Shown one piece after another: positions 1 to 64,000 of a stretch of DNA of 64,000 nucleotides (position 1 is the stretch's first letter; every line of letters begins with the position of its first letter). The translations under genes and the position numbers were made by a program. The notes beneath the pieces are model-generated. The model searched no databases. It saw nothing but the letters and a program-made list of their open reading frames with translations, and was not told where the DNA came from. Source of the stretch: Victivallis lenta (lineage in GTDB: Bacteria > Verrucomicrobiota > Lentisphaeria > Victivallales > Victivallaceae); assembly GCF_009695545.1 (NCBI RefSeq), contig NZ_VUNS01000005.1, forward strand, positions 124,001 to 188,000, read 5' to 3'.

Positions 1-520
1 CGAGACTGCCCCAGAGCGGAGAACCGAATTCCCGGAACGGATATTTCCGCTCGAATCCGGCCGCGTCGAATTCCCCGAACGCCTGAAAACAGAGCCCGGT
101 CACGGTGCTGTACGGCGGAAACAGAAATGACAGCGGCCGCTGTATCTGTCCCGGCCGGTCGGGCGACATGCGCAGCCGGCAGAAGATTTCGCAGCCCGAG
201 AGTTCGCAGAACGTCAGTACCGCATCGGGAAAGCATCCGGAAAGCCGCGGCAGCTCCCGTTCGGCCGCCGCAAGGAGCGAGCCGCGCCGCTGACCGGCCA
301 GCAGCTCGCCGGGTGCTGAGCCGAGCCGCAGCTTTCGAGCCGCGTCCTGCTCCAGATAGTGACGCGCCCGCAGCGTGCGCACGAGATTGTAGGCGGTGGG
401 GCGCTTGAGGCCGAAGGCATCGACGATTTCGCCCAACCGGACTCCTTCCGGGCGGTCGGAGACGAATTGAAGAATATCCAGCGCCTTCACCACCGAGTTG
501 ACCAGATCGGAATTCGGCAT
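1..520 (-). CDS. IclR-family transcriptional regulator (3' end outside window)
   Basis: Reading the reverse strand from an ATG at 520 gives an open frame of 173 codons that runs off the window edge, so the C-terminus is missing. It begins MPNSDLVNSVVKALDILQF. The winged helix-turn-helix occupies about residues 4-65 (LGEIVDAFGLKRPTAYNLV is the recognition part), followed by the start of an IclR effector domain. An AAAAGG stretch lies about 10 bases before the ATG. It is the second gene of an operon behind the iron-sulfur protein at 581-1645 (60 bases apart, same strand), so it probably controls that gene in response to a small molecule. Family assignment rests on the HTH and layout; the effector is unknown. 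Confidence 0.8.
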   Translation of the reverse strand, partial: MPNSDLVNSVVKALDILQFVSDRPEGVRLGEIVDAFGLKRPTAYNLVRTLRARHYLEQDAARKLRLGSAPGELLAGQRRGSLLAAAERELPRLSGCFPDAVLTFCELSGCEIFCRLRMSPDRPGQIQRPLSFLFPPYSTVTGLCFQAFGEFDAAGFERKYPFREFGSPLWGSL

Positions 521-580
521 GATTCGGATGAATCCTTTTTTTGACGTAACATAACCCGCGGCGGCCGAAAATGCAAGAGG

Positions 581-1645
581 TCAGTCCACATCGCTCGATC
601 CGGTCCGGTCCGGACGGAAGACGGTTCCCGCGGCGTATTCCGGGGGCGTGGACCAGTCGACCGACCATTGCGGGCGCCGCCGGAATTTCTGCCGGAACGA
701 GTTTTGCAGCACGCCGCGTGTTTCGAGGCTGATCATGCAGGCGCGCGTGCACCCGCGCGAGCCGCAGACGGCCTGTCCGGTGTTGTACAGATTCCGCGGC
801 TTCCGGTAAAACGGGCTCCAGCTGCCGGGTTTGGTCGGCGCTCCCCACTCCATGTACGGCGGCTTCTGCTCCGTCTCCGCCGGGGCCGCGCCGCGGAAGG
901 TCATGTCGCATCTGGCCATATCGAGGTCGGACCACTCGACTTCCCGTCCGGCCAGCGTGGTTTTTACAGTCCGATCCGTCGGAAAACAGCCGCCGGGACA
1001 CGCTTTCACGCATGCCATGCAGCGGTTGCAGAGCTGCGGTCCGTTGTAAAGCGGGTCCGGCTGGAGCTCGACGTCGGTCAGCACGATGCCGACGCGGCAG
1101 CGCGGGCCGAACTGCGGCGACAGGAACATTTTCGAAAATCCGATTTCACCGAGCCCGCACAGAAACGCCGCGATCCGGAGCTGGATCATGATGTCCGGCT
1201 GCGGTTTGCCGGGCGCGACCGGACGGCTGTAATTCCGGATCGCATATCCGTCCGCATCGATGCCGCGCCAGTCGCTCTGGTGTCCCATCGGGATCGCCTC
1301 GTATCCCTGGTCTTCGATGAATTTGCTGAGGTTGATCACGGTCATCGGCATATAGAGATAGGTAATGCCGCCGTAACCCATGGCGGAGTAGTTGCTGAAG
1401 TAGGTCCCTTCCTCAATGCCGCGCAGACTGCCGCGTTCGACTCGGAACACCATGCCGATAATCGATTTGCATTCCGGCATGATCTGTTTCGGGTCCATCT
1501 GCAGCGGCGCGGTTGCCCAGCGGTCGATGCTGCCGATGCCGACCGCGTCCGCACCGAATTCCAGTGCTTTGCGTTTGACTGTCTCTGCCGCTTCCGCCGG
1601 ATCGCCGAAATCATATTCGTTGAAGTTCCGCGTCATGATCGCCAT
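581..1645 (-). CDS. QueG/reductive-dehalogenase-superfamily 4Fe-4S protein, long form A
   Basis: A 354-residue cytoplasmic protein without signal or Tat peptide. Residues about 160-190 carry the GLGEIGFSKMFLSPQFGP stretch typical of the QueG/RdhA fold. A first cluster motif C206-x2-C-x2-C-x3-C-P and a later C294-x4-C299-x3-C303, with C246 nearby, can hold two 4Fe-4S clusters. QueG reduces epoxyqueuosine with cobalamin; RdhA enzymes dehalogenate. This protein is diverged from both and its substrate cannot be read from sequence. The start ATG is preceded by AGGAG at 9 bases. It has three paralogs at 5587-8290 and is followed by an IclR regulator, which suggests an inducible catabolic or respiratory reductase rather than tRNA modification. 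Confidence 0.75.
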   Translation of the reverse strand: MAIMTRNFNEYDFGDPAEAAETVKRKALEFGADAVGIGSIDRWATAPLQMDPKQIMPECKSIIGMVFRVERGSLRGIEEGTYFSNYSAMGYGGITYLYMPMTVINLSKFIEDQGYEAIPMGHQSDWRGIDADGYAIRNYSRPVAPGKPQPDIMIQLRIAAFLCGLGEIGFSKMFLSPQFGPRCRVGIVLTDVELQPDPLYNGPQLCNRCMACVKACPGGCFPTDRTVKTTLAGREVEWSDLDMARCDMTFRGAAPAETEQKPPYMEWGAPTKPGSWSPFYRKPRNLYNTGQAVCGSRGCTRACMISLETRGVLQNSFRQKFRRRPQWSVDWSTPPEYAAGTVFRPDRTGSSDVD

Positions 1646-1705
1646 GGAATGAGGCTCCTTTTTAATTTTTTGTCATTAATGATGAATTATTATTTATCTA
1701 TATTA

Positions 1706-1734
1706 ATTATACCGCATTCCCGGATGAAAGTCAA
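1706..1734 (-). promoter_or_regulatory. Sigma-70 promoter for the 581-1645 operon, with palindrome
   Basis: On the minus strand TTGACT (1729-1734), a 17-base spacer and TATAAT (1706-1711). The leader then contains the perfect palindrome TCATTAATGA (1673-1682), a candidate site for the IclR protein encoded downstream. The 1646-1975 stretch holds no gene beyond this promoter and the MerR-type promoter facing the other way. Confidence 0.7.
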
Positions 1735-1823
1735 GAGCGGAAACGACAGACCGGATGGAAAAGTTCCGGTTTGCCCGCCGTATGGCACAGGATGAAAAAA
1801 ACGGATTTTTATGAAAACTGCCG

Positions 1824-1853
1824 TTGACTTACAGTAACTCTAATGTTTATCTT
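1824..1853 (+). promoter_or_regulatory. MerR-type promoter of the flavodoxin gene
   Basis: TTGACT (1824-1829), 18-base spacer, TATCTT (1848-1853). The spacer contains TTACAGTAACTCTAA (1829-1843), an imperfect dyad built on AACTCTAA and its complement. This is the arrangement of MerR/AdhR-type promoters, where the regulator binds between the -35 and -10 boxes. No MerR gene lies in the window, so the regulator would act in trans. Confidence 0.55.
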
Positions 1854-1975
1854 AGTGGATAGCGAGGCCGGAAATGAGTCTGCAGGACACGACCAGCCGG
1901 ATCCACACGACGTATTTCCGGCGCATGGCCTTGATAGACAGGCATGGCCGGTCTTTAACAACAGGAGGATCGAAG

Positions 1976-2560
1976 ATGAAAAAAGGGTCAATGGCATTGG
2001 CGATGGCGGCTGCCGTTTTCGGCGCTTGCGGCTGCTCGGCGGAAGAGGCGGATACGGTGAAAGCGGAGGCGGAACCGGGAAAGATTCTGGTCGCCTATTA
2101 CTCTTACAGCGGCAATACGCGGTTTGCGGCCGAACAGATTCAGAAGGCCACCGGCGGTACGCTCTTTGAGATCAAGCCGGTCAAACCGTATCCCGCCGAT
2201 TACAACGCCTGTGTCGATCAGGCGAAAAGCGAGATCAGAGCAGGCGTTAAGCCGGAACTGGCGGAAAAGGTTCGGGAGTTCGACAAGTATGACGTGATCT
2301 TCGTCGGCACGCCGAACTGGTGGAGCACGATGGCTCCGCCGGTCCTGACTTTTCTGTCGAGCTGCGATTTCAGCGGGAAGACCGTGATCCCGTTCGTGAC
2401 GCACGGCGGCGGCGGGATGGCGCGCTGCGAAAGCGACATGCGGAAAGCCTGTCCGGCCGCGGCGTTCGGCAGGGGCGGAGCGTTTTCGGGCGGAAGCATA
2501 AGAAATTCCGCCGAGGCGCTGGCCAAATGGGCCGGAGAGGTCGTGACCGTCAGGAAATAA
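1976..2560 (+). CDS. Exported flavodoxin (probable lipoprotein)
   Basis: 194 residues. The N-terminus is a signal peptide ending in a possible lipobox (FGAC), then a flavodoxin domain from about residue 38: ILVAYYSYSGNTRFAA is the FMN phosphate loop, and FVGTPNWWSTMAPPVLTFL is the second FMN-contact segment. The fold carries one FMN and moves electrons in one- or two-electron steps; related exported proteins serve extracytoplasmic reduction. The start is set by AGGAGG 9 bases upstream; an in-frame start at 1874 is upstream of any RBS and would bury the signal peptide. A single-gene transcript is likely, from the MerR-type promoter to the hairpin at 2575-2615. Its position beside iron-sulfur reductases suggests, but does not prove, a shared redox role. 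Confidence 0.8.
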   Translation: MKKGSMALAMAAAVFGACGCSAEEADTVKAEAEPGKILVAYYSYSGNTRFAAEQIQKATGGTLFEIKPVKPYPADYNACVDQAKSEIRAGVKPELAEKVREFDKYDVIFVGTPNWWSTMAPPVLTFLSSCDFSGKTVIPFVTHGGGGMARCESDMRKACPAAAFGRGGAFSGGSIRNSAEALAKWAGEVVTVRK

Positions 2561-2574
2561 GATGCAGAAAAGCG

Positions 2575-2615
2575 AAAAAAGGAAGACGGAGCGCGAAGTC
2601 ATCTCTTCCTTTTTT
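2575..2615. terminator. Bidirectional terminator
   Basis: Twelve-base perfect arms AAAAAAGGAAGA (2575-2586) and TCTTCCTTTTTT (2604-2615) around a 17-base loop. The T-run serves the flavodoxin gene on the plus strand, and the A-run serves the DUF362 gene ending at 2656 on the minus strand. Confidence 0.7.
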
Positions 2616-2655
2616 CATGTCGTCAGTTCGGAGCGAAAAACGCTGTGCGGCGGGA

Positions 2656-3765
2656 TCAGATTTCAATCAGCTCGTAAGCCCGCGTGCCGAGCCCGATCTT
2701 CTCGGAGTGTTCCAGCTGGATTTCCCAGTTTGTGACGGGAGAGACATCCTTGAAATGGTCGTGATGGCTGCTGCCGTGTTCCGCGAGGATGCTGTCGGGG
2801 TTCGGTGCGCGGCTGTTCACCGCATCCGCACACGCCTGGTCCAGCGCGACCGGGTCGAAAGAAGCGAACATGCCGATGTCCGGCACGATCGGCACATCGT
2901 TTTCGGGGTGGCAGTCGCAGAACGGCGAGACATCCATCACGATGCTGATGTGGAAGTGCGGCCTGCCGTGGACGACGGCGAGGGCGTACTCGGCCATTTT
3001 GCGGTCCAGAAGTCCGGCCTGCTGCCCCCAGGACGGCAGGACGGCGTCTTTCGGGCAGACGCCGATGCAGCGCCCGCAGCCGACGCATTTCGCGTGGTCG
3101 ATCTCCGCCTTGCCGTCGCGGAACATCGGCGCGCCGTGGGCGCAGATGCGTGCGCAGGCGCGGCAGCCGATGCAGCGCTCGCGCTCCACGGCCGGTTTGC
3201 CGTCGCAGTGCTGCTCCATTTTACCGGCGCGGGAGCCGCAGCCCATGCCGATGTTTTTGATGGCGCCCCCGAAGCCGGTCATTTCGTGTCCCTTGAAGTG
3301 ATTCAGCGAGATGAAGATGTCGGCGTCCATGACGGCCCGTCCGATCTTCGCTTCGCGTACGAATTCGCCGTTCGGAACGGGCACCGCGATGTCGTCGGTT
3401 CCCTTGAGCCCGTCGCCGATGATGATGTGGCATCCCGTCGAATAGGGGGTGAATCCATTGATGTAAGCAGTCTCGATATGTTCCAGCGCATGCTTGCGCG
3501 AACCGACGTAAAGCGTATTGCAGTCGGTCAGGAACGGTTTGCCGCCGCGCGCCTTGATCTCATCGGCGACGGTGCGGGCGAAGTTCGGCCGCAGGAACGA
3601 CAGGTTGCCGGCTTCGCCGAAATGAATTTTGATTGCGGCGAAACGATCCTTGAAATCGATTTCGTCCATTCCGGCCCGTCTGATCAGGAACGCCAGCTTC
3701 TGCTGAAGATTCCTGCCTTCCGGCCTGACTCTCATATTGGTGAAATATACGTTTGCTTTTTTCAT
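2656..3765 (-). CDS. DUF362 protein with two-cluster ferredoxin domain
   Basis: 369 residues. A DUF362 domain (about residues 1-185 and again 235-345; NHFKGHEMTGFGGAIKNIGMG is the signature region) is interrupted near residues 195-245 by a bacterial ferredoxin insert with two motifs, CIGCRACARIC and CVGCGRCIGVCP, enough for two 4Fe-4S clusters. DUF362 proteins are common in strict anaerobes; their reaction is unknown. The protein has no signal peptide and is probably cytoplasmic. It has its own promoter and shares a terminator with the flavodoxin, so it is monocistronic. It lies between the two reductase-like operons and could pass electrons to them; this is inference from position. Confidence 0.85.
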   Translation of the reverse strand: MKKANVYFTNMRVRPEGRNLQQKLAFLIRRAGMDEIDFKDRFAAIKIHFGEAGNLSFLRPNFARTVADEIKARGGKPFLTDCNTLYVGSRKHALEHIETAYINGFTPYSTGCHIIIGDGLKGTDDIAVPVPNGEFVREAKIGRAVMDADIFISLNHFKGHEMTGFGGAIKNIGMGCGSRAGKMEQHCDGKPAVERERCIGCRACARICAHGAPMFRDGKAEIDHAKCVGCGRCIGVCPKDAVLPSWGQQAGLLDRKMAEYALAVVHGRPHFHISIVMDVSPFCDCHPENDVPIVPDIGMFASFDPVALDQACADAVNSRAPNPDSILAEHGSSHHDHFKDVSPVTNWEIQLEHSEKIGLGTRAYELIEI

Positions 3766-3793
3766 GATCCCGGTTACTTCGTTGCAGTCTTAT

Positions 3794-3822
3794 AAAATAC
3801 TTTGTTTTGCGCTCATTTGCAA
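3794..3822 (-). promoter_or_regulatory. Promoter of the DUF362 gene
   Basis: Minus strand TTGCAA (3817-3822), 17-base spacer, TATTTT (3794-3799), about 28 bases upstream of the DUF362 ATG. Confidence 0.6.
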
Positions 3823-3922
3823 GTCAGAACCCGAAGTCCGGCCGGGAACGTGATGGTTCGCGGTGTCCTGTTCACCGGGGGCGCACCGGATTCAGGCACC
3901 GTCGCGCCGGGCGTCCGCCGAT

Positions 3923-3954
3923 AAAAAAAACCGGCCCTGCGAAAAGGGCCGGTT
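3923..3954 (-). terminator. Rho-independent terminator of the 53-residue ORF
   Basis: Perfect 10-base stem AACCGGCCCT/AGGGCCGGTT with a 6-base loop; on the minus strand it is followed by eight T. It lies 28 bases after the stop of the small ORF at 3982-4143 and marks that ORF as a discrete transcription unit. Confidence 0.85.
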
Positions 3955-3981
3955 CCGAATTCCTTATTGATGGGGGATGCG

Positions 3982-4143
3982 CTATTCTCCCGAAACGGAG
4001 ACGGCATTTCCGGTTTGCTGATTTCGTGCGCCGCAGCTTTTTCTGGCCGCGGTGACTCTCTCCGAGGCGGCATGAAGTGCTTCCGCAATTTCTTCCCGTA
4101 CCAGTCTGGCGATCCTTTTGTTCAGCTTTTCTCTGGTCGACAT
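3982..4143 (-). CDS. Small protein of 53 residues, function unknown
   Basis: An ORF from ATG at 4143 to TAG at 3982, beginning MSTREKLNKRIARLVREEIA. The first ~35 residues are charged and predicted helical (amphipathic spacing of Leu/Ile/Val/Ala); the tail is polar. No transmembrane segment, no metal-ligand cluster apart from one Cys. Support comes from its setting: AAAGGAAC ends 5 bases before the ATG, a promoter with palindrome lies at 4210-4237, and a strong terminator follows at 3923-3954. I do not recognise a family. The charged N-terminal helix could bind RNA or a protein partner. It could also be the trace of a regulatory RNA, although the intact RBS-ORF pair argues for translation. 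Confidence 0.6.
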   Translation of the reverse strand: MSTREKLNKRIARLVREEIAEALHAASERVTAARKSCGARNQQTGNAVSVSGE

Positions 4144-4209
4144 GTTTTGTTCCTTTCGTTGTTTTTGTTACGGCAAAGAACAATCGCATTGCGCGAACCG
4201 TTACCACTA

Positions 4210-4237
4210 CTTATATACGGATTTTCCGGAAAATCAA
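4210..4237 (-). promoter_or_regulatory. Promoter with 16-bp perfect palindrome
   Basis: Minus strand TTGATT (4232-4237), 16-base spacer, TATAAG (4210-4215). The palindrome GATTTTCCGGAAAATC (4220-4235) covers the spacer and most of the -35 box, an arrangement expected of a repressor site controlling the small ORF at 3982-4143. Confidence 0.55.
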
Positions 4238-4349
4238 GTACCCGGGACGATTTCGGCCGCTTCCTGCCGGGAAACGGCGGGGTCCCCTGGAAGATCTTTC
4301 ATTTTTTCATCGCTTTTTTATATTCCAGGATTGCTTTTTGTGGAATAGA

Positions 4350-4366
4350 ATATCATAATATGATAT
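4350..4366. promoter_or_regulatory. 17-bp palindrome, likely GntR autoregulatory operator
   Basis: ATATCATA-A-TATGATAT: perfect 8-base arms about one central base, 32 bases upstream of the GntR-type gene at 4399. The size and AT-rich symmetry fit a winged-helix dimer site. Confidence 0.5.
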
Positions 4367-4398
4367 ATGAAATAAAGCAGGAAAGCAGGTTTTGAAAA

Positions 4399-5481
4399 AT
4401 GCTCGCCAAATATCAGGAAATCTCACATTTCATCCGGGAACAGATCCGAAGCCGGAAATGGGCGCCGGGGTCCCGGCTTCCGACCCGCAGCGAGCTGGTC
4501 AGGGAGTACGGCACGACCGTCATGACGCTGCAGAAGGCGATGGACGAACTGATGAACGAAGGGTTCATCGTCTCCGAAGGGAAACGCGGCACCTTCGTGT
4601 CGGCGATGCCGCCGAACCTGAGCACGTTCGCCGTGGTCTATCCCGCGGACCCCGATACCCATTCGGGATGGGACGAGCTCTGGACGATCCTTGGAGCGCG
4701 GAAGCGGCAGTTCGAGGAACAGCTCCGGCTGCGGTTCGAGTTCTATTATATCGGGCAGGGAAATCTGGAGTGTGAAGATTTCCGGCGCCTGGTCGGGGAC
4801 GGTTGCAGCGGGCGGCTGGCCGGCGTGATCTTTCCGATGCTTCCGGCCGATTATATGGTTGCTCCTTTTCTGGAGGCCGGTCTCCCCTGCGTGGCTGTGA
4901 CCCGCGACGAGGTGCCGGGAGTGAACACCGTATGGGTGGATTTCGCCGATTTCCTGCGCCGTTCCTGCGATACGCTGCTGGCATCCGGCGTCCGGCGCCC
5001 GGCGCTGATTTCAAACCAGCAGCTGCCGTTCGATTACGCCTCCGGCCTGAGCGGGTATGCGAAAGAGCGCGGCGTGCCGATCCCTCCCGGCTTTCTGCTC
5101 GGTGTATCGTTCGAGCGGAAACAGGAGGAGTGGAGCCGGAACGTCATTCGGCTGCTGCTTCAACAGCCTCCGGAGCTTCGCCCGGACGGGCTGATCGTCG
5201 CCAATGAAAACTTGAGCGGGCTTGTGCTGAATGTGCTGTACGAGCTCAATCTGCGCGTCGGCGAGGATATCCGTCTGGTTCAGCATACGAATTTTCCGTC
5301 GTCGCACCGGCCGATGGCGGGAGTTTCCCGGATCGGCTTCGACATCCGCGCCCTGCTCGAAGGCTGCCTGGATGAGCTGCGCCGTTGTCAGCGTACCGGA
5401 GAGGTCTCCCACTCGAAGCTGATTCCCGCCGTCGATGACTCTTCGCTTTCCGAATCGTCTGCGCCGGGCGTCCGGGCGTGA
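4399..5481 (+). CDS. GntR-type regulator with LacI-like sugar-binding domain
   Basis: 360 residues. A GntR winged helix-turn-helix spans about residues 1-70 (SRLPTRSELVREYGTTVMTLQKAMDELMNEGF is the core, cited here only to 20: SRLPTRSELVREYGTTVMTL). From about residue 75 it continues as a periplasmic-binding-protein-like effector domain of LacI type (DGLIVANENLSGLVLNVL). Such hybrids usually repress sugar-use genes and respond to a sugar or sugar phosphate. AGCAGG 7 bases upstream and the palindrome at 4350-4366 support the start and autoregulation. It is convergent with the reductase operon ending at 5587, so its target is not obvious from position. Single-gene unit. Confidence 0.85.
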   Translation: MLAKYQEISHFIREQIRSRKWAPGSRLPTRSELVREYGTTVMTLQKAMDELMNEGFIVSEGKRGTFVSAMPPNLSTFAVVYPADPDTHSGWDELWTILGARKRQFEEQLRLRFEFYYIGQGNLECEDFRRLVGDGCSGRLAGVIFPMLPADYMVAPFLEAGLPCVAVTRDEVPGVNTVWVDFADFLRRSCDTLLASGVRRPALISNQQLPFDYASGLSGYAKERGVPIPPGFLLGVSFERKQEEWSRNVIRLLLQQPPELRPDGLIVANENLSGLVLNVLYELNLRVGEDIRLVQHTNFPSSHRPMAGVSRIGFDIRALLEGCLDELRRCQRTGEVSHSKLIPAVDDSSLSESSAPGVRA

Positions 5482-5586
5482 CCGGGGGAGTTTCAGAATC
5501 TGGTTTTGTTTCGTCCGCTTCGCCGCGGGAGCCGGAAGGGCATTTCCTCCCCCTCCGGTCCTTCTTTGCGTTTCGGCGATGGCGGT

Positions 5587-6726
5587 TTACTGCCAGCCGC
5601 CGGCGTCGGCATCCGGCGTCTGGTAGAGCTCGCAGAGCTTCTTTTTCTCGACGATGCCACCGGTCTGGTCGGATTCCGGCGGCGGAAGCTCCCACTTCTT
5701 ATCGGGGAAGACCGGCGTGTGGAAGCTGTTCTGCCCGATGTTTTTCGTCTTCTCCTGGAATTCCATGCAGCTGCGGATGCACCCTTTGGCGCCGCAGACC
5801 GCGAAGTATCCGGTGTGGGCGAGGATCTGCCTGTAGTACGGGATGACGCAGCGCCCCGGATATTCGGGATTCTCGCGCCCCCAGTCGCCGCCCGCAAGCG
5901 TGTAGCCGATTTTGTAGGCGGTTTCTTCGGACATGGTCGTCTTCGTGATGTCGAGATTGAAGCCGGGCAGGAACCGCTTCAGGAACGGCGACGCCTTGTA
6001 GTTGATGCCGTGGTGGGTCGCGGTGCAGCGGCCCATGTGGACGTCTCCCCACTCGTATTCGCGCCCGTCGATATGGATTTTCACGGTCGGAAGCTCGCCT
6101 TTGTCCGGGATGGCGCAGCCGGGACAATCCTTCACGCACTTCATGCAGCGCTTGCAGAGCGTGCCGGGCTCCAGGATCGGGTCCGGTTCGAGCTCCGCGT
6201 CGGTCAGGATGTTGCCGATGCGGACCCGCGGGCCGAACACCGGATGGATGAAGACCTTGGACCAGCCGATTTCCCCGAGGCCGCAGGCCATTGCGGCGAT
6301 GCGGATATTGAGCTGGACATCCGGGGCGGGACGGCCCGGCGCGACCGGTTCCGGATGGTTCGGGTAGGTCTCCGGCACGCCGGGATAGACCGGAACCGCC
6401 TCGTAGCCGTGATCCTCGATCATGCGCGCGACTTCATAGGTCAGCATCGGCCGGAACAGCGTGTTGAGCCGGTTGTAGGAATAGTAGGTGTAGTTCGGCC
6501 AGTAGGTTCCTTCCGTGATGCCGCGGTAGGTGCTGCGCGGAATCGGCTGGACGATCGAGATGACCGAACGGCAGTCCGGGAAGATGTTTTTCGGGTGCAT
6601 GCGTTCGGGCGCTTCCGCGAAGCGTTCGATATTGGCCACGCCGAGGATTTCGACGCCGCCGCCGCCGGCTCCGAGGCGGGCGGCGAACTCCTTCAGTATC
6701 CGGCTGGTGAGTTTCGGGGTGTTCAT
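5587..6726 (-). CDS. QueG/reductive-dehalogenase-superfamily 4Fe-4S protein, long form B
   Basis: 379 residues from the ATG at 6726, which has GGAGG 9 bases upstream; longer in-frame extensions overlap the preceding gene and lack an RBS. It is closest to the 581-1645 protein: GLGEIGWSKVFIHPVFGP at about 150-166, a first cluster C191-x2-C-x2-C-x3-C-P, and a second with C311-x4-C316-x3-C320 plus C234. It lacks an export signal. It is the last gene of a four-gene minus-strand operon (IclR regulator, two short paralogs, then this one), 2 bases after the stop of its neighbour. The co-transcribed long and short forms may make a heteromeric or sequential reductase; the substrate is unknown. Confidence 0.75.
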   Translation of the reverse strand: MNTPKLTSRILKEFAARLGAGGGGVEILGVANIERFAEAPERMHPKNIFPDCRSVISIVQPIPRSTYRGITEGTYWPNYTYYSYNRLNTLFRPMLTYEVARMIEDHGYEAVPVYPGVPETYPNHPEPVAPGRPAPDVQLNIRIAAMACGLGEIGWSKVFIHPVFGPRVRIGNILTDAELEPDPILEPGTLCKRCMKCVKDCPGCAIPDKGELPTVKIHIDGREYEWGDVHMGRCTATHHGINYKASPFLKRFLPGFNLDITKTTMSEETAYKIGYTLAGGDWGRENPEYPGRCVIPYYRQILAHTGYFAVCGAKGCIRSCMEFQEKTKNIGQNSFHTPVFPDKKWELPPPESDQTGGIVEKKKLCELYQTPDADAGGWQ

Positions 6727-6728
6727 GT

Positions 6729-7514
6729 TCAGATTCCTCCTTCCGCACGGCGGGCGGCTGTACACATTTTCCGTTTTCCGGCCGCGTCCAGCGCGGCAAC
6801 GCAGGCGCGCGAGCAGACCGCACCGATCCGTTCGACGGTTCCGAACCGCCCGATGTCGGTGCGGATCGCGCCGTGGCGGCATTCGCGGCAGACGGCATCG
6901 TTTCTTCCGGTCCCGTCGAGCGCGCCGTACGGACACGCGTCGACGCAGGCGCGGCATCCGCGGCAGGGGTCGTCCTCCGCCGCCCGGTCCGGCTCGAAGG
7001 CGAAGTCGGAGAGCAGAAGCGCAAACCGCTGGAGCGGACCGTATTCCGGAGTCAGAAAGAGGCCGTTCCTGCCGATTTTTCCGAGTCCGGCCGCTTCAGC
7101 GGCGAATTTCCAGTCGACGTAGACGTTCGGCGCCGGGCGTTCTTCCGAAACCGGCACTCCGAGCGGCTGCCGGTCAGCCGCTTCGACATCGTAGCCGAAC
7201 ATCGGGACCGCCTCGTACCCCTGGGTTTCGACCCAGATGCCGAGATCGTAGGTCGTACGGGCCAGATAGTTGTCCTCGAGCGAGACGAAACCGAAATGGC
7301 GGAAGGAGGCGGCGGTTTTCCGCTCCTGCCGTTCCAGGCCGCGCAGTGTGCCGCGCGGAATCCGCCGCCCGATGACGATCATGCTCTCCGCCTGCGGGAA
7401 GATTGCGAGCGGATTGTGTGCAGGCGGGAGTTCCCGGAACGCCGCGATCGGAGCGATGCCGATCAGGTCCGCGCCGAAGTTCCGCGCCTTTTCTTTCAGC
7501 TCTGCCGTGTTCAT
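6729..7514 (-). CDS. QueG-like 4Fe-4S protein, short form A
   Basis: 261 residues. It begins MNTAELKEKARNFGADLIGI, the same opening as the other three paralogs, with GLGKIGRNGLFLTPEYGP at about 143-160. Cluster ligands are C184, C187, C190, C194 and C209, C212, C234, C238, enough for two 4Fe-4S clusters. It is about 100 residues shorter than the long forms and ends soon after the second cluster. The ATG at 7514 overlaps the stop of the upstream paralog as ATGA, and GGAG lies 8 bases before it, so the two are translationally coupled. Its neighbour at 7511-8290 is its closest relative in the window, suggesting local duplication. Confidence 0.75.
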   Translation of the reverse strand: MNTAELKEKARNFGADLIGIAPIAAFRELPPAHNPLAIFPQAESMIVIGRRIPRGTLRGLERQERKTAASFRHFGFVSLEDNYLARTTYDLGIWVETQGYEAVPMFGYDVEAADRQPLGVPVSEERPAPNVYVDWKFAAEAAGLGKIGRNGLFLTPEYGPLQRFALLLSDFAFEPDRAAEDDPCRGCRACVDACPYGALDGTGRNDAVCRECRHGAIRTDIGRFGTVERIGAVCSRACVAALDAAGKRKMCTAARRAEGGI

Positions 7515-8290
7515 ATCTGCTTCTCCTGCGCGACGGGGCCGATGCTCCAGACGCTGCGTTTGCGGAATTTGTGTTCGTACCGGCCGGTGATTTTGTTTTC
7601 GAGGGCGACGAGGCATGCCCGCCCGCAGGCGGCGGCATAGCGGTCAGCGCGGTCGGAGCGCCCCGGCCATGTGTAGGCGCCGTTCCGGCACCCGGCGCAG
7701 ACGGATTCATCGAGACGGAAGTTCCGGCCCTCTCCGGCTTCGCTCAGGGCGCCGAGCGGACAGCTTTCAAGGCAGGCGCGGCATCCACGGCAGAGGCCGG
7801 TCTGCCGCGGATGGTCCGGCTCGAAGGCGAAGTCGGTCAGGATCAGCGCGAACCGCTGGCGATGTCCGTATTGCGGGGTCAGGAAAAAGCCGCCTTTGCC
7901 GATGCTGCCGAGTCCGGCCGCTTCTGCGGCGGCCTTGTAGTCGGGTTCGAAGGCGTCGTCCGGATTCCGGTGGGCGAGGAAGGGAATCGCCTCGACGCCG
8001 GCGTCTTCGAGAAAGCAGGTCAGATGGTAGACGGTCCGCGACAGGAACAGGTCCTCCATCCACGAGAAACCGTAGGTCTGGTAGGTCGAACCGAAGTTCG
8101 TTCCCTCTTCGACGCCGCGCAGCGCGCCGCGCAGGATGCGATGACCGACGACGACGACCGATTTGACCCGGTCCGACACCGTTTCGGGCCGGTTCCGCTC
8201 CGGCAGATGCGCGAACGCTTCCGCCGAGGCGATGCCGACCAGGTCGGCGCCGAATTTCCGGGCCGCCTGTTTGAGTTCCGAGGCATTCAT
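7511..8290 (-). CDS. QueG-like 4Fe-4S protein, short form B
   Basis: 259 residues from the ATG at 8290 (AAGGATATCGGGAG just upstream). It opens MNASELKQAARKFGADLVGI and carries GLGSIGKGGFFLTPQYGH, then CRGCRACLESCP and three later Cys groups (CAGC, AACGRAC), the same eight-ligand plan as the 6729-7514 protein. It follows the IclR gene by 17 bases and overlaps the next gene by 4 (ATGA). The four paralogs share the fold of corrinoid-dependent reductases; I see no corrinoid DxHxxG motif, which is also absent from QueG, so cobalamin use is possible but not shown. Confidence 0.75.
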   Translation of the reverse strand: MNASELKQAARKFGADLVGIASAEAFAHLPERNRPETVSDRVKSVVVVGHRILRGALRGVEEGTNFGSTYQTYGFSWMEDLFLSRTVYHLTCFLEDAGVEAIPFLAHRNPDDAFEPDYKAAAEAAGLGSIGKGGFFLTPQYGHRQRFALILTDFAFEPDHPRQTGLCRGCRACLESCPLGALSEAGEGRNFRLDESVCAGCRNGAYTWPGRSDRADRYAAACGRACLVALENKITGRYEHKFRKRSVWSIGPVAQEKQI

Positions 8291-8307
8291 CTCCCGATAT
8301 CCTTCTG

Positions 8308-9072
8308 TTATTCCAGCGGGCAGCCGAGTGCGAATGAGATCGACTCTCCGCAGGATTTGGTTGCATCGATGAAGCGCGTCCGCAGTTCCGGCGTCCAGAG
8401 CGACGCATCTTCCGGCAGGATGACGCCGACCGCTCCGGCCAGCTCGCGGGATGCATTGAAGACCGGGGCTCCGACCGCTCCGGTGTTGCGGTCGAACTCC
8501 GCTTCCATGCGGGAAAAGCCGCACGCCCGGATCGTTTTGAGCTCTTCCCGGAACCGGGCCGGGTCCGTGATCGATTGTTCGGTTTTCCTGCTCCAGTCAC
8601 ACCCGGCAAGAAGTTCGTCGAGCGCTTCTTCCGGCGCATAGGCCGCGCAGATTTTGCCGCAGGCGGAGCGGTTGACGGGGTGAATCTGCCCGACGACGAC
8701 ACCGGCGTCCCCCGCGAACCGTTCCGGATATTCGGTCGCCACGATCAGCGAACGGTACCGGTACGGGGCGGTCAGGAACACCGGCCGTTCAAGTTCGCGG
8801 ACGAGTTTCTGAAGATAGGGCCGCGCGATATTGCGCAGCTTGAGCTTTTTGAGCCGCATATTCGACAGATTCAGGATTTTGAGACTGATCCGGTATTTGC
8901 GGCTGCCCGGCGTCTGCTCGACGTAACCGGTGTCGGCCAGCGTCTTGAGCAGCCGGCAGACGTGACTGTTCGGCAGCCCGAAATGCTCGGCAAGCTCCTT
9001 GACTGAACACTCCTCGGCATCCGCCGCGAGATATTCGAGGATCGTGAATCCGTTTTGCAGGGTATTGTTCAT
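8308..9072 (-). CDS. IclR-family transcriptional regulator
   Basis: 254 residues, full family length. The N-terminal winged helix (about 5-65, VKELAEHFGLPNSHVCRLLK) is followed by an IclR effector domain with the usual AYAPEEALDELL and RACGFSRMEAEFDRNTGAVG segments (about 135-200) that frame the ligand pocket. It is the first gene of the operon with three iron-sulfur paralogs, and its promoter region carries a 21-bp inverted repeat overlapping the start of transcription. This implies autoregulation and ligand-induced expression of the reductases. The partial IclR at 1-520 is the counterpart for the other paralog, so two separate inputs control one protein family. Confidence 0.88.
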   Translation of the reverse strand: MNNTLQNGFTILEYLAADAEECSVKELAEHFGLPNSHVCRLLKTLADTGYVEQTPGSRKYRISLKILNLSNMRLKKLKLRNIARPYLQKLVRELERPVFLTAPYRYRSLIVATEYPERFAGDAGVVVGQIHPVNRSACGKICAAYAPEEALDELLAGCDWSRKTEQSITDPARFREELKTIRACGFSRMEAEFDRNTGAVGAPVFNASRELAGAVGVILPEDASLWTPELRTRFIDATKSCGESISFALGCPLE

Positions 9073-9076
9073 TATT

Positions 9077-9134
9077 AAATTCCATATTTTAGAATTTGTA
9101 TTAATATTATGACATAAAATAGAATTAAAAGCAA
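9077..9134 (-). promoter_or_regulatory. Promoter and IclR-type inverted repeat
   Basis: Minus strand TTGCTT (9129-9134), 17-base spacer, CATAAT (9106-9111). Just downstream, AAATTC-N9-GAATTT (9077-9097) covers the expected transcription start and the first bases before the IclR ATG at 9072. Likely an autoregulatory operator. Confidence 0.55.
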
Positions 9135-9220
9135 GCCGGAATTGTTTTTTTTATGATTTTTTTCGAATTTTGCCTTTTCGTTTCCGCAGCCGTTCCGCTG
9201 CGGCAGAGAAACGCCGGCAG

Positions 9221-9252
9221 AAAAAAAGACCCGGAATCGATGATTCCGGGTC
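9221..9252 (-). terminator. Terminator of the pseudopilin gene
   Basis: Perfect 10-base stem GACCCGGAAT/ATTCCGGGTC with 5-base loop, followed on the minus strand by seven T. A second G+C hairpin, CCGCAGC/GCTGCGG, lies at 9184-9203. Confidence 0.85.
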
Positions 9253-9286
9253 CGCTTTGAAATGATATCTGTCGTGGTTCCGTCAG

Positions 9287-10003
9287 TTAGTTCCACAGTT
9301 CTCCGGTTTCGGCCCAGAAATAGCCGTTGCCGTCTGCGGCGGCGGAATCGGCCGGAATGGCCTGATTCGACCTGCCTTCGACATGTCCGTCGGCGAATCC
9401 GAAGTTGGCTCCCGAATTGTTGAGGTGGCGCCACACACCGTCCGGCGCATTGACCAGGCCGTCGCGTGCGAAGACGGTCGGGTCCTGATAACCGGTGGTC
9501 GGGTAATCGATGTCGCAGATCGCCATGCGGGCGCTCGGCCGCTTGATCCGGGTCGCCTTGGCTTTCTTCACGCAGTCGGTGCTGGATGCGTAGCCGGAGG
9601 AGTTGATCGCATAATGCCGGGTCCCCTTCGTATTGTCCCAGCGGACCGAGCTCGGGCAGGCGAACGGGCCTTTCGGCATCGAAGTGCCGTCGCTGTACCC
9701 TTTGACATAACAGTAATCCGTGAGCTCGATGCCGGGGGAGTAGAGCTGCATAAGCATGTCCTGCCATTTGCCGCTCCAGCTCGAGAGACCCGACAAATTG
9801 CGGTTCGACGCGGGAATGATGCCGTCGTTCATATCGATATACATCGCCATGTAGGTGCCGATCTGCTTGAGGTTGCTTGTACAGTTGATCTCCTTGGCGC
9901 GGCTGCGGGCCTGGTTCAGCGCCGGCAGCAGCATCCCGGCCAGAATGGCGATGATCGCAATGACGACCAGAAGCTCAATCAGTGTAAAATGCTTTCTTCT
10001 CAT
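9287..10003 (-). CDS. Pseudopilin-like DUF1559 (H-X-DG) protein
   Basis: 238 residues. Type IV prepilin N-terminus [20 protein letters not shown], then a globular domain ending in the H-X-DG signature (H-x11-[10 protein letters not shown]). Proteins of this type are very numerous in Lentisphaerae and Planctomycetes. They are thought to be surface or pseudopilus subunits exported by a type II-like route, but no function is established. The residue before the conserved Phe is His, not the Gly usually required by prepilin peptidase. The start at 10003 has AGGGAGG 6 bases upstream; an upstream ATG at 10045 has none. It is monocistronic, with promoter and terminator of its own. Confidence 0.85.
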
Positions 10004-10080
10004 GATATTCCTCCCTTTGGTGACGGCTTTTGTCGTCGTTTTCATATTAACATGTTAATTCGAGATTATATTCTAATAAC

Positions 10081-10109
10081 ATTATAGTAAATTTATCCGA
10101 AAAAAGCAA
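10081..10109 (-). promoter_or_regulatory. Promoter of the 9287-10003 pseudopilin
   Basis: Minus strand TTGCTT (10104-10109), 17-base spacer, TATAAT (10081-10086). Confidence 0.65.
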
Positions 10110-10164
10110 GTGTGTTTTTGCAGAAAATCACTGTTTTTTTGAAAAATCTGGCAGAAAGACGAAA

Positions 10165-11445
10165 TCAATTCCGAATTTCACTGATTTTCCCGCCGATGCC
10201 GGTCAGCTTCTCGATCAGGTTTTCGTACCCCCGGTAGATGACCTCCGCCGAATGGATCGTGCTTGTTCCCCGGGCACAGAGCGCCGCGATGACCATGGCC
10301 ATGCCGGCGCGGATGTCGGGACTCGACATCGTGACGGCGTGCAACTGCGCCGGGCCGGTGACGACCACCCGGTGCGGATCGCAGACGATCGCGTTTGCTC
10401 CCATGCTGATCAGCCTGTCGGCGAAGTAGATGCGGCTTTCGAACATCTTTTCGAAGAACATGACCGTGCCGCGGCACTGGGTCGCGGCGACGATCGTGCA
10501 GCTCATCATATCCGACGGATACTGCGGCCACGGGCCGTCGGAGATCTGCGGGATATGGCCGCCGAAGTCGCATTCGACGGCGCGTTCCTGCCCGCCGGGC
10601 AGAAAAATATGATCCCCCCGGAGTTCCATGCGCACGCCGAGCCGCTCGAACACGCGGCGGAGCATCCAGTAATGGCGCACCTGCGTGCCTTCGACCGTGA
10701 TCTCTCCGCCCGTGGCCGCCGCGAGGGCGAGGAAGCTGCCGGCTTCGATATGGTCGCCGACGACGCGGTAACGGCAGCCGTGCAGGCGTTCGACGCCCTC
10801 GATTTCGATGGTGTTGCTGCCGGCGCCGCTGATCCGGGCTCCCATCGCGTTCAGCAGCTCGGCCAGGTCGCGGACATGGGGCTCGCAGGCCGCATTGTAA
10901 AGCGTCGTCGTTCCGCGCGCGGCGGCCGCGGCGATCAGAATCTGTTCCGTCGCGGTGACGCTTGCCTCGTCCAGGAAAAGTTCGCGGCCGGAGAGCCCGG
11001 CCGGGGCGTCGAAGCGGTAGGTCTCCTCGCCGGACATGACCGCGCCGAGCTTGCAGAGTCCGTAGAAGTGGCCGTCGAGACGGCGGCGGCCGATCACATC
11101 GCCGCCCGGCGGGTAGAGCTCCGCCTTTCCGCAGCGGGCCAGCAGCGGCGCCGCGAAGAGGATGCTGGTCCGGTTCCGCGAACAGAGTTCGCGCGAAATC
11201 GAAGCGGTCCTGACGTCCCGGCAGCGGAAGGTCAGCGTATGGTTTTCAAAGCTGAAATCCGCGCCGAGTTCGCCGGCGATGTCGAGCATGGTCCGCACGT
11301 CGAGGATGTCGGGGACGTTGTCGAGAACGACCTCCTCGTCGGTCAGCAGCAGCGCCGCGATCATCGGCAGCGCCGCGTTCTTGTTTCCGCCGATCCTGAC
11401 CCGCCCCGCGATGCGGGCGGACCCCTCCACTTTCAGACTCTGCAT
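10165..11445 (-). CDS. murA: UDP-N-acetylglucosamine 1-carboxyvinyltransferase with Asp in place of the fosfomycin-target Cys
   Basis: 426 residues, normal family length. MurA transfers enolpyruvate from PEP to UDP-GlcNAc, the first committed step of peptidoglycan synthesis in the cytoplasm. Lys22 (GGNKNAALP) and the Arg of SPDIRAGMAM match the E. coli active site. The loop Cys115 of E. coli (PGGCTIG) is Asp116 here (PGGDVIG), as in Chlamydia and Mycobacterium, where it abolishes covalent inactivation by fosfomycin. The start at 11445 is chosen for AAAGGAACGG upstream; the frame could begin 22 codons earlier without an RBS. It is a single gene, divergent from a MarR gene. Whether a second MurA exists elsewhere cannot be told. 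Confidence 0.93.
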   Translation of the reverse strand: MQSLKVEGSARIAGRVRIGGNKNAALPMIAALLLTDEEVVLDNVPDILDVRTMLDIAGELGADFSFENHTLTFRCRDVRTASISRELCSRNRTSILFAAPLLARCGKAELYPPGGDVIGRRRLDGHFYGLCKLGAVMSGEETYRFDAPAGLSGRELFLDEASVTATEQILIAAAAARGTTTLYNAACEPHVRDLAELLNAMGARISGAGSNTIEIEGVERLHGCRYRVVGDHIEAGSFLALAAATGGEITVEGTQVRHYWMLRRVFERLGVRMELRGDHIFLPGGQERAVECDFGGHIPQISDGPWPQYPSDMMSCTIVAATQCRGTVMFFEKMFESRIYFADRLISMGANAIVCDPHRVVVTGPAQLHAVTMSSPDIRAGMAMVIAALCARGTSTIHSAEVIYRGYENLIEKLTGIGGKISEIRN

Positions 11446-11534
11446 CGATGTTCCGTTCCTTTGGGTTTTGCAGTGAAGTATAGCCCGGAAAACCGCAATT
11501 TCAAGCCGCAACCCGTTTTTTTCGCGAGGGAAAC

Positions 11535-11562
11535 TTGAAAATAGTCAGGACGGCTGTATGTT
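11535..11562 (+). promoter_or_regulatory. Promoter of the 11601 MarR gene
   Basis: TTGAAA (11535-11540), 16-base spacer, TATGTT (11557-11562). The AAGGAG at 11563-11568 is too far from the ATG to be its ribosome binding site. Confidence 0.5.
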
Positions 11563-11600
11563 AAGGAGTGCCGAAAATCCATAAACAACAGGAATCTTCT

Positions 11601-12068
11601 ATGAAATCGGAAGAAGCGACCACTTTCTGGCGGCAGTTTTTTGCCGCCGCCGACCGTATGCGCGAAATCGGGTCGAGCGATTACGAACAGCTGCTGGTGA
11701 ACATGACCTTCAACCAGCTGCGGATGATCAAGATCGTGTATTTGTTGAACCGGGAGTTTCCGGAAGGCGTCACTTTGAAGGTGCTCGCCGAATCGCTCTC
11801 GATCACGCCCGCCGCCGCGTCGGAGATGGTGGACGCTCTTGTGCGCAAGGATATGCTCCGGCGCGACCATAATCCGCAGGACCGCCGCGCGGTTGCCATC
11901 AGCCTGGCTCCGACCAGCCGGCGCAAATTTCAGGAGTGTGAGCAGACGTTCGACCGGCTGACCGCCGGGTTTTTCGCGGAGTTGTCACAGGCCGAGAAGG
12001 AGGCTTTCGAAGCGACGATGACGAAGTTCCGCGAATACATCTTCGCCCACTGCGGCAAAGAAGAGTAA
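11601..12068 (+). CDS. MarR-family transcriptional regulator
   Basis: 155 residues with the MarR winged helix at about 45-110 (LKVLAESLSITPAAASEMVD, then the wing DHNPQDRRAVAISL with the conserved D-x-R). Start: the ATG at 11601 has CAGGAA 8 bases upstream. A GTG at 11568 in frame would overlap an AAGGAG and is less likely. MarR proteins repress and are released by small phenolic or other ligands. It faces away from murA and has no co-transcribed partner, being followed at once by the repeat at 12068-12130 and a terminator, so its target is likely itself or a distant gene. Confidence 0.82.
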   Translation: MKSEEATTFWRQFFAAADRMREIGSSDYEQLLVNMTFNQLRMIKIVYLLNREFPEGVTLKVLAESLSITPAAASEMVDALVRKDMLRRDHNPQDRRAVAISLAPTSRRKFQECEQTFDRLTAGFFAELSQAEKEAFEATMTKFREYIFAHCGKEE

Positions 12069-12130
12069 GAGCTTATCCCTGAATAAAGAATCGGCATCAT
12101 GCCGATTTGGCTTATTCAGGGATAAGCTCT
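12068..12130. repeat. Two-tier palindromic repeat element, copy 1
   Basis: Perfect 19-base outer arms (12068-12086 and 12112-12130, AGAGCTTATCCCTGAATAA and its complement) enclose a second perfect 8-base hairpin, AATCGGCA/TGCCGATT (12089-12107). The element begins on the last base of the MarR stop codon and lies before the true terminator. The outer ends AGAGCTTAT and ATAAGCTCT recur at 16776-16799, also on a stop codon, so this looks like a dispersed element of REP or MITE type. Confidence 0.7.
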
Positions 12131-12155
12131 CAGCTTTCCGCCATACGGCATTTTC

Positions 12156-12185
12156 GGAGGGGCGTTCCGTTCCCCTCCTTTTTTT
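12156..12185 (+). terminator. Terminator of the 11601 MarR gene
   Basis: GGAGGGG (12156-12162) and CCCCTCC (12172-12178) with a 9-base loop, followed by seven T. Confidence 0.85.
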
Positions 12186-12244
12186 ATTCCATGTTTCCCG
12201 GAGGCTGCGGCCGGCCGATTTTCGCTTTTTTTTTTGAATGCGTC

Positions 12245-12272
12245 TTGAATACATCGGCAGACGATGTATAAT
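12245..12272 (+). promoter_or_regulatory. PadR promoter with operator inside the spacer
   Basis: TTGAAT (12245-12250), 16-base spacer, TATAAT (12267-12272). ATACATCG-N5-CGATGTAT (12249-12269), a perfect 8-base inverted repeat, fills the space between the boxes, so a bound dimer would block RNA polymerase. This is the expected picture for PadR autorepression. Confidence 0.7.
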
Positions 12273-12306
12273 TAATGCAGAGGTACTAACTCAAAGGAGG
12301 TGTGCG

Positions 12307-12636
12307 ATGGCGGTCAACAGCGATCTGATGCGGGGCGTTGCCGAGCCGGTGATCCTGAAGTTGCTGGCGGAGCGGACGATGTACGGTTATGAAATCATCA
12401 GGCTCGTGAACGAGCGGACCAACGGCGCATTCGAGTGGAAGGAGGGGACGCTTTATCCGTGTCTGCACCGGCTGGAGGAGCAGGGATTGATCGAGAGCTC
12501 CTGGCAGCTGGCCGGGGCGAAGCCGCGCAAGTATTATTCCATTACGCGGAAGGGGATTGCGGCGATGGAGGAGAAAGTCAGGGAGGCGAAGGAGTTCGTC
12601 GGGGCGCTCCATTTGCTGCTCGGCGCGGCGAACTGA
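12307..12636 (+). CDS. PadR-family transcriptional regulator
   Basis: 109 residues, the short PadR form (subfamily 2 type). The winged helix holds the hallmark ERTMYGYEIIRLVNERT and EGTLYPCLHRLEEQGLI (about 22-60). PadR proteins are ligand-released repressors. The ATG at 12307 has a near-perfect AAAGGAGGTG 5 bases upstream. It precedes a large membrane protein by 11 bases; PadR genes paired with a membrane protein bearing a permease-prefix/HAAS-like domain are a common two-gene unit in which the PadR represses the pair. The operator at 12249-12269 supports this. Confidence 0.9.
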   Translation: MAVNSDLMRGVAEPVILKLLAERTMYGYEIIRLVNERTNGAFEWKEGTLYPCLHRLEEQGLIESSWQLAGAKPRKYYSITRKGIAAMEEKVREAKEFVGALHLLLGAAN

Positions 12637-12647
12637 AGGAGGGGGCT

Positions 12648-14573
12648 ATGGACGGCAGGATCGAAGAGGTCGTGAAACGTTCGTCGGAACCGTTGAAGGA
12701 CGATTGGGCGCTCGCGCAGGAGGTCGCGCAGGAGCTGCGCACGCACCTCGAGGACAAATGCGCCGAGCTGGAAGGGGAGGGGAATTCGCCGGAAGAGAGC
12801 GTGAAGAAGGCGATCGGGGAGTTCGGCGATCCCGACGAGATCGGCCGGGGGCTGCTCGGCGCGAATTTCCGCCGGATAAAACTGCGCGGCAAGCTGAAAG
12901 TCGTGCTGCGGATCTGCGGACTTCCGCTCCTGCTGGCCGCCGTCTGGGCGGCGGTCGATTTCAGCGTGCTTGCCGGTGCGGCGCGGTATTGCAGCGTTTC
13001 GACCGTAAACAATGAATTTTCCGTCAAATGCGACTGGGCGGCCCGTTTCTTCGGGCGGTTCGCCGGTTTCCGCAAGCCGGCCGGGGAACAGCCGCTCTGG
13101 AACGGCGGGGACGGTTTGAATGCCCGAAAAGCGGATGAGATGCGGCTGGAACTGGTGAACCGGCATCCGGACGATCCGGTCTGTCTGGCGAATTATGTGG
13201 CCGAGGTCATGGTGCGCGACAAGCGGCCGGACAGTGTGAAGGCTGTGAAGCTTGCGATCGGGCGGGAACCGGACAACGCGCTCTATCACCATCTGCTTTC
13301 CGCCCTGATAATCGAGGAAGCTTTCGAGGCGGACAGGACGGCAATGGAGGAGTGCGAGATCAAAGATCGCGCGAAGCTGGATGCCGCGAAGGCGGAGTAC
13401 CTGCTCGGCCTGAAGTGCCCGTATTACCGGCTTTATATTCCCGAGAGGGGGCAGAGGGCGCGGTCGCAGTATGCCGGCAATGCATTCCATGCGCGCATGC
13501 AGCAGAAGGTGGAGGCGCTCATGCTGCCGATACCGGCGCTGCCCCGGCAGCGGAGCGTCGCCCGCGCGGCAATCTATTATCCGGAACTGCTGATAGAGGA
13601 CGGCAGGCCGGAAGAGGCGGAGGCGCTTCTCGACCAGTGGTATGTCTATCCCGCTCAGTTGCTGGAGAGCGGCGACCTCCTGATTTCCATGCTGATTGTC
13701 GACACCATTCTGGAGCTTAATCAGAAGAAGCTCCCGGAGCTGTATGCCCGTGTCGGCAAGCCGGAAAAGGGAACGCGGATTGCCGCGAAGATTGCGGAGG
13801 CCAGGGCATCGATGGCGGCCTGGAAAGCGCAGCGCAAGGAGGCGGACGACCGGGCGCAGGAAGAGGCGGAGCGGTACGGCGGTATTTTTTCATCTGGTCT
13901 GCTCGTGCCGGGGATTTCGCTCACGGCCGAATATCTGCGTTCCGACCGCATCATGACTTACTGCATTCTGGACAGCCTCGTGCTGCTCTGCTTCACGGTG
14001 CTGGTTCTCTGCGTGGTCGGCTTTCAGGCGCTCTGCTGGGGCATCGGCCGCGTATGCGGGGAGAAGGGACATTTTCTGTGGCTGACGAAGCGCGAATACG
14101 GCAAACTCCTGCTGTACGGGATGCTGCTTCCGGCGGGACTCTACTGGCTCTGGCTGCACGCCGATCTTCTGAGCGGCAGGGGAGTCGGATACCAGGCCAA
14201 TCTGGCCATGTTCTGCATCCAGTCGTTCGTTCTGGTCGTCGGGCTGCCGGTCTGGTTCCGGTTTTATCTCGGGCATATCCTGCTGCGCCGCTACCGGGCG
14301 CTGGTTCCGCCGGGGGAGGGGACGCGCCGCATCTGCCTGCCGTTCCTGACCTATGTGACGACGGCGATTCCGCTCTGGATCGTCTTCCTGCTCGTGGTCG
14401 GCGGCGCACTGCGCTTCGCGGCCAACCGGGAACTCCAGTACAACGTCGGGCGCGACCGTTCGTTCTTCGCCGGATTGTTCTCTCCGGCCGAGGATCACGT
14501 CGTTCAGGCTCTCCGGACCGACCTTGCGATCGGCCTCGACAAAGCCGCCGAACTGACCCGGGAACTGAAATAA
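12648..14573 (+). CDS. Polytopic membrane protein with permease-prefix-like N-terminus, PadR partner
   Basis: 641 residues. Residues 1-80 form a helical cytoplasmic domain (ELRTHLEDKCAELEGEG, ESVKKAIGEFGDPDEIGRGL) like the permease-prefix/HAAS domains found next to PadR genes. One membrane segment follows at about 88-110, then an external stretch to about 430 with TPR-like helices (RPEEAEALLDQW), then three to five membrane segments to about 605. I recognise no transport or enzymatic motif. The ATG has AGGAGG 6 bases upstream and is co-transcribed with padR, ending at the hairpin 14588-14625. A role in envelope sensing or stress is a guess from the pairing. Confidence 0.75.
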   Translation: MDGRIEEVVKRSSEPLKDDWALAQEVAQELRTHLEDKCAELEGEGNSPEESVKKAIGEFGDPDEIGRGLLGANFRRIKLRGKLKVVLRICGLPLLLAAVWAAVDFSVLAGAARYCSVSTVNNEFSVKCDWAARFFGRFAGFRKPAGEQPLWNGGDGLNARKADEMRLELVNRHPDDPVCLANYVAEVMVRDKRPDSVKAVKLAIGREPDNALYHHLLSALIIEEAFEADRTAMEECEIKDRAKLDAAKAEYLLGLKCPYYRLYIPERGQRARSQYAGNAFHARMQQKVEALMLPIPALPRQRSVARAAIYYPELLIEDGRPEEAEALLDQWYVYPAQLLESGDLLISMLIVDTILELNQKKLPELYARVGKPEKGTRIAAKIAEARASMAAWKAQRKEADDRAQEEAERYGGIFSSGLLVPGISLTAEYLRSDRIMTYCILDSLVLLCFTVLVLCVVGFQALCWGIGRVCGEKGHFLWLTKREYGKLLLYGMLLPAGLYWLWLHADLLSGRGVGYQANLAMFCIQSFVLVVGLPVWFRFYLGHILLRRYRALVPPGEGTRRICLPFLTYVTTAIPLWIVFLLVVGGALRFAANRELQYNVGRDRSFFAGLFSPAEDHVVQALRTDLAIGLDKAAELTRELK

Positions 14574-14587
14574 CGGCTTCCGCCGTC

Positions 14588-14625
14588 CGCCCGTTCCACG
14601 GCCGGAACGGGCGTTTCTTTGTTTT
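14588..14625 (+). terminator. Terminator of the padR operon
   Basis: Perfect stem CGCCCGTTCC (14588-14597)/GGAACGGGCG (14604-14613) followed by TTTCTTTGTTTT. Confidence 0.85.
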
Positions 14626-14660
14626 ATGATAGTTTTCTTATTTTTTTTGATTGCTTATAG

Positions 14661-14689
14661 TTGACATATCAACAGTCATGATGTAAACT
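14661..14689 (+). promoter_or_regulatory. Promoter and candidate operator of the MarR-GNAT-aminotransferase operon
   Basis: Consensus TTGACA (14661-14666), 17-base spacer, TAAACT (14684-14689). GTTGA-N4-TCAAC (14660-14673) overlaps the -35 box and is a plausible MarR site. Confidence 0.65.
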
Positions 14690-14706
14690 ATATCCCGGAG
14701 AAACTT

Positions 14707-15177
14707 ATGAACGCGATCGAACTGTACAGAGAGTTTCCGGAGACAGAGACCCGTGAGCAGCAGGCGCTCATGGGCGTATGGCACGTCGGGCAGCTGTTGA
14801 AAATCCAGGCCAGGCGTTTTTTCCGGGAGTATCTTTCCAGTGAGATGCAGTTCAATATCATGCTTCTGTTGAAGCATGCGGATCATCCGATGAACCAGCA
14901 GGAGCTCAGCGAGAAACTGCTGGTCGACAAGTCCAATCTGACCGGCGTCGCCGGGCGGATGGAGGCGGCGGGGCTGCTGATCCGCCGGGTCGATCCGCTG
15001 GACAGCCGGGCGTATCAGCTTGAGCTGACTTCGCGGGGCAGGAAGATCCTTGAACATGTGGAAATGCCCTATCGGGCTGAAGTGAAAAAGGTGATGGCGG
15101 ATTTTTCGCCCGCGGAGCTCTCCATGCTGATCCGGTTTATGGAGAGAATGCGCAAGACACTCAATTCAGAGGAATGA
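14707..15177 (+). CDS. MarR-family transcriptional regulator
   Basis: 156 residues. The winged helix covers about 48-110: MNQQELSEKLLVDKSNLTGV recognition region, and a wing with DPLDSRAYQLELT, carrying the D-x-R pair of the family. CGGAG 7 bases before the ATG. It leads a three-gene operon: the stop overlaps a possible start of the GNAT gene as ATGA, and the GNAT in turn overlaps an aminotransferase. The local operator suggests it represses the whole set until a substrate or product appears. Confidence 0.88.
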   Translation: MNAIELYREFPETETREQQALMGVWHVGQLLKIQARRFFREYLSSEMQFNIMLLLKHADHPMNQQELSEKLLVDKSNLTGVAGRMEAAGLLIRRVDPLDSRAYQLELTSRGRKILEHVEMPYRAEVKKVMADFSPAELSMLIRFMERMRKTLNSEE

Positions 15178-15179
15178 AA

Positions 15180-15728
15180 ATGGCGGAAGTCGAGATTCGT
15201 CCGCCTCGTGACGAGGCGGAAATGAGGCAATTGTGGCACTTGAACCATGCGGTGTTCTCCGAGGAGCTTCACCAGCACGAAGTTCATGACGACGGGCTCC
15301 TGATCGACAAGTTCCATGCCAAGAATCTCTACTTTGCCGGATGGGACAACGGCGAAGCGGTCGGCATGATCTGCGCGCACTGGAAGGAGCCGTTTTCGGC
15401 GGTCGAACGTTTCGGGGATGTCATGCGCCGGGCGATGGTTCCGGGAGTGACCGCCGAGTTGCGGCTCTTCGCGGTTCGTCCCGAATACCGCAAGACTCCG
15501 CTGGCGCCGCGGCTCGGTGCGACGATCTTCAAAAAGCTCGACGAAATGGGTTTCCGGCTGCTGATCATCTCCGGTATTTCCGAACAGAAAGAATTTTATG
15601 AACATATCGGTTTCAGGGCGGTTGGCGACCCGGTGCAGGACGGGGAGGCGCTGTTCTACCCGATGGTGGCGGATCTGCCGCCGATCCTGAGGCGGTGCGC
15701 GCTGGCCGTGGCGAGGTGCACGAAATGA
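15180..15728 (+). CDS. GNAT-fold acyltransferase, N-acyl amino acid synthase-like
   Basis: 182 residues. The layout resembles FeeM and acyl-homoserine-lactone synthase GNATs rather than ordinary acetyltransferases: VFSEELHQHEVHDDGLLIDK near the N-terminus, YFAGWDNGEAVGMIC, TAELRLFAVRPEYRKTPLAP (E-x-R-x-x-V with a following R), then KEFYEHIGFRAVGD. In that family an acyl carrier donates the acyl chain to an amino group. The ATG at 15180 has AGAGG 7 bases upstream; the ATG at 15174 overlapping the MarR stop is too close to that site. Coupled to an aminotransferase by ATGA overlap. The FeeM-like reading is from motif layout only and an ordinary acetyltransferase is possible. Confidence 0.65.
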   Translation: MAEVEIRPPRDEAEMRQLWHLNHAVFSEELHQHEVHDDGLLIDKFHAKNLYFAGWDNGEAVGMICAHWKEPFSAVERFGDVMRRAMVPGVTAELRLFAVRPEYRKTPLAPRLGATIFKKLDEMGFRLLIISGISEQKEFYEHIGFRAVGDPVQDGEALFYPMVADLPPILRRCALAVARCTK

Positions 15729-16777
15729 GACGTCTTGAACTGGTTCCGACCGTCCCCCATCTGTTTCCCGCGACGCTCGATGCGATCCGGGAACCGCTTT
15801 TTTCGCATCGCAGCGAGCGCTTCAGTTCCCTTTTCCGGGCTACTGCGGGCCATCTTCAGAGGATCAGCGGCCAACGCTTCCACCCGGTCATCGCGGCCGG
15901 AACCGGCACCTGGGCGAACGAGCTCATGGTCTGGAATACGGCGCCGGGCGCGCGCAGGCTGCTCGTCGTATCGAACGGCGAATTCGGCGACCGGCTGCTG
16001 AAGCAGTGCCGGATCTGCCGGCCCGACACGATCGCGCTGAAACTCGATTGGGGCGAAGCGTACGACAGCGAGAAGATCGAATCCTGCCTGGCCGCCCATC
16101 CCGATGTCGACTGGATTTTCGGTGTTGCGACTGAAACCAGCTGCGGCCGGGCGAACGACATTGCGCTGCTTGAGCGGATCGCCGGGCCGCGCGGCATCCG
16201 GATCGCGCTCGACGGCGTCAGCGCGGTCGGCCTGGCGCCGGAGCTCTTCAAACACGGCTGCGTCCGTGTCGTGACCGCTTCGAGCGGCAAGGCGCTGGCC
16301 GGGCTGCCGGGCATTTCGATTCTCTTTCTCGACAATGCCGTGAAGCCCGCCGCTTCCGAAAACCGCCCGGAATCGCTTGACCTGGCCAAGCTCATCGCGG
16401 CTGAGACTTCGTCCGGCATGGTCCGCAACACTTTGAGTTCGATGCAGTTGATGGCGCTTGAGTCGAGTTTGCGTTCGATCGGCGGCTGCATCGAATATAC
16501 GGAGCGGATCGGCAAACTCAAGACGCGCGCGGTCGAAGGGCTCCGGAAGATCGGCATTGAGCCGCTGCCCGGCAGCAACAGCCCGATGGTGACCGCGTTC
16601 CGCCGTCCTCCCGAGCCGCGCTGGAGCAGCATGCTCAAGGCGTGGGAGAGTGCCGGCGTGGATGTCTATTTCCGCCCCTCCTATCTCGAGGAGCGGCAGC
16701 TCTTCGAAATCGCCGCAATGGGTGACCTCCATCCGGAGGACATCGACCGCATGCTCGACGCGGTAAGCCGGCTTTAG
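15725..16777 (+). CDS. Class V PLP-dependent aminotransferase (PhnW/serine-glyoxylate type)
   Basis: 350 residues, usual family length. TASSGKALAGLPG (about 188-200) holds the PLP lysine; DGVSAVGLAPELF carries the Asp that contacts the pyridine nitrogen; TETSCGRANDI and an HxxDxDWIFGV-like strand precede it. The family includes 2-aminoethylphosphonate, alanine-glyoxylate and serine-glyoxylate aminotransferases and related C-S or decarboxylating enzymes; the substrate cannot be fixed from sequence. GAGGTG is 7 bases before the ATG, which overlaps the GNAT stop as ATGA. A supply-and-acylate pathway, making an amine that the GNAT then acylates, is the simplest reading of the operon. The stop codon lies in repeat copy 2. 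Confidence 0.82.
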   Translation: MRRLELVPTVPHLFPATLDAIREPLFSHRSERFSSLFRATAGHLQRISGQRFHPVIAAGTGTWANELMVWNTAPGARRLLVVSNGEFGDRLLKQCRICRPDTIALKLDWGEAYDSEKIESCLAAHPDVDWIFGVATETSCGRANDIALLERIAGPRGIRIALDGVSAVGLAPELFKHGCVRVVTASSGKALAGLPGISILFLDNAVKPAASENRPESLDLAKLIAAETSSGMVRNTLSSMQLMALESSLRSIGGCIEYTERIGKLKTRAVEGLRKIGIEPLPGSNSPMVTAFRRPPEPRWSSMLKAWESAGVDVYFRPSYLEERQLFEIAAMGDLHPEDIDRMLDAVSRL

Positions 16778-16799
16778 AGCTTATTTAGGGATAAGCTCT
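16776..16799. repeat. Palindromic repeat element, copy 2 (short)
   Basis: AGAGCTTAT (16776-16784), 6-base loop TTAGGG, ATAAGCTCT (16791-16799). It shares both ends and the AGGGATAAGCTCT half with the element at 12068-12130 but lacks the inner hairpin, as if deleted. It too begins inside a stop codon (TAG at 16775-16777). Confidence 0.65.
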
Positions 16800-16824
16800 T
16801 AGCCGATTTCGGAACGGGGATGAT

Positions 16825-16856
16825 CCTCCGGGGAAGTCGGACCGCTTTCCCGGAGG
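16825..16856. terminator. Hairpin between convergent genes
   Basis: CCTCCGGG (16825-16832) and CCCGGAGG (16849-16856) with a 16-base loop; only a short T-run (CTTTCCT) follows on the plus strand. Confidence 0.5.
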
Positions 16857-16861
16857 CTTTC

Positions 16862-17407
16862 CTATGCTCCGTTCCCGTCCGACAGGATGATCCAGTATAT
16901 CTGAACGGTGCCGCCGCTGTGCCGGAACTCCCGTTCGAGAACGCCGCCGCGGCGCAGGATGGTCCGGCGCGACCCTTCATTGTCCGCGTTGCATGAGATC
17001 ATGACCCGGTCGAGTCCGAGACTGGAGCAGTACGACAGCGCCAGGCGCAGCATTTCCGCGGCATATCCCCTGCGCCGCTCCGACGGGTGCACGCCGTAGC
17101 CGATGTGCCCGCCGTAATTCCGCAGAAAGCCGTTCAGACGGTGGCGGACGTCGATCATGCCGACGATCCGCCCGTCGTTTTTCCGGACGGCGAAGAAGGT
17201 GGTGGCCGGGACCCAGCCCGGAAAAACCGTGGTTTCGGAGCGGTTCCCTTCCACCAGCGCCAGCCACCCCGCATAGCTGTCCGCCCGGTCGAGCAGCGCG
17301 CTGCCGTGCAGTTCGCGCTCGCCGTGTGCAAAGTGTTCCCGCCGGTACTCCAGCGCCGCCGCCTCGTGCCGCTCGTCCGGCAGGATCAATTCGAGTTCGT
17401 CCGCCAT
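16862..17407 (-). CDS. GNAT family N-acetyltransferase
   Basis: 181 residues. GHIGYGVHPSERRRGYAAEM (about 105-125) is the acetyl-CoA pyrophosphate-binding motif A (R/Q-x-x-G-x-G/A), followed by LDRVMISCNADNEGSRRTIL, motif B with the Asn of small-molecule GNATs. This layout matches the YwlE/YoaA-like acetyltransferase group with unknown substrate. The ATG at 17407 is preferred over the one at 17413 because AAAGG is 8 bases upstream. The unit is monocistronic, between the PilT terminator and the convergent hairpin at 16825-16856. Confidence 0.85.
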   Translation of the reverse strand: MADELELILPDERHEAAALEYRREHFAHGERELHGSALLDRADSYAGWLALVEGNRSETTVFPGWVPATTFFAVRKNDGRIVGMIDVRHRLNGFLRNYGGHIGYGVHPSERRRGYAAEMLRLALSYCSSLGLDRVMISCNADNEGSRRTILRRGGVLEREFRHSGGTVQIYWIILSDGNGA

Positions 17408-17426
17408 ATTCATTGCCTTTCCGCAA

Positions 17427-17456
17427 GAAAAAAGGCGGCCGCTGCAGGCCGCCTTT
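17427..17456 (-). terminator. Terminator of the tandem PilT gene
   Basis: Perfect 10-base stem AAAGGCGGCC/GGCCGCCTTT with 6-base loop, followed on the minus strand by a T-run; 16 bases after the stop at 17473. Confidence 0.9.
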
Positions 17457-17472
17457 CCGGAGGGTTGCCGGA

Positions 17473-19683
17473 TCAATAGGCGTCGTCCGCCTTGTAGTCG
17501 AGCATGTAGGTCTGCATCTCCTCGAGGCTGATCTTGCCTTCGCTGTACAGCGTTTCGAGCGACTTCTGCATCGTGATCATGCCGTCTTTCGCGCCGGTTT
17601 CGAGCAGCGACTGCAGCATGGCGGTCTTGCCCTCGCGCACCAGAGCCTGCACCGGCGGCGTGCCGACCAGGATTTCGAACGCGGCGACGCGCCCTTTGCC
17701 GTCGACAGTGGGCAGCAGCCGCTGCGAAATGATGCCGAGAATCACGCTCGCCAGCTGGAGCTTGATCTGGTTCTGCTGGTGCGACGGGAACGAGTCGATG
17801 ATACGGTCGATGGTCTGCGGCGCGCTGTTCGTGTGCAGCGTGCCGAACACGAGGTGGCCGGTTTCCGCCGCGGTCAGGGCGGCCGCGATGGTTTCGGTAT
17901 CGCGCATTTCGCCGACGAGAATCACGTCCGGGTCCTCGCGCAGCGCGTATTTGAGCGCCGCCGCGAACGAGTGCGTGTCGGAGTGGACTTCGCGCTGCTC
18001 CAGCAGCGACATGATGTTCTTGTGCACGTATTCGATCGGGTCCTCGATCGTGATGATGTGTTCGGCGCGGTTCCGGTTGATGAAGTCGATCATACTCGCC
18101 AGCGAGGTCGATTTGCCGCTGCCGGTCGGGCCGGTGATGAGGATCAGCCCCTGCTGCTTCGTGGTGAGCTGCAGAATCTGCGGCGGCAGGTTCAGGTCTT
18201 CCGGCTTCGGAATCTTGCTGACGATCACGCGGCAGACGATGCCGACCGTGCCGCGCTGGTGGAAGCCGTTCACGCGGAAACGCCAGTTTTCGCTTTCCCC
18301 GGTCTCCTGGTCCATGACCAGCGAGATCGATAGCGCGAGGTCGACTTCGCGGTTTTCTTCGAACTCGACCCGCTGGACCGGGTTCAGGATGCTGTTCAGC
18401 AGCCGCGCCGTATCCTGGCCGGTCAGCACCGGCAGATCGAGCGGGCGCAGTTCGCCGTGGATGCGGAGCACCGGGCTCGAGCCGGCCGACAGCAGAAGGT
18501 CCGACGCGCCGGTTTTCACGGCCGTCTTCAGCAGGCGACTCATGTCGATGAACTGGATATCGGGATCTTCCGCGTCTTCCGCGCTGCCGTATTGACTGGC
18601 GAACGAGTCGACGCCGGACTCCATGCCGCGCAGCATAAGCTGAAGTTCGTCGCGGTTCGACACGGCTTCGTTGGCCGCGTCGAGCGAGATGAAACCGTCC
18701 TTGTAGAGGCGGAAAATCGCGCGGGTGAAGGTGATCATGCCGCTGCTGCCGCCGCGCTTGAGCGCCTCCGCGAGCGCACGCATGTCGCGGTCGCCGACCA
18801 GCTTCTTCACCGTCGGGGTGCCGAGCAGGATTTCGAGCGCCGGAAACATGCCGTTGCCGTCGGCGCGCGGAACCAGCCGCTGCGCGATGATGCCGACCAG
18901 CGCGTTGCCGAGGTCGCTGGCGATCTGCAGCCGCTGCTCCTCCGGATAAAGGTCGACGACGCGTTCGATCGCCTGAACCGTGTCTCCGGTGTGGACGGTC
19001 GTGATGACGAGGTGCCCGGTCATCGCCGCGGCCAGCGCGACCTGGACCGTATCCATGTCGCGCATTTCGCCGATGACGATCACGTCGGGACTTTCACGCA
19101 GCGCCGCGCGCAGTGCGTCGGAGAAGCTCGTCGTGCTCGAGTTGAGCTCGCGCTGCGTCACGAGGCAGTTGATGTCGCGGTGCAGGAATTCGATCGGGTC
19201 CTCGATCGTGATGATATGTTTGTTGAAGTTGTGGTTGATGTAGTTGACCATGGCGGCAAGCGTGGTCGATTTGCCGCTGCCGGTCGAACCGACCACGATG
19301 ATGATGCCGCTCTTGTTCGTACACATTTCGGCCAGCGTCGCGGCCGGCAGACCGAGCTCCTCGAAGAAGAGCGCTTCGCCCGGATAGACCGGACGGGCGA
19401 CGAAGGCCGGGCCGGTCAGCGCTTCGAGGAAGTTCAGGCGGAACCGTTCGCCGGTCGGCAGCGTGTAGGCCGAGTCATAACTGCCGCGGGCGTGGTACTC
19501 CTGTTCGGCCTTCGCGGTCAGGCACTGCTTGCGGAAAGCGTCGATCTCCTGCGCGGTCAGATACTCTTCCCCCTCGGGGAGCACCTGCCCGGACCGCCGG
19601 AATGCCGGCGGCTTGCCTGCGGATACGAAGAGGTCGGATGCCGCCGATTCCATGGCGTAATGAAGAAGATCGCTGATTTCCAT
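17473..19683 (-). CDS. Tandem double PilT-type retraction ATPase in one polypeptide
   Basis: 736 residues, twice the usual 340-380. Two complete PilT modules sit head to tail. Module 1 (about 1-365) has Walker A GSTGSGKS at 132-139, Walker B PDVIVIGEMRD at 199-209 and the His box HLVITTVHT. Module 2 (about 378-736) has GPTGSGKS at 518-525, PDVILVGEMRD at 585-595 and HLVFGTLHT, and keeps the PilT-like VREGKTAMLQSLLETG near its end. PilT hexamers pull type IV pili back. Both modules look active, so this could be a PilT-PilU fusion forming a trimer of dimers. AGGGTGAG is just before the ATG. No pilus genes are adjacent, but pseudopilins occur elsewhere in the window. Confidence 0.92.
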   Translation of the reverse strand: MEISDLLHYAMESAASDLFVSAGKPPAFRRSGQVLPEGEEYLTAQEIDAFRKQCLTAKAEQEYHARGSYDSAYTLPTGERFRLNFLEALTGPAFVARPVYPGEALFFEELGLPAATLAEMCTNKSGIIIVVGSTGSGKSTTLAAMVNYINHNFNKHIITIEDPIEFLHRDINCLVTQRELNSSTTSFSDALRAALRESPDVIVIGEMRDMDTVQVALAAAMTGHLVITTVHTGDTVQAIERVVDLYPEEQRLQIASDLGNALVGIIAQRLVPRADGNGMFPALEILLGTPTVKKLVGDRDMRALAEALKRGGSSGMITFTRAIFRLYKDGFISLDAANEAVSNRDELQLMLRGMESGVDSFASQYGSAEDAEDPDIQFIDMSRLLKTAVKTGASDLLLSAGSSPVLRIHGELRPLDLPVLTGQDTARLLNSILNPVQRVEFEENREVDLALSISLVMDQETGESENWRFRVNGFHQRGTVGIVCRVIVSKIPKPEDLNLPPQILQLTTKQQGLILITGPTGSGKSTSLASMIDFINRNRAEHIITIEDPIEYVHKNIMSLLEQREVHSDTHSFAAALKYALREDPDVILVGEMRDTETIAAALTAAETGHLVFGTLHTNSAPQTIDRIIDSFPSHQQNQIKLQLASVILGIISQRLLPTVDGKGRVAAFEILVGTPPVQALVREGKTAMLQSLLETGAKDGMITMQKSLETLYSEGKISLEEMQTYMLDYKADDAY

Positions 19684-19801
19684 GAATACTCACCCTTGTC
19701 GTTATATAAAATTATTTTACCCAGCATACTTGAAAACCGCAGGTACATCTATTACTTTAGATGTGATATCGCCCGAAAACAACCCCGGAATATGAAAAAA
19801 G

Positions 19802-20245
19802 ATGAAAAAATTACAGATCAGGATTAAAATGGCCGACGGCTGCGCCGATCTGGCTCCCGCCAAGGCACATCCGGACGACGCCGCTTTCGATCTGCGTTCG
19901 CGCGCGGAGCTGGAACTGCCTCCGGGACGGAGCGTTCTGGTTCCGACCGGGCTCTTCATCGAGCTGCCGCCGGGGTATGAGGCGCAGGTCCGCCCCCGCA
20001 GCGGTCTCGCGCTCAGACACAATCTGATGCTGACCAACTCTCCCGGCACGATCGACGCCGGGTATCGCGGCGAAGTCGGCGTGATCATGTTCAATGCCGG
20101 GCAGGAGCCGTTCGCGGTGAAGCGCGGCGACCGCATCGCCCAGATGGTGATCGCCGCTCTGCCGGAGGTCGAGCTTGCGCCGGCGGATTCCCTGTCGGAA
20201 ACCGGCCGCGGCGCGGGCGGCTTCGGCAGCACCGGCCGCAGCTGA
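19802..20245 (+). CDS. dut: Deoxyuridine 5'-triphosphate nucleotidohydrolase
   Basis: 147 residues, standard trimeric dUTPase length. The five family motifs are visible in order: [32 protein letters not shown] (uracil pocket with the catalytic Asp and the discriminating Tyr), [10 protein letters not shown], and the C-terminal Gly-rich [13 protein letters not shown] that closes over the triphosphate. The enzyme splits dUTP to dUMP and pyrophosphate in the cytoplasm. It is divergent from the PilT gene; a possible promoter is TTGAAA at 19730 with TACTTT 17 bases later. The RBS is weak (CCGGAA about 10 bases upstream). Confidence 0.95.
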
Positions 20246-20278
20246 CGTGCCGGGGAGCTCCGGGGCGGCATCGCCGCA

Positions 20279-21466
20279 TCAGAGTTCAAAGGTCATGGCG
20301 GCCTTCCTTACCGCATCGAGATGTTTCCGGTAGGCCTCTTCCGGCCCCCAGAATTCGATCAGGCAGACCCGATGGCCGAACGGAATATGGCAGAAGGTCC
20401 GGCGCGGCCTGACCACATAGAGCAGGTAGCCGGCGTTGCCCCTGAACCCTTCGAAGCAGGCGGCTTCGTCGCCGCCGTCCATGGTGACCGATGTTTCGGA
20501 TGCGGTGCGATAACGGTTTACCTCGGTCAGTGAACGGCGCGCCAGGGTGCGCCAGAATTCCAGCGAAGCGCCTTCCAGGTTCGGACGGCGGGTCAGGCGC
20601 AGCACGCAGTCGTCGGCGGTTACGGCGTAAAGCTGTTCCGTATCGCCGAAACGGGATGAGGCGAGAATTGCGAAGTTCTCCGGCAGGTCGAGGTCGAACG
20701 GCATATTTTTCCGGCCGTTGGGGGAGGGGAGTTTTCCCGTCTCGCCGACCGAGGCGACCCACGGCACCGGCAGCTTCGGCACGAAGACGACCGGCGCCGA
20801 CTGGTTCAGGCGCAGCGTCAGGGTCACGTAGCTGATCCGGTTGTTCAGCAGAGCGAGCCGGCCTTCGTACCGTTCGATTTCGGTGACGACCCGGTTCAGC
20901 TCCTGCTCGATCTTCAGCGTATCCTCGACCTTGTCGGATTTCTCGAGCAGCGCCAGCAGCCGGGTGCGCAGCGTTTTCAGGTTGTTCAGGCGGATTTCCG
21001 CGTCGACGACGGTGTCGGTGACGTCGGTTCCGACAATGCGGCGGCTGCCGACTGTGCCGAATGCCTCGATTTTCCGCAGGACTTCATCGGCCTTCTCGAC
21101 CGGAATGCGCAGAATGCCGCCGTTGTCGCCGGATTCCTGCACGTATCCGCCGGCCGCCTTGACCAGCTCTTCCGCTTTCCGGAGCACGTCGGGCAGGTTG
21201 TCGACCTGCAATGACAGTTCGGCCGTGTAGGTCATTCTGCGGCCTTTCTGCTGCTCGAACCGGTTGCCTTCCGGCAGGGAGCCGGAGTAGCCGGCCGCAG
21301 GGGCGGCGGGCGCGCTGTCCGCCGCCGCCCAGCCGTCTGTATCGGCCGCCGTCTCGACGACGGCACTGGGGGGCGGCATGGAATCGTTCATCCCATATTC
21401 GACGGCGGTGCAGCTGGCGATCAGCAGCGGCAGAAAGAATAAAGAGACAGCGGGGACGATTTTCAT
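20279..21466 (-). CDS. DUF4349 domain lipoprotein
   Basis: 395 residues. A lipoprotein signal ends with lipobox LIASC at residue 19, followed by a low-complexity Ala/Pro linker. From about 75 the DUF4349 domain begins: MTYTAELSLQVDNLPDVLRK, a long helical hairpin (about 150-210, LKTLRTRLLALLEKSDKVED) and ISYVTLTLRL. Usual DUF4349 proteins have a membrane helix after this; here the C-terminal ~140 residues form a separate domain instead, of a type I do not recognise, with three Cys-bearing strands. GGAGG 8 bases before the ATG at 21466; the frame opens 27 codons earlier without an RBS. Possibly anchored in the outer membrane. A TTGAAA-16-TATTGT promoter lies at 21513-21540. Confidence 0.78.
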   Translation of the reverse strand: MKIVPAVSLFFLPLLIASCTAVEYGMNDSMPPPSAVVETAADTDGWAAADSAPAAPAAGYSGSLPEGNRFEQQKGRRMTYTAELSLQVDNLPDVLRKAEELVKAAGGYVQESGDNGGILRIPVEKADEVLRKIEAFGTVGSRRIVGTDVTDTVVDAEIRLNNLKTLRTRLLALLEKSDKVEDTLKIEQELNRVVTEIERYEGRLALLNNRISYVTLTLRLNQSAPVVFVPKLPVPWVASVGETGKLPSPNGRKNMPFDLDLPENFAILASSRFGDTEQLYAVTADDCVLRLTRRPNLEGASLEFWRTLARRSLTEVNRYRTASETSVTMDGGDEAACFEGFRGNAGYLLYVVRPRRTFCHIPFGHRVCLIEFWGPEEAYRKHLDAVRKAAMTFEL

Positions 21467-21512
21467 GACGGGTTCCTCCGGTAATGCGATACGGTTGAGT
21501 GGATTTGGAGGA

Positions 21513-21540
21513 ACAATACCGCTTCTCTGGTTTTTTTCAA
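21513..21540 (-). promoter_or_regulatory. Promoter of the DUF4349 lipoprotein gene
   Basis: Minus strand TTGAAA (21535-21540), 16-base spacer, TATTGT (21513-21518). Confidence 0.5.
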
Positions 21541-21580
21541 GCCGCATTCGGCGGAAAGTGCGTTTTTTGCGGTGCGGCAG

Positions 21581-22234
21581 TCACTGTTCTCCGGCGGCTT
21601 CCCGGAAGATTCCGGTATAAGCGTCGTACGCCTTCTGATAGCGCGATGCGTACGGCTTGCTGAAACTCTTGGCCGTGTATTCCCGGTAGCGGGTGATTTT
21701 CGGCAGCGCGCGCGTGCAATAGACCCGCAGCTGATTGACGGTCGAAATCTCGACTTCGCTCAACAGCCGTTCGCCGCGCAGCCGTTCGGCATCCGTATAA
21801 CGGATGCCGAACCGTTTGAAGGTGGGGTGCTCTTCGTTCAGCACGGCGCTGCCGAGCCGGGTGAAGTCCTCGAGCACCTGCACGATATCGCGGAACAGCG
21901 CGATCAGGTCGTAGAGATCCTGCTCGCGGGAGGCGGTGTCCGGGCTGGACAGCGTGCGCAGGATCGACTTCGTATCCTCCGCCGCACTCTCCAGCAGACC
22001 GGCGATGATGCCGTAATGCTTCTGCCGCCACGCCTCATCGCGGGCGAAAAGCTCCTGATCGGCGATGAGCGTGCTGACGCAGTCATAGGCCGCATCCCTC
22101 CGCCCGAGCAGGGGAGGAAGGTTCATCTTGATCAGATGATCGGCGCTCCGCGACGGCTTGTGGGGCGGCGCGGAGGGCCGGAGCATTTCCCAGGTCCGTT
22201 TGACCCGGCTCAGGAGCTCGTTGTGCAGATTCAT
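21581..22234 (-). CDS. Hypothetical helical protein downstream of serA
   Basis: 217 residues beginning MNLHNELLSRVKRTWEMLRP; mostly helical, charged, with no signal peptide, membrane segment or Cys cluster. I recognise no family. The C-terminal half contains the long helical runs DLIALFRDIVQVLEDFTRLG and VNQLRVYCTRALPKITRYRE. It follows serA by 62 bases on the same strand and is likely co-transcribed. GAGGTG lies 13 bases before the ATG at 22234; a GTG just before the ATG is an equally possible start. A 6-base GC hairpin (22265-22284) without a T-run separates the two genes and may attenuate rather than terminate. Confidence 0.6.
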   Translation of the reverse strand: MNLHNELLSRVKRTWEMLRPSAPPHKPSRSADHLIKMNLPPLLGRRDAAYDCVSTLIADQELFARDEAWRQKHYGIIAGLLESAAEDTKSILRTLSSPDTASREQDLYDLIALFRDIVQVLEDFTRLGSAVLNEEHPTFKRFGIRYTDAERLRGERLLSEVEISTVNQLRVYCTRALPKITRYREYTAKSFSKPYASRYQKAYDAYTGIFREAAGEQ

Positions 22235-22296
22235 CACGGTTTGCTTCACCTCGTTCGATGAAATCCGGCCGCCGGAACGGCCGGAGGTCCGCCCGC

Positions 22297-23868
22297 TTAC
22301 GGCAGATAGGTGAACTGGAACGCCTTGCTCGCCTTGACCGCATCGCGGATCTTCTCGATCAGCATCTCGGGAACCTCGACGTTGGTCTTGACCACGGTCA
22401 GCGACAGGCCCGATTTCAGGTCCTGCGGCGCACGGATGTCGACGATGTTGATGTTCTTCTCGCCGAGAATTCCGGCGATCCGGCCGATCACGCCCGGCTC
22501 GTCCTTGTACTCGACGAAGAGATGGTGACCGCTCGGCTCGAGGTAGAGCTGGTCGAAATCGTTCAGGCGGGAGATCATGAGGTTGTTTTCGGTGATGGTC
22601 CCGCGAGCGCCGGCCTTGTAGATCAGATTGCCGCCGACGAAGAGGTCGATGCTCATCGCTTCTCCGTAGTGCTTGTTGTTGTCGACCTCGCGGTTGACCA
22701 GCTCGATGCCGGTGTCGGAGAGGAAGTGCTCGGCGTCGGACGGCGCTTTGTCGAGCGCGAATTCCGCCGCGATTCCGGCCGCGATCGGCGGCGTCATCCA
22801 CTTCGCGTACTGGGCGAGATCGCCGTAGAAGCTGGTCTCGACCCGGGTCGGGTTCTCCTTGCCGAGATAGGCGTTGGTCAGGCTGGTCAGCACGTAGGCG
22901 AGCTTCTGGTACTTGCCGTCGAGGCCGTCCGGCAGCGCCTTGTTGACCACGCAGTTGGTCACGCCCTGCTCGAAGTAGGCGATGGTCTGCTCGGCCGCGC
23001 GCTTGGCGGCGACGAAGTTCGCCTCGAACGTATTGGCGCCGAGGTGAGGCAGCATGAGGTCGCAGAGGTCCGCGATCGGCTTTTCGCCGGCGACGTCCTT
23101 CGGATAGACGTCGTTGCAGAAGACGAGCTTTTTCTCGGCCTTGACCGCGCGGAGGTCATCCTCGTTCAGGATTCCGGCGCGGGCGCAGTTGATCAGCATC
23201 GCGCCCGGCTTCATGAGCTCGAGCAGCCGGCGGTTGATCATGCCGCGGGTTTCGTCGTTTTCCGGAATATGGAGCGACACGAAGTCGGAGTCCGTGAAAA
23301 TGTGTTCGATGCTGGTCAGCTCGACGCCGAGCTTTTCGGCCAGCGTGGGGGAAAGCATCGGGTCGTAGCCGAGCACCTTCACCTCGAAGCCGGAGAGCCG
23401 CTTTACGAGAAGCTGCCCGATATGGCCGAGTCCGAGGATGCCGACGGTTTTGCCGGTCAGCTCGCGGCCCATGAACTTGCTCTTCTCCCAGTCGCCCTTG
23501 CGCGTCGAGATATCGGCCGCGACGACATGGCGGCTGGCGGCGAGCATCATGGCGACGACCTCTTCGGCCACGGCGTTGGAATTCGCGCCCGGCGTGTTCA
23601 TCACATCGATGTCATGCTTGCGCGCATACTTCGTGTCGATGGTGTTGTAACCCGCGCCGGCGCGGACGATCAGCTTCAGATTCGGCAGCAGGTCGATGAT
23701 CTCCGGCGTGATTTTTTCGCTGCGGACGATCAGCACTTCGGCGTCGGAGTTGGCCTTGACGAGATCCGCGAGCGGAGTCGCTCCGTCCAGCACCACATTG
23801 TAGCCGCGATCGGACAGCATGGTCGCTGCAAATTTATCCAGCTTGGTCGGAATCAGTACTTTACGCAT
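22297..23868 (-). CDS. serA: D-3-phosphoglycerate dehydrogenase, long form
   Basis: 523 residues, the type I form with intervening and ACT domains. It oxidises 3-phosphoglycerate to 3-phosphohydroxypyruvate, opening serine synthesis. Visible are the NAD loop GLGHIG (146-151) and the catalytic residues Arg230 (NCARAG), Glu262 and His275 (LPHLGA). An allosteric substrate-binding domain covers about 310-445, and an ACT domain about 449-523 (FVEYKDEPGVIGRIAGILGE) is the likely serine-feedback site. GGAG 8 bases before the ATG at 23868. A TTGAAA-17-TATATT promoter at 23912-23940 lies within the end of the next gene. The class V aminotransferase at 15725 is not adjacent and need not be SerC. Confidence 0.95.
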   Translation of the reverse strand: MRKVLIPTKLDKFAATMLSDRGYNVVLDGATPLADLVKANSDAEVLIVRSEKITPEIIDLLPNLKLIVRAGAGYNTIDTKYARKHDIDVMNTPGANSNAVAEEVVAMMLAASRHVVAADISTRKGDWEKSKFMGRELTGKTVGILGLGHIGQLLVKRLSGFEVKVLGYDPMLSPTLAEKLGVELTSIEHIFTDSDFVSLHIPENDETRGMINRRLLELMKPGAMLINCARAGILNEDDLRAVKAEKKLVFCNDVYPKDVAGEKPIADLCDLMLPHLGANTFEANFVAAKRAAEQTIAYFEQGVTNCVVNKALPDGLDGKYQKLAYVLTSLTNAYLGKENPTRVETSFYGDLAQYAKWMTPPIAAGIAAEFALDKAPSDAEHFLSDTGIELVNREVDNNKHYGEAMSIDLFVGGNLIYKAGARGTITENNLMISRLNDFDQLYLEPSGHHLFVEYKDEPGVIGRIAGILGEKNINIVDIRAPQDLKSGLSLTVVKTNVEVPEMLIEKIRDAVKASKAFQFTYLP

Positions 23869-23911
23869 AATAGTATCTCCAGAGTGAATGATGATCCGAT
23901 TCAATTCGCTT

Positions 23912-23940
23912 AATATACCACGCCGGGGGAAGGTTTTCAA
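23912..23940 (-). promoter_or_regulatory. Promoter of serA
   Basis: Minus strand TTGAAA (23935-23940), 17-base spacer, TATATT (23912-23917). Confidence 0.65.
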
Positions 23941-23956
23941 GAGAAGTGCGTGCGAT

Positions 23957-24808
23957 TCAGGCAAATTCGACCAGCACGACTTCGCGGCGGCAGTTGAAAC
24001 GGAAGCTCAGAGAACGGTTGCCGACGCCGGAGCTGACGATCATGCGGGGCGTTCCGCCGCGCCGCTCGAACAGCCCGTAATCGAGCTTGCAGCCGTATTG
24101 GCTCGATGCGTAGACCGGCCCGAGGAACGGGAAGCGGACCTGTCCGCCGTGCGTGTGGCCGCAGAGGATCAGCGCGATCGGGTCAAGCGCATGGCAGGTG
24201 TCCAGCGCAATGACCGTGTCGGGCCGGTGGGCGAGCAGAATGGGCGCGCGTTCTTCCGGCCAGCTTTCCGGCAGCCTCGGATCGCCGCCGGCCAGATCGT
24301 CGGCGCCGTGGAAATAGAAGCAGTCCGCCTCCGCTCCGGCGTTGCAGAGAAAGCGGATTCCGGCTTCCGCGTAGAGCTCCTCCCAGAAGCTGACCGGCAG
24401 CCAGCTTTTGCCGCGCTCCCAGTTGCCCGGTACGGCGAAACGGACCGGGGCGCAGTCGCGGAACTTTTCGAGCAGCTCCGGCTGGGTGTCGAGTTCGGCG
24501 GCGTCCGAAGTCAGGTCGCCCCCGAAACAGAGAAAATCCGGGCTGAAAGCCCGGATCCGTTCCACCGCGAGATCCGCGAGTTTACGGTCTTTCGGGTGGC
24601 CCCGGTAATGAAAATCCGAAACGAAAGCGAGCCGCCTGCCGGCTGCCCCCGGCACCGGGGCCGGGAGGCGGTAGCGTGTGGCGGAAACTTCACCGGCTGC
24701 AATGACTTCGGCCGACCTGTAATCGATTTTACAGCTCCACTTCCGCAGCCGTTCCGGGTGCGGAACGGTCAGCGGATAGTAGATCGGACGAATCTTGCGG
24801 GTGTTCAA
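23957..24808 (-). CDS. Metallophosphoesterase, YkuE/YaeI type
   Basis: 283 residues. Metal motifs in order: SDFHYRG (D-x-H), GGDL, GNWE, AHRPD, and CGHTHGGQ. The fold carries two metals and cleaves phosphoesters; YaeI/YkuE members often act on lipid phosphates at the envelope. The third motif reads GNWE where the family has GNH, so the usual catalytic His is Trp here; activity may be changed. No ATG is available near the N-terminus. A TTG at 24808, one base past the stop of greA, with GGAG about 14 bases upstream, is the best start and implies translational coupling to greA. No signal peptide. Confidence 0.78.
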   Translation of the reverse strand: MNTRKIRPIYYPLTVPHPERLRKWSCKIDYRSAEVIAAGEVSATRYRLPAPVPGAAGRRLAFVSDFHYRGHPKDRKLADLAVERIRAFSPDFLCFGGDLTSDAAELDTQPELLEKFRDCAPVRFAVPGNWERGKSWLPVSFWEELYAEAGIRFLCNAGAEADCFYFHGADDLAGGDPRLPESWPEERAPILLAHRPDTVIALDTCHALDPIALILCGHTHGGQVRFPFLGPVYASSQYGCKLDYGLFERRGGTPRMIVSSGVGNRSLSFRFNCRREVVLVEFA

Positions 24809-24809
24809 T

Positions 24810-26912
24810 TCAGACGTCCAGCTCCGCGATGATGGCTTCCGAGAGCGGGCGCACCGCGGCGAGCACGCATTTGCGCCCGCCCGGGACTTCGATTTCGTCG
24901 CCGGTCTTCCGGTTCAGCACCGCCTGGCCGAGACGGGTGCGGTAGGCCAGGAACTTCCGTTCCGGGTCGCCGTCCCACGCGCCGAGGAGCTGGTAGACTT
25001 CGACTTCGCCGTCTTCGTATCTGAGCTCGATTTCAGAGCCGATGACCGCGGTGTCGTCAACCCGGATCGTGCGCATGTTGAGCGGCTGAATGCGGCTGAG
25101 TTCGCGTTCGAGCTCCGTCCGGCGCCGCCCGAGGAAGTTGCGCCGCTCTTTGGCCGCATCGAATTCGGAGTTTTCGCGGAAGTCGCCGTGGGCGCGGGCG
25201 ACCTTGAGCGCTTCGCGGTTTTCGGGGATGTGGACGTTGATGATGTCGTCAAGCTCTTTCATGAGGCGCTTGTGCGACTTCAGGCTCGTGTAGTTCGGTT
25301 CGTCGCCGGCCGGCGCGTCGGTGTCGACCTTGCCGATGCCGGCCTTCAGAATCCGCTGCCCGGCGCCGTTTTCGAGGTGGTCCCGCAGCAGCGGGGAGAT
25401 GCGCGCGAGCTTGACCATCAGGCTCTGGCGTTCGCCGGAGGAGAGGAAAAGCGCTCCCTGCAGCGCGGCTGCAAACATCATGACATCTTCGGCCGCGGCA
25501 TGGATCAGCTGCTGCTGGAAATCCGCGTTATTGATGAGAAGTGTGCGCAGCTCGCGCATCGCCGTCCCCCACGCTTTCGGCAGGTTGTCCTGCGAAAGCG
25601 CCCGCGAGACGTTGTCGACGTTCAGCAGCTGCAGCAGCTCGGCGCTGTCGCGCTTCTTGCGGTTTTTCCAGATCCAGAGCAGGAAATCGGCAGTGCAGAA
25701 TTTCTGTTCGATGAAGAGGTCGTAAAGCGTTTCGTCGGAAACGTTCGCACAGATTGCATTCAGCGATTTCAGCGGCACGCGCATCGCACATTCGGCCAGG
25801 TACTCTTCCGGGAAAATCGCCGCCGTGACCTGCGCGAGCTGCTCAAGCTCTTTGGCCGGGAGTTCGCCCCAGACGCTCATGCGGGCCAGCTCGACCGCAG
25901 TCGGCCTGGCCGGCCAGAACGGCGCCTTGGCCAGCAGCGGGGAGAGCATCTCCTTGAGCTGCTCGGCGGTCGAACGCGGATACAGACGTGCGACGATCGA
26001 GGCGAGCAGTTTCGCTTCCCGGATCGCGGTATCCGGCTTCAGGTTCGAGAAGAATCTCTGGAATCCCGCGGCTTCTTCGGCGGAAAAGCCGCCTGCGTTC
26101 TCCTTCTCTTCGGAGGAAAGCAGGAGATCGATCTCCTTGAGGCTGCGGCCGTCGCAGGAGCGGCGGGTCGAGCTGCTGCTGCCGGTGGCGGCGCTGCTGG
26201 TCCAGTATTTTTCGAACGCGGCGCGGTCGAGGTTCTTCGCGCAGCCGTTCTGCGCCATCTGCTTTGCCGTGTCGTCACTGACCGGAACCAGCGCCTTGCG
26301 TTTGACGATGCTGCGGAAATCCGCGGCGGAAATCAGGCTGCGGGTGCCGTCGATCAGTTTGATCAGCTCCGGACCGGGGGTCAGGAGCACGGCTTCGCGG
26401 AGCACGATGTCGAGCGGAATCGCCGCGCTGCCGCCGGAGCCGCCCCAGGTGTTGACCGCGAGCGAGCCGATGCTGTCGAGCGAACCGGCAATGCCCCAGC
26501 GGGACGAACTGGGGAGAAACACGATCAGCCCGTTCTTGAGTACGCGGAGCCGCTGGAGGCGGGCCGCGAAATCATTCAGCGCGACGGTTTCGTCACGCAC
26601 GCCGAGCGCTTTCATGATCGGCGGCCGCGACAGGTAGTTCGGCAGGATCGCCTTGACCGACTGCGCGAGCAGTTTGCGGAACACCGGGCCGTCGGTCATC
26701 GGCAGCGCGGCCAGGCCGATGCAGAATGCGCCCTGCGCGTCGTCCAGCTCTTCGCTGCCCCAGGCTTCCCAGAGCAGATTGAGCTCTTCGATGACGGACG
26801 CGGGGATCGGATTGCCGGCCGTGGCGAGCACCGCCAGCAGTTTTTCAAGTGTTTTTTTGTCGGGGGAGGTCGTTGCACTTACCAGAAGGTCTTCAAAAGC
26901 GGCAGAATCCAT
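24810..26912 (-). CDS. greA: Transcription elongation factor GreA with long N-terminal extension
   Basis: About 700 residues, where common GreA has 158. The last ~160 residues are GreA: a coiled-coil finger with ARAHGDFRENSEFDAAKERR, whose Asp and Glu match the pair that stimulates RNA cleavage in backtracked polymerase, then the FKBP-like domain (IGSEIELRYEDGEVEVYQLL, LGQAVLNRKTGDEIEVPGG). The first ~535 residues are helical, repeat-like and lack a known motif; an acidic and a Ser-rich linker near 245-275 divides them. Chlamydial GreA is built the same way (about 715 residues), so this looks like an ancestral PVC feature. The ATG at 26912 has GGAG 6 bases upstream; another ATG is at 26924. 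Confidence 0.88.
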   Translation of the reverse strand: MDSAAFEDLLVSATTSPDKKTLEKLLAVLATAGNPIPASVIEELNLLWEAWGSEELDDAQGAFCIGLAALPMTDGPVFRKLLAQSVKAILPNYLSRPPIMKALGVRDETVALNDFAARLQRLRVLKNGLIVFLPSSSRWGIAGSLDSIGSLAVNTWGGSGGSAAIPLDIVLREAVLLTPGPELIKLIDGTRSLISAADFRSIVKRKALVPVSDDTAKQMAQNGCAKNLDRAAFEKYWTSSAATGSSSSTRRSCDGRSLKEIDLLLSSEEKENAGGFSAEEAAGFQRFFSNLKPDTAIREAKLLASIVARLYPRSTAEQLKEMLSPLLAKAPFWPARPTAVELARMSVWGELPAKELEQLAQVTAAIFPEEYLAECAMRVPLKSLNAICANVSDETLYDLFIEQKFCTADFLLWIWKNRKKRDSAELLQLLNVDNVSRALSQDNLPKAWGTAMRELRTLLINNADFQQQLIHAAAEDVMMFAAALQGALFLSSGERQSLMVKLARISPLLRDHLENGAGQRILKAGIGKVDTDAPAGDEPNYTSLKSHKRLMKELDDIINVHIPENREALKVARAHGDFRENSEFDAAKERRNFLGRRRTELERELSRIQPLNMRTIRVDDTAVIGSEIELRYEDGEVEVYQLLGAWDGDPERKFLAYRTRLGQAVLNRKTGDEIEVPGGRKCVLAAVRPLSEAIIAELDV

Positions 26913-26979
26913 CGTTGTCTCCATGTAAGCGGCGCGTCTTTCGGAGAAAACGCTCTCCGCAATTTATTGGCAATGAATT

Positions 26980-27008
26980 AATATAGACCTCATCGCCGTC
27001 TTTTTCAA
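26980..27008 (-). promoter_or_regulatory. Promoter of greA
   Basis: Minus strand TTGAAA (27003-27008), 17-base spacer, TATATT (26980-26985). Confidence 0.65.
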
Positions 27009-27146
27009 TAGACTCGCGGCGGCCATCGGGGCGGATTCGTGAATTTTCAACCGTTTTTTTCACTCCGCGCTGGAAAAACACGGATTCCGCGTTATAATAA
27101 CCCGATCACTCAATCTGAAAAACAACGGGACTGGCGGAAATTCATC

Positions 27147-28229
27147 ATGACCATGTTTGACTCGTTCCACCCCGGCGAACTCTGGCCGGACGACCGCGGA
27201 ACTCATATCAACGCGCACGGCGGCTGCCTGCTGCGGCACGGCGGCAGGATTTACTGGTACGGGGAACATAAAGTCGCGGGACGCGCCGGGAATCTGGCTC
27301 AGGTCGGCGTGCATGTCTATGTCTCGGAAGATTTCTACAACTGGCGCGACGCGGGGATCGCCTTCGACGTGAGGAATTCCGGCGACCCGCTGCTGCGTCC
27401 CGGCTGCGTCATCGAACGGCCCAAGGTGCTTTTCTGTCCCGGGACCGGCCGGTTCGTCATGTATTTTCATTTTGAGAAGGACGACACTTACCAGGACGCC
27501 GCGGTCGGCATCGCCGTCGCCGATTCGCCGGCCGGGCCGTTCCGGTTCCTCCGGATGACCCGGCCGAATCCCGGCGTCTGGCCGCAGAATGTGCCGGAGG
27601 AGCTCAAGGAGCCCGGACGGATCGCCCGGACGGCGGAACTCCTCTCCACGCTTTCCTGCGGCAGCAACCCTGAAACTCCGCGCGGGTCGGTGCTCGGCGC
27701 CTGTCTGTCTGCCGGGCAGGAGTCCCGCGATATGACGCTCTTTCTTGATGACGACGGCAGGGCGTACCACATCTACTCCTCCGAACGGAACAGCACGACC
27801 CATGTGGCGGAACTGACCGGCGACTTTCTCGGCTATACCGGGCGGTACTGGAGAATCTTCCCGTTCCGCTGGATGGAGGCCCCGGCGCTGTTCAAGCACG
27901 AGGGAAGATATTACTTCATCGGTTCGGGCTGCACCGGATGGGCGCCGAATGCGGCCCGTTCGGCCGTCGCCGATTCGCTGGCGGGCCCCTGGACGGAACT
28001 CGGGAATCCGGCCGCGGACCCCGGCGGAGAGCTGACCTACGGCGCCCAGAGCACCTGGGTCGAGCCGCTGGGGGACGGCACTTTCCTGTTTATGGCGGAT
28101 ATCTGGCGCCCGGAGGACGCGATCGACGGCCGCTATCTCTGGCTGCCCGTCGAATTCGAGAACGGCCGTCCGGTCCTGCGGGCTCCGAAGGAGTGGCGCC
28201 TCCCCGCGGCCGCGATGCCGCGGTGGTGA
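27147..28229 (+). CDS. GH43-like five-bladed beta-propeller glycosidase
   Basis: 360 residues. THINAHGGCLLRHGGRIYWY opens the first blade as in GH43 enzymes of the galactan/arabinan subfamilies; ERPKVLF is the blade-2 acidic strand, MTLFLDDDGRAYHIYSS blade 3, and FRWMEAPALFKHEGRYYFIG supplies the catalytic-acid Glu (MEAP). GH43 enzymes remove arabinose, xylose or galactose from plant or mucin-type glycans with inversion. There is no signal peptide, so it acts in the cytoplasm on imported oligosaccharides. Start: ATG at 27147, another 6 bases later; the RBS is weak. A single gene whose stop is 6 bases from that of the convergent gene at 28236. Confidence 0.85.
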   Translation: MTMFDSFHPGELWPDDRGTHINAHGGCLLRHGGRIYWYGEHKVAGRAGNLAQVGVHVYVSEDFYNWRDAGIAFDVRNSGDPLLRPGCVIERPKVLFCPGTGRFVMYFHFEKDDTYQDAAVGIAVADSPAGPFRFLRMTRPNPGVWPQNVPEELKEPGRIARTAELLSTLSCGSNPETPRGSVLGACLSAGQESRDMTLFLDDDGRAYHIYSSERNSTTHVAELTGDFLGYTGRYWRIFPFRWMEAPALFKHEGRYYFIGSGCTGWAPNAARSAVADSLAGPWTELGNPAADPGGELTYGAQSTWVEPLGDGTFLFMADIWRPEDAIDGRYLWLPVEFENGRPVLRAPKEWRLPAAAMPRW

Positions 28230-28235
28230 GGTCCG

Positions 28236-29756
28236 CTACGGCGTTTTCAGCAGCCGGATGCCGGAGAAGAGCAGCAGCGCCGGGCGCCCTCCGAGATCGG
28301 CGGCGTAGACGACCCGGACGCCGGGCGGCGGCGCGAAGCGCGGCAGGAACCACGAATCCATGCTGTCGGCCGCATACAGATAGAGCGTGTTCCCGTCGGA
28401 CAGCGTTGCGGGATCGGCTTCGGGAGCCGGGGCGTAACGCGCGTGCAGGCCGTATGAAAAGACGTTTTCGAGCGGGCGCGAAACGTAGCGCAGCTCCGGC
28501 ATGGTCAGGATCTGCGGATAGGGCCATTTGCAGACCAGCGGCGGCAGCGCCGGGGCGTTTTCGACTTCGCGGGCGAATGCCCGGTTCATCTCGATCACCT
28601 TCAGAAATTCGCGCGAACGCTCAAGCTGGCTGGGGTCCGCCGCCAGATGGGGAGGCAGCTCCGGGAGCAGCGCGCCGTATTGGTTCATGAGCTGAAGCGC
28701 GCAGAGGACGGCTGCGGCCAGGGTCGCCCGCTTTTCCCCGCAGGCGCGAAAGCCGTAGGCGAGCAGCAGCGTGAGCGGCAGCATGGCGATCGCGCTGTAA
28801 CGCACGAGCTGCGGGCCGGTATAAATGAAGTAAGCGGCGAAGAAGCCGCCGAGAAAGACCGGCAGGATCGCCATCCGGCACGCGCTCGGGAGCCTTCGCC
28901 GGAAAAACAGGTACGCGAACAGCAGCAGCGCCGCCGCGAGCTTCAGGGCCACCCACGGGTAGAAATGCACGAGGTGGTAGCGCAGCAGGGCGATGCCGAG
29001 ATGAAACACGCCGGATTTTTCAGGATAATCCTGGGTTGCGAGCAGGGCGGCGGAGGAGTAGAAAAGGACGGCTGCGGCCCCGGAGGCGAGGGCGGCCAGC
29101 AGTTTTTTTCGCCTTTCCTGCACCGGCCCGGCCGCCGCCGCGTACAGAAACCAGACGGCGTAGGCGCACAGGAGGACGATGCCGGTGGTCTTGATCAGGC
29201 ATGCGGCGAATGCAGTCGCCAGCGCCGCTTTTTCGCGCCGGTTGAAGAAAAGCGACAGGCTCAGCATGATTCCGAGCGCGAGCGCGGCCTCCTGCCCCTG
29301 TGCGGCCATGCGCCCGCTCAGGATCGGTTCGGAAAAGGCGGCGATTCCCCAGAGAAGCGTGAGTCCGGGCGAACAGAACTTCCGCACCAGCCGCAGGAAC
29401 AGCATCCCGGCTGCGGCCAGCGACGCGAGGTTGATCAGATGTCCGGCGATATGGACCGCGACCGGCGGCAGGAGGGAATAGAGCGCTCCGTAGACGAACG
29501 GCATGATGCCGAACGGGTAGACGCAGGAGCCGCCGTTGCGGAACTGTTCCTGCGCCCGGTAAAGCTGCGGCAGGTCGAAGTTGCTCCGCGCCAGATAGAT
29601 CGCCTGATTGTGGAGTCCGAGAATTTCATCCCAGTAAGGCGGATTGGCCAGCGTGGAGATGTTCAGAAGCGCGAAGAGAAAAAAGAGCAGCGCGAAAAGC
29701 TGCGCCCGCGATTGGAGCAGCTTCGCCAGCTGCCGTTCGATGCTCCCTGCCGCCAT
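28236..29756 (-). CDS. GT39/ArnT-type polytopic membrane glycosyltransferase
   Basis: 506 residues with about eleven hydrophobic segments from 17 to 370 and a periplasmic C-terminal domain. NPPYWDEILGLHNQAIYL (about 37-54) matches the first external loop of ArnT/PMT enzymes, where the acidic pair contacts the lipid-linked donor. Such enzymes move a sugar from polyprenyl phosphate onto lipid A, protein or glycan at the outer face of the inner membrane. AAAGGCGGA precedes the ATG at 29756, and a TTGACT-17-TATATT promoter lies at 29792-29820, inside the end of the pseudopilin gene. Acceptor unknown. The C-terminal half is less conserved and could make it a non-canonical member. Confidence 0.75.
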   Translation of the reverse strand: MAAGSIERQLAKLLQSRAQLFALLFFLFALLNISTLANPPYWDEILGLHNQAIYLARSNFDLPQLYRAQEQFRNGGSCVYPFGIMPFVYGALYSLLPPVAVHIAGHLINLASLAAAGMLFLRLVRKFCSPGLTLLWGIAAFSEPILSGRMAAQGQEAALALGIMLSLSLFFNRREKAALATAFAACLIKTTGIVLLCAYAVWFLYAAAAGPVQERRKKLLAALASGAAAVLFYSSAALLATQDYPEKSGVFHLGIALLRYHLVHFYPWVALKLAAALLLFAYLFFRRRLPSACRMAILPVFLGGFFAAYFIYTGPQLVRYSAIAMLPLTLLLAYGFRACGEKRATLAAAVLCALQLMNQYGALLPELPPHLAADPSQLERSREFLKVIEMNRAFAREVENAPALPPLVCKWPYPQILTMPELRYVSRPLENVFSYGLHARYAPAPEADPATLSDGNTLYLYAADSMDSWFLPRFAPPPGVRVVYAADLGGRPALLLFSGIRLLKTP

Positions 29757-29791
29757 ATTCCGCCTTTCCCGTCTGTCATGAAAGATTTCGG

Positions 29792-29820
29792 AATATACCA
29801 TTTCAAATTCGGAAAGTCAA
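29792..29820 (-). promoter_or_regulatory. Promoter of the GT39-type gene
   Basis: Minus strand TTGACT (29815-29820), 17-base spacer, TATATT (29792-29797). Confidence 0.65.
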
Positions 29821-29845
29821 GAGACGGCGGAAGTTTCCGCATCGT

Positions 29846-30544
29846 TCAAAGCGACGGTTTCCCCTGCCAGAACACGCGGTTTTTCGCCTCTTCGGCGCCG
29901 TGGAGCTGAGTCGGAACTTCTGTTTCGGTCCGTCCGGCGGCATGGCCGTCGACGAACGCGAGGTTCGTGCGGCCGCCGTGCGGAAAGAGCGGGCTGTTGG
30001 CCGGCATGTTGTCCTTGTCGCAGAGCAGGTACTGGAACGATTTGTAGGCCGGGATGGTCTGCGCTTCGCCGAAAATCATCGTGTCGGACGGACGGCTCGC
30101 CCGGCTGAGCTTCCAGAGGATGTTCGGGTTGTTCGGCTTGGCGTAGTTCCCGATGTAGTTGTTCATGCCGAAGGTCCGTTTGACGGCCGCGTCCGGCATC
30201 CGGGCGAGGGAGGCGCCGCAGGTCAGCACGGTCGTGACTTTCTTGGACATGTCCTCGCGTTCGCTCGCGTTTCCGGTGCGCCCGACATAGGTCATGATCG
30301 TGCTGTACCAGCGCATTTCGTTGCCGCCGGACTCGGCGTAATGCAGCGGAATGAACCGGTCGCCGGATTCCCCGGCGTACAGGAGCTGGGCGGAGCCGAG
30401 CTGTTTCAGATTCGCGGTGCAGTGAATCGAACGCGCCCGTTCGCGCGCCTGGTTCAGTGCCGGAAGCAGCATTCCGGCGAGAATCGCGATGATGGCGATG
30501 ACTGCCAGCAGTTCGATGAGGGTAAAGGAGTTGCGGCGGTTCAT
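29846..30544 (-). CDS. Pseudopilin-like DUF1559 (H-X9-DG) protein
   Basis: 232 residues. Prepilin N-terminus [20 protein letters not shown] with Ser, not Gly, before the Phe; the C-terminal signature is [12 protein letters not shown] (exact H-x9-DG). It overlaps the upstream TIM-barrel gene by 4 bases (ATGA) and is led by the LacI gene at 31584, so it is expressed under sugar control. Its place in a glycan operon suggests a substrate-facing surface role, for instance binding polysaccharide at the cell surface; no direct evidence. A CTCGGAG-type RBS is weak (GGAATGCAGAA before the ATG), in keeping with coupled translation. Confidence 0.85.
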
Positions 30545-31554
30545 TTCTGCATTCCTTTCCAGTCGTTCCGGACTTTTTCGACGGCGGCGGCGCAGGCGGG
30601 GTCGGAGAGCTCCTCGATGAAGATTTCAAGATAGTCCGCTCCCTCGCGGATGCCGGTCCGGAGCGCCTGCTCCAGCTGTTCCGGCGTATATTTGCGGATC
30701 GCGTAGATGTTGATGAGCTGGAGCCCGGCCGGGATTTCCGCGTTCCGTTCGGCCCAGATGTCGACGGCCTGGTTGCCGCGCCTGAACCACGCTTCATGGG
30801 TCAGGTAGCAGGCGAGCAGATGCAGGCGGCTGCCGTATTTCCGGTAGGCCCAGTCGCGGATGGCCCGGCCCGGTTTCGCGTCGCGGCCGTTCGGGAACAT
30901 GTCGTGGATGCACCAGCTCAGCCGCTGGTTCGGGAAGGCGGCGGCGGTTGCGTCAAACATGGTTTGCCAGGCGGAGATGAGTTTTTCCGGCGTGTAGCCG
31001 ACCGCTTCGGCTTCGGCCGGTCTCACGTTGAAATTGGTTTCGAGCCCGTTGGCCAGCGCCGGACCGGTGACCTGCACCGAAACGACGGCCGGATCGCCGG
31101 CATACCGCTCGCCGGCTTCACGGCAGATTTCGCCGAGCAGCTCGAGCAGTTTCGGGTCCCACGGCACCGGGGCGGCGGCGTCATGCCTGCCGGGGTCGAC
31201 GAGGTCGGTTTCGTGAATCCAGCGGAACTTCTGCACGCCTTCGGCGTAGAACCAGTCCGGCACCCAGCGGCCGGGCAGGAAGCCGAGGTTGACCTTCTTG
31301 CCGTTGTCGCGGGCGGCTTTGATGACGCGGTCGACCCGGCTCCAGTCATAAACGCCCTTTTCGGGAACGAGCGCCCTGACGCCGAGATAGAGTGTGAATC
31401 CGTCGATGTACGGCAGTTTTGCGGCCGCCTCAACGCGGTCGACGCTGCCGCCGCGGATGACGGCGTAAATGCCGGAATGCCCCGGTATTTCCCCCGCGCA
31501 TGACGCGATACCGGAAACGGTCAGGAACAGGTACAGAATGGACCACAGCTTCAT
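30541..31554 (-). CDS. Secreted TIM-barrel glycosidase-like lipoprotein
   Basis: 337 residues. Signal peptide with lipobox IASC (residues 16-19). The rest reads like a GH-A clan barrel similar to GH42 or GH5: [20 protein letters not shown] (strand 2 and helix), [20 protein letters not shown], an expected acid/base region near [18 protein letters not shown] where the usual N-E pair is not obvious, and [13 protein letters not shown], whose Glu pair could hold the nucleophile. The family cannot be fixed. GGGAG 10 bases before the ATG. It lies 29 bases after the LacI gene and overlaps the pseudopilin, making a three-gene unit. Confidence 0.65.
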
Positions 31555-31583
31555 GATTGCAAACTCCCTTGATGAATACGGAA

Positions 31584-32597
31584 TCAGATGGATTTTACGC
31601 TGCGCCGGACGACGAGCGAGCAGCGCAGGATCTCTTCGTTCTGCGACTCGAAGCCGCGAATCGCCTTCATGACCCGGCGGACCGCGAGTTCCCCCATCGA
31701 GCGGGTCGGCTGGGCCAGGACGGTTACGGGCGGGATGGTTTCGGCCAGTTCGCGGTCCTCCTCGAAGGAGAGCAGGGAAAGGTCGTCCGGCACCCTGAGC
31801 CCGGCGTCGTGAAGGCCGTTCAGCAGTTTCAGCGTCAGCAGGCTGTTGGTTGAGAGGAGTGCGGTCGGCCGCCGGTCGCCGAGGTTCCGCAGCTCGGTCA
31901 CGACCGGCGCGAGTGATTCGGCGATATGATAATATTCGCGCAGGTAGATTTCATCGGGGTCGCCGCCGAGCCGCGCGACGGTTTGGCGGAAACTCTCGAC
32001 GCGCTGCCGGTGGCAGAGGTTGCGCCGGTCCATGCAGATGACGCCGAAGCGGCGGTGGCCGCAGCTCCAGAGGTAGTTCGCCGCGTCGCTGCCGGCCGTG
32101 GCGTTGTCGGTGCAGACGATTTCGCTCTTGTCGCCGTCGAGCTCGATGTTGCCGATGGTGACGATCGGAATGCCGAGCCGGTCAAGCTCGTTCGAGACGG
32201 AGTAGGGGCCGTTGAATTCGGGGACGATGAGCGCCCTGATTCCGTGTTCGATCACGAGGCTGCGGATATGGTCGAGATTCATGCGCTTGACCGGAAGCGC
32301 CATCAGCTGGACCGTGCAGTTTTCGGCGGCCAGCCCTTCGACGATGGAGGTGATCAGCGTCGAATTGTAGCTGCTGTTCAGGCAGTCGCGGTAGGTCAGC
32401 ATCAGGACGCCGATGCATTCGCTGATGCCGAATTCCCGCGCGCGGCTCTCGGCTTCCATCTTTTCGGCGATGCGCCGGACGCGCTCGACCGTCCCGGGCC
32501 GATGAGAGCCTTTGCCGCTCAGGATGCGCGACACGGTCGCCGTGCTGACCTTCGCCCGGTCCGCCAGCTCTTTGATTGTATAGTCGGAAAAAATCAT
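31584..32597 (-). CDS. LacI-family transcriptional regulator
   Basis: 337 residues. The N-terminal helix-turn-helix (about 6-50, IKELADRAKVSTATVSRILS) is followed by a two-lobed sugar-binding domain (CIGVLMLTYRD start, IRALIVPEF, IVTIGN, LLSFEED, VTVLAQPTRSMGELAVRRV). AAGGAGG 9 bases before the ATG. It leads the operon with the TIM-barrel lipoprotein and a pseudopilin and is expected to repress it until the sugar is present. The palindrome TTTACGTAAA upstream at 32705 has the central CG typical of LacI-family operators. Confidence 0.9.
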   Translation of the reverse strand: MIFSDYTIKELADRAKVSTATVSRILSGKGSHRPGTVERVRRIAEKMEAESRAREFGISECIGVLMLTYRDCLNSSYNSTLITSIVEGLAAENCTVQLMALPVKRMNLDHIRSLVIEHGIRALIVPEFNGPYSVSNELDRLGIPIVTIGNIELDGDKSEIVCTDNATAGSDAANYLWSCGHRRFGVICMDRRNLCHRQRVESFRQTVARLGGDPDEIYLREYYHIAESLAPVVTELRNLGDRRPTALLSTNSLLTLKLLNGLHDAGLRVPDDLSLLSFEEDRELAETIPPVTVLAQPTRSMGELAVRRVMKAIRGFESQNEEILRCSLVVRRSVKSI

Positions 32598-32635
32598 CCG
32601 GAATCGCCTCCTTCATCTGTTTCGTATGCCTGTAA

Positions 32636-32664
32636 ATTATAGGCGAAAGCGGAACGGAAAGCAA
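32636..32664 (-). promoter_or_regulatory. Promoter of the 31584 LacI operon
   Basis: Minus strand TTGCTT (32659-32664), 17-base spacer, TATAAT (32636-32641), 39 bases upstream of the ATG. Confidence 0.7.
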
Positions 32665-32704
32665 TTCCGTAATTCGATTTTTTTGGAACTAAAAATTACA
32701 TGAA

Positions 32705-32714
32705 TTTACGTAAA
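32705..32714. promoter_or_regulatory. CG-centred palindrome, candidate LacI operator
   Basis: TTTACGTAAA, a perfect 10-base palindrome, 40 bases upstream of the -35 box of the LacI operon. LacI-family sites are palindromes with a central CG; the short length makes this tentative. Confidence 0.35.
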
Positions 32715-33029
32715 ACTGTTTTAAGACATTGATGAATAATGGATTGACGTTATGCAGGATGGGGACGAACGGCTTGTCGTCCGCGATTTTCAGGGCGGCC
32801 GGCCGACTCCAAAGGCGCGGCGTCGAGGCCGCGGCAGCTGAACCGGGTTTTTGCTCCACGGGGGCAATCGTTCCTTGCCGGTTTGCAGGAAAGGAGGGTA
32901 CGGAAGGCCCCCGTTTCCCGTATCGCGCATACATGGCGTCAACCCGCTTCGGAGGCAAACCCGGAAGCGAAGAATAGAACGTTCTTTCCGGAGCGGAAAC
33001 AACCTCCCGATCCAGCAGGCCGGATAGGG

Positions 33030-33899
33030 TTAACGGAGCGGAACGGCCCCGGATACGGCTTCCTGGCCCGGGAACTCCCGGGAGAGGCGCTGCAGCTCTT
33101 CGGCCGGGAGCGTGAATTCGAGCGCTTCGCAGTTCAGCAGTTGATGGCGGCGGTCCCGCATGGTTGAAATCGTGACGGTGTTCGGCTGCGCAGCGAGCCA
33201 GGCCAGCGCGATCTGCGCCGGGGTTCTGCCGTGCCTGCGGGCGATCTCCCTCAGCAGTTCCGGCGCCTCCGCATCGAGCATTCCCTTCTGCAGCGGCCGC
33301 CATGCGATCAGCATGATATCGTGTTCGACGCAGTAATCGGTCAGGCCGGAAAGTTCCGCTTCGCGCACCGCGAGATTGTAGTGAACCTGATTCGCCGCGA
33401 TCGGGTGGCCGGCGCAGGCCCGCGCCCGTTCGAGCCGGGCAACGGCGAAGTTGCTGACGCCGATGTGCCGGACGAGCTTTTCGTCGGCGAGCCGGTCGAG
33501 GGCGCGGATGGTCTCCTCCAGCGGATATGCGTCGTCGACCTGATGGATCAGGTAGAGGTCCAGGTAGTCGGTGCCGAGCCGCCTGAGCGAACGCTCGCAG
33601 GCGCGGAGCACCTCGTCGTAGGCCAGATGGGTTTTCCAGACCTTCGATGTCAGGAAGAGATCGCTGCGTTTCCAGCCGCGGATCGCGCGCCCGACGATCT
33701 CCTCCGAAAATCCCCCTGCATACATCTCCGCCGTATCGATATGGCGGAAACCGAGTTCAAGCCCCGAGCGCAGGGCTGCCGCCTCTTTTTCCCCGTCCGA
33801 GGCGGGGTCGCGCTCCGCGCCTCCGCCGAGCATCCAGCTGCCCATGCCGAGCAGCGGCATGGCAAAGCCGTTTTTCAGTTGTCTGACCGGAATCGTCAT
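33030..33899 (-). CDS. Aldo/keto reductase
   Basis: 289 residues, a TIM-barrel NAD(P)H-dependent reductase. The catalytic tetrad is present: Asp of FRHIDTAEMY, its Tyr, Lys of LTSKVW and His of LYLIHQ. GVSNFAVARLERARA and the C-terminal TISTMRDRRHQLLNCEAL (cofactor 2'-phosphate region) complete the family pattern. GAGGAGG 7 bases before the ATG. It is the last gene of the long LacI-led carbohydrate operon, 112 bases after its neighbour, with a possible extra promoter TTGCAT-17-TACATT at 33929-33957. It may reduce a sugar or aldehyde released by the pathway. Confidence 0.9.
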   Translation of the reverse strand: MTIPVRQLKNGFAMPLLGMGSWMLGGGAERDPASDGEKEAAALRSGLELGFRHIDTAEMYAGGFSEEIVGRAIRGWKRSDLFLTSKVWKTHLAYDEVLRACERSLRRLGTDYLDLYLIHQVDDAYPLEETIRALDRLADEKLVRHIGVSNFAVARLERARACAGHPIAANQVHYNLAVREAELSGLTDYCVEHDIMLIAWRPLQKGMLDAEAPELLREIARRHGRTPAQIALAWLAAQPNTVTISTMRDRRHQLLNCEALEFTLPAEELQRLSREFPGQEAVSGAVPLR

Positions 33900-33928
33900 C
33901 GCTGTCGCCTCCTCTGTTGCTGCCGGGC

Positions 33929-33957
33929 AATGTAATCCGGCCGGACGGAAAATGCAA
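33929..33957 (-). promoter_or_regulatory. Possible internal promoter of the aldo/keto reductase
   Basis: Minus strand TTGCAT (33952-33957), 17-base spacer, TACATT (33929-33934), in the 112-base gap inside the operon. Confidence 0.4.
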
Positions 33958-34011
33958 GTCCGTTCCGGCCGCGATTCCGTGTTTTCGTCCGGGGAAGGGG
34001 AGGAAACCCGG

Positions 34012-35970
34012 TCAGCGCGCCGGATTGCCGGAAAAACTCCCGAGAACCGGCAGCGTCGTTTCGGTTCCGGAGGGGATCGTGTTGACCGGTCCCCGCGGCA
34101 TCGGCTCCAGGTTGGAGGCCGGGAAGCGCACCGCCGGGTCGTCCGCCACGCCGCCGACCGGAACGGTCAGTTCCTCGCCGGCCGCCGGAAGCGCATCGGG
34201 CTTCAGCCGCAGCAGATTCCCGTCCCAGCGGCACTCCGCGATTCGGTAGGAACGGTCTTTCCCCCTGAGCTCCCGCCCTTTCATCAGCATTGCGGATTCC
34301 GCGTTGAGCCGCTGGTCGAAAACAAGCAGGAGCGTATCGCCGTCGCGGCGGATTTCGCAGAGGCGGGGCGGCTGTGAATAGATTTCCCAGCGCAGGCCGA
34401 ATTCGTAATAGGTGGTGGTGTCCACCCCGGCCTTCCGGCATGCGTCGTAGAACTGCTTCTGCCACGCCGGGTCGCGGCGGGAGGGGCCGAGCGAACCGAG
34501 GTCTGCCTGCATTCCGATTTTCACGTCGGGATTCGCCGTGCGCACCGCGTCGAAAAACGGCTGGTAGGCCAGCGGGTAATCCCCAGGCAACGCCGGATTC
34601 GCCCAGTCGGGCGCGTGGGTCTGGATGAAGTGCAGGTCGGGCTTCACGCGCCGGATCATCGCGACGATGTCGTTGCCCTCCCATTCGCGCAGCTTCGCCA
34701 CGCCGTCCGGAATGTTGATCCCGAGCGTCCAGGTCGCGAAAAGAATCCCCGGCGCCGCTTCGCGCGCCCCGCCGGGGCCGTTGATGATGTCGTCGTAGAA
34801 GTCGTCGATGGTTCTGACCCGGTATTCGACCAGCTGCCGGTAGAGTCCGGTGTTGGTCCTGAAATAATCCGGATCGGCCGGATCGGTGAAGTTCGGGAAC
34901 GTTTCGCTGCCGGTCGCCCGTTTGAACGCCGCCTGGAAACCGGGGCTGACGTCGCCGTAGAACGGCGGATTCTTCTCCGGTCCGTCGTAGATCGGATACA
35001 TGATTTCCGCGAAGGTGAAGGCGTCGAACCGATGGCGCAGCAGCATTCCGTTCAGGTAGTTCTTGTACCACGCATTGTATTCGGGGTACACGAAGCCGAT
35101 GAAGCGGTAGATGTCCATCCCGCTGCCGGTAAATTCGATCAGCCAGTCGCGCCAGCCCGCCGGCAGCCGCTCCGCCAGCTGCGCCTCGCTCCAGTAGACC
35201 AGGCTCGGCAGGGTCATCAGTCCGACGCCGAGTTTCTGGCGCTGCATCTCGCCGACCAGCCCGGGGCGGAGCCCGGTATCCGTGCCGGTATAGTAGTAGA
35301 CGCCGTCGAAACCGTTGACCCGCAGCTCGGAGGCGATGCTTTCATTGGAGCGGTTGTGATAGTACGGGAAGGCCGTGTCGATCTGGACGGTGCGGCCGTG
35401 CAGCAGCTTCTCCCGCCGTTCCCGGCGCGCCTCCGGCGTATCGTGAAATTCCCGTGCCGGCGCCGCGCCCGGCAGGTCGATCGCGCCGACCGTGACCCGC
35501 ATCGGCGCGCCTGCGTCATGCAGGCAGATCAGCATTGCGACCTGATCCTGCCAGTTGAAACGCCCTTCGTTCGGAATCTCCACCCTGACCGGCTGTCCGG
35601 GCACGAGTCTGAAGTCGTGCAGCACCAGATTTCCGGCATTGCGGTCGGAACGCAGCGCGACATAGGCGTAAGCTCCCGGCGCATTCTTCATGTCGGAGTG
35701 CATCGTGAAGGTCAGCCGTTCGCCGGGCTGCACCGCCAGTTCGCGCACGATCACCTTGTCGCCCGGTTCGCCGGAGGTCGAAAGCTCCATCGCCGGAGCT
35801 CCGTCCAGGGTCGAAAGGGAGGCCGAGGGAGCCGGATTGCCGCCGCCGAAGCCGGTCCAGCTCTTCCGCAGCGCTTCGGTGTCGGCGTAGCTTTTGAAAT
35901 CCTCGACCGCCGCCGGAAGCGCCAGCGGCAGAACCGCGCTCAGCAGGCCGATGCAGAATAAGGTTTTCAC
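34012..35970 (-). CDS. Secreted protein: FDAGNP-type beta domain plus putative TIM-barrel glycosidase
   Basis: 652 residues with signal peptide (cleavage after about residue 21). Residues 22-170 form a beta domain opening VEDFKSYADTEALRKSWTGF and GGGNPAP, the same domain that occurs twice in the protein at 41772-42728. From about 190 comes a barrel-like region: VNGFDGVYYYTGTDTG, DIYRFIGFVYPEYNAWYKNY, DAFTFAEIMYPIYDGPEKNP (Glu candidates) and IGMQADLGSLGP. A C-terminal beta domain lies near 560-650. I cannot name the GH family. The start is GTG with GGGAGGTG 5 bases upstream; the neighbour's stop lies in that RBS, so translation is coupled. Confidence 0.65.
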   Translation of the reverse strand: MKTLFCIGLLSAVLPLALPAAVEDFKSYADTEALRKSWTGFGGGNPAPSASLSTLDGAPAMELSTSGEPGDKVIVRELAVQPGERLTFTMHSDMKNAPGAYAYVALRSDRNAGNLVLHDFRLVPGQPVRVEIPNEGRFNWQDQVAMLICLHDAGAPMRVTVGAIDLPGAAPAREFHDTPEARRERREKLLHGRTVQIDTAFPYYHNRSNESIASELRVNGFDGVYYYTGTDTGLRPGLVGEMQRQKLGVGLMTLPSLVYWSEAQLAERLPAGWRDWLIEFTGSGMDIYRFIGFVYPEYNAWYKNYLNGMLLRHRFDAFTFAEIMYPIYDGPEKNPPFYGDVSPGFQAAFKRATGSETFPNFTDPADPDYFRTNTGLYRQLVEYRVRTIDDFYDDIINGPGGAREAAPGILFATWTLGINIPDGVAKLREWEGNDIVAMIRRVKPDLHFIQTHAPDWANPALPGDYPLAYQPFFDAVRTANPDVKIGMQADLGSLGPSRRDPAWQKQFYDACRKAGVDTTTYYEFGLRWEIYSQPPRLCEIRRDGDTLLLVFDQRLNAESAMLMKGRELRGKDRSYRIAECRWDGNLLRLKPDALPAAGEELTVPVGGVADDPAVRFPASNLEPMPRGPVNTIPSGTETTLPVLGSFSGNPAR

Positions 35971-35974
35971 CGTG

Positions 35975-36910
35975 TCACCTCCCGGTCAGGTTGAAGTGTT
36001 CGCAGTAGCGGTTGAAAAGATGTCCGGCGGCCCGGTAGCAGGAGTTCGGACTCATGAAGTGGGAAAACTCGAAGGTGATCGCCTTTTCGATTCCGGCGGC
36101 TTTGGCGGCCTCCAGTTTCATCAGCATTTTGTCCCACTTGATCGGCAGAAAATGGATCGGCATGTCGCGGTCGAAACTTTCGCAGTTGGTCCAGCTGGTC
36201 ATTCCGTAGCGGTCGGTCAGCTTTTTGTTGACCCGCAGGTAATCGGCCAGCTCGTGATAGTCGCAGTGTCCGTCCTGGAACGCGACGATGTCGACCGCAC
36301 TTTGAATTCCTTTCAGGATCTCGTTCCACTCCTTCTCGTGCTGAACGATGCCGATGGAGTCCTCCTTGTACAGCTCCTCGCCCGGCACTGCCGGTTTGAT
36401 GCCGTCGATGTACGGCGAAATCATCGTCGGCAGATTGCCGGAGAGCTGCTTCACATACCGTCCCATCCCGGCGTACAGCTCGGTGATTCCGGCGAAGGCG
36501 CGGCTGACTTCAAAGTTCAAATACCAGCCGCCGAAGGCTTTGCGCTCCCCGTAGCGGCTCCAGACCTCGTCGGCGACCGCGCGGCTGATCTCCATTTCGC
36601 GTTCGCATTCGTGGTTGTGCCAGTATTTGCCGGAGTCGTACAGCCCGAAATAGAACTTCATTGCGTATTTTTCAGCGAGGTCGAGGAAGAGGTCCACCAG
36701 GTCCGTCGACGGCCGGTAGCACCCTTCGCGTTCCATCAGGTACGCGGACGGATAGGTGATGAAGCGGCGGTGGCCGCACCGGATCAGGATCACGGTGTCG
36801 ATTCCGACCGATTTCATTGACGCGAAGTCGCGGTCCCACTCGGCCCGCCCCCAGTTCTGGTGGGGGATGTCGTGGCTGATCTCATCGAGGAAAGTTCCGG
36901 TTATCTGCAT
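35975..36910 (-). CDS. DUF4434 glycosidase-like protein 1
   Basis: 311 residues, no signal peptide. The first strands read GTFLDEISHDIPHQNWGRAE, DFASMKSVGIDTVILIRCGH and FYFGLYDSGKYWHN, typical of DUF4434, a TIM-barrel family related to glycoside hydrolases. AFGGWYLNFEVSRAF carries a conserved Glu near strand 4, and ITFEFSHFMSPNSCYRAAGH closes the barrel. The reaction is unproven for the family. It sits between a symporter and a secreted barrel protein, so it probably acts in the cytoplasm on the imported sugar. AAAGGATTC is 7 bases before the ATG. Confidence 0.75.
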   Translation of the reverse strand: MQITGTFLDEISHDIPHQNWGRAEWDRDFASMKSVGIDTVILIRCGHRRFITYPSAYLMEREGCYRPSTDLVDLFLDLAEKYAMKFYFGLYDSGKYWHNHECEREMEISRAVADEVWSRYGERKAFGGWYLNFEVSRAFAGITELYAGMGRYVKQLSGNLPTMISPYIDGIKPAVPGEELYKEDSIGIVQHEKEWNEILKGIQSAVDIVAFQDGHCDYHELADYLRVNKKLTDRYGMTSWTNCESFDRDMPIHFLPIKWDKMLMKLEAAKAAGIEKAITFEFSHFMSPNSCYRAAGHLFNRYCEHFNLTGR

Positions 36911-36925
36911 GGATATGAATCCTTT

Positions 36926-38752
36926 CTATGGTTCCTGATTGACGGTCAGGCGTGATATGTAACGGTTGAAAATCAGTTTGAAAACCGCTCCCGTGCCCAG
37001 GCACACTGCTCCGCAGAGCCCGGCTTCTCTGTATTGGCCGACGTAGAGCGTCGAAGCGGTCAGCACTCCGGCGGCGACCATTGCGAAGCCGACCGCCGCC
37101 ACGCCGATGCCCGGCAGGATCAGCGACGGAGCCGCTTCCGCCGGCAGCCGCCCCTCGGCGATCAGCGCGCGGCGCACCGGTCCCCAGCATCCCATCGGGC
37201 GGGCGCGCAGGTAGAACTCCTTGAGCACCTCCATATCCTCCGGTCTGGTCAGCAGCGTGACCGTGAGCCAGATCGCGGTATTGACCGCCAGCGCGACCAC
37301 CGCCTGCAGCAGCTGCATATTCTGCGCTTCGGCAGGTCCTCTGGCGATTTCGGCGGCCCACCACGGGATCAGCGGCAGCAGCCGCCCGCAGACCAGGTAA
37401 ACCAGCGGCCCGGCGACCACCGACGCGCACCACCCCTTGAAGTTGATCCGCCAGTACCACCACTGCGCCCAGCCGAACGCCGCCGAGGTTCCGAAAATTC
37501 CGAGCACCACCACCGCGATGCCGAGCAGCGAATCCGCCGCGAATACGACTCCGACCGACAGAACCGCGATGCCGAGCATGAGCAGGCGGCCGATCCAGAC
37601 CTCCCGGCCCGGCTTCGGTTCGCCGACCAGCGGCCGCCACACGTCGTTCAGCAGGGTTTGCGAACCGTAATTCAGATGGGTCGAAATCGTGCTCATCACG
37701 GCTGCCAGCAGCGCCGCGACCGTCAGGCCGACACCGCCTTTCGGCAGGAATTCGGAGAGCATTCTGCCGTATGCGAATTCCCGCTCGGTCGGGGTTGCCG
37801 TGTAGAATTCCGGGTGGCGCGCCAGCAGCCCCATCGCGGGCAGCATCAGCATCAGCAGCATGGCGAACAGGATCACTTCGCCCCAGATGCCGACCTTCGC
37901 CGCTTCATGGCTGCTGCGGCAGGAGAACAGCCGCTGGCCGTCCGCGCCGACCGCGCTTCCCGCTCCGACCGATACGATCACCATCCAGGCGAAAATGCTC
38001 AGCGGGCTCAGTACCGGATTATCCGCCTGAGGCAGAATCGACAGAATCGCCGCGCCGTTTTCCGGTCCGGCCGCACTCATCACCGCCTCCGCCAGTCCGG
38101 AGGGGCCGCCGAACACCCAGAGCACCGCGCCGACCATGACCAGGTTGGCCGCGAGGATCACGAAGCCCTGCAGCGCGTCGGTCAGCAGCACGCCCGCAAG
38201 GCCGCTGGTCCACACATAGACGGTCAGCAGCGGCAGCACGATCAGCAGCGTGACCGCCTTGCTGTCGATCCCGAAGATCGGGGCGGCGACCAGGTGGATG
38301 CCGATCAGTCCCGCGCCGATCCATGGCACCATGCCGATCAGCACCGAGGTCAGCGACGAATAGACCCGGGCGAATCGATTGCCCGCTCCGAAGCGGAGAT
38401 GGAAGAATTCCGGACCGGTCCTGATCCCCATTTGACGCCAGCGCACCGCAAAGAGGATCGCCGCCAGCAGCAGCGCCATTCCGAAGCGGGACAGGAAAAA
38501 CCAGCAGCCGGAGAGTCCGGTCACCACCGCGATGCCGCAGTAGAGCGGCGCGACATCGCTGTTCAGCGCGGTCGCCGCCACGCTCATGCCGTTCAGCCAG
38601 CCGGGCATTTTCCGTCCGGCAAGATAATAGTCCTCTTCTTTGGAGTTGTTCATTCCGAGCAGCCTGCTGCCGAAAATTCCGAGCAGCAGGGAGACGGCCA
38701 GATAGATGCCGATGATGATCGGGTCGATCGCCAGAAGCTTTTCAGTCAGCAT
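36926..38752 (-). CDS. Sodium:solute symporter (SSS family)
   Basis: 608 residues with about 13-14 membrane segments. DPIIIGIYLAVSLLLGIFGS and EDYYLAGRKMPGWLNGMSVA are the N-terminal SSS signature; a later VGAGSAVGADGQRLFSCRSS and LLAAVMSTISTHLNYGSQTL (helix 8, sodium-site Ser/Thr) match the SGLT fold. The large insert near 490-530 is hydrophobic. It most likely imports the sugar released by the secreted enzymes of this operon. GGAGGAGG 5 bases before the ATG. The start lies within the last 11 bases of the upstream gene. This symporter, rather than SusC/SusD, provides uptake. Confidence 0.92.
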   Translation of the reverse strand: MLTEKLLAIDPIIIGIYLAVSLLLGIFGSRLLGMNNSKEEDYYLAGRKMPGWLNGMSVAATALNSDVAPLYCGIAVVTGLSGCWFFLSRFGMALLLAAILFAVRWRQMGIRTGPEFFHLRFGAGNRFARVYSSLTSVLIGMVPWIGAGLIGIHLVAAPIFGIDSKAVTLLIVLPLLTVYVWTSGLAGVLLTDALQGFVILAANLVMVGAVLWVFGGPSGLAEAVMSAAGPENGAAILSILPQADNPVLSPLSIFAWMVIVSVGAGSAVGADGQRLFSCRSSHEAAKVGIWGEVILFAMLLMLMLPAMGLLARHPEFYTATPTEREFAYGRMLSEFLPKGGVGLTVAALLAAVMSTISTHLNYGSQTLLNDVWRPLVGEPKPGREVWIGRLLMLGIAVLSVGVVFAADSLLGIAVVVLGIFGTSAAFGWAQWWYWRINFKGWCASVVAGPLVYLVCGRLLPLIPWWAAEIARGPAEAQNMQLLQAVVALAVNTAIWLTVTLLTRPEDMEVLKEFYLRARPMGCWGPVRRALIAEGRLPAEAAPSLILPGIGVAAVGFAMVAAGVLTASTLYVGQYREAGLCGAVCLGTGAVFKLIFNRYISRLTVNQEP

Positions 38753-40007
38753 GGATCCTCCTCCGGTAATCGCAGTAGAGTTTCACCGTTTCCGGGCCGC
38801 CGGGCGTCAGCCGGGAGCCGGGGGCGTTCAACAGGCCGGGGAACTGGTAGCAGAGCACTTTTTCAAAGTTCCGGCAGTTTTCCAGCTCATGAAAGATTTC
38901 ATCGGCCGGGCGCGGATAAAGCGCCATGTCATCTTTGAAGAGAAAGATTTCCATATCCAGCCACAGGTGTGCGCCGCCTTCGTCGGCGATCGACTGCATG
39001 AGAGCGATCGCCTGTTCCGGCGCGAGGTCCTCCTCCGGCATCCGGTTGAAGCCGAACGGACACAGGATATCGAGCTCGCGCGCCAGCAGCTTCCAGCTGC
39101 CGAGCGCGGAGGTGACGCCGAAGCAGTTCGGCGCGAGCATGACCGGCAGCGTGGGATCGAGCTCGTCGCGCAGTTTGCCGAATCCGCGGAAAAAGGCGAC
39201 GATCTCCTCCGGCGTCTTTGTCCCCCGGTTCAGGTCGCCGAACACCTCCTCGGAGATGTACCAGCCGTAGAAGGAACGGTGATGTCCGTACCGCTTCCAC
39301 ACCTCGCGCGCCGTCCGGCAGTGCCAGTCGAGCGACTCCGGTGTGAAATCAAACCAGGCGTACATTCCGATCCCCGGAAATACCGACATTCCCAGTTCAT
39401 CGGCGGCGGAGAGGACCGCTTCGACCGGATCGCCGCAGCCGATCTCCATCCGGCCCGGAAACAGCTCCGACGGATAGAACGCCCTTCCGCGGTATCCCGT
39501 TTCCGGAATCCGGTGTCTGCCGTAATACTCCTGATTGCGGAACAGTTCCTGCAGGACGATCACGTCCATTCCGATGCCGTGCATCGAGCGGACCAGCTCC
39601 CGCCAGTCGGCGGCGGTGAACCGTTTCAGCTCCGCGTTCCAGAGCCGGCCTTCTTCCTCGCTCCAGTGGTACAGCCCGCACCAGGCGCCGTCGATCCGGC
39701 CGGTGGAGCGCGATTCGGCATCCACGATTTCGAGCACTTGAACCGCATCGGCGATGACCCCGCCGCGTTCGTCCAGCAGTTCGAACTTCACTTCCGCCCG
39801 GCCGGAGAGCCGGTTCAGGTCGAGCTTCCGTACTCCGGAGCTCCACCCCGCCGCATTCGGTTCGCCGGGCTTCCGCCGCATGACCTCCCGTCCGGCCAGC
39901 GTCAGCCGAAGTTCCGCCGGAGCTGTGCCGCGGAACGCATAGCGCACGTCCACCGGAACCCGGCGGCTCACCGGCGAAACCGGCAGCAGTTTCAATGAAA
40001 TTTCCAT
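38742..40007 (-). CDS. DUF4434 glycosidase-like protein 2
   Basis: 421 residues, no signal peptide. A beta domain of about 105 residues (VPVDVRYAFRGTAPAELRLT) precedes a barrel similar to the 35975-36910 protein: MHGIGMDVIVLQELFRNQEY, FPGIGMYAWFDFTP, RSFYGWYISEEVFGDL (equivalent to GGWYLNFEVSRAF) and LPVMLAPNCFGVTS. The shared GWY-x3-E feature suggests a common active-site acid. The RBS AAAGGATAAACA lies over the stop of the upstream CE7 esterase, and its own end overlaps the symporter start by 11 bases, so these genes are tightly coupled. Confidence 0.72.
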   Translation of the reverse strand: MEISLKLLPVSPVSRRVPVDVRYAFRGTAPAELRLTLAGREVMRRKPGEPNAAGWSSGVRKLDLNRLSGRAEVKFELLDERGGVIADAVQVLEIVDAESRSTGRIDGAWCGLYHWSEEEGRLWNAELKRFTAADWRELVRSMHGIGMDVIVLQELFRNQEYYGRHRIPETGYRGRAFYPSELFPGRMEIGCGDPVEAVLSAADELGMSVFPGIGMYAWFDFTPESLDWHCRTAREVWKRYGHHRSFYGWYISEEVFGDLNRGTKTPEEIVAFFRGFGKLRDELDPTLPVMLAPNCFGVTSALGSWKLLARELDILCPFGFNRMPEEDLAPEQAIALMQSIADEGGAHLWLDMEIFLFKDDMALYPRPADEIFHELENCRNFEKVLCYQFPGLLNAPGSRLTPGGPETVKLYCDYRRRIHAD

Positions 40008-40010
40008 TGT

Positions 40011-40958
40011 TTATCCTTTCAATTCCCCTTTCAGCCACTGCAGCAGACGGCCGTAGCTCGGCCATATTTCATGCGCCATCGCCGGTTCGTCGACGATCTC
40101 CTTCGGCGCGCTGATGCAGTTGTAGGCGGCATAGACCGATTCGGGCGGGCAGACCTCGTCGCACCATCCGGCGATCATTTTCACCGGGCATCGGATCCGG
40201 GCCGCGAAATACGCGGCGTCGAAGAGCTTCATCCGGTCGAAGCCGTGCTGCCGGAACTGCGGCCAGCCGCTTTTTTCTCCGCCGAAATCGCAGAAGGCGG
40301 GCACATTCGCCGCCGCCGCCCGGAAGCGCGGCTTCAGCCCGGCCAGCATCAGCGCAAAGCCGCCGCCCTGGCTGGAGCCGAAAACCCCGATCCGGTCCGC
40401 ATCCGCAAACGGCTGTTCCGCGAGCCAGTCGGCCGCCCGGCTGATTCCGAGCAGCGCGGAACGCAGCAGGCAGTGCTCCGGCGACTCCGCGCCCCGGTAA
40501 ACATACAGCCCCTGCCGGTTGAACGCCTCGTAGCGCCGTTCGTTTTCCGCGCACTCCTCGGTCGTCTCATACGGGAACACATTGCAGCAGAGCACCGCGA
40601 AGCCCTCGTTCGCCGGGTCCGTATCCGGCCCGGTTCCCGGCCCGGCCCCCGGCACCGATACCAGCGTCGGAAACGGGCCCGGCCCGGCCGGCCGCGTCAG
40701 AAAGCCGTAAATCCGGCCGCCGCCGACTGTTGCGAAGCTGAGTCGGTACACCTCGCGCCGGCCGTCGCACAACGCTTCGATCCGCTTTTGGCGGATATCC
40801 GGCGGCACGGCCGCAACCTCCGCCAGCCCGCCGCGCCAGAAATCGTCGAATTCCCCGGGTTCCGGCAGCGCCGGACGGATGTTTTTCTGATTGAACGCCG
40901 CCGCCTTGCCTTGCCGCTCCCCGGCCGGAAGCGCCTGCGGCACCTTGCCGTACCGCAT
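40011..40958 (-). CDS. CE7 acetyl xylan esterase / cephalosporin-C deacetylase family
   Basis: 315 residues, full CE7 length. alpha/beta-hydrolase motifs: RIGVFGSSQGGGFALMLAGL holds the Ser nucleophile in G-x-S-x-G, GWCDEVCPPESVYAAYN the Asp, and AMAHEIWP the His. The oxyanion region RPAGPGPFPTLVSVPGAG is also present. CE7 enzymes are cytoplasmic and remove acetyl groups from imported acetylated oligosaccharides such as xylo-oligosaccharides, so the operon target is probably an acetylated glycan. The ATG follows the upstream TGA directly; no strong RBS, so termination-reinitiation is likely. Confidence 0.88.
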   Translation of the reverse strand: MRYGKVPQALPAGERQGKAAAFNQKNIRPALPEPGEFDDFWRGGLAEVAAVPPDIRQKRIEALCDGRREVYRLSFATVGGGRIYGFLTRPAGPGPFPTLVSVPGAGPGTGPDTDPANEGFAVLCCNVFPYETTEECAENERRYEAFNRQGLYVYRGAESPEHCLLRSALLGISRAADWLAEQPFADADRIGVFGSSQGGGFALMLAGLKPRFRAAAANVPAFCDFGGEKSGWPQFRQHGFDRMKLFDAAYFAARIRCPVKMIAGWCDEVCPPESVYAAYNCISAPKEIVDEPAMAHEIWPSYGRLLQWLKGELKG

Positions 40959-41687
40959 TCAGAAGCCCCACAGGGTTCCGGGCTGCGGAAACTGCGTGTC
41001 GCCCTCGAATACATTCTTGTAGGGATTGTCGTCCGCCGAATAGTTGATCGACAGTTTCGTCGGGGATTTCCGCAGCGCGGCGTGTCCGTCCAGGAACAGC
41101 GCGTTCGCCCCTTGGCCATGCCGCAGGTCGATGATCGAAAAGCTCCCGGTCGTATTGTACTGCTGGATCAGGTTCGGCGTGAACATCCGCATTCCGCCGC
41201 TGCTGTTGCCGCTGGCCGTATCCGCATTGCTCAGCGTGACCGACGGTGATTTCGCCCGGCTCAGCTTCCGCGACACGAAATCCCCGTTTTCATAAGGCGC
41301 GCAGGATTCGTTCAGCGCATAATGCGGCCACTCGAAATTCACGTTGCCGGTGAAGGCATCGGTTTCCAGAACATTTTTCCAGTTGATCGTCTCGGTTTTT
41401 ACGGATGGACAGCCCATTACGCCGCCGGTGATCATCCGGCTGCCGATCAGGTACTCGGTCCACCATGCGCCGTTGCCGTTCACGATCCGCTTCATCGGCG
41501 GCAGCAGCCCTCCATTCGCATCCGTATAGAGCAGCATCCCGGAGCCAAGCTGCTTCAGGTTGCTCAGGCAGCTCGAGGAATGCGCACTCTCGCGCGCCCG
41601 GTTCAGCACCGGCAGCAGCATTCCCGCCAGTATCGCGATGATCGCTATCACCACGAGCAGCTCGATCAAGGTGAAATGTCGTCTCAT
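40959..41687 (-). CDS. Pseudopilin-like DUF1559 (H-X9-DG) protein
   Basis: 242 residues. [20 protein letters not shown] prepilin segment, with His before the Phe; the signature is [12 protein letters not shown] (exact H-x9-DG), preceded by a Cys pair region typical of the family. AAGGATG is 8 bases before the ATG at 41687; two earlier ATGs lack an RBS. It lies within the LacI-led operon between a secreted two-domain protein and the CE7 esterase, the second pseudopilin in the window to be co-transcribed with glycan genes. Confidence 0.85.
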
Positions 41688-41771
41688 GTTCGGCATCCTT
41701 TCTTGTTGCTTCAACCTTGAAGCAGATGTTCCTTAAAAAAGCGGAGCCCAGCTTCCGCTTCGGAGTGAACC

Positions 41772-42728
41772 TTATTGCAGGCACTGCACCGCCAGCTTTT
41801 CAATCGTCACGTCGAACTGCCCTGCGGTTTTATGGAACGCGATCACGACCAGAAACCGGTCCAGCTTCGCGAATTCGGGGGAATTCAACACATACTCCCC
41901 CGCTTTTTCCGTCGGCACGATCTGCATTTCGGCGAAGTTCGGCTGTCCTTCGTCACGGCGCGCCCCGAATACGATCACGCCGGACTTCGCGTTGCCGGGA
42001 GCGCCGGACAGGCGGATCAGCAATCCCGCCGCTCTGCCCGGTGCCGGATTTTTCACCTCGTGCTTCACCGCCGCATAGGTCCGGCCCCCGGTCACGCAGC
42101 GCATTGCCGGTCTGCCGTCGACGGTTGCCGGCGCCACCTGTTCCGGCCCCGGATTCCCGGCGTCGAATCCCGGCCACGCCTGCTGCAGCGCCGCGCTGTC
42201 GGCGGCCTGCGCAAAGCCGTCCACCGCCAGCAGCTCCGCCGCGGCGACGGCCACGTCGTCGACGGTCGCCGCCAGGGTGCCCCCGGTTTTGTTGAACATC
42301 AGCAGGACCGCAAATTTGTCCAGCTTTCCGAGCCCCGCGACCGGAACCGTGACCGTCCGCGCCCCGCCGGAACGCAGCGGAATCACCATGCGGCCGAGGT
42401 CGGCGCCGCCTTTTTCCGGGCGCACCGCCACGGTCAGCACCGCGTCCGCCGGATTCGCGGCGTCGCCTTTCACGGCCAGCTTGATCCCGGCGGCCTTCGC
42501 GCCGAACGGATTTGCGAGCTCCCGCCAGAGGATGGAGTAGTCGCGTGCCGCCGTCACCTGCATCGCCTTGCCGTTCAAAGCGCCGATTGCAACCGTGTCC
42601 GGCGCGGGATTGCCCGCGTCGAACTCCTGCCAGACCCGCCGCAGCGCCGCCGTGTCCGGATAAGCTTCAAAATCCTCCGCCGCCAGCAAAAGAGGCAGAA
42701 ACAGCACTGGAAACCATTTTCGTTTCAT
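41772..42728 (-). CDS. Secreted protein made of two FDAGNP-type beta domains
   Basis: 318 residues, signal peptide of about 16. Two copies of one domain follow in tandem. Copy 1 (about 17-165) opens EDFEAYPDTAALRRVWQEF, DAGNPAP; copy 2 (about 166-318) opens VDGFAQAADSAALQQAWPGF, DAGNPGP. Each then shows an R/KPAM-V-x-G strand and a K-LD-F/KF-VV/LL-x-F-K strand pair near its end. The N-terminal domain of the 34012-35970 protein is a third copy. The beta-rich pattern and context suggest a carbohydrate-binding module; I know no named family for it. First structural gene after the LacI regulator. Confidence 0.7.
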   Translation of the reverse strand: MKRKWFPVLFLPLLLAAEDFEAYPDTAALRRVWQEFDAGNPAPDTVAIGALNGKAMQVTAARDYSILWRELANPFGAKAAGIKLAVKGDAANPADAVLTVAVRPEKGGADLGRMVIPLRSGGARTVTVPVAGLGKLDKFAVLLMFNKTGGTLAATVDDVAVAAAELLAVDGFAQAADSAALQQAWPGFDAGNPGPEQVAPATVDGRPAMRCVTGGRTYAAVKHEVKNPAPGRAAGLLIRLSGAPGNAKSGVIVFGARRDEGQPNFAEMQIVPTEKAGEYVLNSPEFAKLDRFLVVIAFHKTAGQFDVTIEKLAVQCLQ

Positions 42729-42743
42729 CTCGCAACTCCTTGA

Positions 42744-43757
42744 TTATTTCGCCGCCTGTGTCGTTTTCCTGATTACCAGCGGAGCATTCAGCAACTGGGA
42801 CTGCACCGGTTTCCCTGCGAAGATATCCAGCATCATCCTGGCCGCCAGCTGCCCGATCCGCTCCTTGGGCTGGGCCATCGTGCTCAGCGGATAGATCATC
42901 TGCTTGGCGGCGATTTCCAGGTCGTCGAAGCCGATGATCGCCAGCTCCTCCGGAATCCTCCGCCCCAGCTCCAGCGCGGCTTGGATCGTTCCCAGCGCCG
43001 CCACATCCGACGCGGCGAAAATCGCGGTTATGTCCGGATGCCGGGTCAGCAGTTCCAGCGCGGCTTCGCGCCCGGCTTCGATCGACATAAAGCATTTGCG
43101 GACAAAACGTTCCTCTGCAAGGCCGTGGCCGTGCATCGCGGCATCGTATCCCCGGTGGCGGTCCACGAGTTCAGGCGACTCGTCGTCGTGGGCGATGAAG
43201 CCGATCCTGCTGTGGCCGAGTCCGATCAGGTGTTCGGTGGCTTCGCGCCCTCCGGTCAGATTGTCCACTGTGACTGCGTATTCGCCGAATTCGGTAAAGT
43301 GATTCATCACCTGAATCACCGGGACTCCGATCGCTTTCAGGTTCTCCGCCAGTTCCAGCTGATGCCGCTGCGGGTACAGGATGATGCCGTCCACATTGCG
43401 CTGCATCAGCCGCGAGAGCACCCGGCGCTGCCGGTTTGCATCGAAATCCAGTGAATCCAGCAGCAGCGTGAAATCCTGTTCCCCCGCCACCTCTTCGATG
43501 CCGGCGATGATGTTGCCGAAGAAACTGCTGTTCAGATACGGCGCCAGCACCCCGATGAAGCTGCTGCGGTGAGTGACCAGGGAACGCGCCGCTGCATTCG
43601 GCGCATACCCCATCCGGAGCGCGGTTTCCTGAATCCTTTTGCGGGTTTCGGGAGACAGCCGCCCGGTGCCGTTCAGGCCGGTTGAAACCGCTTTGACCGA
43701 CAGCCCCAGCTCCTGTGCGATATCTTTCAGAGTTACTGTTGAATTTTTCCTGACCAT
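42744..43757 (-). CDS. LacI-family transcriptional regulator
   Basis: 337 residues. HTH at about 8-30 (VTLKDIAQELGLSVKAVSTG), hinge LVTHRSSFIGVLAPYLNSSF, then a sugar-binding domain (GIILYPQ, VPVIQVMNHF, IAIFAASD-like IFAASDVAALG, IIGFDDLEIA, STMAQPKERIGQLAARMM). It leads the nine-gene minus-strand operon to 33030 and is 15 bases from the next gene. It is probably a repressor relieved by the imported sugar, controlling symporter, esterase, DUF4434 and secreted proteins together. Confidence 0.92.
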   Translation of the reverse strand: MVRKNSTVTLKDIAQELGLSVKAVSTGLNGTGRLSPETRKRIQETALRMGYAPNAAARSLVTHRSSFIGVLAPYLNSSFFGNIIAGIEEVAGEQDFTLLLDSLDFDANRQRRVLSRLMQRNVDGIILYPQRHQLELAENLKAIGVPVIQVMNHFTEFGEYAVTVDNLTGGREATEHLIGLGHSRIGFIAHDDESPELVDRHRGYDAAMHGHGLAEERFVRKCFMSIEAGREAALELLTRHPDITAIFAASDVAALGTIQAALELGRRIPEELAIIGFDDLEIAAKQMIYPLSTMAQPKERIGQLAARMMLDIFAGKPVQSQLLNAPLVIRKTTQAAK

Positions 43758-44404
43758 TCCGGTTTCCCGATTTTTTGCTTCATCGTTGTAGCATGTGGAT
43801 AATTATACCCGATTTTCCTGCAAAAAGCAAGAGGCGGAAACAAAATTTTCAATATTTTTCGTATCGGCAGCAGAAAAATCAGATGCCGGCCGGGTGCGGA
43901 AGGGCCGTCCGCCGCTTCTGCCGGGGAGACAGGGCGCCGTTTCCGTCCCGCGCGATTCTTCCATATTGCGGCACGTGCCGGCTTTCGGCCATCGTGATAT
44001 CACCGTTCTGACGCCGTGTCCGGACCGCAGATCGACCGCAGGTCGGTCCCGCGGATAATCACGATTCCGACGTTCCGCTGTGCGTCGCTGACTGCCGGGC
44101 GGACTCTGGTCGTCGAATGCGGCTCTGCTTGTCACTTATCTCGGGAGATCCATCCCGGATGCGAAATGTGAATCTTGCAATCCGAAAATGAGCCGGCCTG
44201 GAGTATATCGTTTTTTTGAATATGCGGAGTCTTTTCGGGAAATCTGAGTGTTCCGGCGTTCGGGCCCATGCCGCCGGAACGATCCGGCTGCCCCGGTGAT
44301 GCGGGGACGTGGAAATTTTCTGAAAAACAGCGGTTTCCGATTTGCCGCTTCTCCGGACATGTGATCTTTTATAAGAAGGACAATCTGAAAGGAGCCGGAT
44401 CTGG
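43758..44404. other. 647-base intergenic region between divergent genes
   Basis: Contains the LacI promoter at 43802-43830 and a perfect 9-base inverted repeat, GTTCCGGCG/CGCCGGAAC (44250-44258, 44272-44280), which may be a structured leader or operator of the gene at 44405. A minus-strand stretch at about 44010-44110 reads QRNVGIVIIRGTDLRSI, vaguely like a protein fragment, but has stops and no start. No gene is called. Confidence 0.55.
43802..43830 (-). promoter_or_regulatory. Promoter of the long carbohydrate operon
   Basis: Minus strand TTGCTT (43825-43830), 17-base spacer, TATAAT (43802-43807). Confidence 0.7.
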
Positions 44405-45286
44405 ATGAGAAATGTGATTCTGGGAACCGACTGGTGGACCGACTGCGACGACGCCGTCGCAGTCCGGCTGCTGGCCAATCTGCACAGGGCGGGACATCTG
44501 CGGCTGCTCGGCGTCGCCGTGAGCGGCTGCATGGAGGATTCGGTCCGTTCGCTCGACGCATTCCTGCGGGACTGCGGCGTCGAAGTTCCGATCGGAATTG
44601 ATCTGGAGGCGACCGATTTCGGCGGCCGCCCCCCTTACCAGAAACGGCTGGCCGCGCTGCCGTCGCGTTTCGGCGGCAACGCCGACGCCGAGAATCCGGT
44701 CGGGCTGTACCGCCGCCTGCTTGCCGCTTCCTGCGGACCGGTCGAGCTGATCGAGATCGGTTATCCGCAGATTCTCGCGGCTTTGCTCGATTCTCCGGCC
44801 GACGCATATTCGCCGCTGGACGGAGAGAGCCTGGTCCGTGCAAAAGTCTCCCGGCTCTGGATCATGGCCGGGAAATGGGACGAGCCCGACGGCGGGCGCG
44901 AGAACAACTTCGCCCGCAACCGCCGTGCCTCCGCCGCCGCCGCGCATCTCTGCGACCGGTGGCCGACCCCCGTGACCTTTCTGGGCTGGGAGGTCGGCTC
45001 GACGGTGATTTCCGGGGCGAAGCTGCCGGACTGCGACCTGCTCAGGCAGGTGTTGATCGACCACGGCTCCGCGGCCGGGCGCTCCTCCTGGGACCCGATG
45101 CTGATTCTGCTCGCCGCCGCAGGAGACCCGGAAAAGGCCGGATACCGCTGTGTTTACGGTACGGCTTCGGTCGATCCGGAGAGCGGGCGCAACTATTTCC
45201 GGCAGGCTTCCGACGGCAGTCACTGCTATGTTGTGAAGCTGCGCCCCGACGCATGGTATGCCGCCGAGATCGACCGGCGATTGTAA
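44405..45286 (+). CDS. Nucleoside hydrolase (IUNH superfamily)-like protein
   Basis: 293 residues. The N-terminus MRNVILGTDWWTDCDDAVAV holds the IUNH metal motif, with D-x3-D-x-DD spacing rather than the usual D-x-D-x3-DD, and LLGVAVSGCMEDSVRSL follows as in the family. LWIMAGKWDEPDGGRENNFA matches the central G-G-x4-G-N region and supplies Asn/Asp ligands. SSWDPMLILLAAAGDPE carries the C-terminal Asp. IUNH enzymes split nucleosides to ribose and base; this diverged member could act on another N-glycoside. AAAGGAG 9 bases before the ATG. Monocistronic, with no adjacent purine gene. Confidence 0.72.
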   Translation: MRNVILGTDWWTDCDDAVAVRLLANLHRAGHLRLLGVAVSGCMEDSVRSLDAFLRDCGVEVPIGIDLEATDFGGRPPYQKRLAALPSRFGGNADAENPVGLYRRLLAASCGPVELIEIGYPQILAALLDSPADAYSPLDGESLVRAKVSRLWIMAGKWDEPDGGRENNFARNRRASAAAAHLCDRWPTPVTFLGWEVGSTVISGAKLPDCDLLRQVLIDHGSAAGRSSWDPMLILLAAAGDPEKAGYRCVYGTASVDPESGRNYFRQASDGSHCYVVKLRPDAWYAAEIDRRL

Positions 45287-45319
45287 CTCCCGCGACGTAT
45301 CCGGTGAGCCGTCACGGGG

Positions 45320-46198
45320 TTAACGGCAGTGGCCGCGGAACCGGCAGAGTGTGCAGTGTGCCGGGTTGCGCGGGAAGTCCTCTTCGCGGACGGTTCCGTC
45401 CGGCCGGACCGCGTTCAGCATTTCTGCCGCGCCGCCCCGGATTTCCCGCAGCGTCCGGCTGATGTTCAGTTCTTTCCCGGCCAGCCGCAGGGCGCCTTTG
45501 CCGGGGATCAGTTCCAGCGAGCGGACACGCTCCGGCGGAATATGCAGCTTGTTTGCGGCATGAAACTTATGGAGCAGCACCGTGCTGTCGGCACCGGAGC
45601 CCTCGACGATCGTGAGCACGCCCTTTTCCTCGAAAGCCAGTATCGGCGCCGCGAAACAGCGCAATTCGCCGACGGCGACTTCAAGCGGCGAATCAATGGG
45701 ACGGCGGAACAGGTAACGGGTTCGGGCGAGCATGGCAAGCGGGCCGGAACTCATGGCGGTCATCGCATTCCTCAGCCGTTTTTCGAGTTCCCTCAACAGT
45801 TCGCCGGGCGGTGTGCTGTTGTAATAGAGCGCGGCGAGCATCGGGTGCGCATGGTCGGTGCGGAATTCGTCCCGGAGCATCCGGCGGAATTCCCGGCGGA
45901 GGCGGCCGGGTACGGCGCCGTACGGATCTGCTTCGCTGTCCGGCAGCTCCGCGTCTTCCTCCTCGTGGGGCCGGTAAAAACGGCGGCGCAGTTCGGCCGC
46001 GATCAGGCGGTGCAGATAAGCGCGCTCCGAGAGCAGTGAACGCATTTCATGGAGCCGGCGCAGTTCTCCGCCGGAATCCGGGTCATGCCCGCCGCGGGCG
46101 GCGTAATAATGCAGGAAATATTTCCGGCGGCAGCAGTTCCACATCTCCTGCCGCCGGAGGGACCAGCTGAAGGTGAATTCCGCCGCGTTGCGGATCAT
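45320..46198 (-). CDS. RecB/Cas4-like PD-(D/E)XK-type protein with Cys cluster
   Basis: 292 residues. FSWSLRRQEMWNCCRRKYFL and HYYAARGG at the N-terminus and CTLCRFRGHC at the C-terminus resemble the iron-sulfur staple of Cas4/AddB-type nucleases (one or two Cys early, three late). The middle contains REFRRMLRDEF and VGELRCFAAP, FEEKGVLTIVEGSG, where the D-x(n)-E-x-K core would be expected; I cannot find a clear Lys, so the nuclease may be inactive. The start overlaps the purT stop by one base (TGATG), indicating coupled translation. No CRISPR or repair gene is near. Assignment is tentative. Confidence 0.55.
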   Translation of the reverse strand: MIRNAAEFTFSWSLRRQEMWNCCRRKYFLHYYAARGGHDPDSGGELRRLHEMRSLLSERAYLHRLIAAELRRRFYRPHEEEDAELPDSEADPYGAVPGRLRREFRRMLRDEFRTDHAHPMLAALYYNSTPPGELLRELEKRLRNAMTAMSSGPLAMLARTRYLFRRPIDSPLEVAVGELRCFAAPILAFEEKGVLTIVEGSGADSTVLLHKFHAANKLHIPPERVRSLELIPGKGALRLAGKELNISRTLREIRGGAAEMLNAVRPDGTVREEDFPRNPAHCTLCRFRGHCR

Positions 46199-47382
46199 CA
46201 GAGTTCGACGGAGAGCTTTTCGCGCATGCGGAACACCTTTTCAAGCGCTTTGTCGGTCGATTCGGCCCGGGCGAGACAGACGCCGAGGCGGCGGTGTCCC
46301 TTGAGTTCCGGTTTGCCGAACAGCCGGAGCTGGGTGTCCGGCTCGCTGAGCGCATCGGCGACATTGGCGAAGCGGACCGCCTTCGAGTTGCCGTCGGCGA
46401 CCACCGCTTTCGAGGCGGAGGGGCCGTGGAACGCGATATTCGGAATCGGCAGCCCGAGGATGGCCCGGGCGTGGAGATCGAACTCCGACAGATCCTGCGA
46501 GATCATGGTCACCATGCCGGTGTCGTGCGGGCGCGGACTCACTTCGCTGAAAATCACCCGGTCGCCGCAGACGAAAAGCTCGACGCCGAAAATGCCGTAA
46601 CCGCCGAGCGCCCCGGTGACCAGCCCGGCGATGCGTTCCGCCTCGGCCCGCGCCTTGCCGCTCATCTTCTGCGGCTGCCACGACTCCTGATAATCCCCGT
46701 CGACCTGGTGGTGGCCGATCGGCTCCAGATACGACGTGCCGCCGACGTGGCGGACGGTGAGCAGCGTGATTTCATAATCGAATTTGACGAAGCCTTCGAC
46801 AATGACCTTGCCGGCTCCGGCCCGGCCTCCCTCCTGGGCGATTTTCCAGGAGTGATCGATGTCGGACGCAGACCGGATGACGCTCTGGCCGTGGCCGGAG
46901 GAGCTCATGATCGGCTTGACCACGCACGGGATGCCGACTGCCTGCACGGCCGCATCGAACTCTTCGCGCGTCGCCGCGAAGCGGTACGGGCTGGTCGGAA
47001 CCTTGAGTTCCTCGGCCGCGAGACGGCGGATTCCCTCCCGGTTCATGGTGAGCTTTGTCGCCCGTGCGGTCGGCACGACATGGTAGCCTTCGCTCTCCAG
47101 GGCGAGCAGCGTATCGGTGGCGATCGCTTCGACTTCCGGTACGATGAGGTCCGGCTTTTCGCGTTCTATGACCTGCCGCAGCTCTGCGCCGTCAAGCATG
47201 TTGATCACGTGAGAGCGGTGGGCAACCTGCATGCCGGGCGCATTCGCGTACCGGTCGACCGCGATGGTTTCCACGCCGAACCGCTGCATCGCGATTACGA
47301 CCTCTTTCCCGAGTTCCCCCGCGCCGCAGAACAGAACCTTGAAGGCCGAGGGAGTCAACGCCGTACCGATCGAATTCGCCAT
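46198..47382 (-). CDS. purT: Formate-dependent phosphoribosylglycinamide formyltransferase
   Basis: 394 residues, full length. PurT joins formate to GAR with ATP, the third step of purine synthesis, bypassing 10-formyl-THF. ATP-grasp features: [20 protein letters not shown] (N-terminal dinucleotide-like fold), [15 protein letters not shown] (ATP loop), [39 protein letters not shown] and [20 protein letters not shown], the last two carrying Mg ligands. AAAGGATCC 8 bases before the ATG, with a TTGCTT-17-TATATT promoter at 47439-47467. Use of formate fits an anaerobe with formate from pyruvate formate-lyase. Confidence 0.96.
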
Positions 47383-47438
47383 TTTTTATGGATCCTTTTC
47401 ATCAAAAAGAAGATGAGTGAACTTGTTTTCCGGAGGAT

Positions 47439-47467
47439 AATATAACGCTTCTCCCCCCGAAAAGCAA
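47439..47467 (-). promoter_or_regulatory. Promoter of purT
   Basis: Minus strand TTGCTT (47462-47467), 17-base spacer, TATATT (47439-47444). Confidence 0.65.
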
Positions 47468-47474
47468 GACCGTT

Positions 47475-49952
47475 TCAGAAGATCGGCATGACCTTTTCGG
47501 CCGGAACCCAGCCGTCCTGCCCGTTGACCCCGATCCGCACGAAATCGCCGTTCCGGTCGAGAATTCTCGCGTCGCTTCCGCCGGAGACAACTGCGACGAC
47601 ACTGCCGCTCGAAGCGGCCGGCAGCGAACGCAGCTCCAGCGAACTGCCCAGCACGACCGCACGTTCCGGGCGGTAGGTGGTGTGCATCTGGAAATACATC
47701 GCCGTCGAAGCCAGCACGAAGACCGCTGCGGCGCAGAGAAGCGCCGTCCGGGTCAGCAGCGGCGGCAGTTTGCGCCGCACCGCTCCGGCGACGGCGAGGA
47801 CGGCGAGGGCCGTTGCCGCGATCATCAGATACCAGTCCGGCCGCAGCGCATCGCGGTAGCGGCCGACCGCGCCGCCGTCATATTCGGGCAGCTTCAGCGC
47901 GGTGTTGACCTGCCGCAGGTCTTCCGTGATGACCGGGTCGAGCGGGGCGAGCCGGTGGGCCCGTTCGAAGTACCCCTTCGCCAGCGGCAGGTCGCCGAGC
48001 CGGTAGGCCGCTTCGCCGAGGTTGTAGAGAATGTGCGGCGAAGGCGCCCGGTCGTTCAGGGCCTCCCGGTAGTGCCGGATCGCGGCCGGGTAGTCGCCGG
48101 CCGCGAAGGCCGCGCCGCCCTGTTCGAACGCGCCGGGTTTCTCCGCGGCTCCGGCCGGGAAAACGGCGAGGACGAAGAGAAGGAACAGCGCCGCATATTT
48201 CCGGAGCCCCGCCGACAGGAGTTCGACGTTCTCTTTCGAGAACAGCTTGTGCCGCGCCGCGGCGGGCATGAATTCCGCCGCCTGCACGGATTCGAGGAAC
48301 GCCTTCAGAGCCGGGTCTTCGATTTTTGCGGTGATTTCGGACGGAGTCGCGCCGGGCGGCAGCCGCAGCGCTTCGGCCAGAAGCGGATGAACCGAGACGG
48401 AGAGCAGCTGCAGGAACTCCTCCTCCGAGCGGGTGTTTTTCAGCCTGGCGATCAGTTTCGGCACCTCCTTCTTCAGCAGCCGGACGCGGCGGAACTCCGG
48501 ATCGTTCTGCATCCGGTGCTTCCGGCGGGCGGCCAGTTCGATGACGAGCGCGGCAATCGCCGCGAGGAGCACAATGGCCGCTGCGGGCGGCAGCGCATGG
48601 CGGATGAGCGGCAGCGGAACCGTTTTGCCGGGGCTGGTCCGATGCAGGTGCTGTGCGGACTGGACGGGGTCGGCTGCGGCGGGCGCGGCTTCCCCGGAGA
48701 GCGGGGCGGCTTCGCCGGTTGAGTAGCCGGGCGTCATCGGCAGGTCGTTTGGGGCGACCGGCAGCCGGAGGTCCAGCTCGTGAACCGCGTAACTCCCGGT
48801 CGCCGGGTCGAAGGTCGCAAACTTCATCGTTTTGGAGAACTCCCCGGCCTTGAGCGGCACAACCGCGTAGCTGATCCGGATTTCACCGGGTTTGTCCTTC
48901 TGCACTTCCGGCGGAAAGACGCGCATGTTCTCGAAGGCGAGCTTCGGCGCCGAGAGCGTCTCGATGGTCCCGCTGCCCTTGAGTTCGAGGAAAAAGCTCA
49001 GCGCTTCCCCGGCTTTGGCCTCCTTGCGGTCGAAGCCGCCGGTGAGGGTCCACCGGCCGAGCAGTCCGAGATTGACGGCATCCTTCGGCGCCGGGGGCAG
49101 CGACTTGATCTCGATTGCGCCCGGGGAGCTGGTTTCGACCTTGTAGGTCGTGTATTCGACATCGGAGAACGGGAAGCCGAAGCCGAAGCCGAAACTCGGG
49201 CGGCTGCGCTGTTCGTCCGGCAGCGCGACCGAAAGCGTCAGGCTCGCCTTCGGCTCGATCTTCCCGGGCTTCAGCGGGCGCATGACCGTGTCGAAGTCGA
49301 AACGGATAAAGCGTTTCCCGTTCTGGACGGTCTGGCGGATGTCCGGTTCCGCGAAGTTGCTGGTGCGGCCGTCGGGCCACTGGTAGCTGCGTGAAACGAG
49401 ATCCGAGGTCCCGGTGAGCTCGGGCAGCCGGTTCAGCCGCGGCTGGAGCTCCGAAAGAGCGAGGACCGTGACCCGCATCGGAATCGCCTCGCCCACATAA
49501 TAGGTCTGCCGCTTGTCCGGCAGCGTCAGTTCGCCGAACACCGCATCGCTGAGGCGGGTGGCGCTTCCGCCGGCCCGGTCGTCCACCTGCATTTCGGAGA
49601 GCGGCACGACTTTGACCTCGATCTTCTGCGTCTGTTCCTCCCTGCCGTCGATTTTCACCTTGAAGGCCGGGATGACGAGCGTACCGGGCGCCGTTCCGCG
49701 AATGCCGACCGAAAGCGTGTTGACCCGTTTGCCGTTCAGGATCGAAACTCCGTTTCGGCGGATATTCGTAAGCCAGTCTCCGCCGGAGAGCTCCGGCAGC
49801 GAAATCGGCCCGTCGATGGAGCCCTCGAATTCCATGGTGAAGTAAAACACCTCGTTTTCGGGAACCGTGTCACGGTCGACCGATACCTGAAGCCCTGCGG
49901 CCGATGCGAGAACGGCCGCGAAAAACAGTATTGCTGAAAGAAATTTTTTCAC
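47475..49952 (-). CDS. BatD-BatE fusion protein
   Basis: 825 residues. Signal peptide (about 1-19), then a BatD oxygen-tolerance region to about 430 (VSVDRDTVPENEVFYFTMEF, LPELSGGDWLTNIRRNGVSI), a membrane helix (AAAIVLLAAIAALVIELAAR, near 455) and a cytoplasmic helical stretch. A second signal-like helix (YAALFLLFVLAVFPAGAAEK, near 595) starts a BatE part: TPR units (AFAAGDYPAAIRHYREALND, AYRLGDLPLAKGYFERAHRL), two membrane helices and a C-terminal SH3b domain (GSDARILDRNGDFVRIGVNG, QDGWVPAEKV). Bat proteins aid stress or oxygen tolerance with MoxR chaperones. GTG start with AAAGGA 9 bases upstream, one base after the BatB-BatC stop. Confidence 0.82.
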   Translation of the reverse strand: MKKFLSAILFFAAVLASAAGLQVSVDRDTVPENEVFYFTMEFEGSIDGPISLPELSGGDWLTNIRRNGVSILNGKRVNTLSVGIRGTAPGTLVIPAFKVKIDGREEQTQKIEVKVVPLSEMQVDDRAGGSATRLSDAVFGELTLPDKRQTYYVGEAIPMRVTVLALSELQPRLNRLPELTGTSDLVSRSYQWPDGRTSNFAEPDIRQTVQNGKRFIRFDFDTVMRPLKPGKIEPKASLTLSVALPDEQRSRPSFGFGFGFPFSDVEYTTYKVETSSPGAIEIKSLPPAPKDAVNLGLLGRWTLTGGFDRKEAKAGEALSFFLELKGSGTIETLSAPKLAFENMRVFPPEVQKDKPGEIRISYAVVPLKAGEFSKTMKFATFDPATGSYAVHELDLRLPVAPNDLPMTPGYSTGEAAPLSGEAAPAAADPVQSAQHLHRTSPGKTVPLPLIRHALPPAAAIVLLAAIAALVIELAARRKHRMQNDPEFRRVRLLKKEVPKLIARLKNTRSEEEFLQLLSVSVHPLLAEALRLPPGATPSEITAKIEDPALKAFLESVQAAEFMPAAARHKLFSKENVELLSAGLRKYAALFLLFVLAVFPAGAAEKPGAFEQGGAAFAAGDYPAAIRHYREALNDRAPSPHILYNLGEAAYRLGDLPLAKGYFERAHRLAPLDPVITEDLRQVNTALKLPEYDGGAVGRYRDALRPDWYLMIAATALAVLAVAGAVRRKLPPLLTRTALLCAAAVFVLASTAMYFQMHTTYRPERAVVLGSSLELRSLPAASSGSVVAVVSGGSDARILDRNGDFVRIGVNGQDGWVPAEKVMPIF

Positions 49953-49953
49953 G

Positions 49954-52497
49954 TTACCAATCCTTTTCCACTTTACGTTCCCTTACGCCGCGGCCCCGGT
50001 TGACCCGGTCGCGGAGCGATTGTTCTTCATCCTTCATCATCTGCAGGAGCTGTTCGGCAGTTTCCGAAGAGATCTCATTTTTCTCTTCGCCTTCGGCACT
50101 TTCGTCCTTCTGCTCCGCACTCTGCTCCTCGGATTTCTGCGGATCCTGCTGTTCGCCGGATTCGCCTTTCTGCTCCTCGGATTTCTGCTGATCCTGCTGT
50201 TCGCCGGATTCGCCTTTCTGCTCCTCGGATTTCTGCTGATCCTGCTGTTCGCCGGATTCGCCTTTCTGCTCCTCGGATTTCTGCTGGTCCTGCTGTTCGC
50301 CGGATTCGCCTTTCTGTCCTTCGGATTTCTGCTGATCCTGCTGTTCGCCTTCCTGCCCGTCGCCGTTGCCGGAGAGGGCCCTGGCCGCCTCGTCCAAGTG
50401 CTTCTGCGCCTGATCGCGGCGGTTGTTCCTGCGCTCCTGCCCGGCTTTTTCGAGCTCCTGCCGGGCCTTTTCGGCCTGTTGGCTCAACTGCGTCTGATTC
50501 AGCTCATCCGCCTGTTTCTTCAGCTGCTCGGCTTCCCGCTTTGCCTGTTCGATCGCCTGATCGGTGTCGGGGCGGTTCTGCCGGTCTTTCTGATCCTGCC
50601 GGCCCTGCTGACCCTGTTGGCCTTGCTGGTCTTTCTGATCCTGCCGGTTCTGCTGACCTTGCTGATCCTGTTGGTTCTGCTGACCCTGCTGATCCTGTTG
50701 ATCCTGTTTGTTCTGCTGACCTTGCTGATCCTGTTGGTTCTGCTGACCCTGCTGGTTTTGCTGGCCCTGTTGATCCTGTTTGTTCTGCTGGTTCTGCTGA
50801 CCTTGCTGGCCTTGCTGGTCTTTCTGATCCTGCTGGTTCTGCTGGCCCTGTTGATCCTGCTGATTCTGCTGACCCTGCTGGCCTTGCTGGTCTTTCTGAT
50901 CCTGCTGATTCTGCTGGTTCTGCTGGTTCTGCTGGTTCTGCTGGCCTTGCTGGTCTTTCTGATCCTGCTGATTCTGCTGGTTCTGCTGGCCTTGCTGGTT
51001 TTTCTGATCCTGCTGATTCTGTTCCTGTTTGTTCTGGTCGCGGGCCTGCTGTGCCTGCTTCTTTGCCTGTTCCTGCTGCTTTTTCAGCTCTTCGATCTTC
51101 TTTTTCAGCTCCTCCACCCGACTGCGGTCGGAGGCGAGGCGAGCCAGGTTGTTCGGCGCGCCGGCGGAAGAGGCAAGGCTTTGCCGGTAAAGCTCTTCGG
51201 TGTCTCCGATCCGGTTCAGGGCCTCATCCAGCATCTTCAGGGCCGGGTCGAGCTGCTGCGCCTTGACCGATTCCAGCGCCTTGTTCAGTGTCTCTTCGAC
51301 GTTCCTGTGGGAGCCGATGCCGAGATTGTACAGCGCGCGGGAGCGGACTTCGCGGTCGCCGACTCCCTCGCGGATCGCCTGTTCATACAGCGAAGCCGCC
51401 TCCTTGTCGCCGGCCAGCTGGCTCTCCCGCGCCGCGTTGTACAACTCCGCCGGCGTCGCTCCGACAGCCAGAAGCGGCAGCGCCAGCCAGAGCAGTTGGG
51501 CGCCGCGCCATTCGAACGGCCGTTCCCCGGTCATCAGATAAAGGAAGAGCAGCAGCGCCGCCGCGCCGAGCAGCAGCGGGAAATCGTCGTATGGAATCGA
51601 CTTCTCCGCCGCCTCCTGCTCCGCCCTGCCGAGCTGGTCGATCCGGCTGATGATCGGCGCGAGCCCGGGATCGGTCACCGTGCTGCGGACATAGATCCCG
51701 CCGGTTTCCGCCGCGAACTCCCGCAGCTTTTCTTCGTTGAGCCGGCTGGTCGCCAGCTCTCCCTTGGCGGTGCGTTTGAAGCCGCCGCCTTCGTCCGGAA
51801 CCGGCGCGGCAATGCGCGGGTCGCCGAGCCCGAGGATGAAGAGCGGAATCTTCCGCTCCTTCAATTTAGCGATCGCTCCGGCGCTGTTGCCCGAGAGCTC
51901 GTCCCCGTCGGTCATGAGCAGGACCGCCCGGTTGCCGGCCGCAGCGTCGAAGGCGTCGAGCGCGATGTTGACCGGCAGTTCGAGGTTCGTGCCGCCGATC
52001 GGAATGACGGACGGCCCGAGTTCGTCGATGTATTGTTCGAGCGTCGTCTTGTCCGAGGTCAGCGGGCAGGCCAGAAAGGCGCGTCCCGCAAAGGCCACGA
52101 TGCCGAACCGGTCGTTGCCGGTTTTCTCCACGAGCTCCCGCAACAGGTATTTGGCGTGTTCGAGCCGGGACGGGGCGACGTCGGTCGCCCACATGCTTTT
52201 CGATACGTCGAACAGGACAAGGATATCCCGGCCGAATGTCTGGTGCGGAATGATCCGGCTTGACCGGTACGGCCTCGCCGCCGCCGCGATCAGCAGCAGC
52301 AGGACCGCCGCGAGCAGAATGAACCGCAGTTTGCGTTTCGCCGGTGAATAGTGAACCGCCCGGGGGTCCTTCGCGGACTGGCCGAGCAGTTGTTCGAGCA
52401 TTTTTCTGCGCTTCGACGCGGCGTACAGCGCGGCCCCTGCCAGAAGCAGGAGCGCGGCCGGCGCCAGCCAAAGCAATTGCGGATGGACAAAATTCAT
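49954..52497 (-). CDS. BatB-BatC-type fusion: VWA, TPR and long Gln/Asp-rich repeats
   Basis: 847 residues. Two N-terminal membrane helices flank a basic linker; the von Willebrand A domain (about 85-260) has an intact MIDAS: DVSKSM, GGTN, TDGDE. Two helices near 295-335 are followed by TPR-like units (AELYNAARESQLAGDKEAAS, SRALYNLGIGSHRNVEETLN) as in BatC. Then come about 155 residues of Gln/Asn/Asp/Lys/Gly repeats and a second block of 16-residue units (SGEQQDQQKSEEQKGE). The C-terminal ~40 residues are helical and charged. GGAGGGGG precedes the ATG at 52497. The TTGACA-17-TATATT promoter is consensus. The repeats may let length vary between strains. Confidence 0.85.
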   Translation of the reverse strand: MNFVHPQLLWLAPAALLLLAGAALYAASKRRKMLEQLLGQSAKDPRAVHYSPAKRKLRFILLAAVLLLLIAAAARPYRSSRIIPHQTFGRDILVLFDVSKSMWATDVAPSRLEHAKYLLRELVEKTGNDRFGIVAFAGRAFLACPLTSDKTTLEQYIDELGPSVIPIGGTNLELPVNIALDAFDAAAGNRAVLLMTDGDELSGNSAGAIAKLKERKIPLFILGLGDPRIAAPVPDEGGGFKRTAKGELATSRLNEEKLREFAAETGGIYVRSTVTDPGLAPIISRIDQLGRAEQEAAEKSIPYDDFPLLLGAAALLLFLYLMTGERPFEWRGAQLLWLALPLLAVGATPAELYNAARESQLAGDKEAASLYEQAIREGVGDREVRSRALYNLGIGSHRNVEETLNKALESVKAQQLDPALKMLDEALNRIGDTEELYRQSLASSAGAPNNLARLASDRSRVEELKKKIEELKKQQEQAKKQAQQARDQNKQEQNQQDQKNQQGQQNQQNQQDQKDQQGQQNQQNQQNQQNQQDQKDQQGQQGQQNQQDQQGQQNQQDQKDQQGQQGQQNQQNKQDQQGQQNQQGQQNQQDQQGQQNKQDQQDQQGQQNQQDQQGQQNRQDQKDQQGQQGQQGRQDQKDRQNRPDTDQAIEQAKREAEQLKKQADELNQTQLSQQAEKARQELEKAGQERRNNRRDQAQKHLDEAARALSGNGDGQEGEQQDQQKSEGQKGESGEQQDQQKSEEQKGESGEQQDQQKSEEQKGESGEQQDQQKSEEQKGESGEQQDPQKSEEQSAEQKDESAEGEEKNEISSETAEQLLQMMKDEEQSLRDRVNRGRGVRERKVEKDW
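50121..50350. repeat. 48-bp tandem repeat, about 4.8 units
   Basis: In-frame minisatellite inside the BatB-BatC gene. Each 48-base unit encodes 16 residues; units differ by a few substitutions (GGATCC, GATCCT, GGTCCT variants near the centre). Confidence 0.9.
50571..51036. repeat. Gln-rich degenerate triplet/9-mer repeat tract
   Basis: About 466 bases encoding repeats of QQ(N/D/G) with occasional Lys or Arg inside the BatB-BatC gene. On the plus strand the same tract gives long spurious Leu-rich frames. Confidence 0.9.
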
Positions 52498-52536
52498 AAT
52501 ATGGCACCCCCTCCCATGCATATTTATGATAACAGG

Positions 52537-52565
52537 AATATAAACGTTTCCCGCCGCTTTGTCAA
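52537..52565 (-). promoter_or_regulatory. Promoter of the bat operon
   Basis: Minus strand TTGACA (52560-52565), 17-base spacer, TATATT (52537-52542). Confidence 0.75.
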
Positions 52566-52662
52566 GAGTTATGCGGGGTTCCCCCGTAATTCCTCTGGAA
52601 ATTTTCCGGAAATGAGGTTATCTTGCACAATCGACGGCGGAATAACGGGAAAGGATATGGTT

Positions 52663-53733
52663 ATGGATTCCGGAGAACGTGTGTTGACTGCCCTGCATTG
52701 CGGAGTGCCGGACCGGGTTCCGGTCAACTATTTTGCGAATCCCGGCATCGACGGCCGGCTGAAGCGGCATTTCGGGCTGGAGGCTTCGGACAACGAGGGG
52801 CTGCTTCTGGCGCTCGGCGTCGATTTCCGGCGGGTCGAGCCGCCGTATCGCGGCCCGAAGCTCCATCCGGATTATCCGGAGCGCGGCGTGATTTCGGACT
52901 GCTGGGGGAACCGCATGCGCAAGGTCGAACACGGTTCCGGCTGCTACTGGGATTTCTGCGAGTTCCCGCTGGCCGAGGCCGGCCCGGAGGAGGTCGCCGC
53001 CTGGCCGATGCCTTCTCCGGACGACTTCGATTACTCCGGCATCGCGGAGCAGTGCCGGCGCTGGAGATCGTTCGCCGTCTGCGTCGGGGACCCCGGAACC
53101 GCGGATGTGATCAATTCGAGCGGCCGGGTCCGCGGCATGGAACAGACCCTGATCGATTTCGCGCTCGATGAGCCGGCCGGGACGCTGCTGGCGGAACGCC
53201 GGGCCGAAATTCAGCTCGAGGTGCTGCGCCGGACCATCGAAGCGGCGAAGGGCGGCATCGACTTTCTCTGGATGGGAGAGGATCTCGGCACCCAGATCGC
53301 GCCTCTCATCAGCATGGAGACCTTCCGCAGGCACCTGAAGCCGCTCCATCAGCGTTTCATCGACCTGGCCGCCTCGTTCGGGCTGCCGGTCATGGCCCAC
53401 TGCTGCGGCTCGAGCAGCTGGGTTTTCGACGAGTGGATCGGAATGGGCGTGAAGGCGGTCGATACGCTCCAGCCCGAGGCCGCGAACATGGCGCCGGAAT
53501 ATCTGAAACGGCGTTTCGGCGGCCGCCTGGCGTTTCACGGCTGCATCAGCACGGCGGGAGCCCTGAGCTTCGGCTCCGTGGAGGAGGTCCGCAAGGTCTG
53601 CCGGGATACGCTCGACATCATGATGCCGGGCGGCGGCTACTGCTTCGCGCCGACCCATCTGATCCAGGACAATTCTCCGCTTGAGAATGTCCTGGAGATG
53701 TACCGCTGCGCCCGGGAGTTCGGCCGCTGCTGA
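52663..53733 (+). CDS. Uroporphyrinogen decarboxylase-family protein (UroD/MtaA type)
   Basis: 356 residues. ERVLTALHCGVPDRVPVNYF opens like UroD-family methyltransferases, and VMAHCCGSSSWVFDEWIGMG, VDTLQPEAANMAPEYLKRRF and AFHGCISTAGALSFGSVEEV give the His/Cys residues that bind zinc in corrinoid methyltransferases (MtaA/MtbA type). It lacks features that would mark it as the heme-pathway enzyme, and no heme gene is near. In anaerobes such proteins move methyl groups between a corrinoid protein and a thiol, or act in demethylation. Start: ATG 52663 with AAAGG 8 bases upstream. Monocistronic, divergent from the bat operon. Confidence 0.8.
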   Translation: MDSGERVLTALHCGVPDRVPVNYFANPGIDGRLKRHFGLEASDNEGLLLALGVDFRRVEPPYRGPKLHPDYPERGVISDCWGNRMRKVEHGSGCYWDFCEFPLAEAGPEEVAAWPMPSPDDFDYSGIAEQCRRWRSFAVCVGDPGTADVINSSGRVRGMEQTLIDFALDEPAGTLLAERRAEIQLEVLRRTIEAAKGGIDFLWMGEDLGTQIAPLISMETFRRHLKPLHQRFIDLAASFGLPVMAHCCGSSSWVFDEWIGMGVKAVDTLQPEAANMAPEYLKRRFGGRLAFHGCISTAGALSFGSVEEVRKVCRDTLDIMMPGGGYCFAPTHLIQDNSPLENVLEMYRCAREFGRC

Positions 53734-53742
53734 TTCCCAGGG

Positions 53743-55572
53743 TCAGACAATGCGGAAATTGGCGACGCCTTCGGCCGGATCGGAGCGGGTCAGCTGGACG
53801 GCGACCCGTTCACCGAGGGCGATTTTGCCGCCGAACCGGTTCTTGAACTCATAGGCGAGCTCCGGAATCAGGTACGTGAGCCGGTCGTCCTGCCGGAAGA
53901 CCATGAAGGCCTCGGATTCGTAGCCGGGGTGGAGCGCAAGGAAAACCTGCGTCCAGAACTCGTTCGACTGGCGTTCCAGGCGGCGGCGGGCGAGGGCTTC
54001 GCGCTCGGCCGCCGCAAGACGTTCGTCGAGATATTCCATCGAAAGCGGCTCTTCGCCGCGGATGATGCGGCGAAGCTGCTGATGTGCGAGCAGATCCCCG
54101 TAGCGGCGCAGCGGGCTCGTCACGCGGGCATAGCACGGGAGCCCGAGCCCCGCGTGCGGGGACGCCACGGTCGAGACGACGCTCGGCGGACAACTGCGGC
54201 GGAGCGCGAACATGGCGGCGAGCCCGGGCTCGATTCCCTCCGGCAGTCCGGCCGCGTCGGGCGGCGGCTGCGTTGCGAACGGCAGCGCGATTCCGTGCTC
54301 GTCGGCGTAACGGGCCACGGCGGAGCCGGCGGCCAGCATGGCGTTGGCGACAAGCTCCCGCTCCGGCGTGATGCCGACCGGCGTGATCGCCACTTCGCGC
54401 TCCCGCACTTTGATCTTCACTTCGGGCAGGTCGATGAAGAGGGCGCCGGCGGCGCGGCGGTTCTGCTTGAAGCGTTCGAGCATCGGGCGCAGCTCGCGAA
54501 GCGGAGACTCTTCCCAGCGCGCGGCGGCGCCCTCATAAGTCAGACGTTCGACGCGGACGCGGCTCAGGACCATCTTCTCCAGCACCGCTTCGCCGTCGTC
54601 GGTGATGCGGATTGCGAAGGAGAGCGCCGGGCTTTCCGCCTGGAGCCCGAGGCCGAACATTCCGGTCGCTTCCGGTGGGAGCATATGGGTGATCCCCTCG
54701 GGCAGGTAGAGGTTTTCGCCGCGGCTCATCGCTTCGCCGTCCGCTTCGCTGCCGGGCGTGACGAGGGCGGCCGGATCGGCCACATGGACCCAGAGCAGCC
54801 CGTCCTCGCAGCTGACGGCGTCATCCGGGTCGTTGCTGCCTTCGTCATCGATGGCGAGCGCGGCAAGATGGGTCAGGTCGGTCCTCTCCTCGTCCGGCAG
54901 CGTTCCGAGCGGGCAGGACGGGTCCTCCAGGCCGACGCCGGCCCGGCGCGGGTGCGGGTTCACGAACAGATCCCAGACGCCGAGCCGGAGCAGCAGCGCA
55001 TGGGCCTTCTGCGGCGTCGGCTCGATGTCGAGCTCCTTCAGAAGGCGGCTGGAGGCCGATTCGCCGAATGCGACCTGCTCGATTTCACGCATGGCGGGCA
55101 GGTCTTCCGGCAGGAGCGCTCCGGAACGGATCCGGTCGATCAGTTCTGCCCGGCGCCGGAGCTTTTCCTCCTTTTCCCGCGCGGCGGCGAGCGCGGCTTC
55201 GATCTCTTCGCGCGGACGCGCCGCAACGCCGTTTTCGACCGAGCCGGTGAAACAGGTTCCGTCCTGCAGCAGCAGCCAGGCCGAATAGAATGCGGCGGCG
55301 CTGCGGCTGCCGTAGGCGAGTTCCGCGAATTCCGCGAACGGCAGCTGTTCGCCTTCGATCAGTTCGATCAGCTCTCCGGCATCCGGCGCGGGCAGCACGG
55401 CGGGCGGCAGAGACGCGGCCGGACCCGGATGCAGGAATTCAATGTCCTTCGCCCGGACGGATTTCGTGTTTCCGCCCTCGATGCGGATTTCGATTTTGTC
55501 TTTGGTTACGGCTGTGACGCAGGCGCTCTTTCCATGATAGAGCACGAGCGCTCCGGGATTGAATGACGGCAT
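53743..55572 (-). CDS. RNase II/R-family 3'-5' exoribonuclease
   Basis: 609 residues, shorter than E. coli RNase R and near RNase II size. The N-terminal ~55 residues form a KOW/SH3-like beta domain (GALVLYHGKSACVTAVTKDK), followed by a helical region. The RNB catalytic domain runs from about 235 to 520: LAIDDEGSNDPDDAVSCEDG with the metal-binding Asp set, ENLYLPEGITHMLPPEATGM, and YARVTSPLRRYGDLLAHQQL with the conserved Arg pair. A weak S1-like tail follows. It degrades RNA processively from the 3' end. Promoter TTGTAA-17-TATACT at 55601-55629. Its stop is 9 bases from that of the convergent UroD-like gene. Confidence 0.88.
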   Translation of the reverse strand: MPSFNPGALVLYHGKSACVTAVTKDKIEIRIEGGNTKSVRAKDIEFLHPGPAASLPPAVLPAPDAGELIELIEGEQLPFAEFAELAYGSRSAAAFYSAWLLLQDGTCFTGSVENGVAARPREEIEAALAAAREKEEKLRRRAELIDRIRSGALLPEDLPAMREIEQVAFGESASSRLLKELDIEPTPQKAHALLLRLGVWDLFVNPHPRRAGVGLEDPSCPLGTLPDEERTDLTHLAALAIDDEGSNDPDDAVSCEDGLLWVHVADPAALVTPGSEADGEAMSRGENLYLPEGITHMLPPEATGMFGLGLQAESPALSFAIRITDDGEAVLEKMVLSRVRVERLTYEGAAARWEESPLRELRPMLERFKQNRRAAGALFIDLPEVKIKVREREVAITPVGITPERELVANAMLAAGSAVARYADEHGIALPFATQPPPDAAGLPEGIEPGLAAMFALRRSCPPSVVSTVASPHAGLGLPCYARVTSPLRRYGDLLAHQQLRRIIRGEEPLSMEYLDERLAAAEREALARRRLERQSNEFWTQVFLALHPGYESEAFMVFRQDDRLTYLIPELAYEFKNRFGGKIALGERVAVQLTRSDPAEGVANFRIV

Positions 55573-55600
55573 GAGAATCTCCCTCGGTAAAATGGGTTGT

Positions 55601-55629
55601 AGTATACACTCGTTTGATTCTTTTTACAA
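55601..55629 (-). promoter_or_regulatory. Promoter of the RNase II/R gene
   Basis: Minus strand TTGTAA (55624-55629), 17-base spacer, TATACT (55601-55606). Confidence 0.65.
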
Positions 55630-55730
55630 GCTCGGAACGGATTTTCTTGCATTGTCCGCACAGTGGCGCTATTTTATTCCGGGAGCCCGCTTTCAGAATG
55701 GCCGGTTCCCGGCGGAAACAGGGGGGGACG

Positions 55731-56234
55731 ATGAAACGGATACTGGTGGTCGGGTGCTGCGGCGCCGGAAAGAGCGTGCTCTCCCGGGAGCTCGGGAAAA
55801 AGCTCGGGCTGCCGGTGGTGCATCTCGACCGGCTGTTCTGGCTGCCGGGGTGGGTCGAACGGTCCCGCGAAGCGTTCGATGCGCTTCTCGAGGAGGAGCT
55901 TCGGCGCGACAGATGGGTCATGGACGGCAATTTCAGCCGGACGTTCGCACGGCGGCTGGAGTCCGCCGATGCGGTAATTTTTCTGCGTTACTCCCGGTTC
56001 TGCTGCCTGAGCGGGGTGTTCCGGCGCTGGATCAGGTATTTCGGCCGGAGCCGTCCCGATCTCGGGGAAGGGTGTCCGGAGAAGATCGATCTGCGGTTCC
56101 TGCGGTTCGTCTGGAATTACAACCGCGTCACCCTGCCGAAGATGGAGGCGCAGCTGGCCGGGAGGCCCGGCTCCTGCCGCCTTATTGAACTCAGGTCGCG
56201 CCGCGAAGCGCGGCAATTTCTGGAGAAGCTATGA
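55731..56234 (+). CDS. P-loop kinase-like protein (topology modulation protein/FlaR type)
   Basis: 167 residues. MKRILVVGCCGAGKSVLSRE is a Walker A loop of adenylate-kinase type; LPVVHLDRLFWLPGWVERSR and WVMDGNFSRTFARRLESADA are the family's conserved substrate region, and FLRYSRFCCLSGVFRRWIRY the arginine-rich lid. The family is called topology modulation protein, but the true reaction is unknown. GGGGGG 4 bases before the ATG. It starts an operon of four genes with ATGA overlaps into the next two, so it, the GNAT and the Spx-like protein are made together. Confidence 0.85.
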   Translation: MKRILVVGCCGAGKSVLSRELGKKLGLPVVHLDRLFWLPGWVERSREAFDALLEEELRRDRWVMDGNFSRTFARRLESADAVIFLRYSRFCCLSGVFRRWIRYFGRSRPDLGEGCPEKIDLRFLRFVWNYNRVTLPKMEAQLAGRPGSCRLIELRSRREARQFLEKL

Positions 56235-56770
56235 AAACGATTCTGACCACGCCGCGCCTCACGCTCCGGGAGATGACCCGGGCCGACCGGACCGATCTTG
56301 CTGAAATCCTGCAGGACCCGGAGGCGATGTACGCCTATGAACACGCCTTCTCCGGGGAGGAGGTCGATCAATGGCTCGACCGGCAGCTTGAGCGTTATGC
56401 CCGTTACGGGTTCGGACTCTGGGCCGTGATCGATCATGTGACCGGGGAGTGGGTCGGCCAGTGCGGACTCACCATCCAGAATGTCGAGAATGTCGAGGAA
56501 CTCGAGGTCGGTTATCTGCTGAAGCGCCGTTTCTGGCATCGCGGATATGCGAGAGAGGCCGCCGCGGCCTGCCGCGACTATGCGTTCAATGCGCTCGGCC
56601 GGACCCGACTGGTCGCCTGTGTGCGGGTCAACAACGCCCCGTCCCGCCGGGTCGCCGAGTATCTCGGCATGTCGGTGGAGCGGATTTTCATCAAACATTA
56701 TTACGATATGGACATGCCGCACGCGCTTTATGTGCAGGAACTGCCGGAAAGGGAAGGGAAAACGCGATGA
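56231..56770 (+). CDS. GNAT family N-acetyltransferase (RimJ/RimL type)
   Basis: 179 residues. TILTTPRLTLREMTRADRTD start, GECGLTIQ-like GQCGLTIQNVENVEELEVGY, RRFWHRGYAREAAAACRDYA (acetyl-CoA loop) and VNNAPSRRVAEYLGMSVERI are the RimJ/RimL pattern seen in ribosomal-protein and antibiotic acetyltransferases. The substrate is unknown. The ATG overlaps the stop of the kinase-like gene (ATGA), and its own stop overlaps the next ATG the same way. Confidence 0.9.
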   Translation: MKTILTTPRLTLREMTRADRTDLAEILQDPEAMYAYEHAFSGEEVDQWLDRQLERYARYGFGLWAVIDHVTGEWVGQCGLTIQNVENVEELEVGYLLKRRFWHRGYAREAAAACRDYAFNALGRTRLVACVRVNNAPSRRVAEYLGMSVERIFIKHYYDMDMPHALYVQELPEREGKTR

Positions 56771-57126
56771 GTTATCTGTTTATCTGTTACCCGAAATGTT
56801 CGACCTGCCGCAAGGCGGAGGAATTTCTGAAGGAACGCGGAATTGCGTACCGCTTCCGCAACATCGTCGAAGAGCGGCCGGCGGCCGGGGAGCTGGCAAA
56901 GTGGATTGCTGCAAGCGGTCTGCCGGTCAGGCGCTTCTTCAACACGTCCGGCATGCTGTACCGGGCCGGAAAGCTGAGCGAACGCCTGCCCGGGATGAGC
57001 GATGCGGAGAAGATCGAACTGCTCGCCTCGGACGGCATGCTGGTCAAACGCCCTCTGCTGGTCGGGGACGACGGCAGTGTGCGTGTCGGTTTCCGCCCGG
57101 AAGAGTGGGCGGATCTGAAGGCTTGA
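56767..57126 (+). CDS. Spx/ArsC-like thioredoxin-fold protein
   Basis: 119 residues. YPKCSTCRKAEEFLKERGIA holds a C-x2-C redox pair, and LPVRRFFNTSGMLYRAGKLS, EKIELLASDGMLVKRPLLVG match the ArsC/Spx/YffB family, including the conserved RP. Spx-type members control transcription or reduce mixed disulfides; a true arsenate reductase role is possible but no ars genes are near. Start ATG 56767 overlaps the GNAT stop. In the company of the UroD-family and RNase genes no single pathway is evident. Confidence 0.88.
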   Translation: MSYLFICYPKCSTCRKAEEFLKERGIAYRFRNIVEERPAAGELAKWIAASGLPVRRFFNTSGMLYRAGKLSERLPGMSDAEKIELLASDGMLVKRPLLVGDDGSVRVGFRPEEWADLKA

Positions 57127-57150
57127 ACCATTTTGCCGCGGAGGTGACAA

Positions 57151-57642
57151 ATGAATATTCTGAAGATCGAGTGTCCGCACTGCCGGCAGCATTTCGAGAT
57201 CGACGAGGCGGAGCGCGGCGAGAATTATCAATGCTCCACCTGCGGGGATTCGTTCAACGGCCGGGAGGCGGTTGTGCTTTCCGCACCGGCCTGGCGCCGG
57301 AAGGTCGGCAGCGTGCTGTTCGTCCTTGCGCTGATTCTGCTGGCCGCGAACGTGTCGCTTCTGGTCATGCAGCGGCTCCCGAAGCCGGAGCCCGCCGGTG
57401 CGGTTCCGGCCGTCGATCCGGCTGAATTCGCCGAACTCTCCTCGCAGGTCGGAAAACTTGAGGCGAAGCTGGCCGCCCTGTCGAAAACGGTCGAGGCGGC
57501 GGAGAAGCGGGAGTCGGCGAAACCGGCGGCACAGCCGGCCGCGGCGAACGACAACGCCGACGTGATCCGGTCGATCTTCATCCGGCTCGGCAGGCTTGAA
57601 AGCGAGATCGCCGGACTGAAAGACTCCGGCGGAGAGCTGTAA
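57151..57642 (+). CDS. Zinc-ribbon single-pass membrane protein
   Basis: 163 residues. An MJ0042-type zinc ribbon at the N-terminus (CPHCRQHF and CSTCGDSF, four Cys at 9, 12, 28, 31), a membrane helix at about 55-74 (VLFVLALILLAANVSLLVMQ), then a linker and a coiled coil (about 95-125, LSSQVGKLEAKLAALSKTVE) and a second short helix. Topology with the ribbon inside and the coiled coil outside is likely. The function is unknown. GGAGGTG 7 bases before the ATG, 24 bases after the Spx-like gene: last gene of the operon. No terminator with a T-run follows. Confidence 0.8.
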   Translation: MNILKIECPHCRQHFEIDEAERGENYQCSTCGDSFNGREAVVLSAPAWRRKVGSVLFVLALILLAANVSLLVMQRLPKPEPAGAVPAVDPAEFAELSSQVGKLEAKLAALSKTVEAAEKRESAKPAAQPAAANDNADVIRSIFIRLGRLESEIAGLKDSGGEL

Positions 57643-57724
57643 GTCATCCGCCTTCCGGCGAATCGGGCCTGAATAACAAGGGTCCGTCAGGCGCAACCCT
57701 GCTTGCGCAATACGTCGCGGGACT

Positions 57725-59626
57725 CTACTGTTTCCGCAGCCGTTCGAGTTCCCGGACGGCCGGCTGATGCTTCCGGGCGGCGGCCGCTTCGAGTGCCGGG
57801 CGGGCGGTTTCCGGGTATTTGCGGCGGAAGACCCGGTACAGCTCGTACAATGTTTCGGGCGGAACCCGGGCGGCGGCTTCTTCGATGAGGCGGCCGGCTT
57901 TTTCGATGTCGCCGGCTGCGAGATAACCGCCGGCCAGCTCGAGACAGGCGGCGGAGAGAAGCGGGGCGGCCGCGCCCTTATGATTCCATACCGCGGCGAA
58001 ACGGGATTCGGCTTCGGGACTCTTCTCCTCCTTCAGCTGCCGCCCGAGTTCAAGCTGGGCGGCGGGGTTTTCGGCATCCGCCGCCCGGACCAGCCAGCGG
58101 CGCGCCAGCCGGGGACCGGCGGAGAAGGCGCCCTCTTCCCCGCACAGGCGGTACAGCTCATAGGCGGCTTCTCCGCTGCCGAGTGCCGCCGCTTCCGAAA
58201 AACAGCGGAGCGCCAGCCGGGGATCGGCGGGGACGCCGCTGCCGTTCAGATAGAGCTGCCCGAGGCGGCAGAGGGCATGGATGTTCTTTTTCCGGGCGGA
58301 CTGGCGGTATCTCCGCAGCGCTTCGGCGAGGTTTTTTTCGACATATTCGCCGTTTTCGTACATGATGCCGAGGTTGAAGATCGCGGTGGAATCTCCCGCT
58401 TCCGCGCCGCGGCTGTACCATTCGAACCCGAGCTTCCGGTTCCGCTCCACGCCGCACGCATTGTCGTGGATGTAGCCGGCCATGGTCATCGAGGCGGCGT
58501 CGCCGAGCTCCGCGCCGCGTTCGAAGCAGCGCAGGGCCGCTTCGCAGTCGCGTTCGACGCCGTCCCCGTCGAAATAGAGCCGGCCGAGACTCTGGTACGC
58601 GTCGGCTTCCTTCTCGTCCCCGGCGCGCAGAAACCACTCGACCGCTTTGGCGCAGTCGCGCTCGACGCCGTCGCCGTCCCGGCAGCATTCGGCCAGATAA
58701 AGCATGGCCCTCGGGTCGCCGAGCTCCGCGCCGCGCCGGAAGTTCCGCGCCGCGGCGGTGAAGTCGGCTTCCCGGTCCGTCCCGTTGTAGTCCAGTATCC
58801 CGAGGGAGGTGAAACCGGCGCCTTCGCCGGCTTCGCCCGCTTCGCGGAACCAGCGGCGGGCGGCCGCGTAATCCTGATCGACCCCCTTGCCGTCGCGGTA
58901 GAGAATTCCCAGAGCCAGCATGGCTTCCGGCCTGCCGGCCGCCGCGGCATACCGGAACCAGCGGCGGGCTTCCGCATAATCCTGTTCGACACCGTCGCCG
59001 TGACAGCAGGCGCTGCCGAAGGCATATTGCCCGTCCGGGTGGTTGCGGCGGGCGGATATCCGGTAATAATGCGCCGCTGCCGCACTGTCGCGCTCGAACC
59101 CTTCCGCGCCGGAGTCATAGAGCCGGGCGAGGTTCAGGGCGGCGAGTTCGTCGCCCTGGTCAACGGCGGCCTGATAGAGCCGGACCGCTTCCGGGATGTC
59201 GGCGGGACCGCCGTCGCCGTTTTCCAGAAGAACACCGAGATTGCAGAGCGCCGGGATATGCCCCTGTTCCGCCGCGAGGCGGTAATAGCGGCGGGCGAGT
59301 TCGTATTCCCCCGTCCGGTCGAACAGATACCCGAGCGCGTATTGTCCGCGGGCGCTGCCCTTTTCCGCAGCTCTTGCGAACCAGTGCCGGGCCGTCTCCG
59401 GGTCGGCGGGAACGCCTTCTCCGTCGAGCCAGGCATAACCGAGCGCGATTTCGGCATTGGTGTCTCCCTGTTCCGCCGCGGCCCGGTACGCTTCGACGGC
59501 TTCGGATTCATGTCCGGCCAGCATGAGCGCGCAGGCTTTGGCCCGGAGTGATTCGGGTTCCCCGCACCGGACTGACGCGGCGAGAGCGAGGAGAAGAATG
59601 CATGGAATGAATGTTCGGCCCGGCAT
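57725..59626 (-). CDS. Secreted Sel1-like repeat protein
   Basis: 633 residues. Signal peptide (about 1-21, ending SVRCG, possibly a lipobox), then roughly a dozen Sel1-like repeats of 34-38 residues (for example AEIALGYAWLDGEGVPADPE, ARHWFARAAEKGSARGQYAL, with A-x-G-D/DGxGVxxD turns). The last ~90 residues are TPR-like without the Sel1 turn. SLR proteins are protein-binding scaffolds of the periplasm or surface, common in PVC bacteria and used for signalling or host contact. AAAGG about 12 bases before the ATG, and a promoter at 59652-59679. Partner unknown. Confidence 0.88.
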   Translation of the reverse strand: MPGRTFIPCILLLALAASVRCGEPESLRAKACALMLAGHESEAVEAYRAAAEQGDTNAEIALGYAWLDGEGVPADPETARHWFARAAEKGSARGQYALGYLFDRTGEYELARRYYRLAAEQGHIPALCNLGVLLENGDGGPADIPEAVRLYQAAVDQGDELAALNLARLYDSGAEGFERDSAAAAHYYRISARRNHPDGQYAFGSACCHGDGVEQDYAEARRWFRYAAAAGRPEAMLALGILYRDGKGVDQDYAAARRWFREAGEAGEGAGFTSLGILDYNGTDREADFTAAARNFRRGAELGDPRAMLYLAECCRDGDGVERDCAKAVEWFLRAGDEKEADAYQSLGRLYFDGDGVERDCEAALRCFERGAELGDAASMTMAGYIHDNACGVERNRKLGFEWYSRGAEAGDSTAIFNLGIMYENGEYVEKNLAEALRRYRQSARKKNIHALCRLGQLYLNGSGVPADPRLALRCFSEAAALGSGEAAYELYRLCGEEGAFSAGPRLARRWLVRAADAENPAAQLELGRQLKEEKSPEAESRFAAVWNHKGAAAPLLSAACLELAGGYLAAGDIEKAGRLIEEAAARVPPETLYELYRVFRRKYPETARPALEAAAARKHQPAVRELERLRKQ

Positions 59627-59651
59627 AATCGGCTTTTCCTTTCATGGAAGG

Positions 59652-59679
59652 AATATAAGTCAATAAATGGAAAAGTCAA
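59652..59679 (-). promoter_or_regulatory. Promoter of the Sel1-repeat gene
   Basis: Minus strand TTGACT (59674-59679), 16-base spacer, TATATT (59652-59657). Confidence 0.6.
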
Positions 59680-59708
59680 AAAAGTTCGACAATTTTGGCG
59701 GCGCCGCA

Positions 59709-59736
59709 TTGAATTTAACCTGCAAACTGATAAATT
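59709..59736 (+). promoter_or_regulatory. Promoter of the leader ORF and WbaP gene
   Basis: TTGAAT (59709-59714), 16-base spacer, TAAATT (59731-59736). Confidence 0.45.
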
Positions 59737-59776
59737 ATCATATCGTTTGACCAATACGGATGAGAGGGAGAGATCG

Positions 59777-59902
59777 ATGAGAAGGATCGGTGCGGGTGTC
59801 GGGAATTCCGGGTTCCGTTTTGTTTCGGCCGGAAGGAGCGCCGGTCTCTCCGGGCGGACGTTTGGATTCCAGAGCCGGGAGATCCCCGCGGGAGAGAGCT
59901 GA
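59777..59902 (+). CDS. 41-residue leader ORF coupled to the WbaP-type gene
   Basis: ATG at 59777 with GGGAGAG 4 bases upstream, ending in TGA at 59900-59902 that overlaps the next ATG (TGATG). The peptide MRRIGAGVGNSGFRFVSAGR continues Ser/Gly/Arg-rich, without a hydrophobic segment, and resembles no family. The SD at its start is stronger than that of the following gene, so it may set translation of the transferase by coupling. It could also be a chance frame in the leader; the exact overlap is the main support. Confidence 0.4.
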   Translation: MRRIGAGVGNSGFRFVSAGRSAGLSGRTFGFQSREIPAGES

Positions 59903-61317
59903 TGCGTTCCGCCCGAATACGAATCCTCATCCTGATGCTGGCGGACGTTCTCTGCTTCACGCTGATTCCCATTGCGGTGATCTGGTGCATGGACGCATTT
60001 TTCTGGGAGGCTCCCGTCAACTGGAAGATTTACCTTCGGATGTGGCCCTTCATCGGCGTATTCGTCGGCTGCAATATTTTCATCCGGCTCTATCACGGCG
60101 ACGTCGCCTATCCGGGCGCCGCGCTCGGTGCGATCGAGGAACAGCGGCGGATTTTCTTTTCGACCGCGCTGGCTTATCTGCTGCTGTTTGCGTTTCTGGC
60201 GCTGTCGCACCGGGCTCAGGGAATTTCGCGCATGGCGCTGATTCTGAGCTGGCTGCTGACCTTCCTGCTTCTGCCGATTTTCCGCTGGTGGGCGCGCTGT
60301 CTGATGAAGCGGTATCGGTTCGGGCAGATCAGGGTGCTGATCGCCGGGGCCGGACTGACCGGGACGATGGTGGCGAAGGAGCTGCGCCGCGACAAATATT
60401 TCGGGTTCGACGTGGTCGGTTTCCTCGACGACTCCCCGAAGCTGCGCGGCAGCTGTCCCGTCGAAGGTGTCCCGGTGGTCGGCACGCTCGGATATGCCCG
60501 GAAAGCCGCGCGAAAGTACAATACGGACTACATGATCTGCTGCATCCCGATCACGCTGGTCACCGAAATGCTGGAAAATTATTCGAAGTATTTCCGGCAC
60601 GTCATGATCATTCCGGACAACCGGGTGTTCCCGATTTCGTGGGCGTACCCGGTTTATCTCTCCGGTTTCAGCGGAATCGAGATCCGCAACCAGCTTCTGC
60701 TGCCGATGCCGCGCATGGCCAAGGGGATTCTGGAGGTGTTCGTTTCGCTGGTTGCCTTCGTTACGCTCCTGCCGCTGTTCCTGATCCTTGCGTTTCTGGT
60801 GAAGATTTCGAGCCGCGGCCCCATTTTCTACCGGGCGCGGCGGCTCGGGGTGAACCGCAAGACGATCCGTGTCCTCAAATTCCGCACCATGTATGTCGAT
60901 GCGGACCAGCGGCTGGAGACGCTGCTTGCCGAGGACCCCGAAATGGAGCGCCAGTGGCGGGAGAAGTTCAAGCTGGAGAATGATCCGCGGGTGACGCCGC
61001 TCGGCCGTTTTCTCCGCAAGACGAGTCTGGACGAACTGCCGCAGTTCTGGAACGTGCTGACCGGCGACATGGCGGTGATCGGTCCGCGCCCGATCGTGGA
61101 GGCGGAGGTCAAGTATTACGGTGAGCGCTATGCCTCCCTGAGCCGGGTGAAGCCCGGAATCACCGGGCTCTGGCAGGTCTCCGGCCGCAGCGAGCTGGAT
61201 TATCCGCAGCGCGTCAACCTCGATATCAGCTACATCATGAACTGGACGATCTGGATGGACTACTACATTTTCCTCAAGACCGTCAAGGAAGTCATCCTCT
61301 GCCGCGGCGCCCGCTGA
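59902..61317 (+). CDS. Polyprenyl-phosphate sugar phosphotransferase (WbaP/WcaJ type)
   Basis: 471 residues. Four to five N-terminal membrane helices (to about 125), a Rossmann-like cytoplasmic domain (VLIAGAGLTGTMVAKELRRD, DVVGFLDDSP), a re-entrant helix near 285 and the C-terminal catalytic domain: RTMYVDADQRLE-type KFRTMYVDA, LGRFLRKTSLDELPQFWNVL, GDMAVIGPRPIVEAE and KPGITGLWQVSGRSELDYPQ. It moves hexose-1-phosphate from a UDP-sugar onto undecaprenyl phosphate, the first step of O-antigen or exopolysaccharide synthesis. GGGAGAG 4 bases before the ATG. No other glycan-assembly gene is adjacent; the hairpin at 61316-61341 ends it. Confidence 0.93.
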   Translation: MRSARIRILILMLADVLCFTLIPIAVIWCMDAFFWEAPVNWKIYLRMWPFIGVFVGCNIFIRLYHGDVAYPGAALGAIEEQRRIFFSTALAYLLLFAFLALSHRAQGISRMALILSWLLTFLLLPIFRWWARCLMKRYRFGQIRVLIAGAGLTGTMVAKELRRDKYFGFDVVGFLDDSPKLRGSCPVEGVPVVGTLGYARKAARKYNTDYMICCIPITLVTEMLENYSKYFRHVMIIPDNRVFPISWAYPVYLSGFSGIEIRNQLLLPMPRMAKGILEVFVSLVAFVTLLPLFLILAFLVKISSRGPIFYRARRLGVNRKTIRVLKFRTMYVDADQRLETLLAEDPEMERQWREKFKLENDPRVTPLGRFLRKTSLDELPQFWNVLTGDMAVIGPRPIVEAEVKYYGERYASLSRVKPGITGLWQVSGRSELDYPQRVNLDISYIMNWTIWMDYYIFLKTVKEVILCRGAR

Positions 61318-61341
61318 AGCGGCCGGGAAACCGGCCGCTTC
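61316..61341. terminator. Hairpin between convergent genes
   Basis: GAAGCGGCCGG/CCGGCCGCTTC, perfect 11-base stem with a GAAA loop, overlapping the WbaP stop; no long T-run. Confidence 0.65.
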
Positions 61342-61353
61342 ATCGTTCTGCGG

Positions 61354-62640
61354 TTACTTCTCTGCTTCCCGGCGGTTCAGGTTTCCGGTGAGGGTCATGA
61401 GCACGAGGAGCAGGATGAAGAGCGCGGCGCTCCCGGTCAGCAGCGCATAGGTTTCGAGCTGCAGCATGACGAAGACCGCCCCGTAGGCCGCCAGCATGGC
61501 GATGAATTCGACGATCGCCGGTTTGCTGCGCCGGAAAATCAGCCGCGAGTAGTAGCCGAGCGCGGCGGAGACGACCAGCGCCGCCGCGCCGTAGGCCATG
61601 GCGAACGGAATATGTTCGCCGAGCGAAAGCAGCAGCACGTAGAAGAGCACGACCGCGAGTCCGGCCATGAGGTACTGCACCGGATGGACCCGGCAGCGGG
61701 TCAGCCGTTCCGCGAAAAAGAAGGCCAGCATGGTGAAGATGATGACCAGCGCCGAGTAGCGGATCGAGCGCGACGTCTGCTGGTAGATATCGACCGGAAT
61801 GTAGAAGTTGACGCCGAACCGTTCTTCGGCCGGGTTGAAGCTGCCGCCGTTCCAGCTTTGCGGAAAGCTGCGGTTCAATTCGCCGACGCTGTATTCGGCC
61901 GTGAAGCCATCTTCGGTGATTTCGCGTTTCGGCAGGAATTTGCCGGTGAAGCCGGGCGACGGCCACGGGGCGCTCAGCGCGACCGTCGTCTCGCGTCCGG
62001 CCGGGAGAAAGTAGATGCCGCGGGAGCCGTTGAGTTCAAGTTTCAGGTCGAAGGAGACCGGGGCGGAGCGGTCGGCCGCGGGGCAGGGGATGGCGAGCCC
62101 GGACTCCATCACGCCGTCGAGCTTCGCTCCCGGAAAAACTTCGGCCTCCCGTTCGTTCACGGTGACCTCCAGCCCGGTGATGCCTTTGGTGTCGGTCACG
62201 CCGAGCAGGAGTTCGGCCTTGTCCAGCTGGAGGCCGGAGGCTTCGCCGCGGATATCCCGCCGCAGGTTGAAGCTGCCGGAAAAGCTGAGCTTCGCGGTGT
62301 AGAGCGCGGCCTGATAGATGCCGCGGTAACGGCTTTCCGGGTCGATTTCGCCTTTGACCGCGAGCTTGTCCGGCATGACCACGAGATACCTCTGCCCGGC
62401 CGATTCGGCGGAATACGGAATGCGCAGCACCGGGCCGGCCAGCGTCTGCTCCCGGCCCCATTGGGCGAACACCTCCTCGGACGCCTCGCGCCCGGTGTTT
62501 GCCCGTTCCCGGTTCAGCATATAGATCATCAGTGTCGGAATCTGCAGCACCGCGATGATGGCTCCGATGATGATGAGTTTCAGCGCCGTGGAGTTCCGGA
62601 CGGCGTTCAGGGCTTTGGGGAGCAGGTTTTCGTTGTTCAT
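61354..62640 (-). CDS. creD: CreD-family inner membrane protein
   Basis: 428 residues. One N-terminal membrane helix (about 18-45), a large periplasmic domain to about 305 (RIPYSAESAGQRYLVVMPDK, LDGVMESGLAIPCP) and five to six C-terminal helices (SALVIIFTMLAFFFAERLTR, VLFYVLLLSLGEHIPFAMAY, the latter a family hallmark). CreD maintains envelope integrity and affects colicin and beta-lactam responses in enterobacteria, where CreBC induces it. No creBC is near; instead the promoter holds a large inverted repeat. AAAGGAAG about 10 bases before the ATG at 62640. Confidence 0.9.
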   Translation of the reverse strand: MNNENLLPKALNAVRNSTALKLIIIGAIIAVLQIPTLMIYMLNRERANTGREASEEVFAQWGREQTLAGPVLRIPYSAESAGQRYLVVMPDKLAVKGEIDPESRYRGIYQAALYTAKLSFSGSFNLRRDIRGEASGLQLDKAELLLGVTDTKGITGLEVTVNEREAEVFPGAKLDGVMESGLAIPCPAADRSAPVSFDLKLELNGSRGIYFLPAGRETTVALSAPWPSPGFTGKFLPKREITEDGFTAEYSVGELNRSFPQSWNGGSFNPAEERFGVNFYIPVDIYQQTSRSIRYSALVIIFTMLAFFFAERLTRCRVHPVQYLMAGLAVVLFYVLLLSLGEHIPFAMAYGAAALVVSAALGYYSRLIFRRSKPAIVEFIAMLAAYGAVFVMLQLETYALLTGSAALFILLLVLMTLTGNLNRREAEK

Positions 62641-62661
62641 TTCCGGTTGCTTCCTTTCTGG

Positions 62662-62703
62662 GGTTCCCATCGATACAATAGATGGGAACCGGAAATTTTA
62701 CAA
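62662..62703 (-). promoter_or_regulatory. creD promoter with 29-bp inverted-repeat operator
   Basis: Minus strand TTGTAA (62698-62703), 17-base spacer, TATTGT (62675-62680). Perfect 10-base arms GGTTCCCATC (62662-62671) and GATGGGAACC (62681-62690) surround the -10 box, so a bound dimer would exclude RNA polymerase. Confidence 0.7.
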
Positions 62704-62714
62704 GCGGCCTGCCG

Positions 62715-63035
62715 CTATTTCTGCGCGAGGATTTTCAGGCCTGCGATGCCGGAGAGGATCAGCGCGAGGCAGAGAATCCGCAGGATCGAGACGGATTCGC
62801 CGAAGAAGATCATTCCGGCCGCGACGGTTCCGGCCGCTCCGATCCCGGTCCATACCGCATAGGCGGTTCCGAGCGGAAGCGTCCGCATGGAAAACGACAG
62901 GAGCAGCAGACTTACGGCCATGGCAGCCACGGTGAGAAGGGAAGGGACGGGACGGGTGAAGCCGTGGGACGATTTCAGGCCGACAGCCCAGCAGATTTCG
63001 AAAATTCCGGCGCAGATCAACAGCATCCAATTCAT
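62715..63035 (-). CDS. gdx: SMR-family guanidinium exporter (Gdx/SugE type)
   Basis: 106 residues, four membrane helices. The N-terminus [20 protein letters not shown] has the essential Glu13 and Trp16, the pattern of Gdx/SugE transporters, which exchange guanidinium for protons, rather than EmrE-type drug pumps. [38 protein letters not shown] and [20 protein letters not shown] form helices 2-4 of the SMR fold. GGAGG 5 bases before the ATG at 63035. The mini-ykkC riboswitch directly upstream makes the guanidine assignment secure beyond sequence likeness. Monocistronic; no carboxylase or urease genes are near. Confidence 0.93.
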
Positions 63036-63039
63036 ACAA

Positions 63040-63096
63040 CCTCCAGTTGTCAATGGAGCCGTCTCCGCATGATTTCGCCGGCAGGGTCGTCCCCGC
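63040..63096 (-). promoter_or_regulatory. Guanidine-II (mini-ykkC) riboswitch
   Basis: Two hairpins with the diagnostic ACGR tetraloops. P1 at 63081-63096: six-pair stem closing loop ACGA (one G-U pair). P2 at 63055-63066: GGAG-ACGG-CTCC. The 3' arm of P2 (CTCCA, 63054-63058) can instead pair with TGGAG of the ribosome binding site (63041-63045). Ligand binding to the two loops stabilises P2 and frees the site, giving translational ON control, the known mechanism of the class. Confidence 0.88.
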
Positions 63097-63103
63097 GCCC
63101 CAT

Positions 63104-63132
63104 AATATACCATGCCGGGGACCGGAAAGCAA
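63104..63132 (-). promoter_or_regulatory. Promoter of the riboswitch-gdx transcript
   Basis: Minus strand TTGCTT (63127-63132), 17-base spacer, TATATT (63104-63109); transcription would begin 5' of riboswitch P1. Confidence 0.7.
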
Positions 63133-63136
63133 GCGC

Positions 63137-63165
63137 AAAAAAAGCCGGGCGCGTCTGCCCGGCTT
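63137..63165 (-). terminator. Terminator of the SGNH hydrolase gene
   Basis: AAGCCGGGC/GCCCGGCTT (63142-63150, 63157-63165) followed on the minus strand by seven T; it separates the upstream gene from the gdx promoter 4 bases later. Confidence 0.88.
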
Positions 63166-63184
63166 CGGAGCACTCCGGTGATTT

Positions 63185-64000
63185 TCACGGAACGAGCTCG
63201 CCGACGAGGAAGAGCGTTCCGGCGTGGCAGCGGAACGGTTCGTATTTCTTCGGATTTTTATCGAAGTCGGCGCGGTTCCGCTCAAAGAGGATTTCGCGCT
63301 TGTCGAAGCGGGTCGGCAGGACCCTGATTTTCACGGTGTGGACTTCGTCGGGGAGGTTGTCCGCCAGCGAACAGAGGGAGAGCCTGCGGTAGGTGCAGTA
63401 GCCGTCGAAGCGGCGTGTTTCGCGCGATTTGCCGTCCACGGTGATTTCGAGCATCGCGCTGTCCGGTCCGTAGAAATCATACAGCATCGCCTTGGTGCCC
63501 TTGAACTTGAATTCGATCGTCGCGCCGGGATCGAACTGCCAGAGCTTCTCCATCCGGTGTGCGAACGGTCTGGCGATCGGGTCGCCGGCCGGCAGGAGCC
63601 GGCACCTGCCGCCGAGCCTGATGCCGGGGGCGTCAAGCGGGAAAGCCGATGCGTTCTCCCAGCAGTCCGCGCGCATGGGGGCCGGGAGAATGCGCGTTTT
63701 TTGCTCCCGTTTCGCAAGAAGCGCCGGGAACGCCTGTTCGAGCATCCGGGTATAGAGCACGTGCCCGGTGTCGGGGTAGGGGTGGACGCCGTCGCCGGAA
63801 AAGACGATCTTCCCCTCCGCGTTCCGCGGCACGCCGGCTTTTGCGTCGAGCTCGTCGCCGGAGACCCGGGTCATGCCCTCCTTGCTGCCGGACATGACGA
63901 GTTTCCCGTCTTTTTCAAGCCGGGCGACCTCGTAGGAGAGGTTGACCGACGGCAGCCTGTAGTGCTCCGCAATCTCCTCCATGATCGAGGCGGGACGCGG
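63185..64000 (-). CDS. SGNH/GDSL-type hydrolase (5' end outside window)
   Basis: The frame is open from the stop at 63185 to the window edge, so the N-terminus with the GDS block is missing; 271 codons are visible. [20 protein letters not shown] contains the block V D-x-x-H pair (Asp and His of the catalytic triad). After it, a beta domain of about 145 residues ([40 protein letters not shown]) resembles the accessory domain of carbohydrate acetylesterases. These enzymes usually remove acetyl groups from polysaccharide. The internal ATG at 63982 is unlikely to be the start, since it would remove the Ser block. Confidence 0.75.

Follow-up and report, generated by a model that had tools for sequence, protein, structure and literature searches.

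We identified a single open reading frame of Victivallis lenta that encodes two PilT-family ATPase modules in one polypeptide, an arrangement that is shared by most sampled genomes of the class Lentisphaeria. We consider it rather probable that this tandem serves a type IVa pilus as a pre-assembled dual retraction motor, in which an accessory ATPase is joined to PilT. The first-pass annotation of this DNA, made from the sequence alone, knew of no described case of a fused PilT pair, and we likewise found no description of one in the literature searched (sources other than subscription journals); the passages on "fusion" in the atlas PMC6668835 do not refer to a fused PilT pair. The tandem is thus new as a variant of the PilT/PilU family, in the sense that no earlier description of it was found.

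Two PilT-family domains in one open reading frame

The frame occupies positions 17473..19683 on the minus strand of the window, the whole stretch of 64,000 nucleotides that was analyzed. It comprises 736 codons, with the initiating ATG at 19683 and the stop codon at 17473–17475. The coordinates and length given in the first-pass annotation were exact, and the strand, which had been left unstated, is the minus strand. The description of the product as two complete PilT ATPases fused into 736 residues was borne out by searches with TIGR01420 (pilT_fam), the model of the PilT/PilU family, which matched two stretches of this one frame with a summed score of 844 bits in hmmscan. In a genome search, near full-length matches to the same model scored 390 bits for the NH2-terminal half and 457 bits for the COOH-terminal half, both above its curated cut-off of 319 bits. 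The NH2-terminal half (N-half; residues 1–357; 18613..19683, minus strand) was assigned as an accessory PilT-like ATPase domain and the COOH-terminal half (C-half; residues 381–736; 17476..18543, minus strand) as a canonical PilT domain, with an acidic and variable linker (residues 358–380; 18544..18612, minus strand) between them. The presence of two ATPase modules per chain is unlike the usual one-module architecture of PilT and PilU, which the TIGR01420 profile itself does not demand. Among the best matches, no curated Pfam or NCBIfam model is specific to the tandem, in agreement with the earlier expectation that no known family has this architecture, and no chain in the PDB spans both halves as a single chain.

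Walker A, Walker B, and His-box motifs, which had been claimed for both halves, were located in each of them together with an Asp box, all on the minus strand. In the N-half, the Walker A motif GSTGSGKS (residues 132–139; 19267..19290) has its Lys in all 44 N-halves compared, the Asp box is TIEDPIE (159–165; 19189..19209), the Walker B motif PDVIVIGEMRD (199–209; 19057..19089) contains the catalytic residue Glu206 (Glu in 43 of 44), and the His box contains H224 and H231 (18991..19014), each of which is His in 42 of 44. In the C-half, the Walker A motif is GPTGSGKS (518–525; 18109..18132) and the Asp box is TIEDPIE (545–551; 18031..18051); the Walker B motif PDVILVGEMRD (585–595; 17899..17931) contains the catalytic residue Glu592, and this Glu as well as H610 and H617 of the His box (17833..17856) were found in 44 of 44 C-halves.

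The two halves differ at other positions, for which we use the residue numbers of P. aeruginosa PilT. The AIRLIR motif matters for retraction. Its equivalent in the C-half is PVQALVR (residues 677–683; 17635..17655, minus strand), the last Arg of which, corresponding to Arg294, is present in 44 of 44 C-halves versus 1 of 44 N-halves. Glu219 of PilT and PilU is kept in 43 of 44 C-halves and is Leu or Met in 42 of 44 N-halves. A separate variation concerns the Walker A motif of the C-half, which in 17 of 44 C-halves is GPTGHGK(S/T)T rather than GPTGSGKST, a Ser-to-His replacement that is unusual for PilT and that occurs in other families of the class (for example, L097, L098, L100, and L109).

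Distribution of the tandem

With the whole 736-residue protein as the query, 90 of the 132 Lentisphaeria genomes sampled were seen to contain single-frame tandems of full or near-full length at 37–93% identity, corresponding to 45 of 58 genomes of the same family, 26 of 39 in the rest of the order, and 19 of 35 in the rest of the class. Among these 90 genomes, the match covers the query partly in G011, G389, and G120 and is divergent in G127. A few genomes carry two copies, and one further tandem, in genome G353, is interrupted by the end of a contig. The tandem is therefore a class-wide form and not peculiar to the Victivallis genome. The search for other double PilT proteins that the first-pass annotation had proposed was thus productive within the class and yielded none in the 256 other genomes of the phylum Verrucomicrobiota. 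Single-frame tandems were also not found in 145 genomes of Omnitrophota or 299 of Pseudomonadota, the sample being made up of these three phyla. Long open frames outside the class were considered as candidate fusions, and those fetched proved to be separate frames, in the main neighboring pilT-type genes divided by a stop. Fifteen distant relatives came from phage and viral contigs; no tandem was seen among those inspected, and the top match was a separate, in-frame pair of ATPase genes.

In other phyla, two neighboring genes of this kind can lie in frame with a single stop separating them, and an error of assembly or sequencing could in principle have joined such a pair. However, the frame, in which no stop or frameshift had been read between the modules, is also unbroken in approximately 90 other assemblies, and the GMESG motif at the junction is conserved. 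We therefore rejected such an artefact, to which we attach a negligible probability. The unbroken frame, together with the low dN/dS described below, confirms that the tandem is real and excludes chance or sequencing error. As judged from the sequences sampled, the fusion is ancient and common to most members of the class.

Phylogeny and origin of the two halves

A tree of 92 domains was constructed with a mixture model, and two further trees agreed with it. The N-halves formed one branch (support of 100/100) and the C-halves another (100/99), with the two branches largely mirroring each other; on the evidence of these trees, each half has a single origin. Both halves have in common with PilT (TIGR01420; PDB codes 2gsz, 3jvu, and 6ojx) its fold family and motifs, although PilT is a single-domain homohexamer whereas the tandem has a second, distinct PilT-like domain fused in front. 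The C-half branched inside the PilT clade, apart from PilU (99/99 and 100/97), and has kept the AIRLIR arginine of PilT. The N-half was a separate lineage outside both PilT and PilU. The comparison of the halves with PilT and PilU that had been suggested earlier therefore placed the C-half within PilT and the N-half in neither clade. A clade of the N-half and PilU was absent from the best tree but was not rejected (AU p = 0.27), and a clade of the N-half with upstream genes of Omnitrophota (described below) was likewise not rejected (AU p = 0.35). The signature residues of PilU gave no support to an initial assignment of the N-half to PilU: A230, N231, N232, F217, and A196 are missing from N-halves, which instead have T230, a variable residue at 231, D or N at 232, A217, and S or N at 196, and thus lack HANN, Phe217, and Ala196 of PilU. 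The best solved match to the N-half was the Thermus chain 5fl3, which the tree does not join to the N-half.

Given that both halves belong to the same family, one PilT might have been duplicated internally within the class. A common clade of N-half and C-half was, however, rejected under the model used (AU p = 0.00013, with lnL 52 worse), and we therefore regard duplication inside the class as very improbable. Unfused adjacent pairs, in which an N-half-like PilT gene is followed by a PilT gene, were found in Omnitrophota (L129 and L131) and in other families of Verrucomicrobiota (L074–L076). These pairs have the same order as the tandem and similar halves, and their upstream proteins have Ser196 in common with many N-halves; unlike the tandem, the two genes are separated by a stop codon or a short gap, with a single stop codon between the frames in four of the five pairs. 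The search favors in-frame neighbors, so that the in-frame feature of these pairs is biased, whereas their gene order is not. Because unfused pairs with the same order exist, the tandem is probably a fused pair of neighboring genes, an accessory PilT-like ATPase and PilT. In the simplest history, these two neighbors would have been fused into a single gene close to the root of the class. The main retraction ATPase and its accessory paralogue are likewise adjacent in Gammaproteobacteria, but there they are separate genes in the order pilT-pilU, whereas the tandem has the accessory domain before PilT in one chain.

Conservation of the two halves

The mean identity was 46% among N-halves versus 58% among C-halves, with the N-half being less conserved in 990 of 990 pairs, and the two halves of one protein are approximately 37% identical to each other. 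Relative to the closest named relatives, Victivallis MAGs (L052–L054) with 90–93% identity, NG86 dN/dS was approximately 0.08–0.11 for the N-half and 0.03 for the C-half, values that are approximate because dS is fairly high. Both halves are under purifying selection, and the N-half evolves faster.

All eleven key residues are intact in 39 of 45 N-halves and 44 of 45 C-halves. Among the exceptions is a second tandem copy, L115:8058-10490 (G059:C13), in which the C-half is intact but the N-half lacks the Asp box, the Walker B Glu, and the residues of the His box. This protein is a natural variant with a dead N-half, and N-half catalysis may therefore be dispensable. In another exception, the divergent tandem L078:7080-9242 (G127:C84), Walker B and other key residues are degenerate in both halves, and this protein is possibly a non-catalytic relative. 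An alternative is that the N-half binds ATP in a regulatory or structural role without acting as a motor, with the C-half alone driving retraction. The faster divergence of the N-half in every pair, the loss of Arg294 of AIRLIR, the replacement of Glu219, and the catalytically dead N-half of L115 all point in this direction. On the other hand, nearly every N-half has retained the Lys of Walker A, the Glu of the Asp box, the Glu of Walker B, and the histidines of the His box, and its dN/dS is low, so that an N-half that is not a motor appears to us unlikely.

Proposed model of a dual retraction motor

PilU is a PilT-dependent retraction ATPase (PMC6762196), and Thermus thermophilus has dual motors, with PilT1 as the primary motor and PilT2 as a secondary motor that speeds retraction (PMC12393216), although these are separate proteins, unlike the tandem. 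Given the precedents of PilU and of PilT1/PilT2, we read the tandem as a fused primary and accessory motor. In such a dual motor, a ring of C-halves would contact the PilC platform and drive pilus disassembly, whereas a ring of N-halves would hydrolyze ATP and add force or tune retraction, in the manner of PilU in Vibrio or PilT2 in Thermus. The covalent linkage would fix a 1:1 ratio of the two motors and bring them together.

With regard to geometry, our first choice, held at about an even chance, is that six chains would form two stacked rings, N6 on C6. The tandem AAA+ proteins p97 and ClpB also have two ATPase modules per chain and form stacked hexameric rings; their ATPase family differs, and the analogy applies to geometry only. 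A prediction with AlphaFold2 from a shallow alignment (the window protein, three close orthologues, and four single PilTs) gave a pTM of 0.30, a value too low to bear on the oligomer. Three chains might instead form one alternating N-C-N-C-N-C ring, a pseudo-hexamer in which the COOH-terminal domain (CTD) of the N-half packs on the NH2-terminal domain (NTD) of the C-half. In rings of PilT, PilU, and PilB, each subunit places its CTD against the NTD of its neighbor (PMC5424180, PMC13142100), the linker of the tandem connects exactly the CTD of the N-half with the NTD of the C-half, and C3-equivalent PilT hexamers have been described (PMC13142100). However, PilT and PilU of V. cholerae act as independent homohexamers (PMC6821130), and the halves of the tandem have diverged considerably. 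We place the alternating ring second, as a possible but somewhat doubtful arrangement, and prefer the stacked rings. No description of a double-ring or alternating two-motor PilT-type motor was found in the literature searched. The chances appear evenly balanced that retraction throughout the class relies on an obligate heteromeric motor of 1:1 composition, be it a p97-like double-decker built from two distinct PilT-type rings or a ring in which two motor types alternate with C3 symmetry. The way in which PilT is helped by an additional ATPase such as PilU or PilT2 is unsettled with regard to both separate versus mixed rings and the share of each ring. A natural covalent 1:1 pair with both active sites conserved throughout the class makes this question testable by structure determination and half-by-half mutation.

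Linker between the halves

The N-half closes with the conserved tail motif GMESG (residues 353–357; 18613..18627, minus strand), of which Gly353, Met354, and Gly357 are invariant in 14 diverse orthologues and which takes the form GM(E/D/Q)(S/T)G in all aligned rows. The linker that follows is 17–24 residues long among orthologues and soon becomes variable and acidic. Many orthologues have a Met where the start of PilT itself would be, and internal initiation at this Met, or proteolysis, might yield two ordinary, unlinked proteins in the cell. Several lineages (for example, L099, L102, L113, L100, and L017) have Ile or Leu in place of the Met, however, and obligatory internal initiation is therefore disfavored. 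Moreover, the window has no ribosome-binding-like purine run at a usable spacing upstream of the Met, and the class as a whole has retained the fusion. An internal start for the C-half thus seems unlikely from the sequence, and separation of the halves by either route is improbable.

Genome context

The tandem gene is not part of a pilus operon, and no neighbor is conserved apart from a small gene that occasionally lies upstream of it on the other strand; we therefore infer its role in retraction from its family only. An acetyltransferase-like frame directly 3' of the tandem in the window (16862–17476, minus strand) is perhaps co-transcribed with it and is not conserved at the tandem loci of other genomes. 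A PilB-PilC locus (C20) and a PilM-like protein are encoded in the Victivallis genome, as are, elsewhere, a secretin-GspE-GspF locus and three PilT-like genes besides the tandem; a type IVa pilus is therefore likely, with the tandem being one of several PilT-family loci. Because several type IV filament-like ATPases are present, the partner system of the tandem is not certain.

Two other loci of this genome contain adjoining ATPase genes. A second PilT-family locus, L063:7062-9932 (G000:C30:50706-52850), consists of two strongly diverged PilT-like genes that adjoin each other in one frame, separated by a stop, and neither gene groups with the halves of the tandem; G010, G025, G040, and G046 contain similar pairs. 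At L081 (G000:C20:104136-108283), two adjoining PilB/GspE-like ATPase genes are followed by a PilC gene.
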